From assembly GCF_017569925.1 (NCBI RefSeq), contig NZ_CP050854.1, positions 62,001-126,000 on the forward strand: 64,000 nt of DNA, written 5' to 3'. Position numbers and translations under genes: made by a program. The notes below the pieces were generated by a model. The model saw only the letters and a program-made list of their open reading frames with translations, did not search any database and was not told where the DNA came from. Below are positions 1 to 64,000 of the stretch, piece by piece (within the stretch, counting starts at the first letter, position 1; each line of letters starts with the position of its first letter). Source of the stretch: Brenneria izadpanahii. Its GTDB lineage: Bacteria; Pseudomonadota; Gammaproteobacteria; Enterobacterales; Enterobacteriaceae.

Positions 1-384
1 CAGGGCGTTTCCACTCTGGAAGACGGACTGTACGTACTGGAATCCAGCCTGCAGGATCCGGCTTTTGTGGCGAAAATGGCGAAGTTCCTGCAAGCGAGCT
101 ATAAGGGCTGGAACGAAGCGGTCAATAATCCGGCCGAAGCCGCGGAGATTGTGGTTAACGAAGATTCGTCCGGCTCCGCGACGCTGGAAGTACAGCAGCG
201 GCAGATGGAAAACGTCGCCAAACTGATTACCAACGCCAATACGCCGAAAATCGGTTATCTGGATCCCGCCGCCTATCGCCGTACCGTGGACGTTTTGCTG
301 AGCGGCGGCGGCGAGTCGGTGATTAAAAAAGACCCTGGCGATAGCGCCATGACCCACGTCGTCTGGGAGGCGGCGGCGAAGTAA
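1..384 (+). CDS. ABC transporter substrate-binding protein, C-terminal part (NMT1/THI5-like)
   Basis: Only the last 127 codons are in the window; the reading frame is open from base 1. The visible part has the helical C-terminal pattern of NMT1/THI5/SsuA-type periplasmic binding proteins, with a helix around KFLQASYKGWNEAVNNP followed by a regularly spaced Glu/Val-rich helix. These proteins capture thiamine precursors, sulfonates, riboflavin or pyrimidine-like ligands for an ABC importer. Proximity to the pyrimidine-degradation genes would fit a pyrimidine or nucleobase ligand, but the intervening regulators run in other directions and the ligand cannot be read from this fragment. Family placement is fairly sure, ligand unknown. 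Confidence 0.65.
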   Translation, partial: QGVSTLEDGLYVLESSLQDPAFVAKMAKFLQASYKGWNEAVNNPAEAAEIVVNEDSSGSATLEVQQRQMENVAKLITNANTPKIGYLDPAAYRRTVDVLLSGGGESVIKKDPGDSAMTHVVWEAAAK

Positions 385-542
385 CGCCGTTCGATGTGGC
401 TGCCGGGTGTTCCATAAACCGCCGTGTTGTGGGGCGTTGTCTGATGGAACAGGCGCTCCGGCGGCCGGATTCATTAACCGCGCCGGCTTCCGCTCCTCAG
501 GCATGTGAGGGAGATGATCGCCAGCGGCCCATGTTTTCCGCA

Positions 543-1130
543 TTACTTCAATGCCGCCATCGACGTTTCCACAATGCCGAGTAGCGTCTCGCGCCCGGCG
601 CCATCCTGCGCCTGGAGCGAAATGCCCTGCATGATCGTGGCGAAGTAAGTGGCGAGGCGGTCGGCGTCGGTATCGGTTGGCAGTTCGCCATCGGCAATCC
701 CGCGCTCCAGCCGCTGTCGGATCAGGCGTACGGTGCTGCGCCGCAGTTCACGCATGTGATCGCGCAGGGGCGCGTTCTGCGCCTGGCAGTTGAACAGGCC
801 CAGGCTGACCATGCAGCCGCCGGAGGACGGGCTGGCCAGCGCGATGTCCAGGCTCGCAAGCAGCATGCCCTTGATTGCCTCGCGGACGCTTTGCGTCTCC
901 GCCAGCGCCTGCATGCTGCCGGCGCCTGCCGTGGTGAGGTAGAGATCGACCGCTTCCCGGTACAGGGCTTCCTTGGAACCGAAGGCGGCGTAGAAACTGG
1001 GCGGGTTGATGCCGATCGCCTCCATCAGGTCGGCAAGCTGGGTGGCCTCAAAGCCTTTGGCCCAAAAGACTTTCATCGCGCGCTCAAGCGCGGCATCACG
1101 GTCAAAGCTGCGGGGGCGTCCTCGGGCCAT
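543..1130 (-). CDS. TetR/AcrR family transcriptional regulator
   Basis: 195-residue protein with a TetR-type helix-turn-helix in the first 50 residues (RPRSFDRDAALERAMKVFW, then a recognition helix near PPSFYAAFGSKEALY). The C-terminal ligand domain is of the TetR_C type and holds a single Gly-Gly-Cys motif. The start ATG at 1130 has an AGGAG ribosome-binding site five bases upstream. It is divergent from the SnoaL-domain gene at 1226, and a short palindrome lies in the 95-bp gap, so it probably represses that gene and itself. The inducer is unknown. Confidence 0.8.
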   Translation of the reverse strand: MARGRPRSFDRDAALERAMKVFWAKGFEATQLADLMEAIGINPPSFYAAFGSKEALYREAVDLYLTTAGAGSMQALAETQSVREAIKGMLLASLDIALASPSSGGCMVSLGLFNCQAQNAPLRDHMRELRRSTVRLIRQRLERGIADGELPTDTDADRLATYFATIMQGISLQAQDGAGRETLLGIVETSMAALK

Positions 1131-1191
1131 GCGGTCTCCTATCTGTATTTTGGATTACATAATTCTTGACGATGCTCGTGTTCATGCAAAT

Positions 1192-1204
1192 ACTGTAATA
1201 CAGT
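1192..1204. promoter_or_regulatory. candidate TetR operator (palindrome ACTGT-AAT-ACAGT)
   Basis: A perfect 13-bp palindrome with 5-bp arms lies between the divergent TetR gene and the SnoaL gene, 22 bp before the latter's start. A further TGTAAT/ATTACA pairing connects it with bases around 1154-1159. Position and symmetry are what one expects of a TetR-family operator. No footprint or family motif supports it beyond that. Confidence 0.4.
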
Positions 1205-1225
1205 TTACATAAATGGAGCAAGCCC

Positions 1226-2092
1226 ATGCCTGATTACGTTGTTGATACCCGCATCGAGACCGTACGTGACTACTTTCGCAAGGTTGATGCGAAGGATCCT
1301 GCTCTGCTGGATCTCTTCACCGAGGATGTCGAGTTCTTCTTCCCCAAGTTCGGCGCGGCCTGCGGCAAGGCCGCGCTGCAACGCTTCGCCGAGCGCATCG
1401 CCAGGGACGCGGCAAAGCTGACCCATGATATCGACGGGCTGCTCTTTACCGTGGATGGCGACCGCATCGTCGTGGAGGGCCGGGAATGGGGCGTGACTGC
1501 GGACGGGCGATCCTGGCCCGATGGCGAAATTTCGCAGGGACGCTTCGCCAACATCTTCGAGTTCGACGGGCCGTTGATCAAACGGACCTTCATCTACGTC
1601 GATCCCGATTTCACCAGCGAGGACCGCCGGCGAGTGGCTTTGTATCGCGGCGAGGCGCTTGCCGCAACGCCGCGTGACATTGCCTCGCGCTACTTCGAGC
1701 GGGTCGCGGCGTTCTGGGCGAAGCCGGATGATCCCCAGGCATTGGCGGCGATCCTTGAACTGTTCGCCGACGAGGTGGACTGGGACATTCCGGGCAACCT
1801 GGAGGCAGTGCCTTGGATCGGCCCGCGCCGAGATCGCGAGGCGGTAGGGGCGTTCTATCGTGAACTGACCGCGCGCCTGGCGCCGGAGCGGTTCGAGGTA
1901 CAACGGATCCTGGCCGATGACGACACCGCCGTGGCGCTGGGCGAATTGGCTTCGCGGGTGCACGCCACCGGCGGATTGATCGAAACGCCCTTTGCCTTCG
2001 TGCTGACGGTCCGGGACGGCAGGATCGTCCGCTACCGCATGTTGGAGGACAGCCATGCCGTCGCGGTCGCGGCATTGGGGCAGAGCGCCTGA
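1226..2092 (+). CDS. tandem SnoaL/NTF2-like domain protein
   Basis: 288-residue cytosolic protein made of two SnoaL-like (NTF2-fold) units of about 135 residues each: residues about 8-135 (IETVRDYFRKVDAKDP ... EDVEFFFPKFG) and about 145-285 (ASRYFERVAAFWAKPDDP ... ADEVDWDIPGN). Both show the opening helix and acidic pocket residues typical of small polyketide cyclases and ketosteroid-isomerase-like proteins. GGAG lies seven bases before the ATG. It is divergent from and probably controlled by the TetR gene at 543. Such proteins isomerise or hydrate small hydrophobic molecules; the substrate is unknown. The GC-rich codon use hints at transfer together with its regulator. Confidence 0.7.
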   Translation: MPDYVVDTRIETVRDYFRKVDAKDPALLDLFTEDVEFFFPKFGAACGKAALQRFAERIARDAAKLTHDIDGLLFTVDGDRIVVEGREWGVTADGRSWPDGEISQGRFANIFEFDGPLIKRTFIYVDPDFTSEDRRRVALYRGEALAATPRDIASRYFERVAAFWAKPDDPQALAAILELFADEVDWDIPGNLEAVPWIGPRRDREAVGAFYRELTARLAPERFEVQRILADDDTAVALGELASRVHATGGLIETPFAFVLTVRDGRIVRYRMLEDSHAVAVAALGQSA

Positions 2093-2220
2093 AGGGGCTT
2101 GCGCGGGTAAAACCTCGCGCCTTCAGCCGTTCGAGCGGCATCCGTGCCGGGGCAGGTTGTTTCGCCGCGGCAAACATCGGTATTCTTTGGTGATGTGGGT
2201 GAGCGGTTATGTTATTACTA

Positions 2221-2282
2221 ATCGGGGTTCTGGTGCGGCGTTCGTCCGCTTGGACGTTGGACGACTATTCCACAACCCCGAT
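2221..2282. repeat. long imperfect hairpin between SnoaL gene and RutR-like gene
   Basis: 13-base arms (2221-2233 and 2270-2282) pair with one mismatch around a 36-base centre that can itself fold (CGTCC/GGACG). It ends 45 bp before the regulator's ATG, so it may terminate upstream transcription or structure the regulator's leader. There is no strong T-tract on either side, which argues against a simple rho-independent terminator. Confidence 0.45.
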
Positions 2283-2326
2283 CTTTAACCGGCCGATTTT
2301 GATACAAATAGTAGGACAGGAAATTG

Positions 2327-2983
2327 ATGTTGAAACACATGTCGACTGACGAATCGTCAAAGGGCCGCATCCGGCTTGATAACGAGGCGGTGATCCTGCT
2401 GGCTGCGGAGCATGTGTTTGCCCGTTTTGGCTTTAAGGGCGCCACCATGGCGCTAATCGCCGAAGAGGCGAATCTGCCGAAACCAAATCTTCATTACTAT
2501 TTCGGCAACAAGCAGAACCTGTATCTGCGCGTGCTGGGCGATATTCTGCATGACTGGCTGTCGCCGCTGGAGCATTTTCAACCCCAGGCCGATCCGCGCA
2601 CCGTCATCGAACAGTATGTGCGGCAAAAAATGGTATTAACCTTCAAACGCCCTTACGCCTCTAAGCTGTTCGCCAACGAGCTGCTGCAAGGCGCGCCGAT
2701 AGTGCATGAAATACTGAAAACCCAGCTTCATGATCTGGTCGCCAGCAAGGCCGCCGTCGTTGATAGCTGGATAGAGCAGGGATTGCTGTTGCCGCTGGAC
2801 AGTAAACACTTCTTTTTTTCCATCTGGGCCATCACGCAAACCTATGCCGATTTTGATATCCAGATTGCCGCCGTGCTCGGCGAAGAGGCCAACTCGTCAG
2901 ATATGCAGCAGCGGGCAATCAATCATGTTCTAACCAGCGTGTTTAGAATGTGCGGATTGGATAGGGATGGCGTCGCGGCATAA
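2327..2983 (+). CDS. RutR-like TetR family regulator of pyrimidine degradation
   Basis: 218 residues. The N-terminal helix-turn-helix (AAEHVFARFGFKGATMALIA, recognition helix KPNLHYYFGNKQNLYLRVL) and the C-terminal half (ANELLQGAPIVHEIL, FFFSIWAITQTYADFDIQI) resemble E. coli RutR throughout. RutR senses uracil/thymine and controls pyrimidine use. A TTG one codon earlier keeps the frame, but the ATG at 2327 has AGGACAGG at good spacing and is the likelier start. The gene is followed, after a decayed hipA tail, by preT-preA-hydA and a carbamoyl-amino-acid hydrolase, and a RutR-consensus palindrome stands before preT (3612-3627). Regulation of that operon is inferred from this match. Confidence 0.85.
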   Translation: MLKHMSTDESSKGRIRLDNEAVILLAAEHVFARFGFKGATMALIAEEANLPKPNLHYYFGNKQNLYLRVLGDILHDWLSPLEHFQPQADPRTVIEQYVRQKMVLTFKRPYASKLFANELLQGAPIVHEILKTQLHDLVASKAAVVDSWIEQGLLLPLDSKHFFFSIWAITQTYADFDIQIAAVLGEEANSSDMQQRAINHVLTSVFRMCGLDRDGVAA

Positions 2984-3041
2984 CGGCTGATTGGGCAAAG
3001 ATCCTGCGGCCTCAAACCAGATATGGAAGGAAGAGTGGTAA

Positions 3042-3248
3042 TGGCGGCACTTTTTCCAAACGGCAAAAGCTGTTGGATTTGCCAGAGAGCCTATGGCTAA
3101 CATTCCGACTGAATTTTCAGAGCGGGTTGATGCTGTCGCTGCAAATGTCAGAAAGCAACTGCCTATTGATTTTCCTACCCGCATCAGTGATTCGATCCTG
3201 GGAGGGCTGCAAGCCCGATCAAAACGACGGACAAGCGGATTGGACTAA
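3042..3248 (+). pseudogene. decayed C-terminal fragment of a HipA-type kinase toxin
   Basis: The frame from just after the stop at 3039 to the stop at 3246 encodes about 68 residues (FFQTAKAVGFAREPMANI, then VRKQLPIDFPTRISDSILGG). This is the usual last helix bundle of HipA/YjjJ-type serine/threonine kinases of type II toxin-antitoxin systems, with the recognisable PIDFP...SDSIL motif. There is no kinase core, no hipB and no convincing ribosome-binding site, so it is a relic. It sits in the roughly 700-bp stretch between the RutR-like gene and preT; apart from this fragment and the operator at 3612, nothing else was recognised there. Confidence 0.6.
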
Positions 3249-3611
3249 TATCCCAACCGCCGGCGTTTGTATTAAGGACGACGGTTTCTGTCCGGTGGCG
3301 GTCGAATTGCCTTCATATTTCTATTTCCGCTCTTAATAAACCGTTTTTATTGTCGCTATTTTTATCCGCTTGCCGCTCCACCAGCACATCCCTCAGTACA
3401 AGCCAGCGTTTACATTCCTTTTGGCGAAGACGACTCCCCCAAACAGCACAAAAATAGAGCAGCTTGCGCGATGTATGGCCGGGTTTGCACCGTAACTGGT
3501 CAAAATTTGTTCTTATGGCTCAGGGGTATATGTTGTTAATTGATTGTTTTTTACTTGATTTTTTTATTTTTATGAAAATGGCACATAAATCGCATGGTTA
3601 GTTCGGAAAAC

Positions 3612-3627
3612 TTAACCATTTGGTCAA
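3612..3627. promoter_or_regulatory. RutR-type operator upstream of the preT operon
   Basis: The 16-mer TTAACCATTTGGTCAA matches the known RutR consensus TTGACCANNTGGTCAA at 13 of 14 defined positions. A lone half-site TGGTCAA occurs upstream at 3497-3503. The full site is 80 bp before the small leader ORF and 166 bp before preT. It supports repression of the pyrimidine operon by the RutR-like protein at 2327, relieved by uracil or thymine. Confidence 0.65.
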
Positions 3628-3691
3628 GATTGTTTGAAAGGTGTGGCGCCGCCGGACTTTTCCTTCATTCGACGTTAGCGGGAGAACCACT

Positions 3692-3781
3692 ATGAGCCAT
3701 CGAAAGCAAGGCGATACGGGCGGGCGGTTGAGCGGTTTTCGTGACCCGGAAGTTAACCAGCCAGAGGAGTGTGCCGAATGA
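3692..3781 (+). CDS. 29-residue leader ORF translationally coupled to preT
   Basis: A short ORF (starts MSHRKQGDTGG, ends VNQPEECAE) has GGGAGAA seven bases before its ATG. Its TGA overlaps the preT start codon as ATGA. No signal peptide, membrane segment or known domain is visible. The overlap and a preT ribosome-binding site inside this ORF suggest translational coupling, so it could be a leader peptide or a small protein. It may also be a chance ORF. Confidence 0.35.
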   Translation: MSHRKQGDTGGRLSGFRDPEVNQPEECAE

Positions 3782-5196
3782 AAACTTCATCACCGATCGG
3801 CGTTGATGCGCCGGGTATTAAGTCCGGGCGTTTGAGCGCGGCGGAATACGCCGATAACTTTAGCGACAGCGTGGCGCCGCTCACCAATATTCAGGCGGTG
3901 ATCGAGGCGGAACGTTGCTACTACTGTTACGACGCGCCCTGCACCCGTTCATGCCCGGCGGATATTAATGTGCCGAGCTTTATCCATCGTATCGCCCAGC
4001 AAAACGTGCGCGGCGCGGCGCAAGCCATTCTGAGTGAAAACGTATTGGGCGGCATGTGCGCCAGAGTATGTCCTACCGAAACCCTGTGCGAACAGTCCTG
4101 CGTACGTCATCAGCAGGACGGCAAACCGGTAAAAATCGGCCGGCTGCAACGTTATGCCACCGACGCTTATCTCTCCAACCCTGGACAACCGCTGTTTACC
4201 CGCGCGACGTCAACCGGCAAAAAAGTGGCGGTGGTGGGAGCCGGTCCGGCGGGGTTAACGGCGGCGCATCGTCTGGCGCAGTGCGGACATCATGTGGTGG
4301 TGTTTGACGCCAGAGAGAAGCCGGGCGGCCTGAATGAATACGGTCTGGCGGCTTACAAAACAACCGACGATTTCGCCCAGCGGGAAATCGCCTGGCTGCT
4401 GTCGATTGGCGGCATCGAGCTACGCCTTAACCAGCGTCTGGGACGGGATATCAGTCTGGATATGCTGCGCGCGGACTATGACGCCGTTTTCCTCGCGATG
4501 GGGCTGGGCGGCGTCAATGCGCTGGGCATTGAAGAAGAATCGCTGCGGGGCGTGCGTGAGGCGGTTGATTTTATCGCCGAATTACGTCAGGCGTCCCATC
4601 CCGGCGAGGTGGCGATCGGCCGCAACGTGGTGGTGATCGGCGGCGGCATGACGGCCGTTGACGCCGCGGTTCAGGCTAAAAAACTGGGCGCGCGTGAAGT
4701 CACCATGGTGTATCGCCGTGGTGAGGCGGATATGAAGGCCTCGCCGCATGAACGGGAGTGGGCGAAGGCCAACGGCGTCGCCATTCGCCACTGGGCGGCT
4801 CCCCAGGCTATGCATGGTGAGAATAATCGCGTCACCGGCGTGTCGTTTATGGTGATGCAATGGCAGTCGGGGGCGCTGGCCGCAACCGGGGAAACCTTCA
4901 CCTTAGCGGCCGATATGGTGCTTAAGGCCATTGGGCAGGCCTATGACGCCGGCCCGACGGAGAGCGCCGTTACCCTGAAAGACGGCCGTATCGCTACCGA
5001 TGAGGAAGGCCGCACTTCGCTGCCCGGCGTCTGGGCCGGGGGCGATTGCTGCGCCGATGGCCTGGACTTAACGGTGGATGCGGTGCGGCAAGGCAAAGCG
5101 GCGGCGGCGTCGATAGACGCGGCGCTGCGCCCTTTTGCCGGCCATCCGGTTAACCATAAACCTTCAACCACCGATCGGGAGTACTCACATGGCTGA
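3778..5196 (+). CDS. preT: dihydropyrimidine dehydrogenase, NADH-binding subunit PreT
   Basis: 472 residues. With PreA it reduces uracil and thymine to their 5,6-dihydro forms, the first step of reductive pyrimidine breakdown. The N-terminus carries the iron-sulfur cysteines of the glutamate-synthase-small-subunit fold (Cys47, 50, 55, 59 in CYYCYDAPCTRSCP; Cys94, 98, 104, 108). An FAD dinucleotide fold follows near residue 150 (VVGAGPAGLTAAHRLA), then an NAD(P) fold near 285 (VVIGGGMTAVDAA), and a terminal FAD-contact motif (GVWAGGDC). The start ATG has AGAGGAG eight bases upstream; an in-frame GTG at 3769 is less likely. It overlaps preA by eight bases, so the two subunits are made together. 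The start overlaps the small leader ORF. Confidence 0.93.
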   Translation: MKTSSPIGVDAPGIKSGRLSAAEYADNFSDSVAPLTNIQAVIEAERCYYCYDAPCTRSCPADINVPSFIHRIAQQNVRGAAQAILSENVLGGMCARVCPTETLCEQSCVRHQQDGKPVKIGRLQRYATDAYLSNPGQPLFTRATSTGKKVAVVGAGPAGLTAAHRLAQCGHHVVVFDAREKPGGLNEYGLAAYKTTDDFAQREIAWLLSIGGIELRLNQRLGRDISLDMLRADYDAVFLAMGLGGVNALGIEEESLRGVREAVDFIAELRQASHPGEVAIGRNVVVIGGGMTAVDAAVQAKKLGAREVTMVYRRGEADMKASPHEREWAKANGVAIRHWAAPQAMHGENNRVTGVSFMVMQWQSGALAATGETFTLAADMVLKAIGQAYDAGPTESAVTLKDGRIATDEEGRTSLPGVWAGGDCCADGLDLTVDAVRQGKAAAASIDAALRPFAGHPVNHKPSTTDREYSHG

Positions 5197-6502
5197 TATC
5201 AGCAGTAACTTTTTAGGTATCAAAAGCCCGAACCCGTTTTGGCTGGCTTCCGCCCCGCCTACGGATAAGGAATACAACGTGGTGCGGGCATTTGAGGCGG
5301 GCTGGGGCGGCGTGGTGTGGAAAACGCTGGGCCAGGATCCGCACGTGGTCAACGTCAACGGGCCGCGTTACGGCACGCTGCGCACCAGCGACCGCCGCAT
5401 TATCGGTTTGAACAATATCGAGTTGATTACCGACCGTTCGCTGGAAACCAATCTGGAAGAGATTGCCCGCGTGAAGCGCAACTGGCCTGACCGGGCGATG
5501 ATTGTCTCGATTATGGTGCCCTGCGAAGAAGATGCCTGGAAAAGCATTCTGCCGCTGGTGGAACAGACCGGCGCGGACGGCATCGAGCTGAACTTCGGCT
5601 GTCCGCACGGCATGAGCGAACGCGGCATGGGCGCCGCGGTGGGGCAGGTGCCGGAATATATCGAAATGGTCACCCGCTGGTGCAAGCAGTATTGCAGCCT
5701 GCCGGTGATCGTCAAACTGACGCCGAATATCACGGATATCCGCTACCCGGCGCGTGCGGCGTTGCAGGGCGGCGCCGACGCCGTCTCGTTGATTAACACC
5801 ATTAACTCGGTGATAGGCGTGGATCTGGACCAGATGGTCATGACGCCCAATACCGGCGGCAAAGGATCGCACGGCGGTTACTGCGGCCCGGCGGTGAAAC
5901 CGATCGCCCTGAACATGGTGGCGGAAATCGCCCGCGATGAGCAAACGCGCGGGTTACCCATCTCCGGCATCGGCGGCGTGTCCACCTGGCGCGACGCCGC
6001 CGAGTTTATCTCCCTGGGTTGCGGCACGGTGCAGGTGTGCACCGCCGTGATGGTGCACGGTTTTCAGATTGTGAGCGACATGATAAGCGGCTTGACCAAC
6101 TTTATGGACGAGCGGGGTTACCGCACGCTGGAGGATTTCCGCGGCCGCGCTATCGGTTCCGTCAGCGACTGGCGCTACCTGAATCTGAATCACATCGATA
6201 AAGCGGTCATCGATCAGGAGAAGTGCATCAAATGCGGGCGCTGCCATCTGGCCTGTGAGGATACCTCGCATCAGGCGATCACCAGCATGAAAGACGGCGA
6301 ACGCCATTATGAAGTGAAGGAAGAGGAGTGCGTGGGCTGCAACCTGTGCGTATCCATTTGCCCGGTGGAAGACTGTATCTCTATGCGCAGCCTGCAACCG
6401 GGCGAGGTGGATTTGCGCACCGGGAAAACCGTGAGCGGCGAGTACGCCAACTGGACGACGCATCCGAATAACCCGATGGCGACTACGGCGGGTACGGTCT
6501 GA
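5189..6502 (+). CDS. preA: dihydropyrimidine dehydrogenase, catalytic subunit PreA
   Basis: 437 residues. An FMN-binding TIM barrel of the dihydroorotate-dehydrogenase type (GADGIELNFGCPHGMSERG with the active-site region, SGIGGVSTWRDAAEF for phosphate binding) is followed by a two-cluster ferredoxin domain with CIKCGRCHLAC and CVGCNLCVSICPVE near residues 350-405. It receives electrons from PreT and reduces uracil or thymine. GGAG precedes the ATG, which lies inside the end of preT. It is about 20 residues longer than E. coli PreA, with a C-terminal tail (WTTHPNNPMATTAG) common in homologues outside E. coli. hydA follows after a 160-bp gap holding a dispersed repeat. Confidence 0.94.
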   Translation: MADISSNFLGIKSPNPFWLASAPPTDKEYNVVRAFEAGWGGVVWKTLGQDPHVVNVNGPRYGTLRTSDRRIIGLNNIELITDRSLETNLEEIARVKRNWPDRAMIVSIMVPCEEDAWKSILPLVEQTGADGIELNFGCPHGMSERGMGAAVGQVPEYIEMVTRWCKQYCSLPVIVKLTPNITDIRYPARAALQGGADAVSLINTINSVIGVDLDQMVMTPNTGGKGSHGGYCGPAVKPIALNMVAEIARDEQTRGLPISGIGGVSTWRDAAEFISLGCGTVQVCTAVMVHGFQIVSDMISGLTNFMDERGYRTLEDFRGRAIGSVSDWRYLNLNHIDKAVIDQEKCIKCGRCHLACEDTSHQAITSMKDGERHYEVKEEECVGCNLCVSICPVEDCISMRSLQPGEVDLRTGKTVSGEYANWTTHPNNPMATTAGTV

Positions 6503-6505
6503 GCA

Positions 6506-8117
<1,612 letters not shown>

Positions 8118-8174
8118 ACCAAACATCGTTGCGAGCAAGAAGGTAACTTCACTCCACCCATGAGGAAATCTGTT

Positions 8175-9464
8175 ATGAATAGCGAAGCGTTATCCACAAC
8201 GAAAAATAAAATTGATATTACCGATCTGCGGATTGACGGCGATCGTCTATGGCAATCGCTGATGGATTTGGCGGTGATTGGCGCTACGCCGAAAGGCGGC
8301 GTATGCCGGCTGACGCTGACTGACCTGGATCGTCAGGGACGCGATCTGGTGGTTAGTTGGGGGAAGGCCGCCGGGTTATCGGTTGAGATCGACAAAATCG
8401 GCAACGTATTTATGTGCCGCCCCGGCCGTAATAATGACCTGCCGCCGATCGTGGCGGGCAGCCACATCGATACCCAGCCGACCGGCGGCAAGTTCGACGG
8501 TAACTTCGGCGTACTGTCGGCGTTGGAAGTGATCCGCACGCTGAACGACAACCACATCGAAACCGAAGCGCCGGTGGAAATGGTGTTCTGGACCAATGAA
8601 GAAGGGTCGCGCTTTGTGCCGGTGATGATGGGCTCCGGGGTGTTTGCCGGCATCTTCCCGATAGAACTCGCCTATGCCGCGCAGGACGTGGACGGTAAAA
8701 CGGTGAAGGATGAGCTGGAGAAAATCGGCTATGCCGGGCCGAAAACGCCGGGCGATCATCCGATTGGCGCCTATTTTGAAGCGCATATCGAGCAAGGGCC
8801 GATTCTGGAAGATAAGAACATCGAAATCGGCGTGGTGCAGGCCGTATTGGGCATTCGCTGGTATGACTGCGTCGTCACCGGCATGGAGTCTCACGCCGGG
8901 CCGACGCCGATGGCGCTGCGTAAAGATGCGCTGCAGGTTTCCACCCGCATCATGCAGGAGGTGATTGCGATCGCCGACCGCTTTGCGCCGCACGGCCGCG
9001 GTACGGTAGGCATGGTGCAGGTGCACCCCAACAGCCGCAACGTGGTGTCGGGCAGCGTGAAGTTTTCTATCGATTTCCGTAATCTTACCGATGCGCTGGT
9101 GGATGAGATGGATGCGGCGCTGAAAACCTATCTCGCCGAACTGGGCGCGGAAACCGGGCTGGATATTCAGTTGACGCAGGTTTCCCAATATCCCGCCGCG
9201 CCGTTCCATGCGGACTGTAAGGATGCGGTGCGCCGGGCGGCCAATGCGCTGGGTTATTCGAACATGGATATCGTTTCCGGCGCCGGACACGACGCCGTTT
9301 ATGTGGCGGATCTGGCGCCGACCGGGATGATTTTTATCCCGTGTAAAGACGGCATCAGCCATAACGAAATCGAGTATTCCTCGCCCGAACAGGTGACGGC
9401 CGGCGCGAACGTGTTGCTGCATGCGGTGATGGAAACCGCCGGCGTCGTGGGGCGGGGGGCGTAA
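8175..9464 (+). CDS. Zn-dependent N-carbamoyl-amino-acid hydrolase (beta-ureidopropionase type)
   Basis: 429 residues of the M20 allantoate amidohydrolase/beta-ureidopropionase/HyuC family. It would release ammonia, CO2 and beta-alanine (or beta-aminoisobutyrate) from the HydA product, the third pathway step. Two-metal ligands are visible: His97 in AGSHIDTQPTGGKFDG, Asp108, the Glu pair in WTNEEGSRF near 143, His in FEAHIEQGPILE near 200 and His in ISHNEIEYSSPEQ near 400. Start: the ATG at 8175 has GAGGAA seven bases upstream, better than the in-frame ATG at 8160. It is last in the operon, 57 bp after hydA. Preference for beta- over alpha-carbamoyl substrates is inferred from context. Confidence 0.87.
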   Translation: MNSEALSTTKNKIDITDLRIDGDRLWQSLMDLAVIGATPKGGVCRLTLTDLDRQGRDLVVSWGKAAGLSVEIDKIGNVFMCRPGRNNDLPPIVAGSHIDTQPTGGKFDGNFGVLSALEVIRTLNDNHIETEAPVEMVFWTNEEGSRFVPVMMGSGVFAGIFPIELAYAAQDVDGKTVKDELEKIGYAGPKTPGDHPIGAYFEAHIEQGPILEDKNIEIGVVQAVLGIRWYDCVVTGMESHAGPTPMALRKDALQVSTRIMQEVIAIADRFAPHGRGTVGMVQVHPNSRNVVSGSVKFSIDFRNLTDALVDEMDAALKTYLAELGAETGLDIQLTQVSQYPAAPFHADCKDAVRRAANALGYSNMDIVSGAGHDAVYVADLAPTGMIFIPCKDGISHNEIEYSSPEQVTAGANVLLHAVMETAGVVGRGA

Positions 9465-9579
9465 TTTCCGTCACGGGGCCGGGCGCGTTGCGGCATTATC
9501 GTATGGAAATCGGGCCGCTTTGGGATGAATGCCGATCCTGGCGCGATCGGCATTTGCGGGCGCCCGGCGCGCCGGACGT

Positions 9580-10230
9580 TTAAGGCATGGCGTTGAGGCG
9601 GCTCAGCCCGTACGCAATCACGAACATGGCGACGGCCACAACGAAGTCCAGCCCGCGAACCATGAGCGGATTAGCGAAAAAGCGCGAAACGCGGTAGGCC
9701 GCGTACCCTGTGGCGTAAAACCAGATATATGAGGCGGCGCTGGCGCCGATAATAAAACTGAGTCTGGTTTCCTCAGACTGGCGGGAGCCGATGTTGCCGA
9801 GAATAAAAAACGTGTCGAGATAAACGTGCGGGTTTAGCAGCGAAAACGCCAGCGCCGGGATCGCGACGCTGCGCTGTTTCAGATAGCGGGCTTTCTCTGA
9901 CTGGCTGACATCGGATAAGACGGCTTCCCAACCTTTGGGGTGCTTGGAGAAAGCATTCATCAGAGAGAGCAGCCCGTAATAAAGCAAAAACAATACGCCA
10001 ATCCATTTTGCGATGACCACCAAACCGGGCACCACCGTCATCAGCGCCGACATGGAGAAGGTTCCCAGGATAATGAGCGCGCAGTCACAGCTTGCCGCGA
10101 TAGTCGCGGCAAGAAAAACGTTTTTATTTTGCAGGCCCGTTTTAATGATGTAGATATTTTGCGCGCCGATCGCAACAATCAAACTGAGTCCGAGCATAAA
10201 GGCTCTGGCGGTATGCAATAGGTCTATCAC
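9580..10230 (-). CDS. LysE/ArgO-type amino acid exporter
   Basis: 216-residue inner-membrane protein with about six hydrophobic segments and the family-defining first helix (FMLGLSLIVAIGAQNIYIIK, with Gly-Ala-Gln-Asn) and FSLLNPHVYLDT in the middle. LysE/ArgO proteins export lysine, arginine and the toxic analogue canavanine. The start is GTG, directly after the stop of the upstream B3/4 gene, with GGAAGG close by, so it is the last gene of the operon 14259-9580. An ArgP-like regulator, the classic partner of this exporter family, lies at the other end. The likely cargo is the product of the argG/formyltransferase/argH paralogues; this is inference. Confidence 0.85.
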   Translation of the reverse strand: MIDLLHTARAFMLGLSLIVAIGAQNIYIIKTGLQNKNVFLAATIAASCDCALIILGTFSMSALMTVVPGLVVIAKWIGVLFLLYYGLLSLMNAFSKHPKGWEAVLSDVSQSEKARYLKQRSVAIPALAFSLLNPHVYLDTFFILGNIGSRQSEETRLSFIIGASAASYIWFYATGYAAYRVSRFFANPLMVRGLDFVVAVAMFVIAYGLSRLNAMP

Positions 10231-10962
10231 TTAACCTTCCTTGGCCGATATCGTATAGACGGTGAACTCACCGCCGCAGTTTCTGACAATGCGCCGGCAC
10301 AGAGCGTTAAGCGCATGAATACGGTATGCGGCGGATGTCGCCGCGTTTCCCTGAACAACGATGAGAACGTTTTTCGTGGCGGGCGACACTTTCGCCAGAT
10401 CGCTGTCTCTTGAATCAAGCCAGGCCAGCACCTTCTCGGCGTCGGCGTAGACGTAATCCGCTTTCGCCGTCGCCTTGTTTCCGCCGCCTATCGGGATAAA
10501 CGCCTCTCCCCCAGGGGAGAAGCGAAAACAGATATCGCCTTTGATCATATCCATATCATGTACGCCGAAAGACAGGTAGTGCTCCAGCGCGGCGAGGTTG
10601 TAGATGTCGACCAGCGTATTGATATGGTGAAACCGTCCTTTCCGTTTGACGATACCGATCAACGCCTCCGCGCTGGGGGGGAATTTTTTATTACTCCTTC
10701 CCCGCTGGTGAATCATCTCCCGGTAGCTTTGCAGAATCGAGTTATCCCGGATGGCCTCATCCGGGGTGTTGCAGATTCTGCGCGCCGCGGCTTCGCAACT
10801 CTGCGCGATATCGGGAAGCAGGGGTTGCGTGTTGTCGATGTTATACAGTTCGGCCGCCGCCACCTCGTCGACGCCGATGGCGCCGAATGTAGAGGGAAGG
10901 TGGATATTGCAGCGGCGACCGCCGGATAAGATTTTTTTAGATGTCGGCATATTTTCGAGCAT
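10231..10962 (-). CDS. standalone B3/4-domain protein (PheRS-beta editing-domain type)
   Basis: 243 residues, no signal peptide. The central part, residues about 95-185 (FPPSAEALIGIVKRKG, HHINTLVDIYNLAALEHY, HDMDMIKGDI, SPGGEAFIPIGGG), is a clear B3/4 domain, the tRNA-editing domain of bacterial phenylalanyl-tRNA synthetase beta chains. Freestanding members are known to deacylate wrongly charged tRNA, including canavanyl-tRNA(Arg) (CtdA). The ATG at 10962 lies inside the end of the argH paralogue (26-base overlap), and the exporter gene follows without a gap. In this operon a plausible job is removing an arginine mimic from tRNA, giving self-protection. An alternative is uncharacterised housekeeping editing, but the tight coupling argues for the pathway role. 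Confidence 0.75.
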   Translation of the reverse strand: MLENMPTSKKILSGGRRCNIHLPSTFGAIGVDEVAAAELYNIDNTQPLLPDIAQSCEAAARRICNTPDEAIRDNSILQSYREMIHQRGRSNKKFPPSAEALIGIVKRKGRFHHINTLVDIYNLAALEHYLSFGVHDMDMIKGDICFRFSPGGEAFIPIGGGNKATAKADYVYADAEKVLAWLDSRDSDLAKVSPATKNVLIVVQGNAATSAAYRIHALNALCRRIVRNCGGEFTVYTISAKEG

Positions 10963-12421
10963 GGTTCAACGTATCCTGTTCGGCTTGTTTGATTCGTTTC
11001 TCCGTTTTCTCCAGCGCCTGTTCATGGGCGATAAGTTCGGAGCGAAACTGGTCGACCATTTGGCGCACGTTGTCAGGCCCGGTTGAACCGTCGCTGCGCT
11101 GCCGCCTGATGACATGCGAGGGGGAGACGTATTCAAGCATTTCTTGTTCATCAACCAGAATGCCCTGCGTTTCAAAGAAACGGCGGACCATTTCCGTGTT
11201 ACGCAGATCGGTGCGGGCGTTTATCAGCGCTTTGGTCAGCATACCGGTAATCCGATGGGCCTCGCGGAAAGGGAAGCCTTTTTGACTGACGAGAAAGTTC
11301 GCCAGTTCGGTGACGGTCGAAAAGTTTTGCCAGCACAATTCTTCCGCTCTGTCCGAGTGATAAACACAGTTTTCAACGTGGTGGTGAAGGATGCTGGTGG
11401 TTTCTTTAATCGCATCGATAGCTCCCCACATCATGGGTTTATCTTCCTGAAGATCGCAGTTGTAGCCGAGCGTGACCCCTTTAACCATGGTCAGTAGTTG
11501 CATCAAGGTGCCGTATACGCGGCCGACTTTGCCTTTCACCAGCTCGGCGACCACCGGGTTTTTTTTCTGTGGCATGATGGAACTGCCGGTCGCGAATGAA
11601 TCATCCACGCTAAGTAAACGGAATTCGTTGCTGCTCCAGATGACGATCTCTTCCGCCAGACGGGAGTAGTTGCCCATCAGCAGGGCGAATGCCGAGGCTG
11701 ACTGAAGAATGAAATCACGGCTGCTGGTGGCATCAAGGCTATGCAGAAGAGGGCGGTTGAAGCCGAGCATTGCCGTCGTCATATGGCGATCGATCGGAAA
11801 TGACGTGCCGGATAACGCGCAGGCGCCGAGCGGGTTTAAGTTCGTGACGTTCAGCGCCTGGTTTAGCCGCTCCAGATCGCGTAAAAACATGCTGGCATAG
11901 CAGCTATACCAGAACCCCAGGCTGATAGGCTGCGCCGGCTGGAGATGGGTATATCCCAGCGCGGATTGGTCGGCGTTTTTTTCCGACAGATCGAGCAGCG
12001 AGGAGACAAACGCGCACAGTGTTTTCTGCAACTGCAACAGTTCCGAACGCAAATACATACGGGTATCCAGAACAACCTGGTCGTTGCGCGAACGGGCGCT
12101 GTGCATCTGACCGCCGTATTCCAGCCCTATTTTTTGTATGACCAACTGCTCGATATTTAAATGAACGTCTTCATATTCTGGATTTAATTTCAACTCGCCG
12201 CGCTGGTGCTGTTCATATAAACCCAACAGCGCGCCAAGGATTTTGCCTGCGGTTTCCGCGGTGACGATCCGGCATTCCTTCAGCATTGAAACATGCGCCA
12301 TGCTGCCGAGGATGTCGAAAGGCAGCAGCCGTTCGTCAATCACCGTGGTATAGGTGTATTGCAGCACTTCGCCAGTAATATCTTTACTAAAACAGCCGCC
12401 CCAAAGTTTCTCGCTCATCAT
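10937..12421 (-). CDS. argininosuccinate lyase paralogue (specialised pathway)
   Basis: 494 residues, about 30 longer than a typical ArgH. The lyase-superfamily signatures are intact: HSARSRNDQ at 107-115, the Thr-His pair in GYTHLQPAQ (158-159), and the mobile catalytic loop GSSIMPQKKNP at 279-289 with its serine. It should eliminate fumarate from an N-succinylated amidine or guanidine. It starts in an ATGATGA overlap with the formyltransferase stop, with AGGAG five bases upstream, so translation is coupled. It sits between formyltransferase and B3/4 genes rather than with argCB. No ARG box was seen before the operon. The true substrate is probably not ordinary argininosuccinate; that is inference from context. 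Confidence 0.82.
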   Translation of the reverse strand: MMSEKLWGGCFSKDITGEVLQYTYTTVIDERLLPFDILGSMAHVSMLKECRIVTAETAGKILGALLGLYEQHQRGELKLNPEYEDVHLNIEQLVIQKIGLEYGGQMHSARSRNDQVVLDTRMYLRSELLQLQKTLCAFVSSLLDLSEKNADQSALGYTHLQPAQPISLGFWYSCYASMFLRDLERLNQALNVTNLNPLGACALSGTSFPIDRHMTTAMLGFNRPLLHSLDATSSRDFILQSASAFALLMGNYSRLAEEIVIWSSNEFRLLSVDDSFATGSSIMPQKKNPVVAELVKGKVGRVYGTLMQLLTMVKGVTLGYNCDLQEDKPMMWGAIDAIKETTSILHHHVENCVYHSDRAEELCWQNFSTVTELANFLVSQKGFPFREAHRITGMLTKALINARTDLRNTEMVRRFFETQGILVDEQEMLEYVSPSHVIRRQRSDGSTGPDNVRQMVDQFRSELIAHEQALEKTEKRIKQAEQDTLNHARKYADI

Positions 12422-13014
12422 TTTTCTCCTGTTTTGACGTGCTCCGCCGGCTTGCGGGACCGCGAGAGGTAACTCTTGAGTTTTTTATCGGTAAATAGCC
12501 GATCGCCCCAGCCTATCGGCGCGCGGGGAAGCGGTTCGTCATGATAGATTTTTATACAAATATCATAGAGTAACGTCAGGGAATGCACGGCGGTGCGGTA
12601 GCGCAGCATCTCAGGGGTTTCCGTCGGGGAGAGACGAAATTCCGCGGTTTGGATGATCTGCCCGTGATCGATGTATTTATCCATGTAATGACAGGTTGCG
12701 CCAAAGCAGGCGTCATGATTGTCAATCGCATAATGATACCCGCCGAGCCCGCGGTACTTGGGCGAGGAGGGGTGGAAATTGATGGCGCCTTTGCCGGCAT
12801 GGCTCAGGACGTGTTCCGGCAGTATCAGATCGGATTTGAAAGAGATAATCCAGTCGCCCCGCCAGGTAGACACCTCCGGTCTTTTTTCCATACCGCTTTC
12901 CCAAAATACATGGGTAACCCGGCTAAAAAGCGAAGAAATAAATTCGCAGGCGGCCTCTGACCAGAAAGAGCAATCACCGATAAAAAGTACGTCGCAGCTT
13001 TTCTTTTTGTCCAT
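12418..13014 (-). CDS. small formyltransferase-family protein
   Basis: 198-residue single-domain protein of the GART/Fmt formyltransferase fold. The catalytic triad is recognisable: Asn79 and His81 in INFHPSSPKYRGLGGYHYA and Asp116 in MDKYIDHGQII. It lacks the C-terminal anticodon-like domain of methionyl-tRNA formyltransferase and is close in size to phosphoribosylglycinamide formyltransferase. Small members formylate sugar or amino-acid amines with 10-formyl-tetrahydrofolate. The gene lies between the argG and argH paralogues, nine bases after the former and overlapping the latter. I infer that it formylates the side-chain amine of a diamino acid such as ornithine, supplying the carbon that the ArgG/ArgH pair turns into an amidine. 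Confidence 0.75.
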   Translation of the reverse strand: MDKKKSCDVLFIGDCSFWSEAACEFISSLFSRVTHVFWESGMEKRPEVSTWRGDWIISFKSDLILPEHVLSHAGKGAINFHPSSPKYRGLGGYHYAIDNHDACFGATCHYMDKYIDHGQIIQTAEFRLSPTETPEMLRYRTAVHSLTLLYDICIKIYHDEPLPRAPIGWGDRLFTDKKLKSYLSRSRKPAEHVKTGEK

Positions 13015-13023
13015 GTTGATCTT

Positions 13024-14259
13024 CTATTCCTTAATCTGTCCGGCCAGTGCGCTGATCCGGGTATTCAACGTCAAAATATTCAGTAACCCCTCTGAATCCC
13101 GGTGGTCGAAGCTGCCTTCGTCTTCCATTGAGCCGTCTTTGCTGTACAGGCTATGTTTGACATCGCGGGTAGAAACGTAAGACAAATTGCCTTTATAGAG
13201 GGTGAAGGTGACTTCGCCGCTGATCAGCGCCGTGACTTGCCGCATTGCCGTGCGTGCCATGCGGGAGCCCAGATCGATCCAGTAGCCCTGATAGAGTTGC
13301 GTGCCGAGATAGTCGGCGGTGTTGCGGTAAAAGGTTAGCGCGCGCTTATCAAGAACCTGCTGTAACAGTTGCTGATAGGCGTAGGCGAGAATCGTCATCG
13401 CCGGGGCTTCGTACACGCCGCGCGATTTCACGCCGACGAAGCGGTTCTCCACCAGATTTTCGGCGATGCCGACGCCGTGCATGCCGCCGATGGTGTTGAG
13501 TATTTCGAAAAGATTCACCAGAGACAGGGCTTGACCGTTCAATTTTACCGGCCTGCCCTCCAGGAAGGTCAGACTCAGTTCCTCCGGCTGCGAGACGGCG
13601 TCGTACGGCCAATTGCCTAATCCCGGCTCCACGAATTCCATACGGCTCTCAAGACTCTCCAACGCGCCGCCCTCGTGGGTCAAACCGAGCAGATTGGCGT
13701 CGGTGGAGTAGGGTTTGTCCGCCGTGGCTTTGATAGGGATTTCATGACGTTGACAGTAGTCGATCATTTCCCGCCGTCCTTTGAAGGTCTGGAGGAAAGC
13801 GGCGTCACGCCAGGCGGCGTAGAACTGCATGGTTGGGTCAAGCATGGAGGCGATGACCTGGAATCGCACCTGATCGTTGCCGCGGCCTGTGGCGCCGTGA
13901 CTGAAGATGGTAATGTTGCGTTCCTTGAGCTGCGGCAACAGCCCTTTAATGATCACCTGCCGTCCGGCGCCGGTGAGATTCCAGTAATTTCCTTCGTATT
14001 TCGCGCCGGTTTGGATAACTTCCAGACCTATTTCCGCCATTGGCCGCCTGAGGTCGACGGCGATGAACTCCTTCGCGCCGGACGCCAGCATCCTTTCTCC
14101 GATTTGGCCGAAATCATCCTCGTCCGGTTGTCCCAAATCCGCCGTTAGGCACACGACGTTTACCCCCTGACTGGCGAGCCAATGCGTGATCGTACAGCTA
14201 TCCAGACCGCCGGAAGCGGCAAACGCCACCGTTTTACCCTTAAGTTCATTTATGTTCAT
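13024..14259 (-). CDS. argininosuccinate synthase paralogue (specialised pathway)
   Basis: 411 residues with the ATP-pyrophosphatase loop SGGLDS at 16-21, [13 protein letters not shown] near 37-49, SHGATGRGNDQVRF near 119, the substrate-loop motif KPYSTDANLLGLTHEGGALE and VENRFVGVKSRGVYEAPA. The chemistry, ATP activation of a carbonyl followed by aspartate attack, is therefore likely intact. It differs from the 447-residue argG at 55323 in length and motifs (SGGLDSC versus SGGLDTS) and in lacking the double ARG box. It is first gene of the operon 14259-9580 and divergent from an ArgP-like regulator. AGGTG lies seven bases before the ATG. Substrate possibly a formylated or ureido amino acid other than citrulline. 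Confidence 0.85.
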   Translation of the reverse strand: MNINELKGKTVAFAASGGLDSCTITHWLASQGVNVVCLTADLGQPDEDDFGQIGERMLASGAKEFIAVDLRRPMAEIGLEVIQTGAKYEGNYWNLTGAGRQVIIKGLLPQLKERNITIFSHGATGRGNDQVRFQVIASMLDPTMQFYAAWRDAAFLQTFKGRREMIDYCQRHEIPIKATADKPYSTDANLLGLTHEGGALESLESRMEFVEPGLGNWPYDAVSQPEELSLTFLEGRPVKLNGQALSLVNLFEILNTIGGMHGVGIAENLVENRFVGVKSRGVYEAPAMTILAYAYQQLLQQVLDKRALTFYRNTADYLGTQLYQGYWIDLGSRMARTAMRQVTALISGEVTFTLYKGNLSYVSTRDVKHSLYSKDGSMEDEGSFDHRDSEGLLNILTLNTRISALAGQIKE

Positions 14260-14404
14260 GCTTTCACCTAATCTCCATATGATGTTGAGTCATTAACTGA
14301 ACTTGTTTTTTTGACGCGATTGCTAATCTATAAAATATTTATTATTCAAAGATTTATTTATTTACTGGTTATCCTAAAGGCCGAAATTTGAAAGAGATTA
14401 ATGA

Positions 14405-14425
14405 ACTTGTGTTACACGAACAAGT
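14405..14425. promoter_or_regulatory. candidate ArgP-like operator (inverted repeat ACTTGT-N9-ACAAGT)
   Basis: A 21-bp interrupted palindrome lies in the AT-rich 218-bp gap between the divergent argG paralogue and the LysR-type gene, 53 bp before the latter. Its left part GAACTTGT recurs at 14299-14306, nearer the operon start. An inverted repeat plus an extra half-site is the usual layout of LysR-type binding regions. No ARG box comparable to that of argG is present. Confidence 0.45.
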
Positions 14426-14477
14426 CTGTTAAGAAACATTACGGTATGTTTAATTTTTCTTAAGCTAAAGGGCGCTT

Positions 14478-15383
14478 GTGAAGATAGACGTTCGTAAAAC
14501 GGAAGCTTTAATGGCGGTGATTGAAACCGGCGGCTTTGAACTCGCGGCGAAGAGGCTCAACCTGACTACCTCGGCGATATCGCAGCGTATTAAAGCGTTG
14601 GAAAGCGCGATCGGCGCGCCGTTGGTGATTCGCGGCAAGCCTTGCGTCTCCACGGAGGAAGGGGCGAAGCTGATTCAATATCTGCGCAGGCAGAAATTCC
14701 TTTACGATGAATTTGAATCCGAGCTTTTTGGCACGGAGAATACCAAGGTCAAAATGCGCATCGCCATTAATCAGGATTCGCTGGACACCTGGTTTTTGCC
14801 CGCGGTTCAGCCCGTTGTGCTCAAGAAAAATATTTTACTGGATATCGTCGTAGACGATCAGGACTATACGCTGAGAGCGCTGGCGGAAGGCAACGTGGTT
14901 GCGGCCATCTCTTCCATTGCAAAGCCGATGCGCGGCTGCAGCGTGGTGCCGCTCGGCTCGATCCGTTATCGTCTTCTGTGCAGCCCCGATTTCCATCAAC
15001 GCTGGTTTGCAAACGGCGTTACCCGCGACGCGTTGCAGCAGGCGCCGCTGCTCATTTTCGGTAATAAAGACAAACTACAGTCGGATTTTCTAAATCGGGT
15101 GTTTTCCGTTAATCAGGAAGCGTGCCGTTACCACTGCGTGCCCTCGACCGAGGCGTTTTATATCGCCGTACGGCGCGGTATCGGCTACGGCATGATTTCG
15201 GAGTTGCAGTATGCCGACAATCTGGCGACGGGGGCGCTGGTGGATATCTCGCCGGGGTTTTACAGCGATATCGAACTGTATTGGCACCATTGGCAGGCGC
15301 AATCCCCCAGCATTAACTGGCTCACCCGCTGCCTGACGGCGGAAGCCTGCCGATTTCTGGCGCGATCCCCCGTTACCAGTTGA
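14478..15383 (+). CDS. ArgP/LysG-like LysR family regulator
   Basis: 301 residues; GTG start with AAAGGG five bases upstream. The N-terminal winged helix-turn-helix (TEALMAVIETGGFELAAKRL, AISQRIKALESAIGAPLV) and the whole effector domain follow E. coli ArgP: AINQDSLDTWFLPA, then a stretch around HCVPSTEAFYIAVRRGIGYG, and LVDISPGFYSDIELYWHHW. ArgP and LysG activate ArgO/LysE exporter genes in response to arginine, lysine or canavanine. Here the gene is divergent from a five-gene operon ending in a LysE-type exporter. It is most likely the sensor of that pathway's product or of basic amino acids. Not the housekeeping argP by context, which normally lies elsewhere. Confidence 0.87.
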   Translation: MKIDVRKTEALMAVIETGGFELAAKRLNLTTSAISQRIKALESAIGAPLVIRGKPCVSTEEGAKLIQYLRRQKFLYDEFESELFGTENTKVKMRIAINQDSLDTWFLPAVQPVVLKKNILLDIVVDDQDYTLRALAEGNVVAAISSIAKPMRGCSVVPLGSIRYRLLCSPDFHQRWFANGVTRDALQQAPLLIFGNKDKLQSDFLNRVFSVNQEACRYHCVPSTEAFYIAVRRGIGYGMISELQYADNLATGALVDISPGFYSDIELYWHHWQAQSPSINWLTRCLTAEACRFLARSPVTS

Positions 15384-15443
15384 CCGCCGGCAGCCGATGT
15401 CCAGCGCGGATTTTTGACCTGCGCGCGAACGGCGCGGCGGGCG

Positions 15444-16700
15444 CTACAGCCCGCTTTCCTGTAACGCCTTGGTGACTTCTTGCGCCAGAATATCGATGCC
15501 GCGCTCAAGGCTTTGCGGATCCGGCACGTAGTTCATGCGTAGGCACTGATGCGCGTGCGGCCACTCCTGTTCCAGACCGGGGAAGAAATAGTGGCCCGGC
15601 ACCATCAACACTCCGCGTTTTTTCAGCCGCTGATACAGCACTTCGGTGGTGATGGGGAGATCCTTAAACCATAACCACAGGAAAATCGCTCCCTCCGGCT
15701 TGTGGATAAGGCACTGTTCCTCCGACAGGTAGCGGCGGATCAGCGCGATGGTATCTGTGACCCGCTGCTGGTAGAAGGGGCGGATCACGTCATTGGACAG
15801 CCGCAGCAGATCGCCGCGCCGGATCATCTCATGCGCTATCGCCGGCCCCACCGCGCCCGGCGACAGGCTGATGATGCCGTTCATGTTGCCGACCGCGGAA
15901 ATGACCTTTTCATCGGCAATAACAATGCCGCAGCGCGAGCCGGGGAGCCCCAGCTTGGACAGGCTCATGCACAGAATGATATTGGGGTTCCACAACGGCG
16001 TGGCTTCGCTAAAGATAATACCGGGGAAGGGAACGCCGTAAGCATTATCAATCAGCAACGGCACATTGTGCTGTTGCGCCAGAATGTCCAGCCGCATCAA
16101 TTCTTCGTCGGTCAGTACGTTGCCGGTCGGGTTGGTCGGCCGGGACGCGCAAATCAGTCCGATATCATCGGTGATCGACAGGTGATCAAAGTCGACATGG
16201 TATTTGAATTGTCCTTCGGGCAGCAGTTCAATCTGCGGCCGAACGGACACAAACATGTTTTCATCCAGCCCCGAATCTTCGTAGCCTATATATTCCGGCG
16301 CCAGAGGAAACAACACCTTACGCTTGCTGCCATTGGCGTAGCGCCCGGCAAACAGGTTGAATAAGTAGAAAAACGCGCTCTGACTGCCATTTGTCAGTGC
16401 AATATTCTGTGGTCCAATTTGCCAGCCTAATTCATCGCGCAGCAGATCGGCCAGCGCGTTAAGCAGCGCGTTTTTTCCCAGAGGGCCATCGTAATTGCAT
16501 AAGGCTTCAGTTAATTTTCCCTGTTCCAGCATTTCCTGACAGAGTTGTTGAAAATAGGTATCCATCGCGGGAATGTGCGCCGGATTACCGCCTCCCAACA
16601 TGATTGCTCCCGGTGTGCGGAGCCCCTCGTTCATGTCATCCATTAGCTGCGTGATGCCTGCATGACGGGTGAATTTGTTGCCGAAAAGAGAGAAGTTCAT
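15444..16700 (-). CDS. avtA: valine--pyruvate aminotransferase
   Basis: 418 residues, near-identical in length to E. coli AvtA (417) and matching it throughout (NFSLFGNKFTRHAGIT, PGAIMLGGGNPAHIP, NGSQSAFFYLFNLFAGR). A PLP-dependent class I/II transaminase that interconverts valine/alanine with the keto acids. The PLP lysine is in LCMSLSKLGLPGSRCG near residue 250; the substrate-binding Arg is near the end in CLRMNYVPDP. The start ATG at 16700 aligns with the known protein; the longer in-frame extension to 16766 is not needed. It runs opposite to the ArgP-like gene and ends 60 bp from it, so it is probably a separate unit. Confidence 0.95.
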   Translation of the reverse strand: MNFSLFGNKFTRHAGITQLMDDMNEGLRTPGAIMLGGGNPAHIPAMDTYFQQLCQEMLEQGKLTEALCNYDGPLGKNALLNALADLLRDELGWQIGPQNIALTNGSQSAFFYLFNLFAGRYANGSKRKVLFPLAPEYIGYEDSGLDENMFVSVRPQIELLPEGQFKYHVDFDHLSITDDIGLICASRPTNPTGNVLTDEELMRLDILAQQHNVPLLIDNAYGVPFPGIIFSEATPLWNPNIILCMSLSKLGLPGSRCGIVIADEKVISAVGNMNGIISLSPGAVGPAIAHEMIRRGDLLRLSNDVIRPFYQQRVTDTIALIRRYLSEEQCLIHKPEGAIFLWLWFKDLPITTEVLYQRLKKRGVLMVPGHYFFPGLEQEWPHAHQCLRMNYVPDPQSLERGIDILAQEVTKALQESGL

Positions 16701-17031
16701 AGTTTGTCGATTACTGGTCATACATAAATAGACGGCCACCATAGCGCTTGCGTTACCATGACGCAATGTGGCGAGAAATCAAACCAGCAAGGTATTGTCC
16801 TGCATTAATATAATTTTGCGGAACAACCTGCTAAAGAAGCAGTATACCCTATCCGGCATGATTGGCCGCGTTATCGTTATATCCTCATGCTGAAATTGAC
16901 CGCAATCGTGCTGAATCGATGTCAGCAATAACCGATCTGCAAGCCATTATTTTGCAAAAAACATTAATATTTTTAACGTTATTGTGATCTGTGTGGAAAA
17001 TATTTAGTGGAAAAAGTCTATTTCCGGGACT

Positions 17032-17047
17032 GGTGATTTGTATCACA
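17032..17047. promoter_or_regulatory. candidate CRP site upstream of the DUF4432 gene
   Basis: GGTGATTTGTATCACA matches the CRP consensus TGTGA-N6-TCACA at nine of ten core positions. It lies 72 bp before the start of the DUF4432 gene, a suitable place for catabolite activation. The rest of the 419-bp gap between avtA and this gene is AT-rich with no ORF recognised. Confidence 0.5.
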
Positions 17048-17119
17048 TTCTAAAGCGTTGCTGATTTGTAGCCTTGAATACGCATTAGCTAAATCAATTC
17101 AGCAAAAAGGAAGAATGAA

Positions 17120-18328
17120 ATGAAAAAATTACTGGCTATCGGTGTTTCATTAGCCTTGATTTCCTGGCAATCATCCGCGCAGACGTTTGTGCTGACGGAC
17201 GCTGAAAGCAGCGTGGAGAAAGGGAATTGGCAAATTAGCAGCGATGCGATGAAGATTAAGGATCAGCACTTCAGCATTGAACAAAGCGTACTGCACGGCG
17301 GGCGTCAGGAAGGCAGCAAAATCATTACTATCACCAGTCAAAACGGATTAAAAATCGTACTGAGTCCGAGCCGCGGCATGGATCTGCTGCACGTCACCGG
17401 TAAAGATATCCGTTTGGGCTGGCATTCGCCGGTCGATGAGGTCGTAAACCCGAATACCATCAACCTGGAAAGCCGCGGAGGAGTGGGCTGGCTGGAAGGT
17501 TTCAATGAAATGATGGTGCGCTGCGGCTACGAATGGACCGGCCACCCGGTGGTGGATAACGGCATGATTTATACCCTGCACGGTCGCGCCGGCAATACGC
17601 CCGCGTCGAAGGTGGTGGTCGACGTCAGCGAAAAAGCCCCCTATCAGATTACCGTGCGCGGTCTGCTGAAAGAGAACAGCTTCAAAAAATCGAACCTGGA
17701 AACCTGGACGGAGCTGCGCTACATCCCCGGCAGCGAATCGTTCACCGTTCATGACGTGTTGACCAATAAATCCGATTATGTACGCGATTATCAGATCATT
17801 TATCACAGCAACTTCAGCACGCCGATTCTGGAACAGGGCGCGCGCTTTGTCGCGCCGGTGAAAGAGATCTCTCCGTTTAACGATTACGCTAAAGCGGGCC
17901 TGAAAGAGTGGCAGACTTACCAGGGGCCGACAAAAGACTTTGATGAAATGGTCTTTAACCTGACGCCATATGCCGATGCGCAGGGCAAAACGCTGGCCGC
18001 GTTGTTCAATCGCGCGGGCGATAAAGGGGTATCGATCGAGTTTGATACTCGCCAACTGCCGGTGTTGACGCTGTGGAAAAATACCGATACTGAAAAACAG
18101 GGATACGTTACCGGTATTGAACCGGGCACCAGCTACGCCTATCCGGTGACCATCGAGCGCGAGCAAGGCCGGGTAAAACAGCTACAGCCTGGGCAGAGCA
18201 CGGCGTTTGAACTGACCTATAGTCTGCTGAGCAGCGCCGATTCGGTGCAGAAAACGGAACAACGGGTGAAAGCGATTCAGGGAGAGAATCAAACCACGCT
18301 GACGGAAAAACCTATCGCGGTTGAATAA
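17120..18328 (+). CDS. secreted DUF4432 protein (aldose-1-epimerase-like fold)
   Basis: 402 residues. A clear signal peptide (MKKLLAIGVSLALISWQSSA, cleavage after AQ near residue 21) sends it to the periplasm. The body is the DUF4432 beta-sandwich related to galactose mutarotase: SPSRGMDLLHVTGKDIRLGW, then a region around GGVGWLEGFNEMMVRCGYEW and LHGRAGNTPASKV, and a conserved YHSNFSTPILEQGA. The family is thought to bind or epimerise sugars. AAGGAAG precedes the ATG; a CRP-like site lies upstream and a terminator directly downstream, so it is monocistronic. Most DUF4432 proteins are cytosolic, so export is notable. Substrate unknown. Confidence 0.8.
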   Translation: MKKLLAIGVSLALISWQSSAQTFVLTDAESSVEKGNWQISSDAMKIKDQHFSIEQSVLHGGRQEGSKIITITSQNGLKIVLSPSRGMDLLHVTGKDIRLGWHSPVDEVVNPNTINLESRGGVGWLEGFNEMMVRCGYEWTGHPVVDNGMIYTLHGRAGNTPASKVVVDVSEKAPYQITVRGLLKENSFKKSNLETWTELRYIPGSESFTVHDVLTNKSDYVRDYQIIYHSNFSTPILEQGARFVAPVKEISPFNDYAKAGLKEWQTYQGPTKDFDEMVFNLTPYADAQGKTLAALFNRAGDKGVSIEFDTRQLPVLTLWKNTDTEKQGYVTGIEPGTSYAYPVTIEREQGRVKQLQPGQSTAFELTYSLLSSADSVQKTEQRVKAIQGENQTTLTEKPIAVE

Positions 18329-18356
18329 TCGCCGAATGCCGCAGCGGCATTCCGAT

Positions 18357-18393
18357 ACCGCTTTGCCTGTTTTCGGGCAAGGCGGTTTTTTTC
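18357..18393 (+). terminator. rho-independent terminator after the DUF4432 gene
   Basis: A stem of about 11 bp (ACCGCTTTGCC with GGGCAAGGCGGT, one mismatch) with a short TGTTTTC loop is followed by seven T residues. It lies 29 bp after the stop codon. Confidence 0.8.
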
Positions 18394-18510
18394 ATTTGCG
18401 TCTGTCTGTCTTCGCATTATATGACAATAAATGAACATTCCCTTTCCTGAGCAAGGGAGTCAGGTTAGCATTCGAAGAACGTCGTTCCGTGCTTAATCTT
18501 TATTTATCCG

Positions 18511-19575
18511 ATGATTATGAAAAAGAGACCCGCTTCAGCTGCAACCGATAACAATTCCAAAAGCGATGCGCCCTACCGCCGCGTGCGCCTTGAAGATATC
18601 GCGACAAGATGCGGCACTTCGCTGAGCACGGTTTCGCGCGCGCTGTCCGGCGATAAAGGGGTCAGCCCGGAACTGAGAAGCAAGATTCAGGAGATGGCGC
18701 GCGCGGTGCGCTACACGCCGGCGCAGGAAATCAGCGGCAGCAAAATCGTTCTGGCGGCTTCCCAGGTGGCGATGCTTGATTATCACCGCTATCAGTTTAG
18801 CTGGTATGTGCTGCAAGGGCTGAAAGAGCGCGCGAAAATGCTCGATATCGAGATTGTTACCCATCCTTTATCGGAAGCGGGGGCGTCTCAACTGGCGGCG
18901 TTAATGGCGGACCCTTCGATTGGCGGCCTGTTGGCGTTAACGGTGGACGATCTGGAGATCCTGAATACCGTTGTCAGCCTGAATAAACCGGCGGTGCTGG
19001 TGAATAGCGACGATCCGCTGATGCGCTTGTCCAGCGTACTGCCTTGTAACCGCTCAGCCATGCGGCTTGCCGCCGATTATCTGGTGCAGCAGGGGCATCG
19101 CAATATCGTCTTTCTTACGCACCCAGGGCGCAGAACCATCGAGCAGCGCTTAGAAGGATGGCGTGACGCTATGTCGTACCATCATTTGCCGTGCGATGCC
19201 GCCAGGGTGATTACCGTGTCCGATTGGTTGCCGGAGCTGGCCGAGCAGGCGGTGATGGATTATATGCGGCGTCATAAAACCTCGTTCAGCGCGATTTTAT
19301 GCGCCAATGATAGCCTGGCGATTGGCGCGATCGGCGCGTTGAATAAGCTGGGGGTTAAGGTTCCTGAGGATATTTCCGTTATCGGGATGGACGATCTGCC
19401 GCAGGCGGAGTTTACTCAGCCGGAACTGACGACGGTGCATTTACCGGTTCAGGAGATCGGCGTGATCGCGCTGGAGCTATTGCAGGATATGATCGCCGGA
19501 ACCGTACAGATCCCCCGCCGGGTCGAGCTGGCCTGCTCGCTGATTGAACGCCGGTCGGTAATGGCAAGACGCTAG
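18511..19575 (+). CDS. LacI/GalR family transcriptional regulator
   Basis: 354 residues. The LacI helix-turn-helix is at about 26-50 (VRLEDIATRCGTSLSTVSRA) with the hinge following near 70, then a periplasmic-binding-protein-like sensor domain (FSAILCANDSLAIGAIGALN, PEDISVIGMDDLPQAEFTQP). It controls a sugar-related gene, ligand unknown. ATGs at 18511 and 18517 are both possible; neither has a strong ribosome-binding site. There is no obvious target next door: candidates are the DUF4432 gene upstream or the uronide locus at 20669-26102. Confidence 0.85.
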   Translation: MIMKKRPASAATDNNSKSDAPYRRVRLEDIATRCGTSLSTVSRALSGDKGVSPELRSKIQEMARAVRYTPAQEISGSKIVLAASQVAMLDYHRYQFSWYVLQGLKERAKMLDIEIVTHPLSEAGASQLAALMADPSIGGLLALTVDDLEILNTVVSLNKPAVLVNSDDPLMRLSSVLPCNRSAMRLAADYLVQQGHRNIVFLTHPGRRTIEQRLEGWRDAMSYHHLPCDAARVITVSDWLPELAEQAVMDYMRRHKTSFSAILCANDSLAIGAIGALNKLGVKVPEDISVIGMDDLPQAEFTQPELTTVHLPVQEIGVIALELLQDMIAGTVQIPRRVELACSLIERRSVMARR

Positions 19576-19740
19576 ATCTGAATATTATCTTATTGAAAAT
19601 ACGAATTATTTTTTATTGCCTAACGTTGACGCCGGGATTTGATAGCGCTGAGCTCCCGCCCGCCGGTTTATTTTCTCTATCAGGCATTGGCCAAAAAGTG
19701 TTCGGCTAGTCCGCCTTCCCGCCGCGCCGATCGGGCGGCG

Positions 19741-20328
19741 TCAAGGCGCGTTCGCCAGACGGCGGGCCGCCTCCACAACAGAGGCTCGGCGTCTGGCATG
19801 CTCATCCGGGCTTTCCGGGCCCGCGAACATGCGCGCCATCTGCGGAACCGCTGACCACCAGGCGGCAAGAGACAGAATCAGAAACGCCAGATGATCGGCG
19901 GCCAGCGTGTTGGTCAGTTTCCCTTCTTTTTGTCCGACGGCAACGGCCTGGATTTTGTAGCCGTAGTATTCCCGCCGTTGCTCTTCATCCGGCACTTTGT
20001 CCTCGAACGTCAAGCCTTCCCAACGCATGAGGCGGCTTAGTTCAGGGTGCTCAAGGTGATAGTCATAGGCTCGGCCGGCATATTCGCCGATGTCTTCGGC
20101 GGCAAAGGAGGCGACAGGCATCGCTTTCGCCATCTTTGCCAGCTCGCTGCGCAGGACGGCTGAGAATAGCGATCGTTTGTCGCCAAAGTAGTTGTAGACG
20201 CGCTCTTTGTTCACCCCGGCGGATTTGGCGATCCGTTCGACGGTGGTGCCGTCCGGCCCCTGTTTGGCGAACTCGATCACGGCTGCTGCAAGAATTTTGC
20301 GTTTCGTTCCTTCCGTATCCCAGGCCAT
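19741..20328 (-). CDS. TetR/AcrR family transcriptional regulator
   Basis: 195 residues with an N-terminal TetR helix-turn-helix (KRKILAAAVIEFAKQGPDGT, AGVNKERVYNYFGDKRSLF) and a C-terminal TetR_C domain (YHLEHPELSRLMRWEGLTF). AAAGAG precedes the ATG. It is divergent from the remains of a zinc-type alcohol dehydrogenase at 20418, a common regulator-target pairing. Loss of the target gene may leave this regulator without its local function. Confidence 0.82.
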   Translation of the reverse strand: MAWDTEGTKRKILAAAVIEFAKQGPDGTTVERIAKSAGVNKERVYNYFGDKRSLFSAVLRSELAKMAKAMPVASFAAEDIGEYAGRAYDYHLEHPELSRLMRWEGLTFEDKVPDEEQRREYYGYKIQAVAVGQKEGKLTNTLAADHLAFLILSLAAWWSAVPQMARMFAGPESPDEHARRRASVVEAARRLANAP

Positions 20329-20417
20329 CGTTTTCTCTTTTCTACCGATCGGTTGTGTTTACCCATAAAAAGTATACTAAAATAAACTCCAACGTTTTGG
20401 TTGTATTTGAGATTGTG

Positions 20418-20549
20418 ATGAAATCAGCCGGTCTATTCAAAGCATTACCCGCGGAAGATCCCGAATCCTTGATCGATCGCGATCTCGCGGAGCCGATCGC
20501 CGGGCCGGACGATCTTCTGGTTCGGGTTGCGCTCGCGCCCGTTAATCCC
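20418..20549 (+). pseudogene. truncated zinc-type alcohol dehydrogenase/quinone oxidoreductase
   Basis: The first 44 residues (MKSAGLFKALPAEDPESLID, DLLVRVALAPVNP) match the start of MDR-superfamily zinc-binding dehydrogenases, including the conserved DLLVRV...VNP strand that opens the catalytic domain. The normal continuation (about 290 residues) is missing. Immediately after VNP the sequence passes into a dispersed palindromic repeat, then the MFS gene on the other strand. The promoter side facing the TetR gene is intact. The gene was lost by a deletion at the repeat. Confidence 0.7.
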
Positions 20550-20635
20550 CGCCCAGACCCTCCCCTGCGCAGGGGAGTTTTGATTAGTCATCTCCTCCCC
20601 CTGGCAAGGGGGCGGGTGGGGGTCACTAATGGCAA
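20548..20635. repeat. dispersed CTCCCC/GGGGAG palindromic repeat, copy 2
   Basis: Same type as 6506-6600: CTCCCCTGCGCAGGGGAG and CTCCCCCTGGCAAGGGGG arms with GGGTGGGGGTCACTAATGGCAA on the right. It begins exactly where the truncated alcohol dehydrogenase stops matching its family and ends 34 bp before the MFS stop codon, marking a rearrangement point. Confidence 0.7.
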
Positions 20636-20668
20636 TATTTCGAACTTTGTCGCCGGTTCGATATGGCG

Positions 20669-21955
20669 CTAGTCGAATTTGGCGCGATCCATTTTCGGCA
20701 CCAGCAGCAGATACATTACACACCAGGCCAGCAGATACGCCACCGAACCAATCGCGAATAATCCCCAGTAGTTGCCGGACTGTTCCAGCACCGCGCCGAT
20801 AATCGTTGAGAACACCACGCTGCCGACCATGCCGAAGGTGCTGCCGATACCGACAACCGAACCGACCGCCGCGTTCGGAAACAGATCGGACACGCTGGTC
20901 AGCAAATTGGCGGACCATCCCTGATGCGCCGCGGCGGCAAGCCCGACGATGGCGACGGCGGCCCATAGGCTCTCCACCTGTGTCGCGGCGATGATCGGGA
21001 TAACGGCGCAGGCGCAAATCAACATGGTTATTTTGCGCGCGTTGGCGGCGCTGACCCCTTTTCTCATCAACATGCCGGGAAGCCATCCCGCCCCCAGACT
21101 CCCGACTATCGCGAACAGATAAATCGCAATGAGCGGCAGCCCCAGACCGGCCATATTGATATCGCGCGTTTCGTTCAGCCATTTAGGCAGCCAGAACAGG
21201 AAGAACCACCAGATCGGGTCGGTCAGCATTTTTCCCAGCGCGAACGCCCAGAGCTGTCGATATCCCAGCAGCTTTGACCACTTAATCGAACTGGCGGCGA
21301 CCACCTCTTCCTTATCCTGACGGATCCAGGCCTGCTCCTGCGCGTTGGCCTTGTCCTCAGGTTTGCCGAAATATAAAAACCAGGGGATAAGCCAGATGAA
21401 ACCGATGCCGCCGAGGATCAGGAAAGCCCCCTGCCAGCCGTAATGAATCGCCACCCAGGGAATAATGGCCGGAGAAATGACTACCGCGACGTTAACCGCA
21501 ACGCCCAGAATGCCGGTCGCCAGCGTGCGTTCCTGCTTGGGATGCCAGGCGGAAATGGCTTTCATCGCGGCGGGGAAGTTCGCCGACTCCCCCAGCCCCA
21601 GCAGTACGCGCATAACGGCGAAACCCGCCACCGAACCAACGGCGGCGTGTAACATGGCGGCGCCGCTCCAGATAATCATGGCCGCGGCATAGCTGATTTT
21701 GGTGCCGATCTTGTCGATAATCCGGCCGCAGACCAGCGTGCCGATGCCATAGGCGATGGTAAATGCATTAACCAGCCAGCTATATTCTATCTGTGACCAG
21801 CCGATCTCTTTTTGCAGCAACGGAGCCAATAAACCGAGAACCTGTCTGTCCATGTAATTGACCGTCGTGGCGAATACCAGCATCGAACAGATAAACCAAC
21901 GATAATTTCCCTTAGGTGCCGGACCGTTTATTTCTATATTATTTTTTGTTTCCAT
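20669..21955 (-). CDS. MFS transporter, hexuronate (ExuT) type
   Basis: 428 residues, about 12 transmembrane segments. It has the anion:cation symporter features of ExuT/GudP-type carriers: FATTVNYMDRQVLGLLAP in helix 1, CGRIIDKIGTK between helices 2 and 3, and LLGLGESANFPAAMKAISAW in helix 4. These take up galacturonate, glucuronate, glucarate or small uronides with protons. The start ATG at 21955 has AAGGAG six bases upstream; a longer frame to 21982 is not supported. Downstream of and co-oriented with the 831-residue protein and the GH105 hydrolase, it likely imports their uronic-acid substrate or product. Its 3' end abuts the repeat at 20548. Confidence 0.87.
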   Translation of the reverse strand: METKNNIEINGPAPKGNYRWFICSMLVFATTVNYMDRQVLGLLAPLLQKEIGWSQIEYSWLVNAFTIAYGIGTLVCGRIIDKIGTKISYAAAMIIWSGAAMLHAAVGSVAGFAVMRVLLGLGESANFPAAMKAISAWHPKQERTLATGILGVAVNVAVVISPAIIPWVAIHYGWQGAFLILGGIGFIWLIPWFLYFGKPEDKANAQEQAWIRQDKEEVVAASSIKWSKLLGYRQLWAFALGKMLTDPIWWFFLFWLPKWLNETRDINMAGLGLPLIAIYLFAIVGSLGAGWLPGMLMRKGVSAANARKITMLICACAVIPIIAATQVESLWAAVAIVGLAAAAHQGWSANLLTSVSDLFPNAAVGSVVGIGSTFGMVGSVVFSTIIGAVLEQSGNYWGLFAIGSVAYLLAWCVMYLLLVPKMDRAKFD

Positions 21956-22189
21956 AAAATTCTCCTTATTGCTTGGGTACAAGCGGAGTATGAAAAAGCA
22001 TTAAACGTTCGCTTTTGCGATGCGCAGGGCGAAGAACATCCCCCGAAATAAAAGTTCTTATTTCGAGAAGTTCGTCTTAAGTAAATTACTTTTTAATTTT
22101 GTGCGTTTTTATGCACAGTCATTAAATAAACGGGCGTTAATTATTATTGATTATTTTCATAATAATCTCCTGGCTGCAATCTCTGGTGA

Positions 22190-22375
22190 GATATACCTTC
22201 ATCTTTCAAGTTACAGGCGCGTCGGCTGCGTTTAATGACTCGGCCCATGCCGCTGTAAGCCGCGTTGAAACCCGCCTGGAGCAGATTTGTCACCCGCATC
22301 GCCTACCTGAGTAAGCTCATCGGAATTCACTCCCTTGCCGCCTTCCTGTAACGCGAAATTTATTGGGTATAAGCA
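22190..22375. repeat. enterobacterial dispersed repeat, copy 1
   Basis: About 185 bp with ends CTTCATCTTTCAAGTTACAG and CCGCCTTCCTGTAACGCGAA. The reverse complement of 37445-37590 carries the same ends (CAAGTTGCAT...GCGTTGGCT and CCGCCTTCCTGCAACTCGAA). It lies in the 460-bp gap between the MFS gene and the 831-residue protein. The rest of that gap is AT-rich and shows no gene. Confidence 0.65.
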
Positions 22376-22415
22376 GTAAAAATGAATTATGAGTAATTAA
22401 TCTTTACAGTTAAGT

Positions 22416-24911
22416 TTATTTTAATTCTTCGCTTTCACCCTGAATCGTCCAGGTTTGCGGATCGATAATTCGGTTTTCGGCCTGAACGCGTCCGTCGGCA
22501 AAGAAAATAACCTGACCATAAAGCGGATCGTTTATTAATAAATCGCCGTTATCTTTTTCACTGACGGATAACGAATGGAAATTACGGGTGAAATCGCTAA
22601 GCTGCGTTATTGCGCTATCGTCGCACAGGCGAATGACCCAGCGGTGTTGACGGCCCGTTAGCCGGACTTCGCAATTTTTCGTTGGCCCTTGCGTCACCAA
22701 CTCGAACGCTTTATTACCGAGCAGCAAAGCCATTCCATTTCCGCCGCGTACCGCAATTCGGTTATCCGCTATTTCAACCTGATCAAAGTTTTCCAGCGGC
22801 AGCCAGGCGTGGGAAAAATCCGGCTGGCCGTCATGGATATTGAAATCCAGCACGGCAAGACCACGGTACTGTTGAACGCGGGGCAATGTTCCGCACCCGC
22901 CCCAGTAGGAGGGACGGCCGAATCCCGCCTGTATGGTTTCCCCCGGATGGTTGATCCAGATTTGCGCCTCTGGGCTATCGCCCAGTCGCAGATGCAGCGG
23001 CGACTCCTGATATCCCCATTCTCCCCAGCGATAGTTGGCGATGGAGCCCATGGCGATATGGCGGGTTTTGTAGTGATACAGTTTGGCGATGCGGTTCGCG
23101 CCCTGGGCAAAGCGCCATTCCAGCGCGCGATCGCCCTGATAGACCGCGATTTCCTGTAATGCCGGAGCAACGCTGATGCGCCGATCCCGCAGCAATAACG
23201 CCAACTGGGGCAGAACATGGAAGCGGCAGCCATAACCGCCTTTCCCCCACAGCAGCCGGGCGATGGCGGAAAGCTCCAGCGAGCGTCCGGCGCGTAACGT
23301 ATGTTCGTAGGAGCGGCCTTGCGAGGCGGTAAGAATCCCCTGATGAGATGAACGGGCGATCTGTTCGATTAATCGTTCAATGGCGTGACGGGCGCGTTTT
23401 ACGATAACCGGGTTATCCGCCAGCGCGGCCAGTGCGGTCAGCCCTTTCAGATCGATGGGGAAATAGGGGGCGGAGTTCCATTCGGCCATTTCATATTGTT
23501 CAAAATGATCGAGCCATGCGCTGATGCGCTGCTCTCCGGCCCGCGCTTGTTCCGCGCCGCTGCGGCCAGACCTGACGAATGTCGCATGCGGGAAGAAGCT
23601 GCCGGCGATATAAGCGGCGGTATGGAAAAGCAGGGCATGGTTTTCCGAGAAGTACCACTGAACGTCATTGCCCGGTTCATCCATCCAGTAGCGGAAATTC
23701 AAAATGGCGTCATCAATGCTCTGGCGGGTCGCGGGGTCGATCTCCTCAGCATACTTGATGCGGCACCACAGCAGGGGAACCAGCGTAAAGTCGGCGCAGT
23801 CGTGACAATCAACGACGGAAGGCAGCACCGCTTTCAGCATTGCGTCCGTTTCCCGGCCTGAAAGTCCGCATGCCAGGCGCGCCAGCGCTTTTACGCTGCT
23901 CATTTCGCCGGATTCCGCGACCGTCGTCAGCGCCTCTTCGATGCGTTCAGCCAGCGTGGCGGGCACCGCTTGTTGTTGATCCGCATGCCATATTTCCACG
24001 CCAATATTACGGCTTGCGCTGAATTCGCCGGATTGCAGGGTAATAATGAAGTTTCTGAAGTCCGCCGGAATTTGCCCGGTTTTCGCCAGCGTAAGGCGGC
24101 GTTCGCCTTTTTTGATCGCCGTTTCCAGCACGACCGGCTCATCAAGAGAAATGAAATCGCCGATGACCTTACACTTAACCTGTAAATCTTCTATCGCCGC
24201 CTCGGCGAACTCAATGGCGATATCACCGGAAAAGTAAGCGGAGCGGCTAAACGCCATGCCTTCAAGCATGTTTTCTATTTTTTCCACCCGTTCCGGCGCG
24301 ATAGGGACGGGCAGCGCGACGGAGGCGCCGGCGCCGGACAGATAATCCAGTTGGAAAAAGAAACGAATATCGCGTTCGGCAAGATCGTCGAAATAGATGA
24401 CGACTTCATTCAGCCCTTTATTTAATGGCACGGCGACATCGATACTGTTCTCAAGGTTGCGCTGATAGCGGGCGTTCCAGGCCGCTTCTTTGCCGTTGGC
24501 GAAGAGTATCGCGCCGCCGCAGGTGGTTAGCCGGAATAGCGCTTCGCCATGTTGATCGGCCTGAATAAAGGTTCTCGCCCATGCGCCGACGCGCGTCGGC
24601 CGGAACCAGAATCCTGATAGGTCGACGCGGTCTGAGCCAAACGGCAGCCACCATCGTTCCGGACGGCACTCGCTTAAAGGCGTCGGACGCTGCTCGGCGA
24701 ATTTTTCCGAGAAGTCAGAGCGGCAAGGGTAAGTATGCGGGATAAAATTCTTGTGTTTACTCAGGAAGAAAAAGGGATCCATATCCCCCTGCATCGGGCG
24801 ATCGGCAACGTCATAGCGTTGTTCCGTTATTTTGGATAACTGCCAGTAACGCACGGCGTCGCCATCGGCCAATCGATGCTCGCTGAAATAAGTTTCTGGT
24901 TTATTAATCAT
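22416..24911 (-). CDS. large uncharacterised protein of a uronide-utilisation locus
   Basis: 831 residues, no signal peptide or membrane helix seen, so probably cytosolic. Not recognised as a named family. The N-terminal 200 residues (WWLPFGSDRVDLSGFWFRP, ALFRLTTCGGAILFANGKE, GLNEVVIYFDDLAERDIRFF) look like the beta-sandwich/jelly-roll seen at the front of large glycoside hydrolases. The middle (WMDEPGNDVQWYFSENHALL, SPYFPI-like helices around MAEWNSAPYFPIDLKGL) resembles the (alpha/alpha)6 barrel of heparinase-type lyases and family 105/88/127 hydrolases. The C-terminal part is beta-rich (RWGEWGYQESPLHLRLGD). It lies 103 bp downstream of the GH105 gene and before the MFS carrier. A glycosidase or lyase acting on an oligouronide is a reasonable guess only. 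The ATG at 24911 is preferred to the in-frame start at 24965. Confidence 0.7.
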   Translation of the reverse strand: MINKPETYFSEHRLADGDAVRYWQLSKITEQRYDVADRPMQGDMDPFFFLSKHKNFIPHTYPCRSDFSEKFAEQRPTPLSECRPERWWLPFGSDRVDLSGFWFRPTRVGAWARTFIQADQHGEALFRLTTCGGAILFANGKEAAWNARYQRNLENSIDVAVPLNKGLNEVVIYFDDLAERDIRFFFQLDYLSGAGASVALPVPIAPERVEKIENMLEGMAFSRSAYFSGDIAIEFAEAAIEDLQVKCKVIGDFISLDEPVVLETAIKKGERRLTLAKTGQIPADFRNFIITLQSGEFSASRNIGVEIWHADQQQAVPATLAERIEEALTTVAESGEMSSVKALARLACGLSGRETDAMLKAVLPSVVDCHDCADFTLVPLLWCRIKYAEEIDPATRQSIDDAILNFRYWMDEPGNDVQWYFSENHALLFHTAAYIAGSFFPHATFVRSGRSGAEQARAGEQRISAWLDHFEQYEMAEWNSAPYFPIDLKGLTALAALADNPVIVKRARHAIERLIEQIARSSHQGILTASQGRSYEHTLRAGRSLELSAIARLLWGKGGYGCRFHVLPQLALLLRDRRISVAPALQEIAVYQGDRALEWRFAQGANRIAKLYHYKTRHIAMGSIANYRWGEWGYQESPLHLRLGDSPEAQIWINHPGETIQAGFGRPSYWGGCGTLPRVQQYRGLAVLDFNIHDGQPDFSHAWLPLENFDQVEIADNRIAVRGGNGMALLLGNKAFELVTQGPTKNCEVRLTGRQHRWVIRLCDDSAITQLSDFTRNFHSLSVSEKDNGDLLINDPLYGQVIFFADGRVQAENRIIDPQTWTIQGESEELK

Positions 24912-25013
24912 AATGATATATCCCTGGGTTACAGAGTGTTTAACTGTAGGATAAGTCAATGCCAACGGGTTTTATCGGTTTGGCATCGCGCTGTTTATCG
25001 TTGTCGCTATTGT

Positions 25014-26102
25014 CTACCTCCCGTCATGATGTTCACGAATGCCTTCCGTCAGACACAATATGGCTAACGCCTGGCCGTAACCGGTGGGCTGAATAGGAAT
25101 ATCTTTATAAAATTGCAACGTTTTCCCCATGCGGGTGCCGTAAGAAACGTTCCGTACCGTACCGTCTTGATCGATGTTGCCGCATACCGCCTGTAGCGCG
25201 CGTAATCCGGCTTGACGCCAGGATTCGCCGCCGATGCCCAAGCGCGCGCCCTTCAGCAGTCCGTAACCGAAACCGGCGGTGGCGGAGATCTCCTGGTAGG
25301 AGTCGGGATGATCCAGCAGGGTATGCCATGCGCCGCTGGATGCCTGTAGTTTGAGCAGCGTATCGACCTGGGTTTGCAAACAGCCCAGCAGGTATTGCTG
25401 TACTCCGGGATCCAGCTCCGCAAGTTCGATAAACTCAAGGATGCCCACCGTGATCCAGGAATTTCCCCTGGCCCAACGGGCGCGTGCAAAATTGCTTTTC
25501 TCTTTGAAGCTCCAGCCATGGAACCACAGCCCTGTTTCCGGATCGTTCAGATAACGAGCATGGAGTAAAAATTGCCGCACGGCCTCCGCGACTAATTCTT
25601 TACGGCCGGATACCGTACCGTAATGCGCCAGGAACAGGACGACCATAAATAATGTGTCATCCCATAGCTCCATGTCATTAACGCCATCGGAAACAATATG
25701 CTGGAATCCCATTTCCGGCGTTCTTGGCAATTCATTAATGACGCGATTGGCCCAGTTATCGAGAATTTCCTGATAGCGCGGGTTTTGGGTGTGCGCCCAG
25801 AAAAGGGAAAGCGGCAGCATCGGCGCCGTGGTATTAACGTTCAGTTTCGGCAATCCGGCTTTAAATTGTTTTTCGAACCAGCCCTCAATCAGTTGATAAA
25901 GATCGTCGCGCTTCGTGAATTCCCACAGCCTTACCAATCCGTAAATACCGACGCCCTGCGGCCATTCCCAACTATCAAATGAAATATAATCCCCTGGGGT
26001 GCCATCAAGGTTGGGCTCTTGGAAACGTCCCTGATTTTTTAATCCGGTCATCCCGGTTAAGAGAGAATTAAGCTGAGTCTGTAGATCTGCGTTATTAAGC
26101 AT
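25014..26102 (-). CDS. GH105 unsaturated rhamnogalacturonyl/glucuronyl hydrolase
   Basis: 362 residues, typical GH105 (YteR/YesR/RhiN) length, with no signal peptide, so it acts in the cytosol. The family marks are present: SWEWPQGVGIYGLVRLWEF near 44-62, the acid Asp148/Asp149 in MELWDDTLFM, His195 in GLWFHGW and the 210-216 motif WARGNSW. GH105 enzymes split the 4,5-unsaturated uronic acid from the non-reducing end of oligosaccharides made by polysaccharide lyases. It is first gene of a three-gene set with the 831-residue protein and the ExuT-like carrier. The upstream region 26103-26240 is AT-rich and should hold the promoter; I saw no clear KdgR box. The exact glycan (rhamnogalacturonan or other) is undecided. 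Confidence 0.87.
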   Translation of the reverse strand: MLNNADLQTQLNSLLTGMTGLKNQGRFQEPNLDGTPGDYISFDSWEWPQGVGIYGLVRLWEFTKRDDLYQLIEGWFEKQFKAGLPKLNVNTTAPMLPLSLFWAHTQNPRYQEILDNWANRVINELPRTPEMGFQHIVSDGVNDMELWDDTLFMVVLFLAHYGTVSGRKELVAEAVRQFLLHARYLNDPETGLWFHGWSFKEKSNFARARWARGNSWITVGILEFIELAELDPGVQQYLLGCLQTQVDTLLKLQASSGAWHTLLDHPDSYQEISATAGFGYGLLKGARLGIGGESWRQAGLRALQAVCGNIDQDGTVRNVSYGTRMGKTLQFYKDIPIQPTGYGQALAILCLTEGIREHHDGR

Positions 26103-26440
26103 TAGTAACCCACCGTGTAGAGAAGTAATACAAACCGATGCTGAAATGTGCTGTCGATATAATCACCAATGATTTTTTTGCGCAATACGAAAAAATTTTG
26201 CGCTTTTATTTTGTGATGCAGTTAAAAAAACGCAGGGTGTTTTTCAACCTTACGCAGTAACGGCCCGAAAGACGGCAGGCGAGCCCGCGGTAAAAAAGCG
26301 CGGTTTATTTCGAAGAAGGCACAAGAAAGGTGTTGATATATAAGGTCTGACTGGCGGAGGAGGGGAATAGGGACAAGAGACAAACGAGGCCGTTATCGCC
26401 GCCTTCAGGCAGCCGGCCACGGCCGATTTTCGCAGCGCGC
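26103..26440. other. intergenic region before the GH105 gene
   Basis: No gene recognised. Bases 26160-26240 are AT-rich (runs of T and A) and probably contain the GH105 promoter. A TGTGATGCAG half-site resembling CRP occurs at about 26212. The right part leads into the repeat at 26441. Confidence 0.4.
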
Positions 26441-26493
26441 GGGGATGAGGTTCCCTCCGGGACGCCTCATCCCCGTGGCCGGCCGGGGTATCT
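26441..26493. repeat. dispersed GGGGATGAGG palindromic repeat, copy 1
   Basis: Inverted arms GGGGATGAGGTTCCC and GGGACGCCTCATCCCC are followed by GTGGCCGGCCGGGGTATCTT. A related block occurs at 59099-59150 (GGGGGGAGGTTCCC...GCCTCACCCCCGTGG...CCCGGGTATCT). It lies between ghrB and the GH105 gene. Confidence 0.6.
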
Positions 26494-26549
26494 TGATCGA
26501 TCGTCAATTGCAAGGCCGCCTTGCAACCTTGCCGGCCCGGCGCTGAACT

Positions 26550-27509
26550 TTATAGCGCCTGCGGGTTAACGCAGTTTTCCTTTACCTGGCCGTTTAAGGC
26601 GGCAATCAGGTTGTCGACGGCGCAGGCCGCCATCGCGTAGCGGGTTTCGTGGGTGGCCGAACCGATATGGGGCAACGCCACCACGTTTGGCAGGCGTAAC
26701 AGCGGGGAGTCAACGGACAGCGGTTCTTTGGCGAACACGTCCAGACCGGCGGCGTGGAGGGTTCCATCGGTCAGCGCGTCGATCAGCGCGTTTTCGTCTA
26801 CCACGGCGCCGCGGCCGATATTAATCAGGATCGCGCCGGGCTTCATCTTCGCCAACTGCTCACGGCCAATCAGGTTCTTCGTTTCGGGCGTCAGCGGCAG
26901 GGTGATGCACAGGAAATCGGCTTCGGCCAGCAGGCTATCCAGATCGCAATAGCGGGCGCTAAAGCGCGTTTCAGCTTCCGAATGATGACGGCGCGCGTTG
27001 TACAGCACCGGCATGCTGAACCCCAAATGCGCGCGCTGCGCGACGGCCAGACCGATGCGTCCCATACCGAGAATACCGATGGTTTTGTGATGGACGTCCG
27101 TACCAAACCAGTCGCTGCCGATCCCCTCTTTCCACTCGCCGGCCTTGACTCTTTCCGCAACTTCCACCACCCGGCGGGCGCTTGCCAGCATCAAAGCCAG
27201 CACGGTATCCGCCACCGTTTCCGTTAATACCGTGGGCGTGTGCATAAGAATCACGCCTTTTTCATTCAGCGCCGGAACATCGAAATTATCATACCCGACG
27301 GAAATGGTGGAGGCCGCCCGCAGGCGCGGGCAGCGCTGCAGAAAGGCTTTATCCACCTTACCGCCTGCGCCTATGATGCCCTCAGCCTGAGCCAGCGCCG
27401 GATGATCCTCCGGGGGTAAATCGTCTAGTTCGGTGACGGTGAAGTGTTGATCTAAACGGGCACGTAAATCGTTGGGGATCTTTTTATACAGAATAACGCT
27501 AGGTTTCAT
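26550..27509 (-). CDS. ghrB: glyoxylate/hydroxypyruvate reductase B
   Basis: 319 residues matching E. coli GhrB along its length ([28 protein letters not shown] [36 protein letters not shown]). A D-isomer-specific 2-hydroxyacid dehydrogenase that reduces glyoxylate, hydroxypyruvate and 2-ketogluconate with NADPH. NAD(P) motif [14 protein letters not shown] near 150; catalytic Arg in [14 protein letters not shown], Glu in [13 protein letters not shown], His in [11 protein letters not shown]. The ATG at 27509 (GGAG eight bases upstream) is preferred over the longer frame to 27593. Confidence 0.94.
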
Positions 27510-27647
27510 CGTAAACTCCGGCAAATTAGGGAGATTAAAGCATCCACAGCTGATGGAATCATCGTGTGGCCGGCGGAGTGCCGACGGCCACACGATATAG
27601 TATGCATGATGAAATAATAAAGTTAGCAGGAAAAGTATAATTAAACA

Positions 27648-28682
27648 TCAGGTGGCGGGCGTTCGGCGAATAGGTTCCCGTAGAGCGCGCAATCGCAGAA
27701 GTTCACGGCCATAGCGCTCAATATCAAGCTTGTTGACGTCATCCAACTGCTGTCTGAAGTGGGGCGCAATGCTGGTCGCGCCGTTTATCGCTCCGCAGAT
27801 GGCCGTCGCCATCGCGCCGATGGTATCGGTATCCCCGCCCAGATTGGCGCACAGGATGGCGCAGCGGTTGGGATCGGTTTGCGCCAGCTCGACCATGGCG
27901 ATCGCCGCCGGGACGGATTCGATCATTTCCGTACCGGTGCCAATCAAATCATAGATACGCGACATCGCGCACGTTGTGCCATTGGCGCGTTTTACCGTCT
28001 CCAATGCCAGTTCGATACGGCAAGCCATGGAGGCGCTATAGGTGGTAATCCGCTTATTTTGCGCCGCCTGAGCGACGGCGGGCAGTTCATCAATGATTCC
28101 TTTCCAGGTGGAAAAGCCGTCAATCGCTTTGGAGATGGCCCAAGCGATCACGGTTGCGCCGGCGACGGCGATATCGGATTTATGCGTTACGCTGGATGCC
28201 TGCTCCACGTTGCAGATGAAATCGCTTAAAGAGCAAGGGGGCAGCAGACAGCCCAACGGAGAGATCCGCATCGCGGCGCCGTTAGTCACGCCATTGTTTT
28301 CCAACTTGCGGATATCAACGCCCTGCTGTAGCGCGCTCAAGGCGGCTTTTGATGTCGGGCCGAGGATATTTTTCTCAAAGGCGCCGAAAGCTAACGCCCA
28401 CTTTAGAATATTTCTTCCTATCACCGTCGGTTCGATCTGACCTTCACATTCGATCAGCGCGTCCGCCAGCGCAATAGCCATAGAGGTGTCGTCGGTATAT
28501 TGCGCTGCTTGAAAATAACGGGCGGCAACATTTTCCGATGGACCGGGCAGGAAACGATCAATCCAGCCAAAATGATTTTTAATTCGTGTACGTGGCCACA
28601 ATTCCGACGGCATTCCCATTGCATCTCCCAACATCTGACCATATAACGCTCCATTAATACGGTTTTGCTTATTTGATGGCAT
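27648..28682 (-). CDS. yegU: ADP-ribosylglycohydrolase family protein YegU
   Basis: 344 residues, closely following E. coli YegU: GALYGQMLGDAMGMPSELWP, YTDDTSMAIALADAL with the first metal-binding Asp pair, NGVTNGAAMRISPLGCLLP, and CANLGGDTDTIGAMATAICG with the second metal site. The family (DraG/ARH3 type) removes ADP-ribose from proteins or nucleic acids, or hydrolyses related nucleosides. In E. coli it is next to yegV (kinase) and yegT (nucleoside transporter); neither is beside it here. AAGGA precedes the ATG. The 209-bp gap upstream is AT-rich without a recognised gene. Confidence 0.9.
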   Translation of the reverse strand: MPSNKQNRINGALYGQMLGDAMGMPSELWPRTRIKNHFGWIDRFLPGPSENVAARYFQAAQYTDDTSMAIALADALIECEGQIEPTVIGRNILKWALAFGAFEKNILGPTSKAALSALQQGVDIRKLENNGVTNGAAMRISPLGCLLPPCSLSDFICNVEQASSVTHKSDIAVAGATVIAWAISKAIDGFSTWKGIIDELPAVAQAAQNKRITTYSASMACRIELALETVKRANGTTCAMSRIYDLIGTGTEMIESVPAAIAMVELAQTDPNRCAILCANLGGDTDTIGAMATAICGAINGATSIAPHFRQQLDDVNKLDIERYGRELLRLRALREPIRRTPAT

Positions 28683-28891
28683 GGTACATCCTTAACAAGT
28701 CTGGGTAGTTTCTTTTTCAAAAGGGACTATCCATTTGGCAATGTCGTTATTATTAGTTGATTTTTTAAATGAAATAGTTTTATGCAATGATTAAATCGTA
28801 ATTGAGCAATTAAGGCTAACGCATTAGTTCATAGCGTAACACCAAGAATAGAATGTTACGGATGTTATTTAAGGTAATTGTGAGGGTTTAT

Positions 28892-29368
28892 TTAATTTAG
28901 CGGTGAAAAGAAATAATGTTGGATAATATTATCGATAAAAGGATTAGCCCACTGCATAATCAACAATGTCGCCTGAGTTTCCTGATTGAAGCTCTCGTCC
29001 ACGACGACAAAGCCCTGCTTGCGGTAAAATCCGCAGGCTCGCGCATTCTGTTGATACACTTCCAGGTTAAGTAACAAAAATTGCTGTTGAACGTGCCTGA
29101 TTAAGGCGGAGCCTATGCCTTGACCATAGTCGCGCTGTTGTACGAATAACGCGCCGACAAAGCGCTTTTCCAGTACGCTGATAAAACCGGCGAGCCGCCC
29201 TTGTTCTTCATACACCCAGGTTTGCGATTGCGGAAGGTAAACATCGCGCACCAGCGCGGCGCTTTCCCGCCAATAGCCGGCATGAATAAAGGGGTGGGCC
29301 AGCGTGGTGCTTTCCAGCCAGAGCGACATCAGCGGCTCCAGATCCTGCGCCTGATATTCGCGGATCAT
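28892..29368 (-). CDS. yiaC: GNAT N-acetyltransferase YiaC
   Basis: 158 residues, GNAT fold with acetyl-CoA loop QQRDYGQGIGSALIRHVQQ and the C-terminal YQQNARACGFYRKQGF motif. Agreement with E. coli YiaC, a protein lysine acetyltransferase, is clear from the N-terminus (MIREYQAQDL, LWLESTTLAHPFI). The start overlaps the tag stop as ATGA, so tag-yiaC are coupled, as in E. coli. An in-frame upstream start inside tag is unnecessary. Confidence 0.9.
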   Translation of the reverse strand: MIREYQAQDLEPLMSLWLESTTLAHPFIHAGYWRESAALVRDVYLPQSQTWVYEEQGRLAGFISVLEKRFVGALFVQQRDYGQGIGSALIRHVQQQFLLLNLEVYQQNARACGFYRKQGFVVVDESFNQETQATLLIMQWANPFIDNIIQHYFFSPLN

Positions 29369-29928
29369 GGCGCGGGTTCTTGCTGGCAAAAACAGTCGAT
29401 AACGTGGTCGTTCACCAACCCGCCGGCTTGCATGAAGGCGTAACAGATAGTGGAACCGATAAATTTAAAACCGCGCTTTTTCAACGCCTTTGACATGGCG
29501 TCTGAAATCTCGGTTTTGGCCGGTACGTTGGAAAGCGCCAGAGGACGATTAAGTTTCGGCTGATGGTCAACGAATGACCAGATGAAATGAGAGAAACTTT
29601 CGCCCCGGCTCTCCATCTCCAGCCAGGCGCGGGCGTTGGCAATAATGGCTTCGATTTTCCCACGGTGGCGAATGATGCCGCTATCCTGCATCAGTGCGTC
29701 TACGTCATCCTGGGTCATCCGGGCGATACGGCGCGGATCGAATTGATGAAAACAGCGGCGGTAGTTTTCGCGTTTCTTTAATACGGTAATCCAGGAAAGC
29801 CCGGCCTGTTGACCTTCAAGACACAGCAGCTCAAACAGCTTTTGGCTATCGGTGCAGGGTCTTCCCCATTCGTTATCGTGATAGTCTTGATATAACGCAT
29901 CCTGGGTGACCCAACCACATCGTTTCAT
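29365..29928 (-). CDS. tag: DNA-3-methyladenine glycosylase I
   Basis: 187 residues, same size as E. coli Tag. Removes 3-methyladenine from DNA. The N-terminal zinc Cys (MKRCGWVTQD), YHDNEWGRPCTDSQKLFELL, LCLEGQQAGLSWITVLKKR, and the C-terminal zinc ligands in FMQAGGLVNDHVIDCFC are all present. Cotranscribed with yiaC. Confidence 0.95.
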   Translation of the reverse strand: MKRCGWVTQDALYQDYHDNEWGRPCTDSQKLFELLCLEGQQAGLSWITVLKKRENYRRCFHQFDPRRIARMTQDDVDALMQDSGIIRHRGKIEAIIANARAWLEMESRGESFSHFIWSFVDHQPKLNRPLALSNVPAKTEISDAMSKALKKRGFKFIGSTICYAFMQAGGLVNDHVIDCFCQQEPAP

Positions 29929-30152
29929 CGCTTTATCCTATCTTAAGCTCTGGATACGGATTGTTATTCAGTGAGGTTATTGATATTGATATTGATGCCG
30001 CTGAACATCGCGTCATCATGGCATTTAAATTGCTGTGTATGCAACCAGCTTTGGGCGCCGCATTCGCCGATATCCATAATGCAGGCCGAGCGCGGCCGAC
30101 AATGACGCGGTTTCACAAAAACGATAACAAATGACAAATTGGGGTATGGAAA

Positions 30153-30959
30153 ATGGCAGTCGAGTGGATTTTAGCCTACCTGGCTTTAGGCGCAGTCGTT
30201 GGTTTTATGGCGGGGTTACTGGGGATTGGCGGCGGCGGCATTATGGTGCCGATTTTGACGGCGTTGTTTGCCGCCCAGGGCGTGCAGAATGTTCACCTGG
30301 TGCATATGGCGCTGGGAACGTCGATGGCGGCCATCGTGATTACGGCCATTTCCAGTTTGCGCACTCATCATCAGCATCAGGCGGTGCTGTGGCCGGTGGT
30401 CTGGCGGATCACGCCCGCCATTCTGATCGGCACCTTCGCCGCCACCTGGCTGGCGACGTTGATGCCGACGCGGGCGCTGGCGATCTTCTTCTCCTGTTTT
30501 ATGGCCTATGTCGCGCTGCAAATGGTGTTGAATATAAAGCCTAAACCACAGCGTCAACTGCCCGGCACCGCGGGGATTTCGCTGGCCGGGCTATGCATCG
30601 GCGGCATCTCCGCGCTGGTGGCGATCGGCGGCGGCTCATTAACCGTTCCTTTCCTGACGTGGTGTAACGTGCGCATTCAGCAGGCGATCGGCACCTCGGC
30701 GGCGGTCGGCCTGCCTATCGCGCTGGCGGGCGCGTTGGGATACATGATAAACGGCTGGTCGGCGGCAGGACTGCCCGACTACAGCATCGGCTATGTTTCC
30801 CTGCCGGCGGTGGTCCTGATTTCGGCGGTAAGCTATTTCACCGCGCCGGTCGGCGCGCGTTTGGCGCACCGTCTGCCGGTCGCCACGCTGAAAAAAGTCT
30901 TCGCCGGGCTATTGCTGCTGTTGAGCCTGAAGATGCTGCAGACGGTGTTTAGCGGCTAA
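30153..30959 (+). CDS. TSUP family permease (TauE/SafE)
   Basis: 268 residues, about eight hydrophobic segments in two similar halves. Each half begins with a glycine-rich motif: GFMAGLLGIGGGGIMVPILT at residues 18-37 and GGISALVAIGGGSLTVPFL near 150-168. The TSUP family moves sulfite, sulfoacetate or other organic anions. Nothing adjacent identifies the substrate: it stands alone between tag and the toxin array. Upstream bases 29929-30152 hold no recognised gene. Confidence 0.85.
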   Translation: MAVEWILAYLALGAVVGFMAGLLGIGGGGIMVPILTALFAAQGVQNVHLVHMALGTSMAAIVITAISSLRTHHQHQAVLWPVVWRITPAILIGTFAATWLATLMPTRALAIFFSCFMAYVALQMVLNIKPKPQRQLPGTAGISLAGLCIGGISALVAIGGGSLTVPFLTWCNVRIQQAIGTSAAVGLPIALAGALGYMINGWSAAGLPDYSIGYVSLPAVVLISAVSYFTAPVGARLAHRLPVATLKKVFAGLLLLLSLKMLQTVFSG

Positions 30960-31010
30960 AACTTTTTTCGTGATGGTGTTTATCCAATCCGATTTGTTAT
31001 CTGAACCATT

Positions 31011-31039
31011 GCCGGCAGGTAGCCGATAAACCTGCCGGC
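31011..31039. terminator. perfect 10-bp hairpin downstream of the TSUP gene
   Basis: GCCGGCAGGT pairs fully with ACCTGCCGGC around a nine-base loop, 51 bp after the TSUP stop. No T-run follows on the plus strand, so it may be a REP-like mRNA-stabilising element or a terminator that needs Rho. The rest of 30960-31248 contains no gene; the promoter of the toxin-like gene should lie near 31130-31240. Confidence 0.45.
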
Positions 31040-31248
31040 GGCGGTATCTGTTTGCGTCATTGCCCGCGGTTTGGATCGCGTGGCAAACGCCGTCGTTTTC
31101 TGGTTAAAACAAACGTAACTGGTTCAATTTAAGAACATTCTTGAACACCACGCTGCATCGCAAAAGCTACTGTTTATCGTTGACAATTTAGCCGCTCGCT
31201 CTAAAAATGCGCACAGTCGTATGTCGTGTACTAACAGGGAGTGAGTAT

Positions 31249-32286
31249 ATGGTTGGTCGTTCGCAACACTATCTGGAGCCGGGATATTGCGTGGTTGATA
31301 CCCCCGGCACGTTATCCACTCAAGCCGGCCTGCTGTTTCGCGGCAGGAATACGCCCGCCGCTCGTTACTTTATGCAGCTTAATGCGGATACGCCCTGGTT
31401 AAAGCCGGGACAAATTCTGCTGGTGGCCGATCCCGATAATCCTCGTCAAACTTACCCACTGAATCAGCTGCGTCAGGCCAAGCGGCAGGTGAATCAGTCG
31501 ATGGCGTTTGTCTCGCCGGAGCAGGGCGGTTTTCTGCAACAGCATTACGATACGCTGGCCGCGGTACTGATTGGAACGGAGAAAGGGATAAGTTTTGGCA
31601 GCGATGCCGGTAAACAGTATTCCCAGCGTATCGACCAGTTGCTGCGTAAGATAGAGAGCACCTATCAAAATCAGTTTCGCACCCAGGGAACGCTGGTTGG
31701 GCAGCAGTTCTATGCTGAGCGGCGTCGGCTTTTCGGCGAACTTAATAGCCTGTTACAGCAACCGCTGGCGAAACGCATAGCCTACCGGGCGTTGAAACTT
31801 CGTCCGTATGAAAATCTGCGCCACGCGCTGGGGCTATCGAGCCGCTCGATAGTGCATCACTGGAGCAACGTCGGCGTGGGCGCCATTCCGGGGTACGCCG
31901 CGTATCTGGAGGCCTCGGCGCGAGCGGTAAAATACATGAAAACCGGGGGCTGGATAGGGTTGGGGGTGGCCGGACTCAGCGCCACCAACGATGTCTATCA
32001 TGCCTGTACGGTAGGGCGGGAAAGCGAATGCCCGGCGGTGGCGATAAAAGGCTATACGGCTTTTGTCGGTGGGGCGTCAATGGGGATTTATGGCGGCTCG
32101 ATGGGGGCAACGGCGGGCGGCGCCGTCTGCGTGGCTCTGGGGATTATTACGGCGCCAACTGCGGGAGCTGGCGGACTGGCTTGTGCTCTAGTGGGGGGGA
32201 CAATTGGAGGAGCCGTTGGGGGCTATGTCGGCGAATTGGGGGGCGAGTTCACAGGTGAACTGCTTAACCGAATTTTGATTAATTAA
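31249..32286 (+). CDS. putative pore-type toxin/effector with glycine-zipper C-terminus
   Basis: 345 residues; not matched to a named family. The N-terminal part (residues 1-65) ends in a LysM-like phrase (PWLKPGQILLVADPDNP). A helical middle (QYSQRIDQLLRKIESTYQNQ, RRLFGELNSLLQQPLAKRI) follows. The last 130 residues are hydrophobic and very rich in Gly/Ala (GWIGLGVAGLSATNDVYHAC, GGASMGIYGGSMGATAGGA, GGTIGGAVGGYVGELGGEF), a glycine-zipper pattern of membrane-inserting domains. GGGAG precedes the ATG at 31249. A four-helix membrane protein gene follows after 12 bp, and pieces of this toxin gene recur between duplicated copies of it. That organisation points to an effector-immunity pair, perhaps type VI secreted. 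Function inferred from layout, not homology. Confidence 0.6.
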   Translation: MVGRSQHYLEPGYCVVDTPGTLSTQAGLLFRGRNTPAARYFMQLNADTPWLKPGQILLVADPDNPRQTYPLNQLRQAKRQVNQSMAFVSPEQGGFLQQHYDTLAAVLIGTEKGISFGSDAGKQYSQRIDQLLRKIESTYQNQFRTQGTLVGQQFYAERRRLFGELNSLLQQPLAKRIAYRALKLRPYENLRHALGLSSRSIVHHWSNVGVGAIPGYAAYLEASARAVKYMKTGGWIGLGVAGLSATNDVYHACTVGRESECPAVAIKGYTAFVGGASMGIYGGSMGATAGGAVCVALGIITAPTAGAGGLACALVGGTIGGAVGGYVGELGGEFTGELLNRILIN

Positions 32287-32298
32287 AGGCCACCTGTT

Positions 32299-32709
32299 AT
32301 GAAATTAACGATTCTGTATGTAGGTGCAGGAATGGGGGCTTTGTCTCCTTTAGTGTGGGTATTCAGCATGGTGTATTTCGGCCTGCACCGTAAAAAGTAC
32401 GAGCAACTGATCTCGCTGTACCGGCAGGAGGGGTTGCCGTTAAGCGCGCAGAACAATCTGATGTCGTTTTTTGGTTACTGGGGCAGTCTTTTCCTTACCC
32501 TCTTTTTTAAACGCGTACTGGACGGCAAACCGGTCAATATCGCGCCGAAGCAGCCGCTGCCGCCGGAGGCTTACGCCTTTGTGGCGTCCCAGCCCAGGGA
32601 ACTGACCGGCTGGATCCGAGTTTATTACTATATCCATGCGGCTTGTTTCTTGATGTTTTGGGTTGGGTGTGGCATCGCCTATTTAGGCAAATGGGTAGGA
32701 TGGTACTGA
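32299..32709 (+). CDS. putative immunity protein, copy 1 (small membrane protein)
   Basis: 136 residues with hydrophobic stretches at about 5-27, 52-70 and 108-130, so an inner-membrane protein. Central motif LHRKKYEQLISLYRQEGLPL is shared fully with copy 2 at 33000. Its ATG lies 12 bp after the toxin-like gene with AAAGG upstream, implying cotranslation. Immunity to a pore-forming toxin by a membrane protein is a common arrangement; here it is inferred. Confidence 0.6.
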   Translation: MKLTILYVGAGMGALSPLVWVFSMVYFGLHRKKYEQLISLYRQEGLPLSAQNNLMSFFGYWGSLFLTLFFKRVLDGKPVNIAPKQPLPPEAYAFVASQPRELTGWIRVYYYIHAACFLMFWVGCGIAYLGKWVGWY

Positions 32710-32799
32710 TGAAATTCTGGACCAATATCAGTCGATACTGTGAGACATAATCATCTGCTGATTGATGCATGAGGTTTGTGACTGGTGACCAGGGCATTC

Positions 32800-32990
32800 C
32801 CTCTATATTGCTGTCTACGGTAAATATCGCCAGCGATGCGAGTAAGCCGAGCCGCTTGATATGCATCACTGGCGCGACGTCGGCGTGGGCGACATTCTCT
32901 GGCAGAGACGCAATGGTCGGCGGACTGCGGGAGAAAAGGGTGGCGAAAAGCTGGGCGGTTACATCTCGCATTTGATTTTTAACTGAGTGA
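32800..32990 (+). pseudogene. toxin gene remnant 1
   Basis: Sequence around 32846-32905 (GAGCCGCTTGATATGCATCA then CTGGCGCGACGTCGGCGTGG) matches the part of the toxin gene at 31840-31890 that encodes SRSIVHHWSNVGVG, with a one-base deletion shifting the frame. The following bases keep only a short open stretch ending at TGA 32986. There is no intact toxin copy here; it is the scar of a lost or displaced toxin tip. Confidence 0.6.
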
Positions 32991-32999
32991 AGAAAAAGT

Positions 33000-33410
33000 A
33001 TGGGCCCAGTAATCATGATGGTTGGCGTAGTAATGTTTATGCTGGGCCCTTTGGTATTGGCGTTCAGCATGGTGTATTTCGGCCTGCACCGTAAAAAATA
33101 TGAGCAACTGATCTCGCTATATCGGCAGGAAGGTTTGCCGTTAAGCGCGCAGAACAATCTGATGTCATTTTTAGGTCACTGGGGGAGCTTTTTTCTTGCC
33201 GTCTTTTTTAAACGCCTACTGGACGGCAAACCGGTCAATATCGCGCCGAAGCAGCCGCTGCCGCCGGAGGCTTACGCCTTTGTGGCGTCCCAGCCGAGGG
33301 AACTGACCGGCTGGATCCGGATTTATTACTATATCCATGTGGCCTGGATGGTGATGTCTATGATTGGCTGTGGCATCGCCTTTTTAGGCGAATGGGTAGG
33401 ATGGTACTGA
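33000..33410 (+). CDS. putative immunity protein, copy 2
   Basis: 136 residues, differing from copy 1 mainly in the first helix (MGPVIMMVGVVMFMLGPLVL) and the last (AWMVMSMIGCGIAFLGEWVG) and nearly identical between residues 24 and 106. Same three hydrophobic regions. No complete toxin gene precedes it, so it is an orphan immunity gene that may protect against a variant toxin from neighbours. Ribosome-binding site weak (GAAGAAAAAGT). Confidence 0.6.
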   Translation: MGPVIMMVGVVMFMLGPLVLAFSMVYFGLHRKKYEQLISLYRQEGLPLSAQNNLMSFLGHWGSFFLAVFFKRLLDGKPVNIAPKQPLPPEAYAFVASQPRELTGWIRIYYYIHVAWMVMSMIGCGIAFLGEWVGWY

Positions 33411-33529
33411 TGAAATTCTGGACCAATATCAGTCGATACCGTGAAACATAATCTTCTGCTGATTGATGCATGAGGTTTGTGACTGGCGACCAGGGCATTC
33501 TCTCTATGCATTGCTGTCTACGGTAAATA

Positions 33530-33658
33530 TCGCCAGCGATGCGAGTAAGTCGAACCGCTTAATAGTGCATCACTGGCGCAGCGTCGGCGTGGATGGTGAT
33601 GTTTGTGATTGGGTGCGTCATTGTCTTTTTGGGAACGGGTTGGAATGGATTGGCTGAG
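33530..33658 (+). pseudogene. toxin remnant 2 fused to an immunity-gene tail
   Basis: From about 33535 the sequence again matches the toxin around SRSIVHHWSNVGV (here [13 protein letters not shown]). At 33590 it switches, in another frame, to the end of the immunity gene ([22 protein letters not shown] versus WMVMSMIGCGIAFLGEWVGW). A deletion has joined toxin middle to immunity end. This third, incomplete unit closes the array 135 bp before glyQ. Confidence 0.6.
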
Positions 33659-33793
33659 TGTCCGTTGTCGCCGTGTAATGCCGCAAATCACCGCCGATAT
33701 GAACTTGTTGCCGCATTCTGGCTGTATATCTCGCACTCAGAGGGTATACTGACGCCTTTCTTGTCAATCCACTTGTATCGCGTGCGAATCCAA

Positions 33794-34723
33794 ATGCAAA
33801 AGTTTGATACCAAGACCTTTCAGGGTCTGATCCTGACATTACAGGATTATTGGGCGCGCCAGGGCTGCACCATCGTTCAACCATTGGACATGGAAGTCGG
33901 CGCAGGCACCTCACATCCGATGACCTGCCTGCGGGCGCTTGGCCCGGAACCAATGGCGACGGCCTATGTTCAACCGTCCCGCCGTCCTACCGACGGCCGC
34001 TACGGCGAAAATCCCAACCGCCTGCAACACTACTATCAGTTCCAGGTCGTTATTAAGCCATCCCCCGATAATATTCAGGAACTGTACCTCGGCTCTTTGA
34101 AAGCGCTGGGGCTGGACCCGACGGTTCACGATATCCGTTTCGTGGAAGATAACTGGGAAAACCCGACGCTGGGCGCCTGGGGGCTGGGCTGGGAAGTGTG
34201 GCTGAACGGTATGGAAGTCACGCAGTTTACCTATTTCCAGCAGGTCGGCGGTCTGGAGTGCAAGCCGGTTACCGGCGAGGTGACTTACGGTCTGGAACGT
34301 CTGGCGATGTATATTCAGGGCGTGGACAGCGTTTACGATCTAGTCTGGAGCGACGGCCCGTTGGGCAAAACCACCTATGGCGACGTGTTCCATCAAAACG
34401 AAGTAGAACAATCGACCTACAATTTCGAACACGCCGACGTCGACTTCCTGTTTACCTGCTTCGAACAGTATGAAAAAGAAGCCCAGCATCTGCTGGCGCT
34501 GGAAAAACCGCTGCCATTGCCTGCCTACGAACGTATTTTGAAAGCGGCGCACAGCTTTAACCTGCTGGATGCGCGTAAAGCCATTTCCGTTACCGAACGT
34601 CAGCGTTACATCCTGCGCATTCGCACTCTGACCAAAGCGGTAGCAGAGGCCTACTACGCCTCCCGCGAGGCGCTGGGTTTCCCCTTGTGTACCAAGAACA
34701 TATGCAATAAGAAAGAGAGCTAA
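33794..34723 (+). CDS. glyQ: glycyl-tRNA synthetase alpha subunit
   Basis: 309 residues (E. coli 303), matching the class II catalytic chain: [57 protein letters not shown]. Charges tRNA(Gly) as an alpha2beta2 enzyme with GlyS. Start chosen at the conserved MQKFD at 33794; the frame is open further upstream only because it runs into an immunity-gene remnant. It is 9 bp ahead of glyS. Confidence 0.97.
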
Positions 34724-34732
34724 GAGGCAGCC

Positions 34733-36802
34733 ATGACAGATAAGACTTTTCTGGTGGAAATCGGCACGGAAGAGCTGCCGCCGAAGGCTCTCCGTAATCT
34801 GGCGGAATCTTTTGCCGCCAACTTTACCGCGGAGCTGGACGCCGCCGGCCTGACGCACGGCGACGTGAAATGGTTCGCCGCGCCGCGTCGTCTGGCGCTG
34901 AAAGTGGCGAATTTAAGCGCCGCTCAGCCGGATCGGGAAATAGAAAAACGCGGCCCGGCGGTAGCGCAGGCGTTTGACGCCGCAGGCCAGCCGACCAAAG
35001 CGGCGGAAGGCTGGGCGCGCGGCTGCGGCATTACGATCGATCAGGCTGAACGTCTGAAAACCGATAAAGGCGAATGGCTGTTGTACCGCGCGCAGGTTAA
35101 AGGCGAGCGGGCGCAGGCGTTGCTGACCGGTATGGTTAACAATGCGCTGGCCAAACTGCCGATCCCGAAACTGATGCGCTGGGGCGATAAAGACACCCAG
35201 TTCGTGCGTCCGGTACATACCGTTACCCTGCTGCTGGGCGATGAGCTGATCTCTGGCGCCGTGCTGGGCATTGATTCCGCCCGCACCATCCGCGGTCACC
35301 GCTTTATGGGCGAAGCGGAATTCACCATCGATAACGCCGATCAATATCCGCAAATTCTGCTGGAGCGCGGCAAAGTGATGGCGGATTACGAGGCGCGTAA
35401 AGCGAAAATCAAGCAGGACGCCGAGTCCGCCGCCCGCAAGATCGGCGGTAATGCCGATCTGAATGACAGCCTGTTGGAAGAAGTGGCTTCGCTGGTGGAG
35501 TGGCCGGTGGTGCTGACGGCGAAGTTTGAAGAAAAATTCCTCGCGGTGCCGGCAGAAGCGCTGGTGTATACCATGAAGGGCGACCAGAAATACTTCCCGG
35601 TGTACGACAACGGCGGCAAGCTGCTACCGAACTTTATTTTTGTCGCCAACATCGAATCCAGCGATCCGCAGCAGATTATTTCCGGTAACGAAAAAGTTGT
35701 GCGCCCGCGTTTGGCTGATGCGGAGTTCTTCTTCAATACCGACCGTAAAAAACGGCTGGAAGACCATCTGCCGCGTTTGGAAACCGTGCTGTTCCAGCAG
35801 CAGTTGGGTTCGCTGCGCGATAAAACCGACCGTATCCAGGCGCTGGCGGGCTGGGTGGCCGAGCAGATCGGCGCTGACGTGAACCACGCCACCCGCGCGG
35901 GGCTGCTGTCCAAGTGCGATCTGATGACCAACATGGTGTTTGAATTCACCGATACGCAGGGCGTGATGGGGATGCACTATGCGCGTCATGACGGTGAAGC
36001 GGAAGATGTCGCCGTCGCGTTGAACGAGCAGTATCAGCCGCGTTTCGCCGGTGACGACCTGCCTTCTTCCGCGGTGGCCTGCGCGCTGGCGATTGCCGAT
36101 AAAATGGATTCGCTGGCGGGGATTTTCGGCATCGGCCAACATCCGAAAGGCGATAAAGACCCGTTTGCGCTGCGCCGTGCGGCGTTAGGGGTTTTGCGCA
36201 TCATCGTCGAGAAACGTTTGCCGCTGGATCTGCAGACCCTGACGGAAGAAGCGGTGCGCCTGTATGGCGACAAGCTGACCAACGCCAAGGTGGTGGATGA
36301 TGTGATTGAGTTTATGCTCGGCCGCTTCCGCGCCTGGTATCAGGAAGAAGGCCACAGCGTGGATACCATTCAGGCGGTGCTGGCGCGTCGTCCGACGCGT
36401 CCGGCGGATTTCGACGCCCGGGTGAAAGCGGTGAGCCACTTCCGTACGCTGGAGGCTTCCGCCGCACTGGCCGCCGCCAATAAACGCGTTTCCAATATTC
36501 TGGCGAAATCCAGCGATACGCTGAAAGAGAACGTCGATGCGGCCTTGCTGAAAGATCCCGCGGAAATTACGTTGGCGACGCATCTGGTGGTGCTGCGCGA
36601 CAAGCTGGCGCCGTTATTTGCCGAGGGCAATTATCAGGATGCGTTGGTGGAGCTGGCCGCACTGCGCGAGCCGGTTGACGCCTTCTTCGATCAGGTTATG
36701 GTAATGGCCGATGACGCGGCCGTGCGCGTTAACCGCCTGACGTTGCTCAATGAGCTGCGTAATCTGTTCCTGAAAGTGGCGGATATTTCGCTGTTGCAGT
36801 AA
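34733..36802 (+). CDS. glyS: glycyl-tRNA synthetase beta subunit
   Basis: 689 residues, the same as E. coli GlyS. Start [20 protein letters not shown]; the C-terminal anticodon-binding domain ends [20 protein letters not shown]. Binds tRNA(Gly) and completes the tetramer with GlyQ. AGAGGCAG lies before the ATG. Second gene of a two-gene operon. Confidence 0.97.
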
Positions 36803-37444
36803 TGTTCCCGCGCTTCCTCTTCATGCCGGAGGGGGAGCGCGCGCTCCTGACGGTTTTGCCTGTTCTTAACGGCCCGATTGCTCCAATGCCATGCGATAAC
36901 GGGGGTTAATACCGGCGCATTTCCAACGCCTGAAAATTTAAATTATTTATGGCTTAATTAGCCTGGCGCTGATTTTTATATTAATTCATTAACACATAAA
37001 TATAAATTAAACATCATTCCATTAACGCAAGCCATTAATTAATATTTCATCTACTCAACATAGTGACAATTATTTTTTTACCTATATTAGGCATGCTGTT
37101 AACGTTAATTATAACCATATATATGATGTTGTTTTTATTATATTTCATTTTTTGTGAAATAGAATAAAGATCACAATTATCCTGTAATCCCAAGCCTATA
37201 ATGGAAATAAATCTCAGTTTCGCCTGATAAGTTAAGAAGTATAAGTAAAATAAATAACACCATGATTTTATTTGTTTTAGTTATATCTGGTGGATTTAAA
37301 ATCGTAATCAATAAGGGGGCGGCCGGGTAATTCAGGAAAACCGCGGCGCCTGCAATTGAAAGATGAAGGATATATTTAATCTCTTGATTACCAGACAGAG
37401 GAATAGTCCTGTTGTTGGTCAGGTAGGACAAAGAAAAATAATGA
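36803..37444. other. AT-rich intergenic region after glyS
   Basis: No gene supported. The first 60 bases contain inverted GC-rich pieces (GCGCTTCCTC...GAGGGGGAGCGC) that could end glyQS transcription. The region 36930-37180 is very AT-rich. A minus-strand open frame at 37177-37431 has two hydrophobic stretches but only a TTG start and no ribosome-binding site. Confidence 0.4.
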
Positions 37445-37590
37445 AATAATGCACTCGAAATAATTCGAGTTGCAGGAAGGCGGCGGCAAATCTGCCAGGA
37501 ACGGATTTGAACGCTCCCGAAAGGGTAAGACTTATGGATGGGCCAAGTGACAAAGCCAACGCGTATGCAACTTGAAGTATGACGAGTATG
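37445..37590. repeat. enterobacterial dispersed repeat, copy 2 (inverted)
   Basis: ATTCGAGTTGCAGGAAGGCG at the left and CCAACGCGTATGCAACTTGA at the right are the reverse complement of the ends of 22190-22375. It lies 90 bp before the iron alcohol dehydrogenase gene. Confidence 0.65.
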
Positions 37591-37678
37591 ACCGGGGTAT
37601 TTTGAACCGATAGCGCCATGACTCTCTGTCTGCTGTAAAACTATTTACATAGCTTATTATTAATTACAGGAGTTCATT

Positions 37679-38824
37679 ATGAGTGCGATTAACTTTTCTA
37701 TCCCGCGTGATATCACCTACGGTGAAAATGCGATGGAGCGGCTTGCCACCTTAAGGGGAAGCCGGGCGGCGATTGTCACCGGCGGCAGCTCGATGAAGCG
37801 GCACGGCTTTCTGGCCCAGGCCGAAAAACTGCTCAATCAGGCGGGCATGGAGTGCCTGCTGATTGATAATGTCGAGCCCAACCCCTCCGTAGCGACGGTA
37901 CAGCGCGGCGCTAAAGCGATGCTTGAATTTCAGCCGGACTGGATCGTGGCGATTGGCGGCGGATCCGCCATCGACGCGGCGAAAGTCATGTGGTGCTTCT
38001 ATGAGCATCCGCATCTTACGCTGGAAGATATCCTGCCCGTCGGCTCCATGCCGCCGCTGCGCAACAAAGCCAAATTTGTGGCGATCCCCTCCACCAGCGG
38101 TTCGGCTTCGGAAATCACCGCATTTTCCGTGATTACCGATACGGAAAGCCATATTAAATATCCCATCGTTGCTTCTGATATGGTGCCGGACATCGCTATC
38201 CTCGATCCGGCCATTCCGGCAACCTGTCCGCCGCACATTACGGCGCATTCGGGCATGGACGTGCTGACCCACGCGCTGGAAGCCTACGTGTCCACCGCCG
38301 CCACCTCGTTTACCGACCCCTATGCGCTGGAGGCCATTCGGCTGGTATTTGAGAATCTGGAAACGGCCTACCTTTCACCGGATAACATGCAGGCGCGTTA
38401 TCACATGCACAACGCTTCTGCGCTGGCGGGCATTGCGTTTACCAACGCCTCGCTGGGCATCATCCATTCGCTGGCGCACAAGATTGGCGGCGAGTTCGGC
38501 GTTACGCACGGTCTGGCCAACGCCATAATGCTGCCTTACGTGATCCAGTTTAATCGTCACTGGACCAATAAATATCAACAGATAGAAAAACGTTTCGGCA
38601 TCATCAACCTGGCCGAAGCCATTCGGGATCTGAACCATCGGTTAAACATTCCCGATACGTTCCGCGAGTGCGATGAAGTGGATTTTTGCGAAGAGAAGTT
38701 TATGAAAGTTCTCGATCGTATGAGCCAGAACGCGCTGGACGATCCTTGTACGCTGACTAACCCCGGCAGCCCGAAAGTGGAAGACATGAAGGAGCTGTAT
38801 ACCGTTTCCTACTACGGAAATTAA
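37679..38824 (+). CDS. iron-containing alcohol dehydrogenase (group III)
   Basis: 381 residues. Nucleotide loop IVAIGGGSAIDAAKVMW near 89-105 and the four iron ligands Asp194, His198 (HSGMDVLTHALEAY), His263 and His277 (IIHSLAHKIGGEFGVTHGLA), in the same positions as in FucO. Oxidises or reduces short alcohols/aldehydes with NAD(P). It differs from YiaY, the E. coli member near aldB, in its N-terminus (MSAINFSIPRDITYGENAME). AGGAG precedes the ATG; a strong hairpin follows, so it is a single-gene unit. Substrate unknown. Confidence 0.9.
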   Translation: MSAINFSIPRDITYGENAMERLATLRGSRAAIVTGGSSMKRHGFLAQAEKLLNQAGMECLLIDNVEPNPSVATVQRGAKAMLEFQPDWIVAIGGGSAIDAAKVMWCFYEHPHLTLEDILPVGSMPPLRNKAKFVAIPSTSGSASEITAFSVITDTESHIKYPIVASDMVPDIAILDPAIPATCPPHITAHSGMDVLTHALEAYVSTAATSFTDPYALEAIRLVFENLETAYLSPDNMQARYHMHNASALAGIAFTNASLGIIHSLAHKIGGEFGVTHGLANAIMLPYVIQFNRHWTNKYQQIEKRFGIINLAEAIRDLNHRLNIPDTFRECDEVDFCEEKFMKVLDRMSQNALDDPCTLTNPGSPKVEDMKELYTVSYYGN

Positions 38825-38845
38825 TCCCCGTTCGCGCTAACCGAC

Positions 38846-38881
38846 AACGTCCGGGAGCGGTTTTCCGCTCGCGGACGTTTT
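38846..38881 (+). terminator. rho-independent terminator after the iron alcohol dehydrogenase
   Basis: AACGTCCGGGAGCGG pairs with CCGCTCGCGGACGTTT (one mismatch) around TTTTC and runs into TTTTAG. It begins 22 bp after the stop. Confidence 0.75.
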
Positions 38882-39082
38882 AGTATTTATCTATCCTGCT
38901 GCTCAAAAGCGGTTTGCAGTGCTGATACCAGCAGATCGCAACCGCGCGGCCTTCGCCGCTTTTCCCTCTGCGGCATGAACTGATTGATTCAACTATGCTT
39001 ACGGTTATCTGAAATACGCTTGCGGCGTGTTCTCTATGTGAAAACTTCAACGATCAACAAGCCTGTACAACAGGGGGATGGA

Positions 39083-39799
39083 ATGAAAGGATTGATGGAA
39101 TATCGCTCACGCTGGCTATTGCCGGTACTGATGTTTTTTATGGCGTTGCAGCTTACCGCATGCGGCGATTCTGAAGCCGACCAACGCAAAGCGTTTATTG
39201 ATTTTCTGCAAACGGTCCATTTGCAGCAGGATGGGAAACTGCCAGCGCTGAGCGAAGAGCAAAAAACGAAATTCGGGCCTTTTGTTGACGATTACGCGAT
39301 TTTAACCACATTTTCTCAACAGTTGAATCAAGCGGTGGCGGTAAGCCTGACGCCGATGCTCGAACAGGTTTCCCAGATTCGCGTACCGCAGGATTATCTG
39401 TTGCAGCGCGACAATTTACGCCAATCCATCGGGGCGATGAACCAACTGGGGCAGCAGATTCAAGGGGCGAAGGCGCAGGCGGACAACGCCCTGCGTACGC
39501 GCAAGCAGCCGGAGGAATTGCAGGTGGTTTACGGGCGGCTGTATGCACAAGTCGTTATGCAGCCGACCAATGTACTGCTGCCCATCATTCCCAGCGCCAT
39601 TTCGTTTATACAAGCTCTGATACAGGTGGGCGATTACCTTGAAGCGCAGGGCAGTCAGGCGGTTTTTAACGGTAGTTCGGTACAGTTCCCGACGCAGCAG
39701 CAGGTTGCGCAATACAACAGCATGGTGTCAAGGCTGGCGAGCCAGCAGCAGGATCTGATGAATGCGATGAAATCTCTGAACGGTTCCGCCAACCGGTAG
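39083..39799 (+). CDS. yiaF: DUF3053 lipoprotein YiaF
   Basis: 238 residues, E. coli YiaF 236. Lipoprotein signal with lipobox (FFMALQLTACGDSEADQRK), then the DUF3053 body (RKAFIDFLQTVHLQ, KFGPFVDDYAILTTFSQQLN, FPTQQQVAQYNSMVSRLASQ). Asp is absent after the lipidated Cys (Gly-Asp follows), which suggests outer-membrane sorting. Start chosen at 39083 after GGGGGATGG; the upstream open frame is not needed. Function unknown. Confidence 0.88.
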   Translation: MKGLMEYRSRWLLPVLMFFMALQLTACGDSEADQRKAFIDFLQTVHLQQDGKLPALSEEQKTKFGPFVDDYAILTTFSQQLNQAVAVSLTPMLEQVSQIRVPQDYLLQRDNLRQSIGAMNQLGQQIQGAKAQADNALRTRKQPEELQVVYGRLYAQVVMQPTNVLLPIIPSAISFIQALIQVGDYLEAQGSQAVFNGSSVQFPTQQQVAQYNSMVSRLASQQQDLMNAMKSLNGSANR

Positions 39800-39891
39800 G
39801 GCGATGACGTTCCGTTCGCCCGAATCGACCTCGAATCAAAAATAAATTGTGATTCAACTCTCATAAATGGAATAAATGAATGTTAAGGATA

Positions 39892-39907
39892 TGTGATGCG
39901 CGTCACA
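39892..39907. promoter_or_regulatory. CRP site 1 upstream of mtlA
   Basis: TGTGATGCGCGTCACA is a perfect TGTGA-N6-TCACA match, 249 bp before mtlA. The E. coli mtl promoter is likewise known for several CRP sites. Confidence 0.75.
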
Positions 39908-39954
39908 TATCCATCTGATTCCATTGTCCGAATTTTGTTCAATTTTCCCCTTTT

Positions 39955-39970
39955 TGTGAACTCCATCACT
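39955..39970. promoter_or_regulatory. CRP site 2 upstream of mtlA
   Basis: TGTGAACTCCATCACT matches the core at nine of ten positions, 63 bp after site 1 (about six helical turns, so on the same DNA face). Confidence 0.6.
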
Positions 39971-39998
39971 CATTTGTGACCCTGATGTGGGTCGAATG

Positions 39999-40014
39999 TG
40001 TGATTTTTGTCACA
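39999..40014. promoter_or_regulatory. CRP site 3 upstream of mtlA
   Basis: TGTGATTTTTGTCACA is another perfect core match, 44 bp after site 2 and 142 bp before the mtlA start. Three sites fit strong glucose control of mannitol use. Confidence 0.75.
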
Positions 40015-40155
40015 AAAAAGGGGCTCAGTTGCTATGCGAAAACAGAGTGCTAGAGTCCGTACTGCATACGGGAATGCGGACGGATATTGGTCACTCCGCT
40101 CACGATAAAAATCACGCGCTCTCATCGTCAGCGCGCTCAATAGGAGTGTGTTTTT

Positions 40156-42072
40156 ATGCTTTCACCAGATATCAAGATCAAAGTTCAGAACTTTGGTCGC
40201 TTTCTAAGCAACATGGTGATGCCCAACATCGGCGCATTTATCGCCTGGGGTATTATTACCGCGTTGTTTATTCCTACGGGTTGGCTCCCTAACGAGACGC
40301 TGGCGAAACTTGTCGGGCCAATGATCTCCTACCTGCTGCCGCTGCTGATCGGTTATACCGGCGGCCGCCTGGTGTTTGGCGAACGCGGCGGCGTCGTCGG
40401 CGCGATCACCACGATGGGGGTTATCGCCGGGACGGATATTCCCATGTTCATGGGCGCGATGATTGCCGGCCCGTTGGGCGGCTGGGCCATTAAGCGTTTC
40501 GATCGCCTGGTTGACGGCAAAATCAAAAGCGGTTTTGAAATGCTGGTCAACAACTTCTCCGCCGGTATTATCGGCATGCTGTTGGCGATCCTGTCGTTTC
40601 TGGCCATCGGCCCGCTGGTCGAACTCTTCTCACAGGCGCTGGCCGCCGGCGTAAACGTGATGGTGCGCAACGGCCTGTTGCCGTTAACCTCTATTTTCGT
40701 CGAACCCGCGAAAATTCTGTTCCTGAACAATGCGATTAACCACGGCATCTTCTCGCCGCTGGGTATTCAGCAGGCGACTGAAACCGGGAAATCCATCTTC
40801 TTCCTGATTGAAGCCAACCCCGGCCCCGGCCTCGGCGTGCTGGTCGCCTATATGATTTTTGGCCGCGGCAACGCCAAAGAGTCTGCGCCAGGGGCGGCGA
40901 TTATCCACTTCTTAGGCGGGATCCACGAAATTTACTTCCCTTACGTGCTGATGAATCCGCGCCTGATCATTGCCGTTATCCTAGGCGGTATGACCGGCGT
41001 GTTTACCCTCGGCCTGCTGGGCGGCGGTTTGATTTCTCCGGCGTCTCCGGGATCGATTCTGGCCGTGCTGGCAATGACGCCGAAAGGCGCGTACTTCGCC
41101 AATATTGTGGCGATCACGGCGGCATTTGCCGTGTCCTTCGTGGTTTCCGTGATTCTGCTGAAAAGCACGAAAAACAAAACCGAGGAAGATCTTAGCGAAG
41201 CCACTCGCCGCATGCAGGATATGAAATCGTCCGCGAAAGGCGGCGATCGCGCCAACGCCGGCGTCAGCGGCGATCTGAGCACTGTGCGTAAAATCATCGT
41301 CGCCTGTGATGCCGGTATGGGTTCCAGCGCCATGGGGGCCGGCGTGCTGCGCAAGAAGGTGCAGGATGCCGGGCTGAAAAATGTCTCCGTCACCAACAGC
41401 GCCATCAATAACCTGCCGGAAGACGTCGATCTGGTCATTACCCATCGTGACCTGACCGAACGCGCGCTGCGCCATGCGCCGCAGGCTCAGCATATCTCGT
41501 TGACCAACTTCCTTGACAGCCAGCTATATAGCGATCTGGTCGCGCGTCTTGTCGCCGCACAGGGCGGCGCTTCTCAGGCGCCGGTTAGCGAAGCCGCTAA
41601 ACCGGATGTTGCCGCTGAAGGATCGAAACTGTTCCAACTGAGCGCCGCCAATGTGTTCCTTAATCAACATGCGGACACCAAAGAGCAGGCGATCCGTTTT
41701 GCCGGCGAACAACTGGTGAAAGGCGGTTACGTCGAACCGGCCTACGTTGATGCCATGCTGGAGCGTGAAAAACTGACGACAACCTATCTGGGCGAATCCA
41801 TCGCGGTGCCGCACGGGACGATCGAAGCGAAAGACCAGGTGCTGAAAACCGGCGTGGTCTTCTGCCAGTTCCCCGACGGCGTGCGCTTTGGCGAAAGCGA
41901 TGATGACGTCGCTCGCCTGGTTATCGGTATTGCCGCCCGTAATAACGAACATATTCAGGTCATCGCCAGCCTGACGAACGCGCTGGATGATGAATCAGTG
42001 ATTGAACGTCTGGCGCATACCCAGAACGTGCAGGATGTGCTCGATCTGCTGTCGGGCAAAAAGAGCGCCTGA
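40156..42072 (+). CDS. mtlA: mannitol PTS permease EIICBA
   Basis: 638 residues, fused EIIC-EIIB-EIIA as in E. coli (637). The membrane EIIC part spans about residues 1-340 with GGIHEIYFPYVLMNPRL; EIIB carries the phosphocysteine Cys384 in ACDAGMGSSAMGAG; EIIA carries the phosphohistidine His553 in AVPHGTIEAKDQVL. Takes up mannitol and phosphorylates it to mannitol-1-phosphate. TAGGAG lies upstream of the ATG. First gene of mtlA-mtlD-mtlR, under multiple CRP sites and probably MtlR repression. Confidence 0.97.
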   Translation: MLSPDIKIKVQNFGRFLSNMVMPNIGAFIAWGIITALFIPTGWLPNETLAKLVGPMISYLLPLLIGYTGGRLVFGERGGVVGAITTMGVIAGTDIPMFMGAMIAGPLGGWAIKRFDRLVDGKIKSGFEMLVNNFSAGIIGMLLAILSFLAIGPLVELFSQALAAGVNVMVRNGLLPLTSIFVEPAKILFLNNAINHGIFSPLGIQQATETGKSIFFLIEANPGPGLGVLVAYMIFGRGNAKESAPGAAIIHFLGGIHEIYFPYVLMNPRLIIAVILGGMTGVFTLGLLGGGLISPASPGSILAVLAMTPKGAYFANIVAITAAFAVSFVVSVILLKSTKNKTEEDLSEATRRMQDMKSSAKGGDRANAGVSGDLSTVRKIIVACDAGMGSSAMGAGVLRKKVQDAGLKNVSVTNSAINNLPEDVDLVITHRDLTERALRHAPQAQHISLTNFLDSQLYSDLVARLVAAQGGASQAPVSEAAKPDVAAEGSKLFQLSAANVFLNQHADTKEQAIRFAGEQLVKGGYVEPAYVDAMLEREKLTTTYLGESIAVPHGTIEAKDQVLKTGVVFCQFPDGVRFGESDDDVARLVIGIAARNNEHIQVIASLTNALDDESVIERLAHTQNVQDVLDLLSGKKSA

Positions 42073-42134
42073 GTTCACGGCGATGCCAACCGTGGACGGC
42101 CTCTTTTCTGAATGTTGTTTTAAAAGGGTAAAGC

Positions 42135-43286
42135 ATGATGAAAGCATTACATTTTGGTGCCGGTAATATCGGCCGGGGATTCATAGGTAAATTGTTGGCC
42201 GACGCCAACGTCGAACTGACTTTCGCCGACGTCAATCAGACGCTGCTGGATGCGCTGAACAGCCGCAAAAGCTATCAGGTCCGCATCGTGGGAGAACAAA
42301 CGCGCCTTGATACCGTTAGTAACGTCAGCGCCGTTCACAGCGGCAGTCCGGAGGCGATTGCGCTGATTGCCGAAGTCGATCTGGTCACCACGGCCGTCGG
42401 GCCGCAAATTCTGGAAAAGATCGCCGGCGCTATCGCGCAGGGGCTGGTGAAACGGCATGCCAACGGCAATTCGCGGCCGCTGAATATTATCGCCTGCGAA
42501 AATATGGTGCGCGGCACCAGTCAGCTCAAGCAGCATGTGCTGAAACTGCTGCCGGCGGCTCAGCAGCAGTGGGCGGCGGAACATGTGGGATTCGTCGATT
42601 CCGCCGTTGACCGTATCGTTCCGCCTTCCGAAGCCGGCAACAGCGATGTGCTGGCCGTGACGGTAGAAACCTTCAGCGAATGGATCGTCGATCAAACCCA
42701 GTTCAAGGGTACGCCTCCGGCTATTCCCGGTATGGAGTTGACCGATAATCTGATGGCATTTGTCGAACGCAAGCTGTTTACGCTCAACACCGGCCACGCC
42801 ATTACCGCTTATCTGGGGCAGCAGGCCAAACACCAGACTATCCGTGACGCCATTCTCGACCCGAAAGTGCGCGCCGTGGTCAAAGGGGCGATGGAGGAGA
42901 GCGGCGCGGTATTGATTAAGCGCTACGGCTTCGATCCTGAGAAACATGCCGCTTACATCAATAAGATCCTCAGCCGTTTTGAAAACCCCTACCTGCACGA
43001 CGACGTTGAGCGCGTGGGCCGTCAGCCATTGCGCAAACTGAGCGCCGGCGACCGGCTGATTAAGCCGCTGCTGGGGACGCTGGAGTACCAACTGCCGCAT
43101 GATAATCTGATTATCGGCATTGCGGCGGCGATGCATTTCCGCAGTGAGCAGGATCCCCAGGCGCAGGAGTTGGCGGCGCTATTGGAAAAACTTGGGCCGC
43201 AAGCGACACTGGCGCAGATTTCCGGCCTGGATGCCGACAGCCAGGTTGTCGCCCAGGCGGTGAGCGCCTATAACGCCATGCCGTAA
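42135..43286 (+). CDS. mtlD: mannitol-1-phosphate 5-dehydrogenase
   Basis: 383 residues (E. coli 382). Converts mannitol-1-phosphate to fructose-6-phosphate with NAD+. NAD-binding [15 protein letters not shown] at the N-terminus, ACENMVRG, and the catalytic-lysine segment [20 protein letters not shown]. Two adjacent ATGs (42135, 42138); AAGGG spacing favours the first. 62 bp after mtlA. A hairpin follows at 43349. Confidence 0.97.
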
Positions 43287-43348
43287 TCGGCGCGTCTCGG
43301 CGCCAGGCAGATCATTTCCTCTTCTTGATCCTTGGGGGCGTTCAGTTC

Positions 43349-43378
43349 GGGTGATGTCGGGCATAACCGGCATCACCC
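43349..43378. terminator. mtlD-mtlR intergenic hairpin
   Basis: GGGTGATG pairs with CATCACCC, extended by CGG/CCG inside, but no T-run follows. It may act as a partial terminator or RNA stabiliser that lowers mtlR expression relative to mtlAD. Confidence 0.5.
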
Positions 43379-43420
43379 TATCCGTCGGTAAATCCTATTG
43401 CCGGGGGATGAGGAATATAT

Positions 43421-43978
43421 GTGCGGGTTAACGGTGCGAGAGGGACGATGGAAGAAACACAGGCGTTTGAAAACCGGGTGCTTGAATCGCTGAATTCAGC
43501 AATCACGGTGCGCGACTTCATGCTCCGGGCCGTTGAGTTGCTGGCTGAGGCGGTCAGTATTCTTATGTTGCAGGTGTTCCGCAAGGATGACTATGCCGTT
43601 AAATATGCGGTCGAACCGCTGATGATGGGAACCGGGCCGCTGGGGGATCTGTGCGTACGTCTCAAGCTGATTTACGGATTAGGGATGATCAGCCGTAAAG
43701 AGTATGAGGACGCCGAATTGCTGATGGCGCTGGGCGAAGAATTATTGATCGACGAGCATGATTATCACTTTACGGACGATGAAATTCTCGGCACGGTCGG
43801 CGAACTGCACTGCGTCAACATCCTACCTACCGAGCCGCCGCTTCCCGCCGGGGGCGATCCTGACGATACCTTGCTGATTGGCATGCAGCAGCAGCGTTAT
43901 CAGCAGATGGTCCGCTCCACGTTGGTATTATCGCTTACGGAGCTGATTTCCCGGATTAGCTTGAAAAAAGCCTTTTAA
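43421..43978 (+). CDS. mtlR: mannitol operon repressor
   Basis: 185 residues, matching E. coli MtlR from MEETQAFENRVLE onward (RKDDYAVKYAVEPLMMGTG, RLKLIYGLGMISRKEYEDAE, ending LTELISRISLKKAF). An all-helical repressor of mtlAD with no classical helix-turn-helix. The GTG at 43421 has GAGGA seven bases upstream, while the ATG at 43448 has its only ribosome-like stretch too close, so the GTG is favoured. E. coli MtlR also has an N-terminal extension. Confidence 0.93.
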   Translation: MRVNGARGTMEETQAFENRVLESLNSAITVRDFMLRAVELLAEAVSILMLQVFRKDDYAVKYAVEPLMMGTGPLGDLCVRLKLIYGLGMISRKEYEDAELLMALGEELLIDEHDYHFTDDEILGTVGELHCVNILPTEPPLPAGGDPDDTLLIGMQQQRYQQMVRSTLVLSLTELISRISLKKAF

Positions 43979-44086
43979 CCTGCGTTTTCGTTCTCTGTTC
44001 GCTGCACCTGGAACAGGGTTTAGTGTATGCTTGCCCCCGCATGGTTCTCCAACGTCAAGTCAAGAAGGGCATACGGGTTATAAGTT

Positions 44087-44449
44087 ATGAAAGAGCAGGA
44101 AAAAGAAGAAATTAAACGTCTTAGCGATCAATTGGATAAGTTGAATCGTAAGCAAACCGTCCTGCTGGAGCAGGGAGATGCCGAAGCGATAGCCCTTAAT
44201 TTGGCGGCATGCGAGAAGCTGGCGGCGGAAATTGAGCGTCTGCGTAATGTGCGCGAGCAAAAACTCAGCCAGGAAGCGAAAAAATTGACCCGCTTGCCTT
44301 TCAGCCGCGTGATTACCAAAAAAGAGCAGGCCAATCTGGGCGCATTGAAGAAAAGCGTTCGCGGATTGGTGGTGGTGCACCCGATGACGGCGTTGGGGCG
44401 TGAGATGGGTTTAAAAGAAATGACGGGCTACGCCCCTAAACCATTTTAA
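44087..44449 (+). CDS. yibL: ribosome-associated protein YibL
   Basis: 120 residues, same size as E. coli YibL. The N-terminal two-thirds form a charged coiled coil ([35 protein letters not shown]), and the conserved end is [20 protein letters not shown]. Found with ribosomal subunits in E. coli; exact role unclear. It follows mtlR as in E. coli. The 256-bp gap to the next gene holds only a small GCCGCG/CGCGGC hairpin. Confidence 0.92.
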
Positions 44450-44705
44450 ACCGGCGCCGCTTCTGATTAATATCGTATTCGCCATTCCCCTAGCCATGCA
44501 GACCTTGTTGTCCGCATGGATTAAATCCTCAGGGATGCCTGAAAGATAGATAAACAGGCTGTGTCATCCCCGAAGTCTAGAGCCGCGTCGCGGCTAGGCC
44601 GTTTATCCCTCAACCCAGCCAGCCTGATCAAGTGGGTACCGTATCTGCCGGCGCTACCCGTCAGCCTCGCGCTCATAGGCGGCACTGCTCCGGCGGTGGT
44701 AGACA

Positions 44706-46604
44706 TTACCGTTTGTAGCCCAACTGCGGCGAGGCATGGGAAAGGGCGATGCCGGCGGGCGTTTCATCGTCCTGCGAGCTGACAAGACGAAATACGGAAA
44801 CCGCCTGTTTGAGCAACGCGGCCTGTTCTTCCAGCGAATCCGCCGCCGCAGAGGATTGCTGGACCAGCGCGGCGTTCTGCTGGGTGGTGCTGTCCATTTC
44901 TACAATCGCCTGATTGATCTGCGTAATTCCCCGGCTTTGTTCATCTGAAGCCGTGGCGATCTCGCCCATAAGGCTATGCACCTTGGTCACAGAGGTAACG
45001 ATATCATGCATCGTTTTACCCGCATTGCCGACCAGCGTTGCCCCGTGACTAACCTGCTCGACGGATTCGGCGATCAGGTCCGCGATTTCTTTTGCCGCCT
45101 GCGAACTGCGCTGCGCCAGATTGCGCACTTCGCTGGCGACCACGGCGAATCCCCGTCCTTGTTCGCCCGCGCGGGCGGCTTCAACGGCGGCGTTCAAAGC
45201 CAGAATATTGGTCTGAAAAGCGATGCCGTTGATAACAGAGGTGATCTCCGCAATGCGCCTGGAGCTGTTTTCAATATCAGTCATGGTTTTCACCACGTTG
45301 TTCACCTGCTCGCCGCCCTGCTGCGCCGTTTGCGACGCGCTGATAACCAGCGTATTGGCGTGGTGCGCATTGTCCGCATTCTGTTTTACCGTTGCGGTTA
45401 ACTGTTCCATGCTGGCGGCGGTTTGCTCAACCGCGGCGGCCTGTTGTTCGGTACGTGAGGATAAATCGGTGTTGCCGGCGACGATCTCCCTTGAGGCGGT
45501 AAAGATCTGGCTAACGCCGACGCGGATCTCGTCGATCATGTTGTGCAGGTTGGCGTTCATCTTCGACATGGCGCGGATGAGCTGCCCCAGTTCATCGCGA
45601 CGAGTGGCGTCGATGGTCATGGTGAGATCGCCGGTAGCTATGCGTTCGGCCATATTCAGCGTTTTATGCAGCGGCGTGGTAATTTGGCGCGAGATAAACC
45701 AGGAAACCAGTAATCCAAGAAGCAGCGTAACAAGCGCGGTGACGATCAACTGTATCTCGGATGAACGGATATCCTGCTGTGTGAGCTGTAGCTGTTCGTC
45801 AAGCAGGGATTTGACGATCGTATTGAGCCGATCCGCGATATCCTGCATCTGCCGCGCCTGGGCTATTTCTTCCTGATAGGCGGGGATATACGCCATGGCG
45901 CGCCCTTCATACACGTTAATGGTGTCGAGGACCGGCGTAAGTATCGCCTGCTGTTCCGTGGACAGATACGGATTTTGGTACAGCGCGTTCAGCGCGGTTT
46001 GCGCCTCCTTAATGGCCGCCGCGAGTTTGGTCTGCGCCGCCTCATCGCGCGACAGCAGCAAGCCGCGGACATGATAACGCACGGCCATCAATTTTTGATT
46101 CAACTCGGCAAGCTGTAATTGCAGCGTCATCGCGCTGTAGTCGGTAATAAATTGTTCGCCTAGCCTTTTTAATGGCTCTTCGGTTTCGGAAATATTCCAG
46201 CTTTCCCTGACATCGTCCTTTTTATGCACGGCATCGATGTAACTTTGCTGTTTCTGTTGGTATTCGGCGATCAGATTTTCCATCTGCGGGAATTTGGCGT
46301 TGATGCTTTCAGGCCAGTTCTGTTCTTTAGCCTGGGAGATGTAGGCATTGATTTTATCAATGCTGATATTGTTCTGTTTTATATCTTCAGGATCATAGGT
46401 TGTGCTGTAGCGCGCCCGGTAATATTTGGCCTGATTAATTTCGTCATTGATATTGTTGCTTAAATTCACCTTATCAATGCTTTCTTTCAATTCATCAATA
46501 TGCATGACGCCGGCGCCAGCGATAACCACCGTCATCATTAAGACCAGGAAGAAACCTAAACCTAATTTTTTACCGACGTTGATGTCTTCGAATTTTATCG
46601 CCAT
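44706..46604 (-). CDS. methyl-accepting chemotaxis protein
   Basis: 632 residues. Transmembrane segment 1 at about 13-35 ([20 protein letters not shown]), a long helical periplasmic sensor of about 250 residues (HBM-like four-helix arrangement), transmembrane segment 2 near 285-305 ([19 protein letters not shown]), HAMP ([19 protein letters not shown]) and a cytoplasmic signalling hairpin with the conserved tip [20 protein letters not shown]. The C-terminus (PQLGYKR) lacks the CheR/CheB-tethering pentapeptide, so methylation depends on other receptors. Ligand unknown; helical bimodular sensors often bind organic acids. Confidence 0.93.
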
Positions 46605-46741
46605 ATTTTTCTTCCGCTATCTCATGAACAGAACACGTCTTCCGGCGCACGCATCACTCGTCATACCGCTGACAGGGGAAGGCTGCGCCATAAGATGTCG
46701 TGTGAAGCACAGCGTATCGGTATATAAATCACACGATAGAG

Positions 46742-47183
46742 TCACGTATAAATTATCGGCAATAAGTAACAATACTTTAACCTTTCAGGGGGATTGGCGG
46801 CGCCAAAAATGACAAACGTTTCGTCACCCCTCGGCAAAATTACGTTTTCTGATAAAAGGTTCTGAACCGACATAATGCGATAGAAACCGAGTAAATCAGA
46901 AACCAGACCCTCGCCGCTGAATCCGCTATCTGTCTCGTAGTTGTTGGGAAAAGAACCCCGGAACGCTTCAAATCTCCGCGCCATTGTCATCATCAGCGCC
47001 AGTGCGATGCTTTTTTGTTCCCAGTATGGGCGGCTTCGCCTGAATATCTGCTTCTTGCGTGTGACCAAGATCAATCCAGCCAAGTATCTCCGTATAAACC
47101 AGTCCATATTTTTCAGTGGTGGCTTGCCTTTCATCAAGTATCTCTGAGTGCTTACTCATTCCGAATCTTCCTTGTTGTTCCAT
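46742..47183 (-). pseudogene. frameshifted hypothetical protein gene
   Basis: Two overlapping minus-strand frames together give one protein: MSKHSEILDERQATTEKYG, VYTEILGWIDLGHTQEADIQ in the first, then YWEQKSIALALMMTMARRFE, FSGEGLVSDLLGFYRIMS and DETFVIFGAANPPERLKYC in the second. One extra C in the CCGCCC run near 47030 would account for the shift. The combined length of about 146 residues resembles small uncharacterised enterobacterial proteins found with DUF1493 genes. Either a real inactivation or a sequencing error in a G/C run. Confidence 0.6.
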
Positions 47184-47187
47184 TGAA

Positions 47188-47316
47188 ATGTTACGCGGCG
47201 AATGGTCCTATACAACCAGTGTTGGCGCTGTATTCACTGCTTATGATCTGGCGATAATAACCCGCAATGTAATACATCGTTACGAGCTCATGGTCGAATC
47301 AGGAGACAAACGATAA
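47188..47316 (+). pseudogene. truncated membrane-protein tail coupled to the DUF1493 gene
   Basis: 42 codons ending in TAATG overlap with the next gene. The text (WSYTTSVGAVFTAYDLAIIT, RNVIHRYELMVESGDKR) reads like the end of a small membrane protein whose front is missing, replaced by the opposite-strand gene that begins five bases away. A short intact peptide cannot be excluded. Confidence 0.45.
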
Positions 47317-47630
47317 TGAACAACGCAGACCATGTACGCGCACTGATAAAAAAGCACTTTTGGGATATGGCGGATGAAGATTCGCTGAGCACAGGCAAGA
47401 AAAGCGTTCTACCGGAAGATGCCAGCGGTTTTCTGGAGGAATATGCAGAAAGCCTAAATGTCGATATGAGTAATTTTAATTTCCGACGATATTTCCCTAA
47501 TGAGGGGATCCGTTTCCTGCCGAACGCCATCCTTCCTGCTTACCTGCGAACCGATCATCACGAATCCGCACCATTGACAGTTAAAATGCTAATAGATTCG
47601 GCTAGCGCTGGCCGTTGGTTATACGACTAA
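47316..47630 (+). CDS. DUF1493 family protein
   Basis: 104 residues, soluble. Characteristic DUF1493 stretch SLNVDMSNFNFRRYFPNEG in the middle and KMLIDSASAGRWLYD at the end. DUF1493 genes occur in enterobacteria in small variable clusters with membrane proteins; function unknown. GGAG precedes the ATG, which overlaps the preceding stop codon. It sits in an island of decayed genes between the chemoreceptor and sodA. Confidence 0.7.
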   Translation: MNNADHVRALIKKHFWDMADEDSLSTGKKSVLPEDASGFLEEYAESLNVDMSNFNFRRYFPNEGIRFLPNAILPAYLRTDHHESAPLTVKMLIDSASAGRWLYD

Positions 47631-47785
47631 ATAACAGAGCTTAATATCGCTACGCCTTTGCCGTGCGATGTTTACCTTAGGGGGGATTTTATCCCAAGAC
47701 GTTGGGGCGTAACTGCGGCGAATTTCCTTGCCGTCACCGTTCGTTCGGCAGGTTCAAGTTCATCTGAATACTGAATATCAAATAA

Positions 47786-47807
47786 GAAGCGGGAGCGATC
47801 CCGCTTC
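47786..47807 (-). terminator. rho-independent terminator after sodA
   Basis: GAAGCGGGA and TCCCGCTTC form a perfect 9-bp stem with a four-base loop. Read on the minus strand it is followed by TTATTTG. It lies 57 bp beyond the sodA stop. A second small stem CCGGAT/ATCCGG lies between them. Confidence 0.7.
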
Positions 47808-47863
47808 CTATTCGATCCCACCGGATGAGATCCGGCGGTACGGTCATCAATCAATAGCGCAGA

Positions 47864-48490
47864 TTATTTTTTCGCTTCTGCGAAACGTTTGGCGGCTTCG
47901 TCCCAGTTTACGACGTTCCAGAACGCTTTGATGTAGTCTGGGCGGCGGTTCTGGTATTTCAGGTAGTAAGCGTGTTCCCATACGTCCAGCGCGATGATGG
48001 GGTAGCCGGATACGCCGGAAATGGCTTCGCCCATCAGCGGGCTATCCTGGTTGGCGGTGGAAACCACGGCCAGTTTGCCGTCATCTTTCAGCACCAGCCA
48101 AGCCCAGCCGGAACCAAAGCGAGTCGCGGCGGCCTGCTCGAATTTCTCTTTGAAAGCGTCAACGCTGCCGAAATCGCGTTCGATGGCGGCTTTCAGATCG
48201 CCGGTCAGCGTAGTGCCCAGTTTCAGACCTTTCCAGAACAGGCTATGGTTGGCGTGGCCGCCTGCGTTGTTACGCAAAGCGGTTTTTTTCTCCGCCGGCA
48301 CTTTGTCCAACTGCGCGATCAGTTCTTCCGCAGACAGCTTGGCGAACTCAGGCAGGGATTCCAGCGCTGCATTAGCGTTATTGACGTAGGTCTGATGATG
48401 CTTGGAGTGATGGATTTCCATCGTTTGTTTGTCGAAATGTGGCTCCAGCGCGTCATAAGCATAAGGCAGGGATGGTAGTGAATAACTCAT
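47864..48490 (-). CDS. sodA: manganese superoxide dismutase
   Basis: 208 residues (E. coli 206). Metal ligands in [34 protein letters not shown] and [17 protein letters not shown]; the Gly-Gly-His and GSGWAWLVL signature match Mn-type enzymes. Removes superoxide in the cytosol. The ATG at 48490 has GGAG nine bases upstream; the ATG at 48499 would abut it and is rejected. A Fur-like box lies upstream. Confidence 0.97.
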
Positions 48491-48632
48491 GTTTAGCATC
48501 TCCGTGGTTGTAGTACCGAACTGTTGTAGTACTGAAAATGGGTATCGTACACAATCATTCTAGTACACAAAATATTGCGGCACTGCTTTTGTTAGCACCG
48601 CGTAAGAATTAAGTTCATTATAGTTAATTAAA

Positions 48633-48653
48633 TGATATTGAAAATGATTATTC
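48633..48653. promoter_or_regulatory. candidate Fur box upstream of sodA
   Basis: TGATATTGAAAATGATTATTC resembles the Fur consensus GATAATGATAATCATTATC in symmetry and A/T pattern. It lies about 145 bp before the sodA start, in the gap to fdhD. Fur control of sodA is established in E. coli. Confidence 0.45.
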
Positions 48654-48775
48654 GCGTTTGAAGGCGATAACGTTTGCCCGTGCAACCCCGTATATCAAGC
48701 GCTTATGTGGTTATGCTATGAGCTAAAACAAATCGGTCTAAAGTCGGGCGTCCGGTTTTTGTTTTGCCGCCGCCG

Positions 48776-49594
48776 CTACTCATACAACCGCTGCGGATGC
48801 GTATAGATGGTGGAACGGCCAGGCCGGCAGAATCCCACCAAGGTTAAATTGCATCGTTCGGCGACCTCAACGGCCAGTGAAGTCGCGGCGGAAACCGCAA
48901 ACAGGATCTCTACGCCGCACATGGCGGACTTTTGCACCATCTCATAGCTGGCCCGGCTGGAAACCAGCACGGCGCCCTGCCGCCACGGATTTTTCGCGCG
49001 CATACCCAGCAGCTTATCCAGCGCGACGTGGCGTCCGACATCTTCACAGCCGCCGCTTAGCGAGCCATCCGGCGTAATCCAGGCGGCGGCATGAGTACAG
49101 CCCGTTAATTGGCCCACCTGTTGCACCGTCTTCAACTGCGTCAATGCAGACTCAAGGCGGCGTAGCGGGAAGGTTTGCGTAAACGGCAAAGGCGTAATGG
49201 GTTTGCCGATCTCTGCCAGTTGCTCCACGCCGCAAACGCCGCATCCGGTACGGCCATCCATCGCCCGCCGCCGCGCTTTTAAACCGGCAAAGCGGCGGCT
49301 GGAAAGTTCGATTTGCACTTCAATGCCATTGCATACGGGTTGAACATCAATGCCGTAGATGTCCTGCGGCGACTGGATAATGCCTTCCGACAGCGAAAAG
49401 CCCAGCGCAAACAGCTCAAGATCTTTCGGCGACGACATCATCACCACGTGTGAAATACCGTTATAGACCAGCGCCACCGGTACTTCTTCCGCCAGCCAGT
49501 CGTCCTGCGGCTGTGCCAGAGAGCCCTGATGGTTTACCGTGCGCCGGCAAGCTCCCGTAGGGAGCGGGACTGATTGTGGATTAACGCTTTTCAC
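48776..49594 (-). CDS. fdhD: formate dehydrogenase sulfurtransferase FdhD
   Basis: About 272 residues, very similar to E. coli FdhD over [33 protein letters not shown] (the sulfur-carrying Cys pair), [20 protein letters not shown] and [24 protein letters not shown] sequence. Transfers sulfur from IscS to the molybdenum cofactor of formate dehydrogenases. The start is uncertain: GTG at 49594 or TTG at 49600, no ATG fits. No formate dehydrogenase genes are nearby in this window. Confidence 0.93.
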
Positions 49595-49600
49595 CTGCAA

Positions 49601-49919
49601 GACCTATGAGTGAGTGTCGCCGATTCATTCCGGTATTATTTCACCGCCTCCAGGCCGATGCGAACTTTTCTCTGCAGGCAGCGATCGTGCGCGGTTTTTG
49701 GTTGTTAATTTGTTTGTTTATGGTTGCGGAAATGTGATCTTCTTCGAAGAGTCAATATTCTTCTGCGCCGGAAGCTGTCATAAACCTCGATCCCTGCCTA
49801 GGATTTAACCATGTTCTCTATTTAATAACTTTTAATTAACGTCTGATGTTAATTTTTCACATTACCTCTTTTTTCACTGCGGCTCCGCCGCGCACCCAGA
49901 CCGCGAGAAGGAGATTGAA
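49601..49919. other. fdhD-aldB intergenic region
   Basis: No gene recognised in these 319 bases. It holds divergent promoters for fdhD and aldB; the right half is AT-rich, ending in GAGAAGGAG before aldB. Confidence 0.4.
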
Positions 49920-51455
49920 ATGGCATATGACATCTCTGAAAGCCGGACGACGACCGGTAAGTATGACGCGCTTAATCTGAAAAAACGCTATGACAACTTT
50001 ATCGGGGGAGCTTGGGTTCCGCCTGAAAAAGGAGAGTATTTCGTTAATCTGACGCCGGTGACCGGCCAGTCTTTGTGCGAAGTCGCCAGTTCCTCCACGC
50101 GGGATGTCGATCACGCGCTGGACGCCGCCCATAAGGCGAAAGCCGAGTGGGGCGCCATGCCCGTGCAGCAGCGTTCTCTGCTGCTGAACCGCATCGCCGA
50201 CAGAATGGAGCAGAATCTTGAACGGCTGGCTATGGTGGAAACCTGGGATAACGGTAAACCCATTCGGGAAACCAGCGGCGCGGATGTTCCGCTGGCAATT
50301 GACCACTTCCGCTATTTTGCCGCCTGCATTCGCTCTCAAGAGGGGGCGATTAGTGAAATCGACAGCGATACCGTCGCCTACCATTTTCATGAGCCGCTTG
50401 GCGTAGTCGGCCAGATCATCCCCTGGAACTTCCCGCTATTGATGGCCTGCTGGAAGATGGCGCCCGCGCTGGCGGCGGGGAACTGTATCGTGCTTAAACC
50501 CGCCAAGCTGACGCCGATGTCGGTACTTGTCCTGATGGAGCTGATTCAGGATATTCTGCCGCCGGGCGTGATTAACGTGGTGAACGGCTCTGGCAGTGAG
50601 ATTGGCGAATATCTGGCGACCTCGAAACGCATCGCCAAAGTGGCGTTCACCGGTTCGACGGAGGTGGGGCAGCAAATCATGGGCTATGCGGCTCAGAACG
50701 TGACGCCGGTTACGCTGGAGCTGGGCGGCAAATCGCCGAATATCTTCTTTGCGGATGTGATGGATAAAGAAGACAGCTTCTTCGATAAGGCGCTGGAAGG
50801 GTTCACGCTGTTCGCCTTTAATCAGGGAGAGGTTTGTACCTGTCCGAGCCGGGCGCTGGTGCAAGAATCGATCTACGACCGATTTATGGAAAGGGCGCTC
50901 AAGCGCGTTGAGTCCATTCGCGTCGGCAATCCGCTGGATAGCAAGACCATGATGGGCGCTCAGGTATCCGCCGGACAGTTGGACACCATTCTCAATTACA
51001 TCGATATCGGTAAGAAAGAAGGCGCCAGGGTACTGACGGGGGGACGGCGCAAAGCGATGCCGGATGATCTGGCAAAAGGATATTATCTGGAGCCTACGAT
51101 TCTGTTCGGTAAAAACAGTATGCGCGTCTTCCAGGAAGAGATTTTCGGACCGGTGTTGGCGGTAACGACGTTTAAAACCATGGATGATGCGCTGGAAATC
51201 GCCAACGACACCGAATACGGTCTTGGCGCGGGCGTGTGGAGCCGTAACGGCAGCGTTGCCTACCGCATGGGGCGCGGCATTCAGGCCGGACGCGTCTGGA
51301 CCAACTGTTACCACGCTTATCCGGCGCACGCCGCATTTGGTGGTTACAAACAGTCGGGCATCGGGCGTGAGAACCACAAGATGATGCTGGAGCATTACCA
51401 GCAAACCAAATGCCTGTTGGTGAGCTACTCGGAAAAACCAATGGGGCTGTTTTAA
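49920..51455 (+). CDS. aldB: aldehyde dehydrogenase AldB
   Basis: 511 residues (E. coli 512). Oxidises acetaldehyde and related aldehydes with NADP+. Cofactor motif [20 protein letters not shown], catalytic Glu in [11 protein letters not shown] near 268, and catalytic Cys in [13 protein letters not shown] near 302. AAGGAG eight bases before the ATG. Beside wecH; in E. coli both lie in the same chromosomal region. Confidence 0.94.
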
Positions 51456-51533
51456 TCAATATGACGCCTCCGTTATGTTTGCGGGGGCGCTCACCACCTC
51501 TGATAAATTCAATCGGCAATCAAGTCTCTTTTA

Positions 51534-51559
51534 TCGTCATGCTCGCGAAGGCGGGCATC
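51534..51559. repeat. short dispersed GCGAAGGCGGG element before wecH
   Basis: TCGTCATGCTCGCGAAGGCG followed by GGCATC resembles the widespread intergenic element CGTCATTCCCGCGAAGGCGG. Only one copy was noticed in this window. Confidence 0.35.
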
Positions 51560-51656
51560 TCCGGCGACATTTCCGTATTCAGCCCATTCCCCATTGTGTG
51601 GTTTATCAACACGTCCTACCCTGTGCGATATCTTTTGTTTCTCCCAGAGGTTATGC

Positions 51657-52649
51657 ATGACCGGGAAGATCGGCTGGATTGATAACTTGCGGGCCGTGGC
51701 CTGTATGATGGTCGTTCTGATCCACAGTACAACCTATTACATTACCGCCGGGGGAGAGCCGGGCGACGGTCACTGGGATGTGGCGAATGTCCTTAACTCG
51801 GCCTCCCGCGTTTGCGTGCCGCTGTTCTTTATGATCTCGGGATATCTGTTTTTCGGCGAACGCAGCGCGCGGAAGAAGCATTTCCTGCGTATTGGCTTAT
51901 GTATTCTGTTTTACAGCGCCGTTACGCTGATTTATATCGCGACGTTGACGCCGATTAACCCGTTGAACGCCGCCAGACAATTCCTGCAAAAGCCGATTTT
52001 TTATCACCTGTGGTTTTTCTACGCGATCGTGGCGATCTACCTGTTTTCCCCCTTAATCAAAGTTAAGCCGGTGCCGGGCGAATATCTGGCTGTTTTCATC
52101 GTGCTGCTGGCGGTGATCGCCAACCCGAATATGAGTCAGGTTGAGTTTGCCGGCGTCAAACTGCTGCCGGTGAATCTCTATATCTACGGCGATACGTTTT
52201 ATTATCTGCTGTATGCGGTGGTCGGGCGGGCGTTAGGGATGCTGGATATTCCCCGGCGTGTGGCGATGGCGGCCATTCCGGCATTTATTGTGTGCGTGGC
52301 GCTGGTGGCGATGGGCACCCGGCATCACTCGCTGCTGAGCGATAACTTTAACCAGACGTTCTATATCTATTGCGGCCCGCTGGTTTTTTTGGCCGCGGTC
52401 AGCCTGCTGGCGGTGTTTAAGCGCTATCTGAATCAGCCGGCGTTACCCGGACTCGCTCTGATATCGCGCCATTCGCTGGCGATTTACGGTTTCCATGCGT
52501 TGATTATTCATTACCTGCGTACCCACGATATGGATATCCCGTCGCAGCCGGTGCTGGATATCTTCTACATCTTTAGCGCCGCGCTGCTGGGCAGTCTGCT
52601 GTTGTCGATGGCGTTGCAGAAAATCGATAGCCGGCGTCTGGTTAGTTAA
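51657..52649 (+). CDS. wecH: O-acetyltransferase WecH
   Basis: 330 residues (E. coli 331), acyltransferase-3 family with about ten membrane helices. Opening IGWIDNLRAVACMMVVLIHS holds the catalytic His; SASRVCVPLFFMISGYLFFG and SLAIYGFHALIIHYLRTHD follow E. coli WecH. Adds O-acetyl groups to the GlcNAc of enterobacterial common antigen. The ATG at 51657 has AGAGG seven bases upstream and aligns with E. coli. Confidence 0.92.
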   Translation: MTGKIGWIDNLRAVACMMVVLIHSTTYYITAGGEPGDGHWDVANVLNSASRVCVPLFFMISGYLFFGERSARKKHFLRIGLCILFYSAVTLIYIATLTPINPLNAARQFLQKPIFYHLWFFYAIVAIYLFSPLIKVKPVPGEYLAVFIVLLAVIANPNMSQVEFAGVKLLPVNLYIYGDTFYYLLYAVVGRALGMLDIPRRVAMAAIPAFIVCVALVAMGTRHHSLLSDNFNQTFYIYCGPLVFLAAVSLLAVFKRYLNQPALPGLALISRHSLAIYGFHALIIHYLRTHDMDIPSQPVLDIFYIFSAALLGSLLLSMALQKIDSRRLVS

Positions 52650-52669
52650 GGGACGGCGCGCGGGAACGG

Positions 52670-53599
52670 TTATCGTTCGTCATGCCCTATCTGGCGTAAC
52701 TGCGCGCGGCGTAGTTGACGGCCGGAGGAAAATCCGGCCATCAGCGCGGACTTTTCCAGCCCGACGCCCTGGCGCAGACGCTGCTGCGCTATCGCAATGC
52801 GCAACTGTTCATGATATTCACGCACGCTGATCCCCAGGTGTTCACGGAAAAGACGCGTGAGGTGGCGGCGGCTGACATGAACCTTATCGGCAATGACGGA
52901 CAGCGGCCACGCGGCTTCCGGCTCGGCGGACATGATGTCCTGCGCCCGGTGGATAACCGGATGGAGATGGTTACGGTGCTGTAGCCACGGGGAGAGCTGC
53001 GCGTCGCTGCCGGTACGGCGGAAATAGACCACCATCTCGCGGGCGATTTGCAATGCGCTGCGGGTATCAAGGAGTTGCCCGATTAGATGCAGGGAGAGAT
53101 CGATACCGGCGGTAATGCCGGCGCTGGTGTAAATACCGCGGTCTTCGACGAAAATCCGGTTATCTTTAACCTGAGCCAGCGGCGCCAACTGAGACAACCG
53201 CTGGATGAGATTATGGTGGGTGGTGCACTGGTAACCATCCAATAATGCGGCTTGCGCCGCCAGCAGCGCGCCGGAGCAAACGCAGACCAGCGTCAGCGTT
53301 TGCGCGCTCAGCGCCGGCTTGAGCCGTTCCAGCCACCGGCGGGCGGTCGCCGCCTGCGGCAGGGTAAAATTATAACTGGAGTCAGCGACGCCGGGGATGA
53401 TAAGAATACTGCCTTCCGGCAGCGCGTCGGGCAACGGCTCCAACCGGCTCAGCATCAGTCCGGTAGAACAACACACCTCGGTTTCCGGGCCGATATAGCG
53501 CAGGTCGAACTGTCCGGCAAGCCGCAACGTTTCGGCGGGGCCGGCTAAATCCAACGCCAGTACGCCGGGTAGGATAAGGAAGTAAACCTGTTTTCTCAT
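52670..53599 (-). CDS. GlxA family regulator (DJ-1/PfpI + AraC)
   Basis: 309 residues. The N-terminal DJ-1/PfpI-like domain (residues 1-190; nucleophile-elbow region TLTLVCVCSGALLAAQAALL) is joined to an AraC-type double helix-turn-helix (WPLSVIADKVHVSRRHLTRL, HLGISVREYHEQLRIA). Such regulators sense small amines or carnitine-like compounds. It begins three bases after the isochorismatase-like gene stops, so the two form an operon. The C-terminal AraC part is slightly atypical (FSSGRQLRRAQLRQIG). Confidence 0.88.
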   Translation of the reverse strand: MRKQVYFLILPGVLALDLAGPAETLRLAGQFDLRYIGPETEVCCSTGLMLSRLEPLPDALPEGSILIIPGVADSSYNFTLPQAATARRWLERLKPALSAQTLTLVCVCSGALLAAQAALLDGYQCTTHHNLIQRLSQLAPLAQVKDNRIFVEDRGIYTSAGITAGIDLSLHLIGQLLDTRSALQIAREMVVYFRRTGSDAQLSPWLQHRNHLHPVIHRAQDIMSAEPEAAWPLSVIADKVHVSRRHLTRLFREHLGISVREYHEQLRIAIAQQRLRQGVGLEKSALMAGFSSGRQLRRAQLRQIGHDER

Positions 53600-53602
53600 C
53601 TG

Positions 53603-54148
53603 TCAGTTTGCCAGTTTTTTCAGGCATTCATCAACGCTGCAAATCTCCGCGAAGCGATCGATAAGTACCGTTTCCGTTCGGTGTTTCAACTGCTCGGCGC
53701 TTAGCGTCACGCCCCGATGGGTCATCGGAAACGTCATGGTCGCCTCGGTGACGAAGGTAACGCGATAGCCGAGATCGGACGCGACGCGGGCGGTGGTTTC
53801 GCAGCACTGCTCCGTGCGCATACCGGCGATAATCAGATGTTGGATATCGTTGTCGCGCAGCCACTGTTCAAGGCCCGACTCGGTGATCGCATTATGCACA
53901 TGTTTGTGAAACTGCGCATCCGGCTTATGCGTTAAGAACGGCAGACGCTTCACATGGCCGGACGCCAAAGAGAACGGGCCTTCGGGCGCAACGTGAAAGA
54001 TATCGACCAGCGCCGCGCCCTGTTGTTTGCACCCCTCAATCAGGCGCAGCACCGCCTGCCGGAAAGCCGGGAAATCCTGTTCCTGCCAGAAAGGGCGATG
54101 CTGAAATGATTCCTGTACGTCAATGATCAGTAGTGCGCTGTGAGACAT
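53603..54148 (-). CDS. isochorismatase-like cysteine hydrolase
   Basis: 181 residues. Catalytic triad of the family: Asp10 (LLIIDVQESF), Lys near 90 in KPDAQFHKHVHNAI and Cys near 120 in IAGMRTEQCCETTARVASD. These enzymes hydrolyse amides such as nicotinamide or carbamates. Cotranscribed with the GlxA-type regulator that follows, which may sense its substrate. Substrate unknown. Confidence 0.87.
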   Translation of the reverse strand: MSHSALLIIDVQESFQHRPFWQEQDFPAFRQAVLRLIEGCKQQGAALVDIFHVAPEGPFSLASGHVKRLPFLTHKPDAQFHKHVHNAITESGLEQWLRDNDIQHLIIAGMRTEQCCETTARVASDLGYRVTFVTEATMTFPMTHRGVTLSAEQLKHRTETVLIDRFAEICSVDECLKKLAN

Positions 54149-54343
54149 GATGTTACCCCGCTAGTCAAATTTACGATGTATCGGTTCGGTAGCTATGATG
54201 GGTTAACTCTGTGCGTCAAAGAAGGCCAAATCGGGACATGATGGGGGCTAATCAGGACGACTTCACGGCGTTGTCCGTCAGGCGATGGGGACTTCGCCGG
54301 ATAACGGGCAGCGCGACAGGTAATGCCGCGCTGAGGATGCGGT

Positions 54344-54919
54344 TTACTCTGGCGTGCGCCAGTAATCGTAATCGATATGGTCAACCTGAAAATTCGCGTC
54401 TTCTTTATCTCCCGTTAAGCGATAGGCGATAGTAAAGGCGAAATCAAAAGCGACGCCGAGTCCTTTACCGCTAATCAGGTTGCCGTCTTCGACGACTTTT
54501 TCGTTGACGTAAACGCCATCGGTAACGTTTTGCCACAGCGTGCCGGAACAGACGTAACGCCGTCCTTTCAGTAAGCTGTTGCCGCCCAGCACGCGCGCGG
54601 CGGCGGAACAAAGCGGGCAAATCAGCTTATTGGCTTCGTCATGGCGGCGGATGAATTCAGCCACCGAGGGGTTTGCTGCCAGATTAACCGTTCCTTGCGG
54701 ACCGCCGGGAATGATCACCGCATCAAACAGCTCATCCTTATTTCTTTCCAGCAGGTCGTCGGCAAACATACGAATATTGTGATAACTACACAGCTCCAGC
54801 CTGTCGTGACAAGACAGCATGGCGACATCTATTTTCATGCGGTGCAGTACATCAATCACCATAATCGCTTCTGCTTCTTCAAAACCATCAGCCAGCAGAA
54901 TGGCGACTTTCTTAGACAT
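54344..54919 (-). CDS. DJ-1/PfpI family protein
   Basis: 191 residues, single DJ-1 domain. VAILLADGFEEAEAIMVIDV with the conserved Glu, and the nucleophile Cys in LICPLCSAAARVLG. Related to YajL/ThiJ-type chaperones or glyoxalases; differs in its Cys-Pro-Leu-Cys elbow. GGAG precedes the ATG. Role undecided. Confidence 0.85.
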   Translation of the reverse strand: MSKKVAILLADGFEEAEAIMVIDVLHRMKIDVAMLSCHDRLELCSYHNIRMFADDLLERNKDELFDAVIIPGGPQGTVNLAANPSVAEFIRRHDEANKLICPLCSAAARVLGGNSLLKGRRYVCSGTLWQNVTDGVYVNEKVVEDGNLISGKGLGVAFDFAFTIAYRLTGDKEDANFQVDHIDYDYWRTPE

Positions 54920-55139
54920 AGCATCTCCAGCAACATAATAGAGGGGAAAAGAGGATAGCAGAGAATAGTCATTAAAATGAAACGATGTTTTATTATTGTA
55001 ATAGGCATCGCGTAACCTATCTTTAACGCTTAGCGTGTTGGTGAAATCGCGTTATACTCGCTCTCTTGGGCGCGAACCGGGTGCGAATTTTTTTGCATAA
55101 AACGCCACTCTCCTCTTCCTGCGCCGGCAAAAAGATGTT

Positions 55140-55153
55140 TAAATTATAACTCA
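55140..55153. promoter_or_regulatory. ARG box 1 of argG
   Basis: TAAATTATAACTCA matches the ArgR core TGAATWWWWATTCA with two mismatches. It is centred 21 bp before box 2, the canonical spacing of paired ARG boxes. A weaker third candidate lies near 55085. Confidence 0.65.
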
Positions 55154-55160
55154 CTTATTT

Positions 55161-55174
55161 TGCATAAATATGCA
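55161..55174. promoter_or_regulatory. ARG box 2 of argG
   Basis: TGCATAAATATGCA is a near-perfect palindromic ArgR half of the pair, about 150 bp before argG. It indicates repression by ArgR with arginine. The remaining 54920-55322 region shows no gene. Confidence 0.8.
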
Positions 55175-55265
55175 TTTGTTGCGAGCGCAGCGCTTACCGA
55201 TTAAATCCAGCCTGACCTATCCGCAATGCGGTGAAGTCACGGCCTCTCAGTAGTGTATTGCGTAA

Positions 55266-56666
<1,401 letters not shown>

Positions 56667-56700
56667 TTTAGCGCGGCTTAGTCGCGCCTAGCTAATGTAA

Positions 56701-56735
56701 AAACCCGGCCGCGTTTTTCGTCGCCGGGTTTTTTG
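56701..56735 (+). terminator. rho-independent terminator of argG
   Basis: AAACCCGGC pairs with GCCGGGTTT around a CGCGTTTTTCGTC loop, followed by TTTTG. It lies 35 bp after the stop. Confidence 0.85.
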
Positions 56736-56786
56736 ATACGAAAAAGCCATTAAACATGTCGAAAAAAACAGCCGGTATGCCGCCTG

Positions 56787-57326
56787 TCATCGCCATTCAT
56801 CGTCACGGTTGATGCCGTAGTCCACCAGCGTTATCCGACGGCCCTTGATTTCCTCAATCATTGGCGGCCTCTGTTCTTTGCGCATTCCGCAGCGCAGCAT
56901 CACATGCTTTGAGGCGGCGTTATCATCATCGCAGCGGGCGCTGATGCGGCGTAGCCCAAGCTGCCGGAAGCCATAATGAATCATCGCCCGCACCGCTTCG
57001 GTACAGTATCCCTTTCCCCAGTTTTCCGCGCCCAGCCAGTAGCCCAAATGCGGCGTTGCATTTTCGGGCAAGCGTAAACTGACAACGCCAATTAAGGCTG
57101 CCGATGAGCGCAGGGTGATCGCCAGCGTGACGGCCTCACCCGCCTGCATGGCGCGTATCGCCCGGCTGATCCAATCCTCGCTTTGCTGGCGGCTGAAGGG
57201 CGAGGTAAAGCTGGCGGTCCATTGCGCTACGCGGGGATCGCCGCCCAGCAGCCGGACGGCTTCTGCGTCCTCCGGCGCCAGCGGACGCAGTATCAGCCTG
57301 TCTGTGGGTATGGTTGGTATGGTCAT
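56787..57326 (-). CDS. GNAT acetyltransferase (RimJ/RimL type)
   Basis: 179 residues. IPTDRLILRPLAPEDAEAV opens the protein as in RimJ/RimL-like enzymes; the acetyl-CoA loop is GYWLGAENWGKGYCTEAVRA, followed by NAASKHVMLRCGM. Acetylates an amine on a protein or small molecule. Convergent with argG. Substrate unknown. Confidence 0.87.
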   Translation of the reverse strand: MTIPTIPTDRLILRPLAPEDAEAVRLLGGDPRVAQWTASFTSPFSRQQSEDWISRAIRAMQAGEAVTLAITLRSSAALIGVVSLRLPENATPHLGYWLGAENWGKGYCTEAVRAMIHYGFRQLGLRRISARCDDDNAASKHVMLRCGMRKEQRPPMIEEIKGRRITLVDYGINRDDEWR

Positions 57327-57443
57327 AACGATATCGATAGGTTTGTTATGTAACTATCGGATAGCTTGAAACCCACGGAGAGCGTCGTCAATACTTGCCG
57401 TCACGCATTACGTTAGGCGGATAGAGTCGGAGCGCGTTCAACC

Positions 57444-58931
57444 TTACGCCGGCGGCGCATTGGTCACATGTACGCCGGGCTTTCTGCCGCCGTTCCACTT
57501 GCCGCCGATGGCGCGTTCGATCTGCGCGGCAAGCTGCAACAGCAGCCCGTCGTCGCCCTGGCGCGTTTGCGCCTGAATGCCGAACGGCAATCCATTCTCC
57601 TGCGCCGCCAGCGGCAGGGAGATCGCCGGGATGCCGCAAAGATTGGCGAGCGGGGTATAGGCGAAGTTTTCCCACAGGCTGGCAAACCAGTCGGTCACCG
57701 ACGGGTTATCGCTCAGCGTCAGGTATCTCATCGTGCCGATCTTCGGCGTGGGCAGCGCGGTGATCGGCGTCAGAATAATATCCCAGGATTCGAAGAAAGC
57801 GCCGAAGGCGCGCGAGGTGTTGTTGAATACGGTTTGCATCGCCGCGCGCTCGCTGAAGGAGATATCTTTGCCGGCTTCCCAGATCCTGATATTAACCGGT
57901 TCAATCTTATCCGCCGGGGGCCGCTCCAGCCCCAGATTTTTGAGCATTGCGGAAATCGTCTGGGCAAAATTACTGATATAGCAGGTGGTCTGCGCCGCAA
58001 AGGCGGCGCGAAAATCCACCTGCGGCGTCACCCATTCCACATGATGACCCAGATCGGCGAGAAAATTGCCGGCCTTTTCCAGTTCGGCGACGAAATGCGG
58101 CATGGCCCGGTAATCGCCCCATTCATGGGAAAGCGCGATGCGTAGCGGCGCGGGATCGCGCTGAATCAGTTCGCTGTAGCTTTCCGCCGCCGTCCAGTAG
58201 GGCATAAATTCCCCCGGCGCGCCGCCGCGGCAGTGATCTACAAAAGCCGCGGTATCGCGTACCGTGCGGGTATGGCATCCCTGAATCGAGACCAGACCGG
58301 TAAGATCGGAGGCGTAAGGCGCGAGGGAGAACACGCCGCGCGAGGGCTTAAGGCCGATATTGCCGTTGAATCCGGCGGGAATGCGGATGGAGCCGCCGCC
58401 ATCGGTCGCGTGGGACATCGGCACGATGCCGGATGCGACCGAAGCCGCCGTACCGGCGGAGGAGCCGCAGGTGGTGTACTCCGGATCCCAGGGATTCCGC
58501 GTGATATAAACCGCCGGATTCTCCGCCGAGCTGCATACGCCGAATTCCGGCGTGGTGGTGCGGCCGATAAGATTGAGCCCGGCCCGGCGCATTTGGCCGA
58601 CCAGAAAGCTGTCGGCCTGCGAGCGATTGCCGCGCATCAGCAGCGATCCCATCTCCTGTAACCGGCCTTTCAGGGTCGGCCCCAGATCTTTCATCAGAAA
58701 AGGCACGCCGGCGAAGGCGCCTTGCGGGTTCATGCCGTCTTTCAGCGGATCGGCGACCACATCGTCGAATACCTCGACCACCACGCTTAATGCGGGATTG
58801 AGCAGGGCGATGGCCTGCGCCGCCTGCGAGGCCAGTTCCGCGGCGCTCACGTCGCCCTTGCGTATCAGTTCCGCCAGACCTACGGCGTCATAGGCCGACC
58901 ATTCATCCCACTCCATCACTCGTGACTTCAT
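57444..58931 (-). CDS. amidase signature family amidohydrolase
   Basis: 495 residues. The Ser-Ser-Lys triad of the amidase-signature family is visible: Lys in VPFLMKDLGPTL near 81, Ser in YTTCGSSAGTAASVASG near 158, and Ser in HATDGGGSIRIPAGFNGN near 180. Hydrolyses a carboxamide or small cyclic/aryl amide in the cytosol; not GatA, which has partners gatB/C. GGGAG precedes the ATG. It runs in the same direction as a downstream-read Opp/Dpp importer (60820-62648 genes), an arrangement common for amide or peptide-like nutrient use. Confidence 0.88.
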   Translation of the reverse strand: MKSRVMEWDEWSAYDAVGLAELIRKGDVSAAELASQAAQAIALLNPALSVVVEVFDDVVADPLKDGMNPQGAFAGVPFLMKDLGPTLKGRLQEMGSLLMRGNRSQADSFLVGQMRRAGLNLIGRTTTPEFGVCSSAENPAVYITRNPWDPEYTTCGSSAGTAASVASGIVPMSHATDGGGSIRIPAGFNGNIGLKPSRGVFSLAPYASDLTGLVSIQGCHTRTVRDTAAFVDHCRGGAPGEFMPYWTAAESYSELIQRDPAPLRIALSHEWGDYRAMPHFVAELEKAGNFLADLGHHVEWVTPQVDFRAAFAAQTTCYISNFAQTISAMLKNLGLERPPADKIEPVNIRIWEAGKDISFSERAAMQTVFNNTSRAFGAFFESWDIILTPITALPTPKIGTMRYLTLSDNPSVTDWFASLWENFAYTPLANLCGIPAISLPLAAQENGLPFGIQAQTRQGDDGLLLQLAAQIERAIGGKWNGGRKPGVHVTNAPPA

Positions 58932-59098
58932 ATACCGCTCCCGGTTGCAATATTAAGGACAGTGTCCGCTGCCCGAAAAATAAGCGAATTATCAGACTGT
59001 TGATAAAGCCTATTATTACTCGCCCCGCTAGCGGGACTCGCCCTTTGGGCCGCCGCAAGCGGCGTTCAAAAACGCACGCGTTTTTGTAGGGGAAACAC

Positions 59099-59150
59099 GG
59101 GGGGAGGTTCCCGTAGGGACGCCTCACCCCCGTGGTCGCCCCGGGTATCT
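59099..59150. repeat. dispersed GGGGNGAGG palindromic repeat, copy 2
   Basis: GGGGGGAGGTTCCC/GGGACGCCTCACCCCC arms followed by GTGGTCGCCCCGGGTATCT, related to 26441-26493. To its left are further small palindromes (CCGCTAGCGG, GCCGCAAGCGGC, AAAACGCACGCGTTTT), making 59010-59150 a cluster of REP-like hairpins between the amidase and ABC genes. Confidence 0.6.
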
Positions 59151-59182
59151 CGGCTTAGCAGACAGGTTTGTCAGCAAACTCA

Positions 59183-60820
59183 TTATCTCATCGTCGCCAA
59201 ACGCGGCGCGGCGGCCAGCAGCCGGCGCGTGTAGTCGTGTTCGGGCCGGCGGAACAACTCGGCGGTAACGCCCTGTTCGACCACCTGGCCCTGATGCATG
59301 ACGATGACGCGATCGCAAAGCTGGGCGGCGACGCGCAAATCGTGGGTGATGAACAGCAGCCCCAGCCCCAGATCGCGCTGCAATTCGCGCAGCAGATCGA
59401 GGATTTGCGCCTGAACCGACACATCCAGCGCGGAAACCGCTTCATCCGCCACCAGCACCTGGGGATCGCAGGCGATGGCGCGGGCGATGGCCAGGCGCTG
59501 CCGCTGCCCGCCGGAAAACTGATGCGGATAGCGTTCGAGCGATGCGCGCGGCAGATTGATGCGATCCATTAACGCTTCCGCGGTTTGGCGCGCCTGCTGC
59601 CGGCTCTGACCAAAATTCATCGCTCCCTCCATGATCGACGATCCGATGGTGCGGCGCGGATTCAGCGATCGGTTGGGATCCTGAAACACCACCTGAACCC
59701 GCGATCGCAACGCTCTCACCTGCGATTCGGGCAAGGTTTGCACCTCCCGGTCGCCCCAGATGATCTTGCCGGAACTGGGCTCGATCATGCGGATCATGCA
59801 GCGCGCAAAGGTGGATTTTCCCGAACCCGATTCACCCACGACGCCGACGGTTTCACCGCGATGAACCGCGACGCTGGCCTGGCGCAAGGCGTCAAAACGT
59901 TTGCTACGCCCCAGCCAGTCGCGGCTGACATAAGTTTTGCTGACCGCCTGCCCCAGCAGCAGCGGCGGCAGCCGTTCGCCGGCGGGCCGGCGGGGAGGCG
60001 GCGGCGTAATATCCGGCACCGCCGCCAGCAGCGAGCGGGTATAGTCGGTGGCGGGGCGTTGCAGCACCTGTTCGCAGGAGCCCTGTTCAACCATCTCCCC
60101 GCGGTACATCACCAGAATGTGGTCGGCGATTTCCGATACCACGCCCATGTCATGGGTAATAAAGAGCACCGCGCTGCCTTGTTCCGCCTGGAGTTCGCGG
60201 ATCAGCTTGAGAATTTCCGCCTGGGTGGTGACGTCCAGCGCGGTGGTCGGCTCATCGCAAATCAGCAGCCGCGGCTTGAGAACCAGCGCCATCGCGATAA
60301 CGATGCGCTGGCGTTGGCCGCCCGATAGCTGATGCGGGTAGCTTTTGTAGATACGCGCGGGATCGGGCAGGCGAACCCGCTCAAACATCGCCAATATTCT
60401 GGCTTTGCGTTCGGCGGCCGGCCAGCGGGTATGCGCGCGCAGCAGCTCGTCCACCTGTTCGCCGCAGCTGTGAACCGGATTGAGCGCGGTCATCGGCTCC
60501 TGAAAAACCATCCCCATACAGGTAGCGCGCATCTGGCGCAGCTGCCGGTGGCTGACGTAGCGGCCGGAATCCATAAGCGTATTGCCCGCCAGCCTGATGT
60601 CGCCGCTGTCAATGCGCAGCTCTTTGGCGATTAATCCCATAATCGCGGTGGCCAACACCGATTTTCCCGAACCGGATTCGCCGACCACGCACAGCGTTTG
60701 CCCCGCCGCGATTTCCAGATCGAGATGTTGAATGGCGTAAGGACGGTCGGCGTCCGTCGGCAGAGCGACCTGTAGAGCGGAAACTTGCAATACCGGATCG
60801 TTATTCCTGAGTGTGTTCAT
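59183..60820 (-). CDS. ABC importer ATP-binding protein, fused DppD-DppF type
   Basis: 545 residues with two complete ATPase domains. Domain 1: Walker A GESGSGKSVLATA near 48, signature LSGGQRQRIVIAMAL, Walker B LLICDEPTTALD. Domain 2: Walker A GESGSGKSTFARCM near 320, FSGGQRQRLAIARAIA, VLVADEAVSALDVS (Asp-Glu intact). Such fused ATPases, like GsiA, power peptide/nickel/glutathione-family importers. Eleven bases after the DppC-type permease. AGGGAATC precedes the ATG. Confidence 0.93.
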   Translation of the reverse strand: MNTLRNNDPVLQVSALQVALPTDADRPYAIQHLDLEIAAGQTLCVVGESGSGKSVLATAIMGLIAKELRIDSGDIRLAGNTLMDSGRYVSHRQLRQMRATCMGMVFQEPMTALNPVHSCGEQVDELLRAHTRWPAAERKARILAMFERVRLPDPARIYKSYPHQLSGGQRQRIVIAMALVLKPRLLICDEPTTALDVTTQAEILKLIRELQAEQGSAVLFITHDMGVVSEIADHILVMYRGEMVEQGSCEQVLQRPATDYTRSLLAAVPDITPPPPRRPAGERLPPLLLGQAVSKTYVSRDWLGRSKRFDALRQASVAVHRGETVGVVGESGSGKSTFARCMIRMIEPSSGKIIWGDREVQTLPESQVRALRSRVQVVFQDPNRSLNPRRTIGSSIMEGAMNFGQSRQQARQTAEALMDRINLPRASLERYPHQFSGGQRQRLAIARAIACDPQVLVADEAVSALDVSVQAQILDLLRELQRDLGLGLLFITHDLRVAAQLCDRVIVMHQGQVVEQGVTAELFRRPEHDYTRRLLAAAPRLATMR

Positions 60821-60831
60821 CGGATTCCCTC

Positions 60832-61707
60832 CTAAAGCCGTTTTGAAAATTTGGGATCGAGAACATCGCGCAGGCCATCGCCGAGCAGGTTGATGGCCAG
60901 CACCGAGGGAACCAGAAACAGCGCGGGGAACAGCACATCCCCCGGGCTTTGCGAGAACATCACGCGTCCTTCGGCCATGATGTTGCCCCAGGTGGGGATA
61001 TCGGAGGGCAGGCCCAGACCCAGAAAGCTGAGAATGGCTTCGGTCAGCACCGCCGAGGCCGCCACAAAGGTGCCTTGCACAATCAGCGGCGCCATGGCGT
61101 TAGGCAGGATATCGCGCCACAGAATCATGATATTGCTGGTCGCCAGCGCGCGCGCCGCCTCGACAAACGCCTCCTGGCGCAAACTAAGCACCAGCGAACG
61201 CACCAGCCGCGTCACCCTAGGCACTTCGGGCACCGCGATGGCGATAATCACCGTGGTCAGATTGCCGCCGAACATCGCCACCAGCGTAATGGCCACCAGC
61301 ACTGAGGGGATCGCCATCAGGCCGTCCATAATGCGCATCAGCAGCATATCCAGCGCGCGGAAGTAGCCCGCCAGCATACCCAGCAGACAGCCGGCTAAAA
61401 CAGCGGCCAGCGCGGTCAGCAGGCCGACGGTCAGAGAAATGCGCGTGCCGTAGAGTACGCGGCTCCAGATATCGCGCCCCAGACTGTCGCTGCCCATCCA
61501 AAAGGTATGCGGGATTTGCGTACCGTCCAGCAGCGTGACCTGCCCGCTGGTGCCGGCGCCGACGGAGATAAAATTCATGTCCATCACGCTGGGATCGAAC
61601 GTGCCGAGCCACGGCGCGCCGATCCCCATCAGGGCCAGCGCCGTTAAGGTCAGCACGCCGATTTTTACTGAAGTATTACGCCAGAGTCGTTTCGCTGTAT
61701 TCATCAT
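60832..61707 (-). CDS. ABC importer permease, DppC type
   Basis: 291 residues, about six membrane helices, with the N-terminal DppC cytoplasmic segment and the permease loop EAARALATSNIMILWRDILP. AGPWLGTF-type opening (GAPWLGTFDPSVMDMNF). Starts in an ATGA overlap with the DppB-type gene. Confidence 0.92.
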   Translation of the reverse strand: MMNTAKRLWRNTSVKIGVLTLTALALMGIGAPWLGTFDPSVMDMNFISVGAGTSGQVTLLDGTQIPHTFWMGSDSLGRDIWSRVLYGTRISLTVGLLTALAAVLAGCLLGMLAGYFRALDMLLMRIMDGLMAIPSVLVAITLVAMFGGNLTTVIIAIAVPEVPRVTRLVRSLVLSLRQEAFVEAARALATSNIMILWRDILPNAMAPLIVQGTFVAASAVLTEAILSFLGLGLPSDIPTWGNIMAEGRVMFSQSPGDVLFPALFLVPSVLAINLLGDGLRDVLDPKFSKRL

Positions 61708-62648
61708 TCATCCCGGATGCGCGGATCCAGCAACAAATAGCTCAGATCTATCAAAAAATTCAGCAGGATATAGGTCACGGCGAAGAACAGGACCACGCCC
61801 TGCAATACCGGAAAATCCCGGTTGAGCACGGCGTCCACCGTAAGCTGCCCCAGGCCGGGAATGGCAAAGACCGTCTCCGTCACCACCACGCCGCCAAGCA
61901 GCAGGGCGGCGCTGACGCCGATCACCGTCGCCACCGGCACCGCGGCCACCCTGAGCGCGTGATGCCGGAGCACCTGTAGTTCGGTGATGCCTTTGGCGCG
62001 CGCGGTGCGAATAAAGTCTTCGGTCAACGCTTCGCTGACCGCGGCGCGCGTGACGCGGGCGAGCAGCGCCACATAGGTCACCGACAGCGTGAGGCAGGGG
62101 AGAATCAGGTTGTTCAACCAGGGGAGAAAGCCCTTTGACAGCGGGTTATAGCCCTGCACCGGCAGCCATTGCAGCTTGAGCGCCAACACATAGATCAGCA
62201 GGTAGCCGATGACGAACACCGGTATGGAGAAGCCCACTACGGAGCATGACATCACGCAGCGATCCAGCCAGCCGCCCATGCGCCAGGCCGCCAGCGCCCC
62301 CAGCGGCAGGGCGATCAATACGGTAAACAGCAGCGTGCCGAACGTCAGCGACAGCGTGGGTTCCATCCGCTGCATCAGCAGCGTGGTCACCGGCTGATTC
62401 ATGAAAAAGGAGTAACCGAAATCGCCATGCAGCACCCCTTGCGCCCAGATGGCGAACTGTTTCCACAGCGGCAGGGTCAGGCCCAGCTGTTCGCGGATGC
62501 GGTCGATATCCTCATTGGTCGCGCTGTTGCCGCCGATAACCGCCGCCGGATCGCCGGGAATCAGCCGGACTATCATAAAAATGGCGATCGCCACCACCAG
62601 CAAAACAGGCAGCGTCGCCAGCAGGCGCTTGCCGGTAAATGTCAACAT
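61704..62648 (-). CDS. ABC importer permease, DppB type
   Basis: 314 residues, six membrane helices. The DppB start (FMIVRLIPGDPAAVIGGNSA) and EAA loop (FIRTARAKGITELQVLRHHA) are clear. GAGGAG precedes the ATG, 57 bp after the binding-protein gene. Confidence 0.92.
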   Translation of the reverse strand: MLTFTGKRLLATLPVLLVVAIAIFMIVRLIPGDPAAVIGGNSATNEDIDRIREQLGLTLPLWKQFAIWAQGVLHGDFGYSFFMNQPVTTLLMQRMEPTLSLTFGTLLFTVLIALPLGALAAWRMGGWLDRCVMSCSVVGFSIPVFVIGYLLIYVLALKLQWLPVQGYNPLSKGFLPWLNNLILPCLTLSVTYVALLARVTRAAVSEALTEDFIRTARAKGITELQVLRHHALRVAAVPVATVIGVSAALLLGGVVVTETVFAIPGLGQLTVDAVLNRDFPVLQGVVLFFAVTYILLNFLIDLSYLLLDPRIRDE

Positions 62649-62705
62649 GCTCGCTCCTCATTCCTGGTTGCAACTGGCCGATTGGCGCCCGCGCGCCCGT
62701 CGGAT

Positions 62706-64000
62706 TCACTGTTTGCGAATATTCCAGTACACCTGCGCCCCTGAAGACACCAGGCCGGTTACGTTGGAACGGACGGCGGCCCGCAGCTCATACTGGCCCA
62801 GCGGCACATGGGTGACGGTTTCAAAGGCGCGCAGTTGAATCTGGGTAGCGATTTTTTTCTTCTCATTTTCGTCGATGGCGCGGGCGAAGCGGGCCTTCAT
62901 CGCTTCCAGCTCTGGATCGTCCTGCCAGCCGAACCAGCCCTTTTCCCCACGGGCGTTCATCATCGCCATGGTGAGCGGGTTGAGCACGTCTTCCGCCGCC
63001 CAGGCGGTCATAAAGGCGTTCCAGCCGCCGGCCGAGGGCGCGTCTTTTTTGGCTCGCCTGGCCACCAGGGTCTGCCAGTCCATATTCTGCAAATCGACCT
63101 TGAAACCGGCTTGTTCAAGCTGCTGTTTGGCGACCAGCGGCAGCTTGGCGATGGTCGGGGAGTCGGTGGGGCGCATCAGGACAATCGGCTGGCCTTTGTA
63201 GCCCGCCTGTTGCAGCAGCGCCTTGGCTTTTTGCGGATCGGCTACGCCGGTAAACTCGCCGGTCTCGTCCGAAGCGAAAGATGTGCCGCAGGGATACATG
63301 CTTTTGCAGAATTTTTGCAGTTCCGGCACGCCGATTTGCACGCGCAGCATTTGCTGTTCGCCCAGCGCCAGCATGGCGGCGCGGCGGATACGCACATCGT
63401 TGAACGGCGGTTGCAGGAAATTAAAGCGGATGATTTGCAACATCCCTATCGGCTGCGCCTTAACCAGATTGATATTGGGCGTTTTGCCCAGCGCCGGGAT
63501 CTGTTCAAACGCCGGCTGTTCCAGGATATCGGCTTCGCCGTTGACCAGCGCGTTAAACTGCGTTTGCGGATCGCGGATGATGAGCCACTCTACGCGGTCG
63601 ATATAAACTTTTTTCCCGCCTGCGGTGCCGGAAGGCGGCTCATCGCGCGGAACGTAGTAAGGGTTTTTAACGTAGACCACCCGCTCGCCGGATTTATATT
63701 CGTCGCTCTTGAACATATAAGGGCCGGAACCGACGGTGCTGCGGATCTGAACGTCGCCGGAGGTCTGCGCAACCGCTTTCGGCATAATAAACGGCACGTT
63801 GGACGAGGGTTTGCCCAGCGCCTCCAGCATCATGCCGAAGGGCTCTTTCAGGGTGATGGTAAAGGTTTTCGCATCCACCGCCTGATAATGGTCGATGAAC
63901 GACGCCAGCGCGCTGCCGAAGCTGTCGCGCGTTGACCAGCGTTGCAGCGAAGGGATCACGTCGTCGCTGGTCACCGGGGCGCCGTCGCTGAATTTCAGCC
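62706..64000 (-). CDS. ABC importer substrate-binding protein (family 5), partial
   Basis: The last 431 or so codons are in the window; the N-terminus and signal peptide lie beyond base 64000. Family-5 (DppA/OppA/GsiB-like) features: KFSDGAPVTSDDVIPSLQRW at the edge, RSTVGSGPYMFKSDEYKSGE, VEWLIIRDPQTQFNALVNGE, VRIRRAAMLALGEQQML. Delivers a peptide or related ligand to the permeases downstream. Two cysteines (FCKSMYPCGTS) may form a disulfide. Ligand not deducible; the nearby amidase suggests an amide-containing nutrient. Confidence 0.88.
   Translation of the reverse strand, partial: LKFSDGAPVTSDDVIPSLQRWSTRDSFGSALASFIDHYQAVDAKTFTITLKEPFGMMLEALGKPSSNVPFIMPKAVAQTSGDVQIRSTVGSGPYMFKSDEYKSGERVVYVKNPYYVPRDEPPSGTAGGKKVYIDRVEWLIIRDPQTQFNALVNGEADILEQPAFEQIPALGKTPNINLVKAQPIGMLQIIRFNFLQPPFNDVRIRRAAMLALGEQQMLRVQIGVPELQKFCKSMYPCGTSFASDETGEFTGVADPQKAKALLQQAGYKGQPIVLMRPTDSPTIAKLPLVAKQQLEQAGFKVDLQNMDWQTLVARRAKKDAPSAGGWNAFMTAWAAEDVLNPLTMAMMNARGEKGWFGWQDDPELEAMKARFARAIDENEKKKIATQIQLRAFETVTHVPLGQYELRAAVRSNVTGLVSSGAQVYWNIRKQ

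What the first reader, a model, noticed from the sequence alone, without database searches (positions are those of the whole stretch)
9580..15383. Candidate undescribed gene cluster for an arginine-like amidine amino acid, with its own export, editing and regulation
One tightly packed operon holds an argG paralogue, a small formyltransferase, an argH paralogue, a standalone B3/4 tRNA-editing-type protein and a LysE/ArgO exporter. Spacings are 9 bp, a 4-base overlap, a 26-base overlap and 0 bp. It is divergent from an ArgP-like LysR regulator. The housekeeping argG is elsewhere in the window. ArgO and ArgP are known to deal with arginine and its toxic analogue canavanine, and freestanding B3/4 proteins are known to deacylate canavanyl-tRNA(Arg). 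Together the set looks like production, export, self-protection and sensing of an arginine antimetabolite. I know of no described pathway with this exact composition.
Basis: partly seen in the sequence, partly recalled or inferred. Interest (0 to 1): 0.92.

Follow-up and report, generated by a model that had tools for sequence, protein, structure and literature searches.

The report
Operon for an arginine-mimic amino acid
A tree-associated bacterium carries a mobile six-gene unit that probably turns a common amino acid into an arginine look-alike, exports it and guards its own protein synthesis against it; the same enzyme trio sits in unrelated bacteria, including in a plant-disease locus whose product is still unknown.

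Summary
A formyltransferase-ArgG-ArgH cassette recurs in 15 of 23 formyltransferase loci fetched from named genomes (Pseudomonadota, Cyanobacteria, Actinomycetota). Cassette ArgHs form one clade (98/93) with fixed changes near the substrate site; cassette ArgGs fall in two lineages (AU p 1.3e-22), so ArgG was replaced while the other two stayed. The trio is also part of the Rhodococcus fascians att locus, whose product is unidentified, and lies between peptide synthetase genes in one Nostoc. The B3/4 protein is closest to that of the Nostoc cassette; its predicted fold is closest to the canavanyl-tRNA deacylase CtdA. Four Brenneria without the cassette show the empty site. Best reading: a side-chain amine is formylated, then ArgG/ArgH swap the formyl oxygen for aspartate nitrogen, giving a formamidine amino acid, most likely N5-formimidoyl-ornithine, an arginine mimic. 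No product, chemistry or toxicity has been shown.

The parts
13024..14259 (-). argG paralogue (411 aa): proposed to activate an N-formyl amino acid with ATP and couple aspartate
   Evidence: PDB homologues and intact HGATGRGNDQVRF motif; cassette lineage I in tree
12418..13014 (-). small N-formyltransferase (198 aa): proposed to formylate a side-chain amine
   Evidence: family alignment A1 with N79 and H81 invariant, D116 nearly so; model pLDDT 92.6, N-formyltransferase fold
10937..12421 (-). argH paralogue (494 aa): proposed to release fumarate and leave the amidine
   Evidence: cassette ArgH clade 98/93; fixed substitutions
10231..10962 (-). stand-alone B3/4 protein (243 aa): proposed deacylase of tRNA(Arg) mischarged with the product
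   Evidence: nearest non-Brenneria relative found is in the Nostoc cassette, 44%; fold closest to CtdA 9f7e
9580..10230 (-). LysE-family exporter (216 aa), ArgO/LysE-like but below both equivalog cut-offs
14478..15383 (+). ArgP/LysG-type LysR regulator, divergent
   Evidence: three ArgP/LysG models above cut-off
14406..14424 (.). inverted repeat CTTGT-N9-ACAAG in the divergent promoter region, candidate LysR operator
   Evidence: only copy in the window; L009 and L010 have it with one changed base in an arm, so the exact pattern does not match there
14434..14451 (.). inverted repeat AAACAT-N6-ATGTTT upstream of the LysR gene, identical in three Brenneria loci
55323..56666 (+). housekeeping argG (context, not part of the unit)
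   Evidence: PRK05370 908.6 bits, above cut-off

Best explanation
A horizontally mobile antimetabolite (or signal) unit. Step 1 (inferred): the formyltransferase puts a formyl group from formyl-tetrahydrofolate on the side-chain amine of a primary amino acid, most likely the delta-amine of L-ornithine. Step 2 (inferred): the ArgG paralogue adenylates the formamide oxygen and couples aspartate, as ArgG does on the ureido oxygen of citrulline. Step 3 (inferred): the ArgH paralogue releases fumarate and leaves a formamidine, N5-formimidoyl-ornithine: arginine with the terminal NH2 replaced by H. Step 4 (inferred): the LysE protein exports it; the B3/4 protein, where present, hydrolyses tRNA(Arg) mischarged with it; the ArgP-type LysR protein senses it or arginine/lysine and controls the divergent operon. 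Shown by calls: gene content, recurrence of the trio, common descent of the cassette ArgHs, the empty site, and predicted folds. Chemistry, substrate and biological effect are not shown.
For: (1) Both argG- and argH-like genes beside the formyltransferase in 15 of 23 loci, argG only in 1, neither in 7. (2) Ten of the 12 genomes have both genes in the cassette; all ten also have a further argG-like and argH-like gene elsewhere. (3) Cassette ArgH: one clade, 98/93, 10 rows against 16; five sites fixed differently from 12 of 12 housekeeping ArgHs (S25T, D290V, A319G, E329P, F332W) and K/R to C in the Y-x-[KR]-D loop in 10 of 10, with SRND, YTH and GSSIMPQKKNP kept. (4) ArgG replaced at least once, AU p 1.3e-22: the step stays ArgG-like. 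(5) The formyltransferase family has a member (37% identical) in what looks like a decayed FVG-type cluster: MocR regulator, class-III aminotransferase remnant and LysE; in FVG synthesis GvgI is postulated to formylate the aminooxy group of a free amino acid (PMC8067088, passages). (6) B3/4: best non-Brenneria relative found is in the Nostoc cassette (44%, E 4e-54); fold closest to CtdA. (7) ArgG-like enzymes can act on amide-like groups: nitrile synthetase 9lei/9leh (ref. 13 of PMC13060819). (8) avtA and an M20 hydrolase gene, which flank the six-gene unit here, are neighbours in 4 of 4 cassette-less Brenneria read (of 5 in the genus sample).
Against: No product is known and no gene fixes the substrate. 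ArgG shows no substitution of a housekeeping-fixed site shared by both cassette lineages, so its site could still take citrulline. B3/4 is missing from most cassettes (seen in 2 of the 15 loci plus the window), is a remnant in B. alni, and is not found in the second Nostoc genome G164. D290V also appears in a distant B. goodwinii-type paralogue outside the cassette. The formyltransferase tree does not show the cassette members as a clade (not rejected, p 0.26), and the family also occurs without argG/argH (7 of 23). Adenylation codes in the Nostoc and Catenulispora clusters do not point clearly to an arginine-like residue. The att product is discussed as a signal, and PMC7261884 cites work in which pFiD188 with a non-functional att locus still confers pathogenicity.
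Confidence: 0.5

Rival explanations
1. Same chemistry, other chain: the formyltransferase acts on lysine or 2,4-diaminobutyrate and the product is a formamidine of another length.
For: Exporter and regulator belong to families that handle lysine as well as arginine (family names).
Against: The motifs that carry the citrulline- and aspartate-binding residues of ArgG (recalled assignment) are kept, which favours a citrulline-length substrate; att carries an argJ, an ornithine-forming gene; CtdA does not edit homoarginyl-tRNA (PMC10018355 section 15), so editing would have to be re-tuned.
Confidence: 0.18
2. The ArgG/ArgH pair still makes a guanidino amino acid (arginine or a close relative) and the formyltransferase decorates it or a partner; the product is an N-formyl or modified arginine, or simply exported arginine.
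For: ArgG binding motifs conserved; TIGR00032 and TIGR00838 score above cut-off.
Against: A further argG and argH are present in the same genomes; cassette ArgH has fixed changes near the substrate site; a B3/4 editor would have no purpose for arginine itself (inference).
Confidence: 0.17
3. ArgG acts as a dehydrating synthetase on the formamide and gives an isocyanide (or a cyclic amidine after rearrangement), with ArgH in a changed role.
For: ArgG-like nitrile synthetases exist (PMC13060819 passages).
Against: The aspartate-site motif of ArgG and the ArgH catalytic signature are both kept, which points to ordinary aspartate addition and fumarate release; the ArgG paralogue is far closer to true ArgG than to nitrile synthetase (255.9 against 48.6 bits).
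Confidence: 0.05
4. Product is a signal or virulence-related autoregulator rather than an antimetabolite (a rival on role only; it is compatible with the chemistry of the best explanation, so its odds overlap with it).
For: The att locus of R. fascians shares regulator, exporter and trio and was reported as producing an autoregulatory compound (title of Maes et al. 2001, seen in the reference lists of PMC4092121 and PMC7261884; paper not held).
Against: The stand-alone tRNA-editing-type gene beside the operon in Brenneria and one Nostoc fits a toxic amino acid better; att has five extra genes absent here.
Confidence: 0.2

Closest known systems
att locus of Rhodococcus fascians (pFiD188)
   Same: ArgP-type LysR, LysE-family exporter, argH, argG and formyltransferase in one cluster; its ArgH lies in the cassette clade
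   Different: att continues with crotonase, asparagine-synthase-like, TauD, AMP-ligase and argJ genes; its ArgG is of the other lineage; no B3/4 match in the two R. fascians genomes searched
FVG (gvg) cluster of Pseudomonas and Pantoea
   Same: formyltransferase plus LysE exporter for a small toxic amino acid (gene table of PMC8067088); a formyltransferase in a decayed gvg-like cluster is 37% identical; GvgI itself was not compared
   Different: no carbamoyltransferase, heme-oxygenase-like or aminotransferase genes in the operon; no argG/argH in the gvg gene table seen
CtdA canavanyl-tRNA(Arg) deacylase
   Same: B3/4 fold; best PDB match by structure and by profile
   Different: 16-18% identity over the structure match; not beside canavanine-degradation genes by the families found, and no riboswitch in the window; GVHD where CtdA has GGEN and 11 other aligned relatives have GG[FYQ]D or GADD
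Housekeeping ArgG and ArgH
   Same: family, catalytic signatures
   Different: separate ArgH clade, two separate ArgG lineages; fixed substitutions in ArgH; further copies elsewhere in the genome
ArgG-like nitrile synthetase (9lei, 9leh)
   Same: ArgG family member acting on an amide-like group (title of ref. 13 in PMC13060819; recalled chemistry)
   Different: distant (48.6 bits); no ArgH partner mentioned in the passages seen

Membership tests
R. fascians att locus | ArgP-type LysR + LysE + argH + argG + formyltransferase together | tested here: met
R. fascians att locus | crotonase, Asn-synthase-like, TauD, AMP-ligase, ArgJ genes in the cluster | tested here: not met
   flanks are M20/dihydropyrimidinase and avtA genes
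CtdA | stand-alone B3/4 fold | tested here: met
CtdA | canavanyl-tRNA(Arg) deacylation | not testable with these tools
   needs enzyme assay
CtdA | linkage to canavanine degradation genes or guanidine riboswitch | tested here: not met
   (0 Rfam matches in the window at gathering score); gene families
FVG (gvg) cluster | formyltransferase + LysE exporter | tested here: met
FVG (gvg) cluster | gvgA, gvgC, gvgF, gvgH homologues | tested here: not met
   families found at 6663-18328
Arginine biosynthesis (argG/argH) | member of the housekeeping ArgH clade | tested here: not met
Arginine biosynthesis (argG/argH) | complements argG/argH mutants | not testable with these tools
   bench test proposed
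ArgO arginine exporter | above NCBIfam equivalog cut-off | tested here: not met
   119.8 bits against 298
ArgP/LysG regulators | above NCBIfam subfamily cut-offs | tested here: met
   358.8/297, 353.7/197, 350.4/273.55 bits

The most novel reading that the evidence does not exclude
Formyltransferase, ArgG and ArgH form a portable 'formamidine cassette', a purine-like way of turning an amino group into an amidine. In its minimal form it makes free N5-formimidoyl-ornithine, an arginine antimetabolite with its own tRNA-editing immunity; built into larger clusters it feeds a peptide synthetase product in Nostoc and the unknown att compound of Rhodococcus fascians.
Probability: 0.35. Interest if true: 0.86.

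Novelty: new variant of a known kind. Interest (0 to 1): 0.72.

Why it matters
It would add a biosynthetic logic for amidine amino acids made only of re-used primary-metabolism enzymes, give an unusual case of a producer protecting itself by tRNA editing, and make a testable prediction about the unidentified att product of a plant-associated Rhodococcus: that part of it carries an ArgG/ArgH-made amidine.

Tried and rejected
Canavanine itself as product: no gene of the families expected for canaline or O-ureidohomoserine was seen beside the operon, so set aside as the direct product. Riboswitch control: no Rfam family at gathering score in the window. Promoter scan: 4 sites against 4.3 expected, uninformative; terminators 13 against 7.9 (sd 3.2), not used. 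NRPS code reading: by hand and with recalled positions, Nostoc first A domain D-V-W-E-I-C-C-I-S, second D-V-W-H-V-C-L-I-D; Catenulispora D-P-W-F-V-S-M-I-D; inconclusive and not used as support. Formyltransferase tree: cassette clade neither shown nor rejected (one of three ArnA outgroup loci gave no match and was left out). In ArgG no specificity residue is claimed. Orphan formyltransferases in alphaproteobacteria, Smithella, a deltaproteobacterium and Cytophagales (7 loci) were only listed. Loci L070-L074 are 2.4-3.5 kb, too short to exclude a distant argG/argH. The protein search with B3/4 (best 120 of 409 hits shown) did not list the Nostoc protein, which one search finds at 44%, so that search misses relatives and cannot show that none closer exists. 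Literature: searches (ten, the cap; open-licence PMC only): no listed title or abstract was on this trio, and one search found 0 papers with six spellings of formimidoyl-ornithine; subscription papers were not searchable. Maes et al. 2001 was not held.
Full report
The window lies in a 5.33-Mb genome (G000, window = C1:62001-126000). The formyltransferase is 96% identical to a Brenneria goodwinii protein (P0001) and the B3/4 protein 94% (P0062). The organism is therefore a Brenneria close to B. goodwinii; whether it is that species was not settled ('Bgoodwinii' in the tree rows is only my label for the window).

Observation. Pfam and NCBIfam assign them to the stated families. The housekeeping argG at 55323-56666 scores 908.6 bits to PRK05370 (cut-off 657). 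The operon argG is 37% identical to it over residues 8-373, and the operon argH 34% to the argH taken as housekeeping at G000:C1:231556-232920.

Distribution. A family alignment of the formyltransferase (A1: the window protein plus 27 of the 61 relatives found) was used to scan 84,980 species genomes by two conserved peptide patterns; 23 loci were confirmed. tblastn of the window proteins on them finds argG- and argH-like genes beside the formyltransferase in 15 of 23: two Brenneria, four Xenorhabdus, Salinicola, two Nostoc, a Propionibacteriaceae genome, four Rhodococcus and Catenulispora. Kushneria (L023) has argG only and in pieces. Seven loci have neither (L015, L019-L022, L024, L025). The ArgP-like LysR gene is present in 12 of the 15 (not found in the two Nostoc and Catenulispora). 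LysE genes matching the window's are in 7 of the 15; a LysE-family gene is also annotated on pFiD188 and found by Pfam in L030 and L026; L027-L029 were not checked for it. B3/4 is found in 2 of the 15 (L010, L017).

Patchiness. Formyltransferase at E <= 1e-28: 4 of 9 genomes of the genus, 4 of 30 in the genus of Xenorhabdus anantnagensis, 2 of 149 in a family sample (G000 and G057, read from the listing), 1 of 394 in an order sample (G000 itself) and 6 of 243 in the order of Nostoc (the centre and five at 35-38% identity, without argG/argH in 2.4-3.5 kb). At E <= 1e-24: 2 of 397 in the order of R. fascians (the centre genome and G340). In some searches not all candidates of each genome were scored.

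Mobility. Of five cassette-less Brenneria in the genus sample, four were read at the avtA locus (the fifth, G154, was not): in all four, avtA and the M20 hydrolase gene are neighbours, 5, 326, 125 and 90 bases apart by match ends. In the window these two genes flank the six-gene unit. In B. alni (L009) the order is the same, avtA being only a short match. In Brenneria sp. L010 the avtA side is the same, but the M20 gene was not found on the other side within the locus. In B. alni B3/4 is reduced to matching pieces of 24 bases (within the argH end), 79 and 30 bases in the 245-base gap before LysE. The unit seems to be gained or lost as a whole, regulator included.

ArgH. A tree of 10 cassette ArgHs and 16 other ArgH-like proteins puts the cassette rows on one side of a branch (98/93, all of 200 bootstrap trees). 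Ten of the 16 cassette loci (15 plus the window) were used; L010, L012, L014, L027, L028 and L029 were left out as near-copies. Against 12 housekeeping rows (four other paralogues left out), 12 sites are fixed in housekeeping ArgH and never found in the cassette; five of these are also fixed in the cassette: S25T, D290V, A319G, E329P, F332W. In the loop Y-x-[KR]-D-x-Q-E-D-K-E the basic residue is C in 10 of 10. S25 corresponds to the argininosuccinate-binding serine of animal ArgH, and the Y-x-[KR]-D loop carries further binding residues (both recalled, not from a call). D290V is not unique to the cassette: one distant paralogue of the same genome has V and another F there. SRND, YTH and GSSIMPQKKNP are kept in all ten. 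So this ArgH clade looks specialised, not a spare copy.

ArgG. Cassette ArgGs do not form one clade: the best tree with them together is 68.6 log units worse (AU p 1.3e-22). One lineage holds the window, B. alni, two Xenorhabdus and Salinicola; the other two Nostoc, Rhodococcus, Catenulispora, Propionibacteriaceae and a truncated Kushneria row, next to housekeeping ArgG of Nostoc and Rhodococcus. ArgG was therefore replaced at least once while ArgH and the formyltransferase stayed. The T/N/D/R motif that binds aspartate and the S, T, E and Y that bind the citrulline backbone (assignment recalled) are present; the short loop after the citrulline tyrosine differs from housekeeping in both lineages, but not in the same way. 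This fits an ArgG working on a substrate of citrulline length, but cannot exclude citrulline itself.

Formyltransferase. The Asn and His of the usual active site are invariant in A1 and the Asp nearly so (motif recalled). The predicted structure (pLDDT 92.6) matches N-formyltransferases, sugar enzymes first, ArnA and methionyl-tRNA formyltransferase close behind. A functional lead: genome G057 has a 37%-identical family member between a LysE gene and a class-III aminotransferase remnant, divergent from a GntR/MocR gene. That resembles gvgR, gvgH, gvgI and gvgJ of the FVG cluster as listed in the gene table of PMC8067088 (passages), where GvgI is postulated to formylate aminooxyvinylglycine. 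GvgI itself was not compared, and gvgC and gvgF were not sought. Photobacterium sp. GJ3 and G340 also have formyltransferase plus a LysE-like gene.

B3/4. In the protein search the only close relatives listed are other Brenneria; the next reach 30-34%. That list lacks the Nostoc protein, so it is not exhaustive. In the Nostoc cassette genome G163 the B3/4 gene beside the trio is 44% identical, E 4e-54. So two phyla share the pairing. The second Nostoc genome, G164, has no B3/4 match (its contig ends about 200 bases after argG). The Brenneria and Nostoc proteins have GVHD where 11 other aligned relatives have GG[FYQ]D or GADD. The predicted structure (pLDDT 87.6) is closest to two CtdA structures (9f7e, TM 0.78/0.81; 9mkl), ahead of PheRS. 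CtdA deacylates canavanyl-tRNA(Arg) and spares arginyl- and homoarginyl-tRNA (PMC10018355: abstract, and first part of section 15). Weak matches in G057 and Catenulispora (E 3e-11 and 6e-9) are not in the cassette; others near 1e-3 lie in frames of about 800 aa, the size of PheRS beta.

att. On pFiD188 the order is LysR 'ArgP', LysE, argH, argG, formyltransferase, enoyl-CoA hydratase, Asn-synthase-like, TauD, adenylate-forming enzyme, argJ. PMC4092121 (passages and section 16; [quoted passage not shown] PMC7261884 (passages) adds complete att loci in strains inferred to be non-pathogenic, and cites that pFiD188 with a non-functional att still confers pathogenicity. None of the passages seen names the argG/argH/formyltransferase trio as a unit.

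Larger clusters. In Nostoc sp. NMS7 the formyltransferase domain is in frame at the end of a 2399-aa ligase/peptide-synthetase protein, followed by argH, argG, B3/4 and a further peptide synthetase. In Catenulispora the trio follows AMP-binding, acyl-CoA dehydrogenase, adenylation-carrier and thioesterase genes. So the trio behaves as a module.

Mechanism. ArgG and ArgH together replace a carbonyl oxygen by NH using aspartate. Applied to N5-formyl-ornithine this gives a formamidine that differs from arginine by H in place of NH2; the analogous conversion of a formamide to a formamidine is known from purine synthesis (recalled). That ArgG-like proteins can act on amide-like groups is supported by nitrile synthetase. 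LysE and ArgP-type regulators handle basic amino acids, and a CtdA-like editor is most useful against an arginine look-alike. Each step is inference; ornithine is the most likely but not the only substrate.

Regulation. The divergent promoter region holds CTTGT-N9-ACAAG (14406-14424) and AAACAT-N6-ATGTTT (14434-14451). The second is identical in B. alni and Brenneria sp. L010; the first has one changed arm base there. Candidate LysR sites only.

Verdict. It is best described as a new variant of amino-acid antimetabolite clusters, with a trio that links it to an old unsolved locus. Interest 0.72; product structure remains the open point.

Noticed in passing
L067 (G057:C1:2966000-2983000), 7563-11570: What looks like a decayed FVG-type (gvg) cluster in an enterobacterial genome: MocR regulator, class-III aminotransferase remnant, formyltransferase, LysE.
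   Followed up: partly
L064/L063 (G163 contig C32): Nostoc ligase/NRPS cluster (with a 1421-aa PKS-like ORF by eye) with a formyltransferase domain at the NRPS C terminus and argH, argG and B3/4 genes between synthetase genes.
   Followed up: partly
L003 and L004 (G000:C1:141678-142940 and 4349825-4351285): Two further distant argH paralogues in the same genome, outside the cassette clade.
   Followed up: no
L023, 10001-11820: Kushneria aurantia cassette looks decayed: formyltransferase present, argG in pieces, no argH.
   Followed up: partly
L015, L019, L021, L022 around 9261-10660: In alphaproteobacterial bins the formyltransferase follows an ORF of about 225-230 aa with a helix-turn-helix-like start (by eye), in the same direction, without argG/argH.
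   Followed up: no
L011, 13106-14119: An ornithine/aspartate carbamoyltransferase-family gene lies next to the Xenorhabdus anantnagensis cassette.
   Followed up: no
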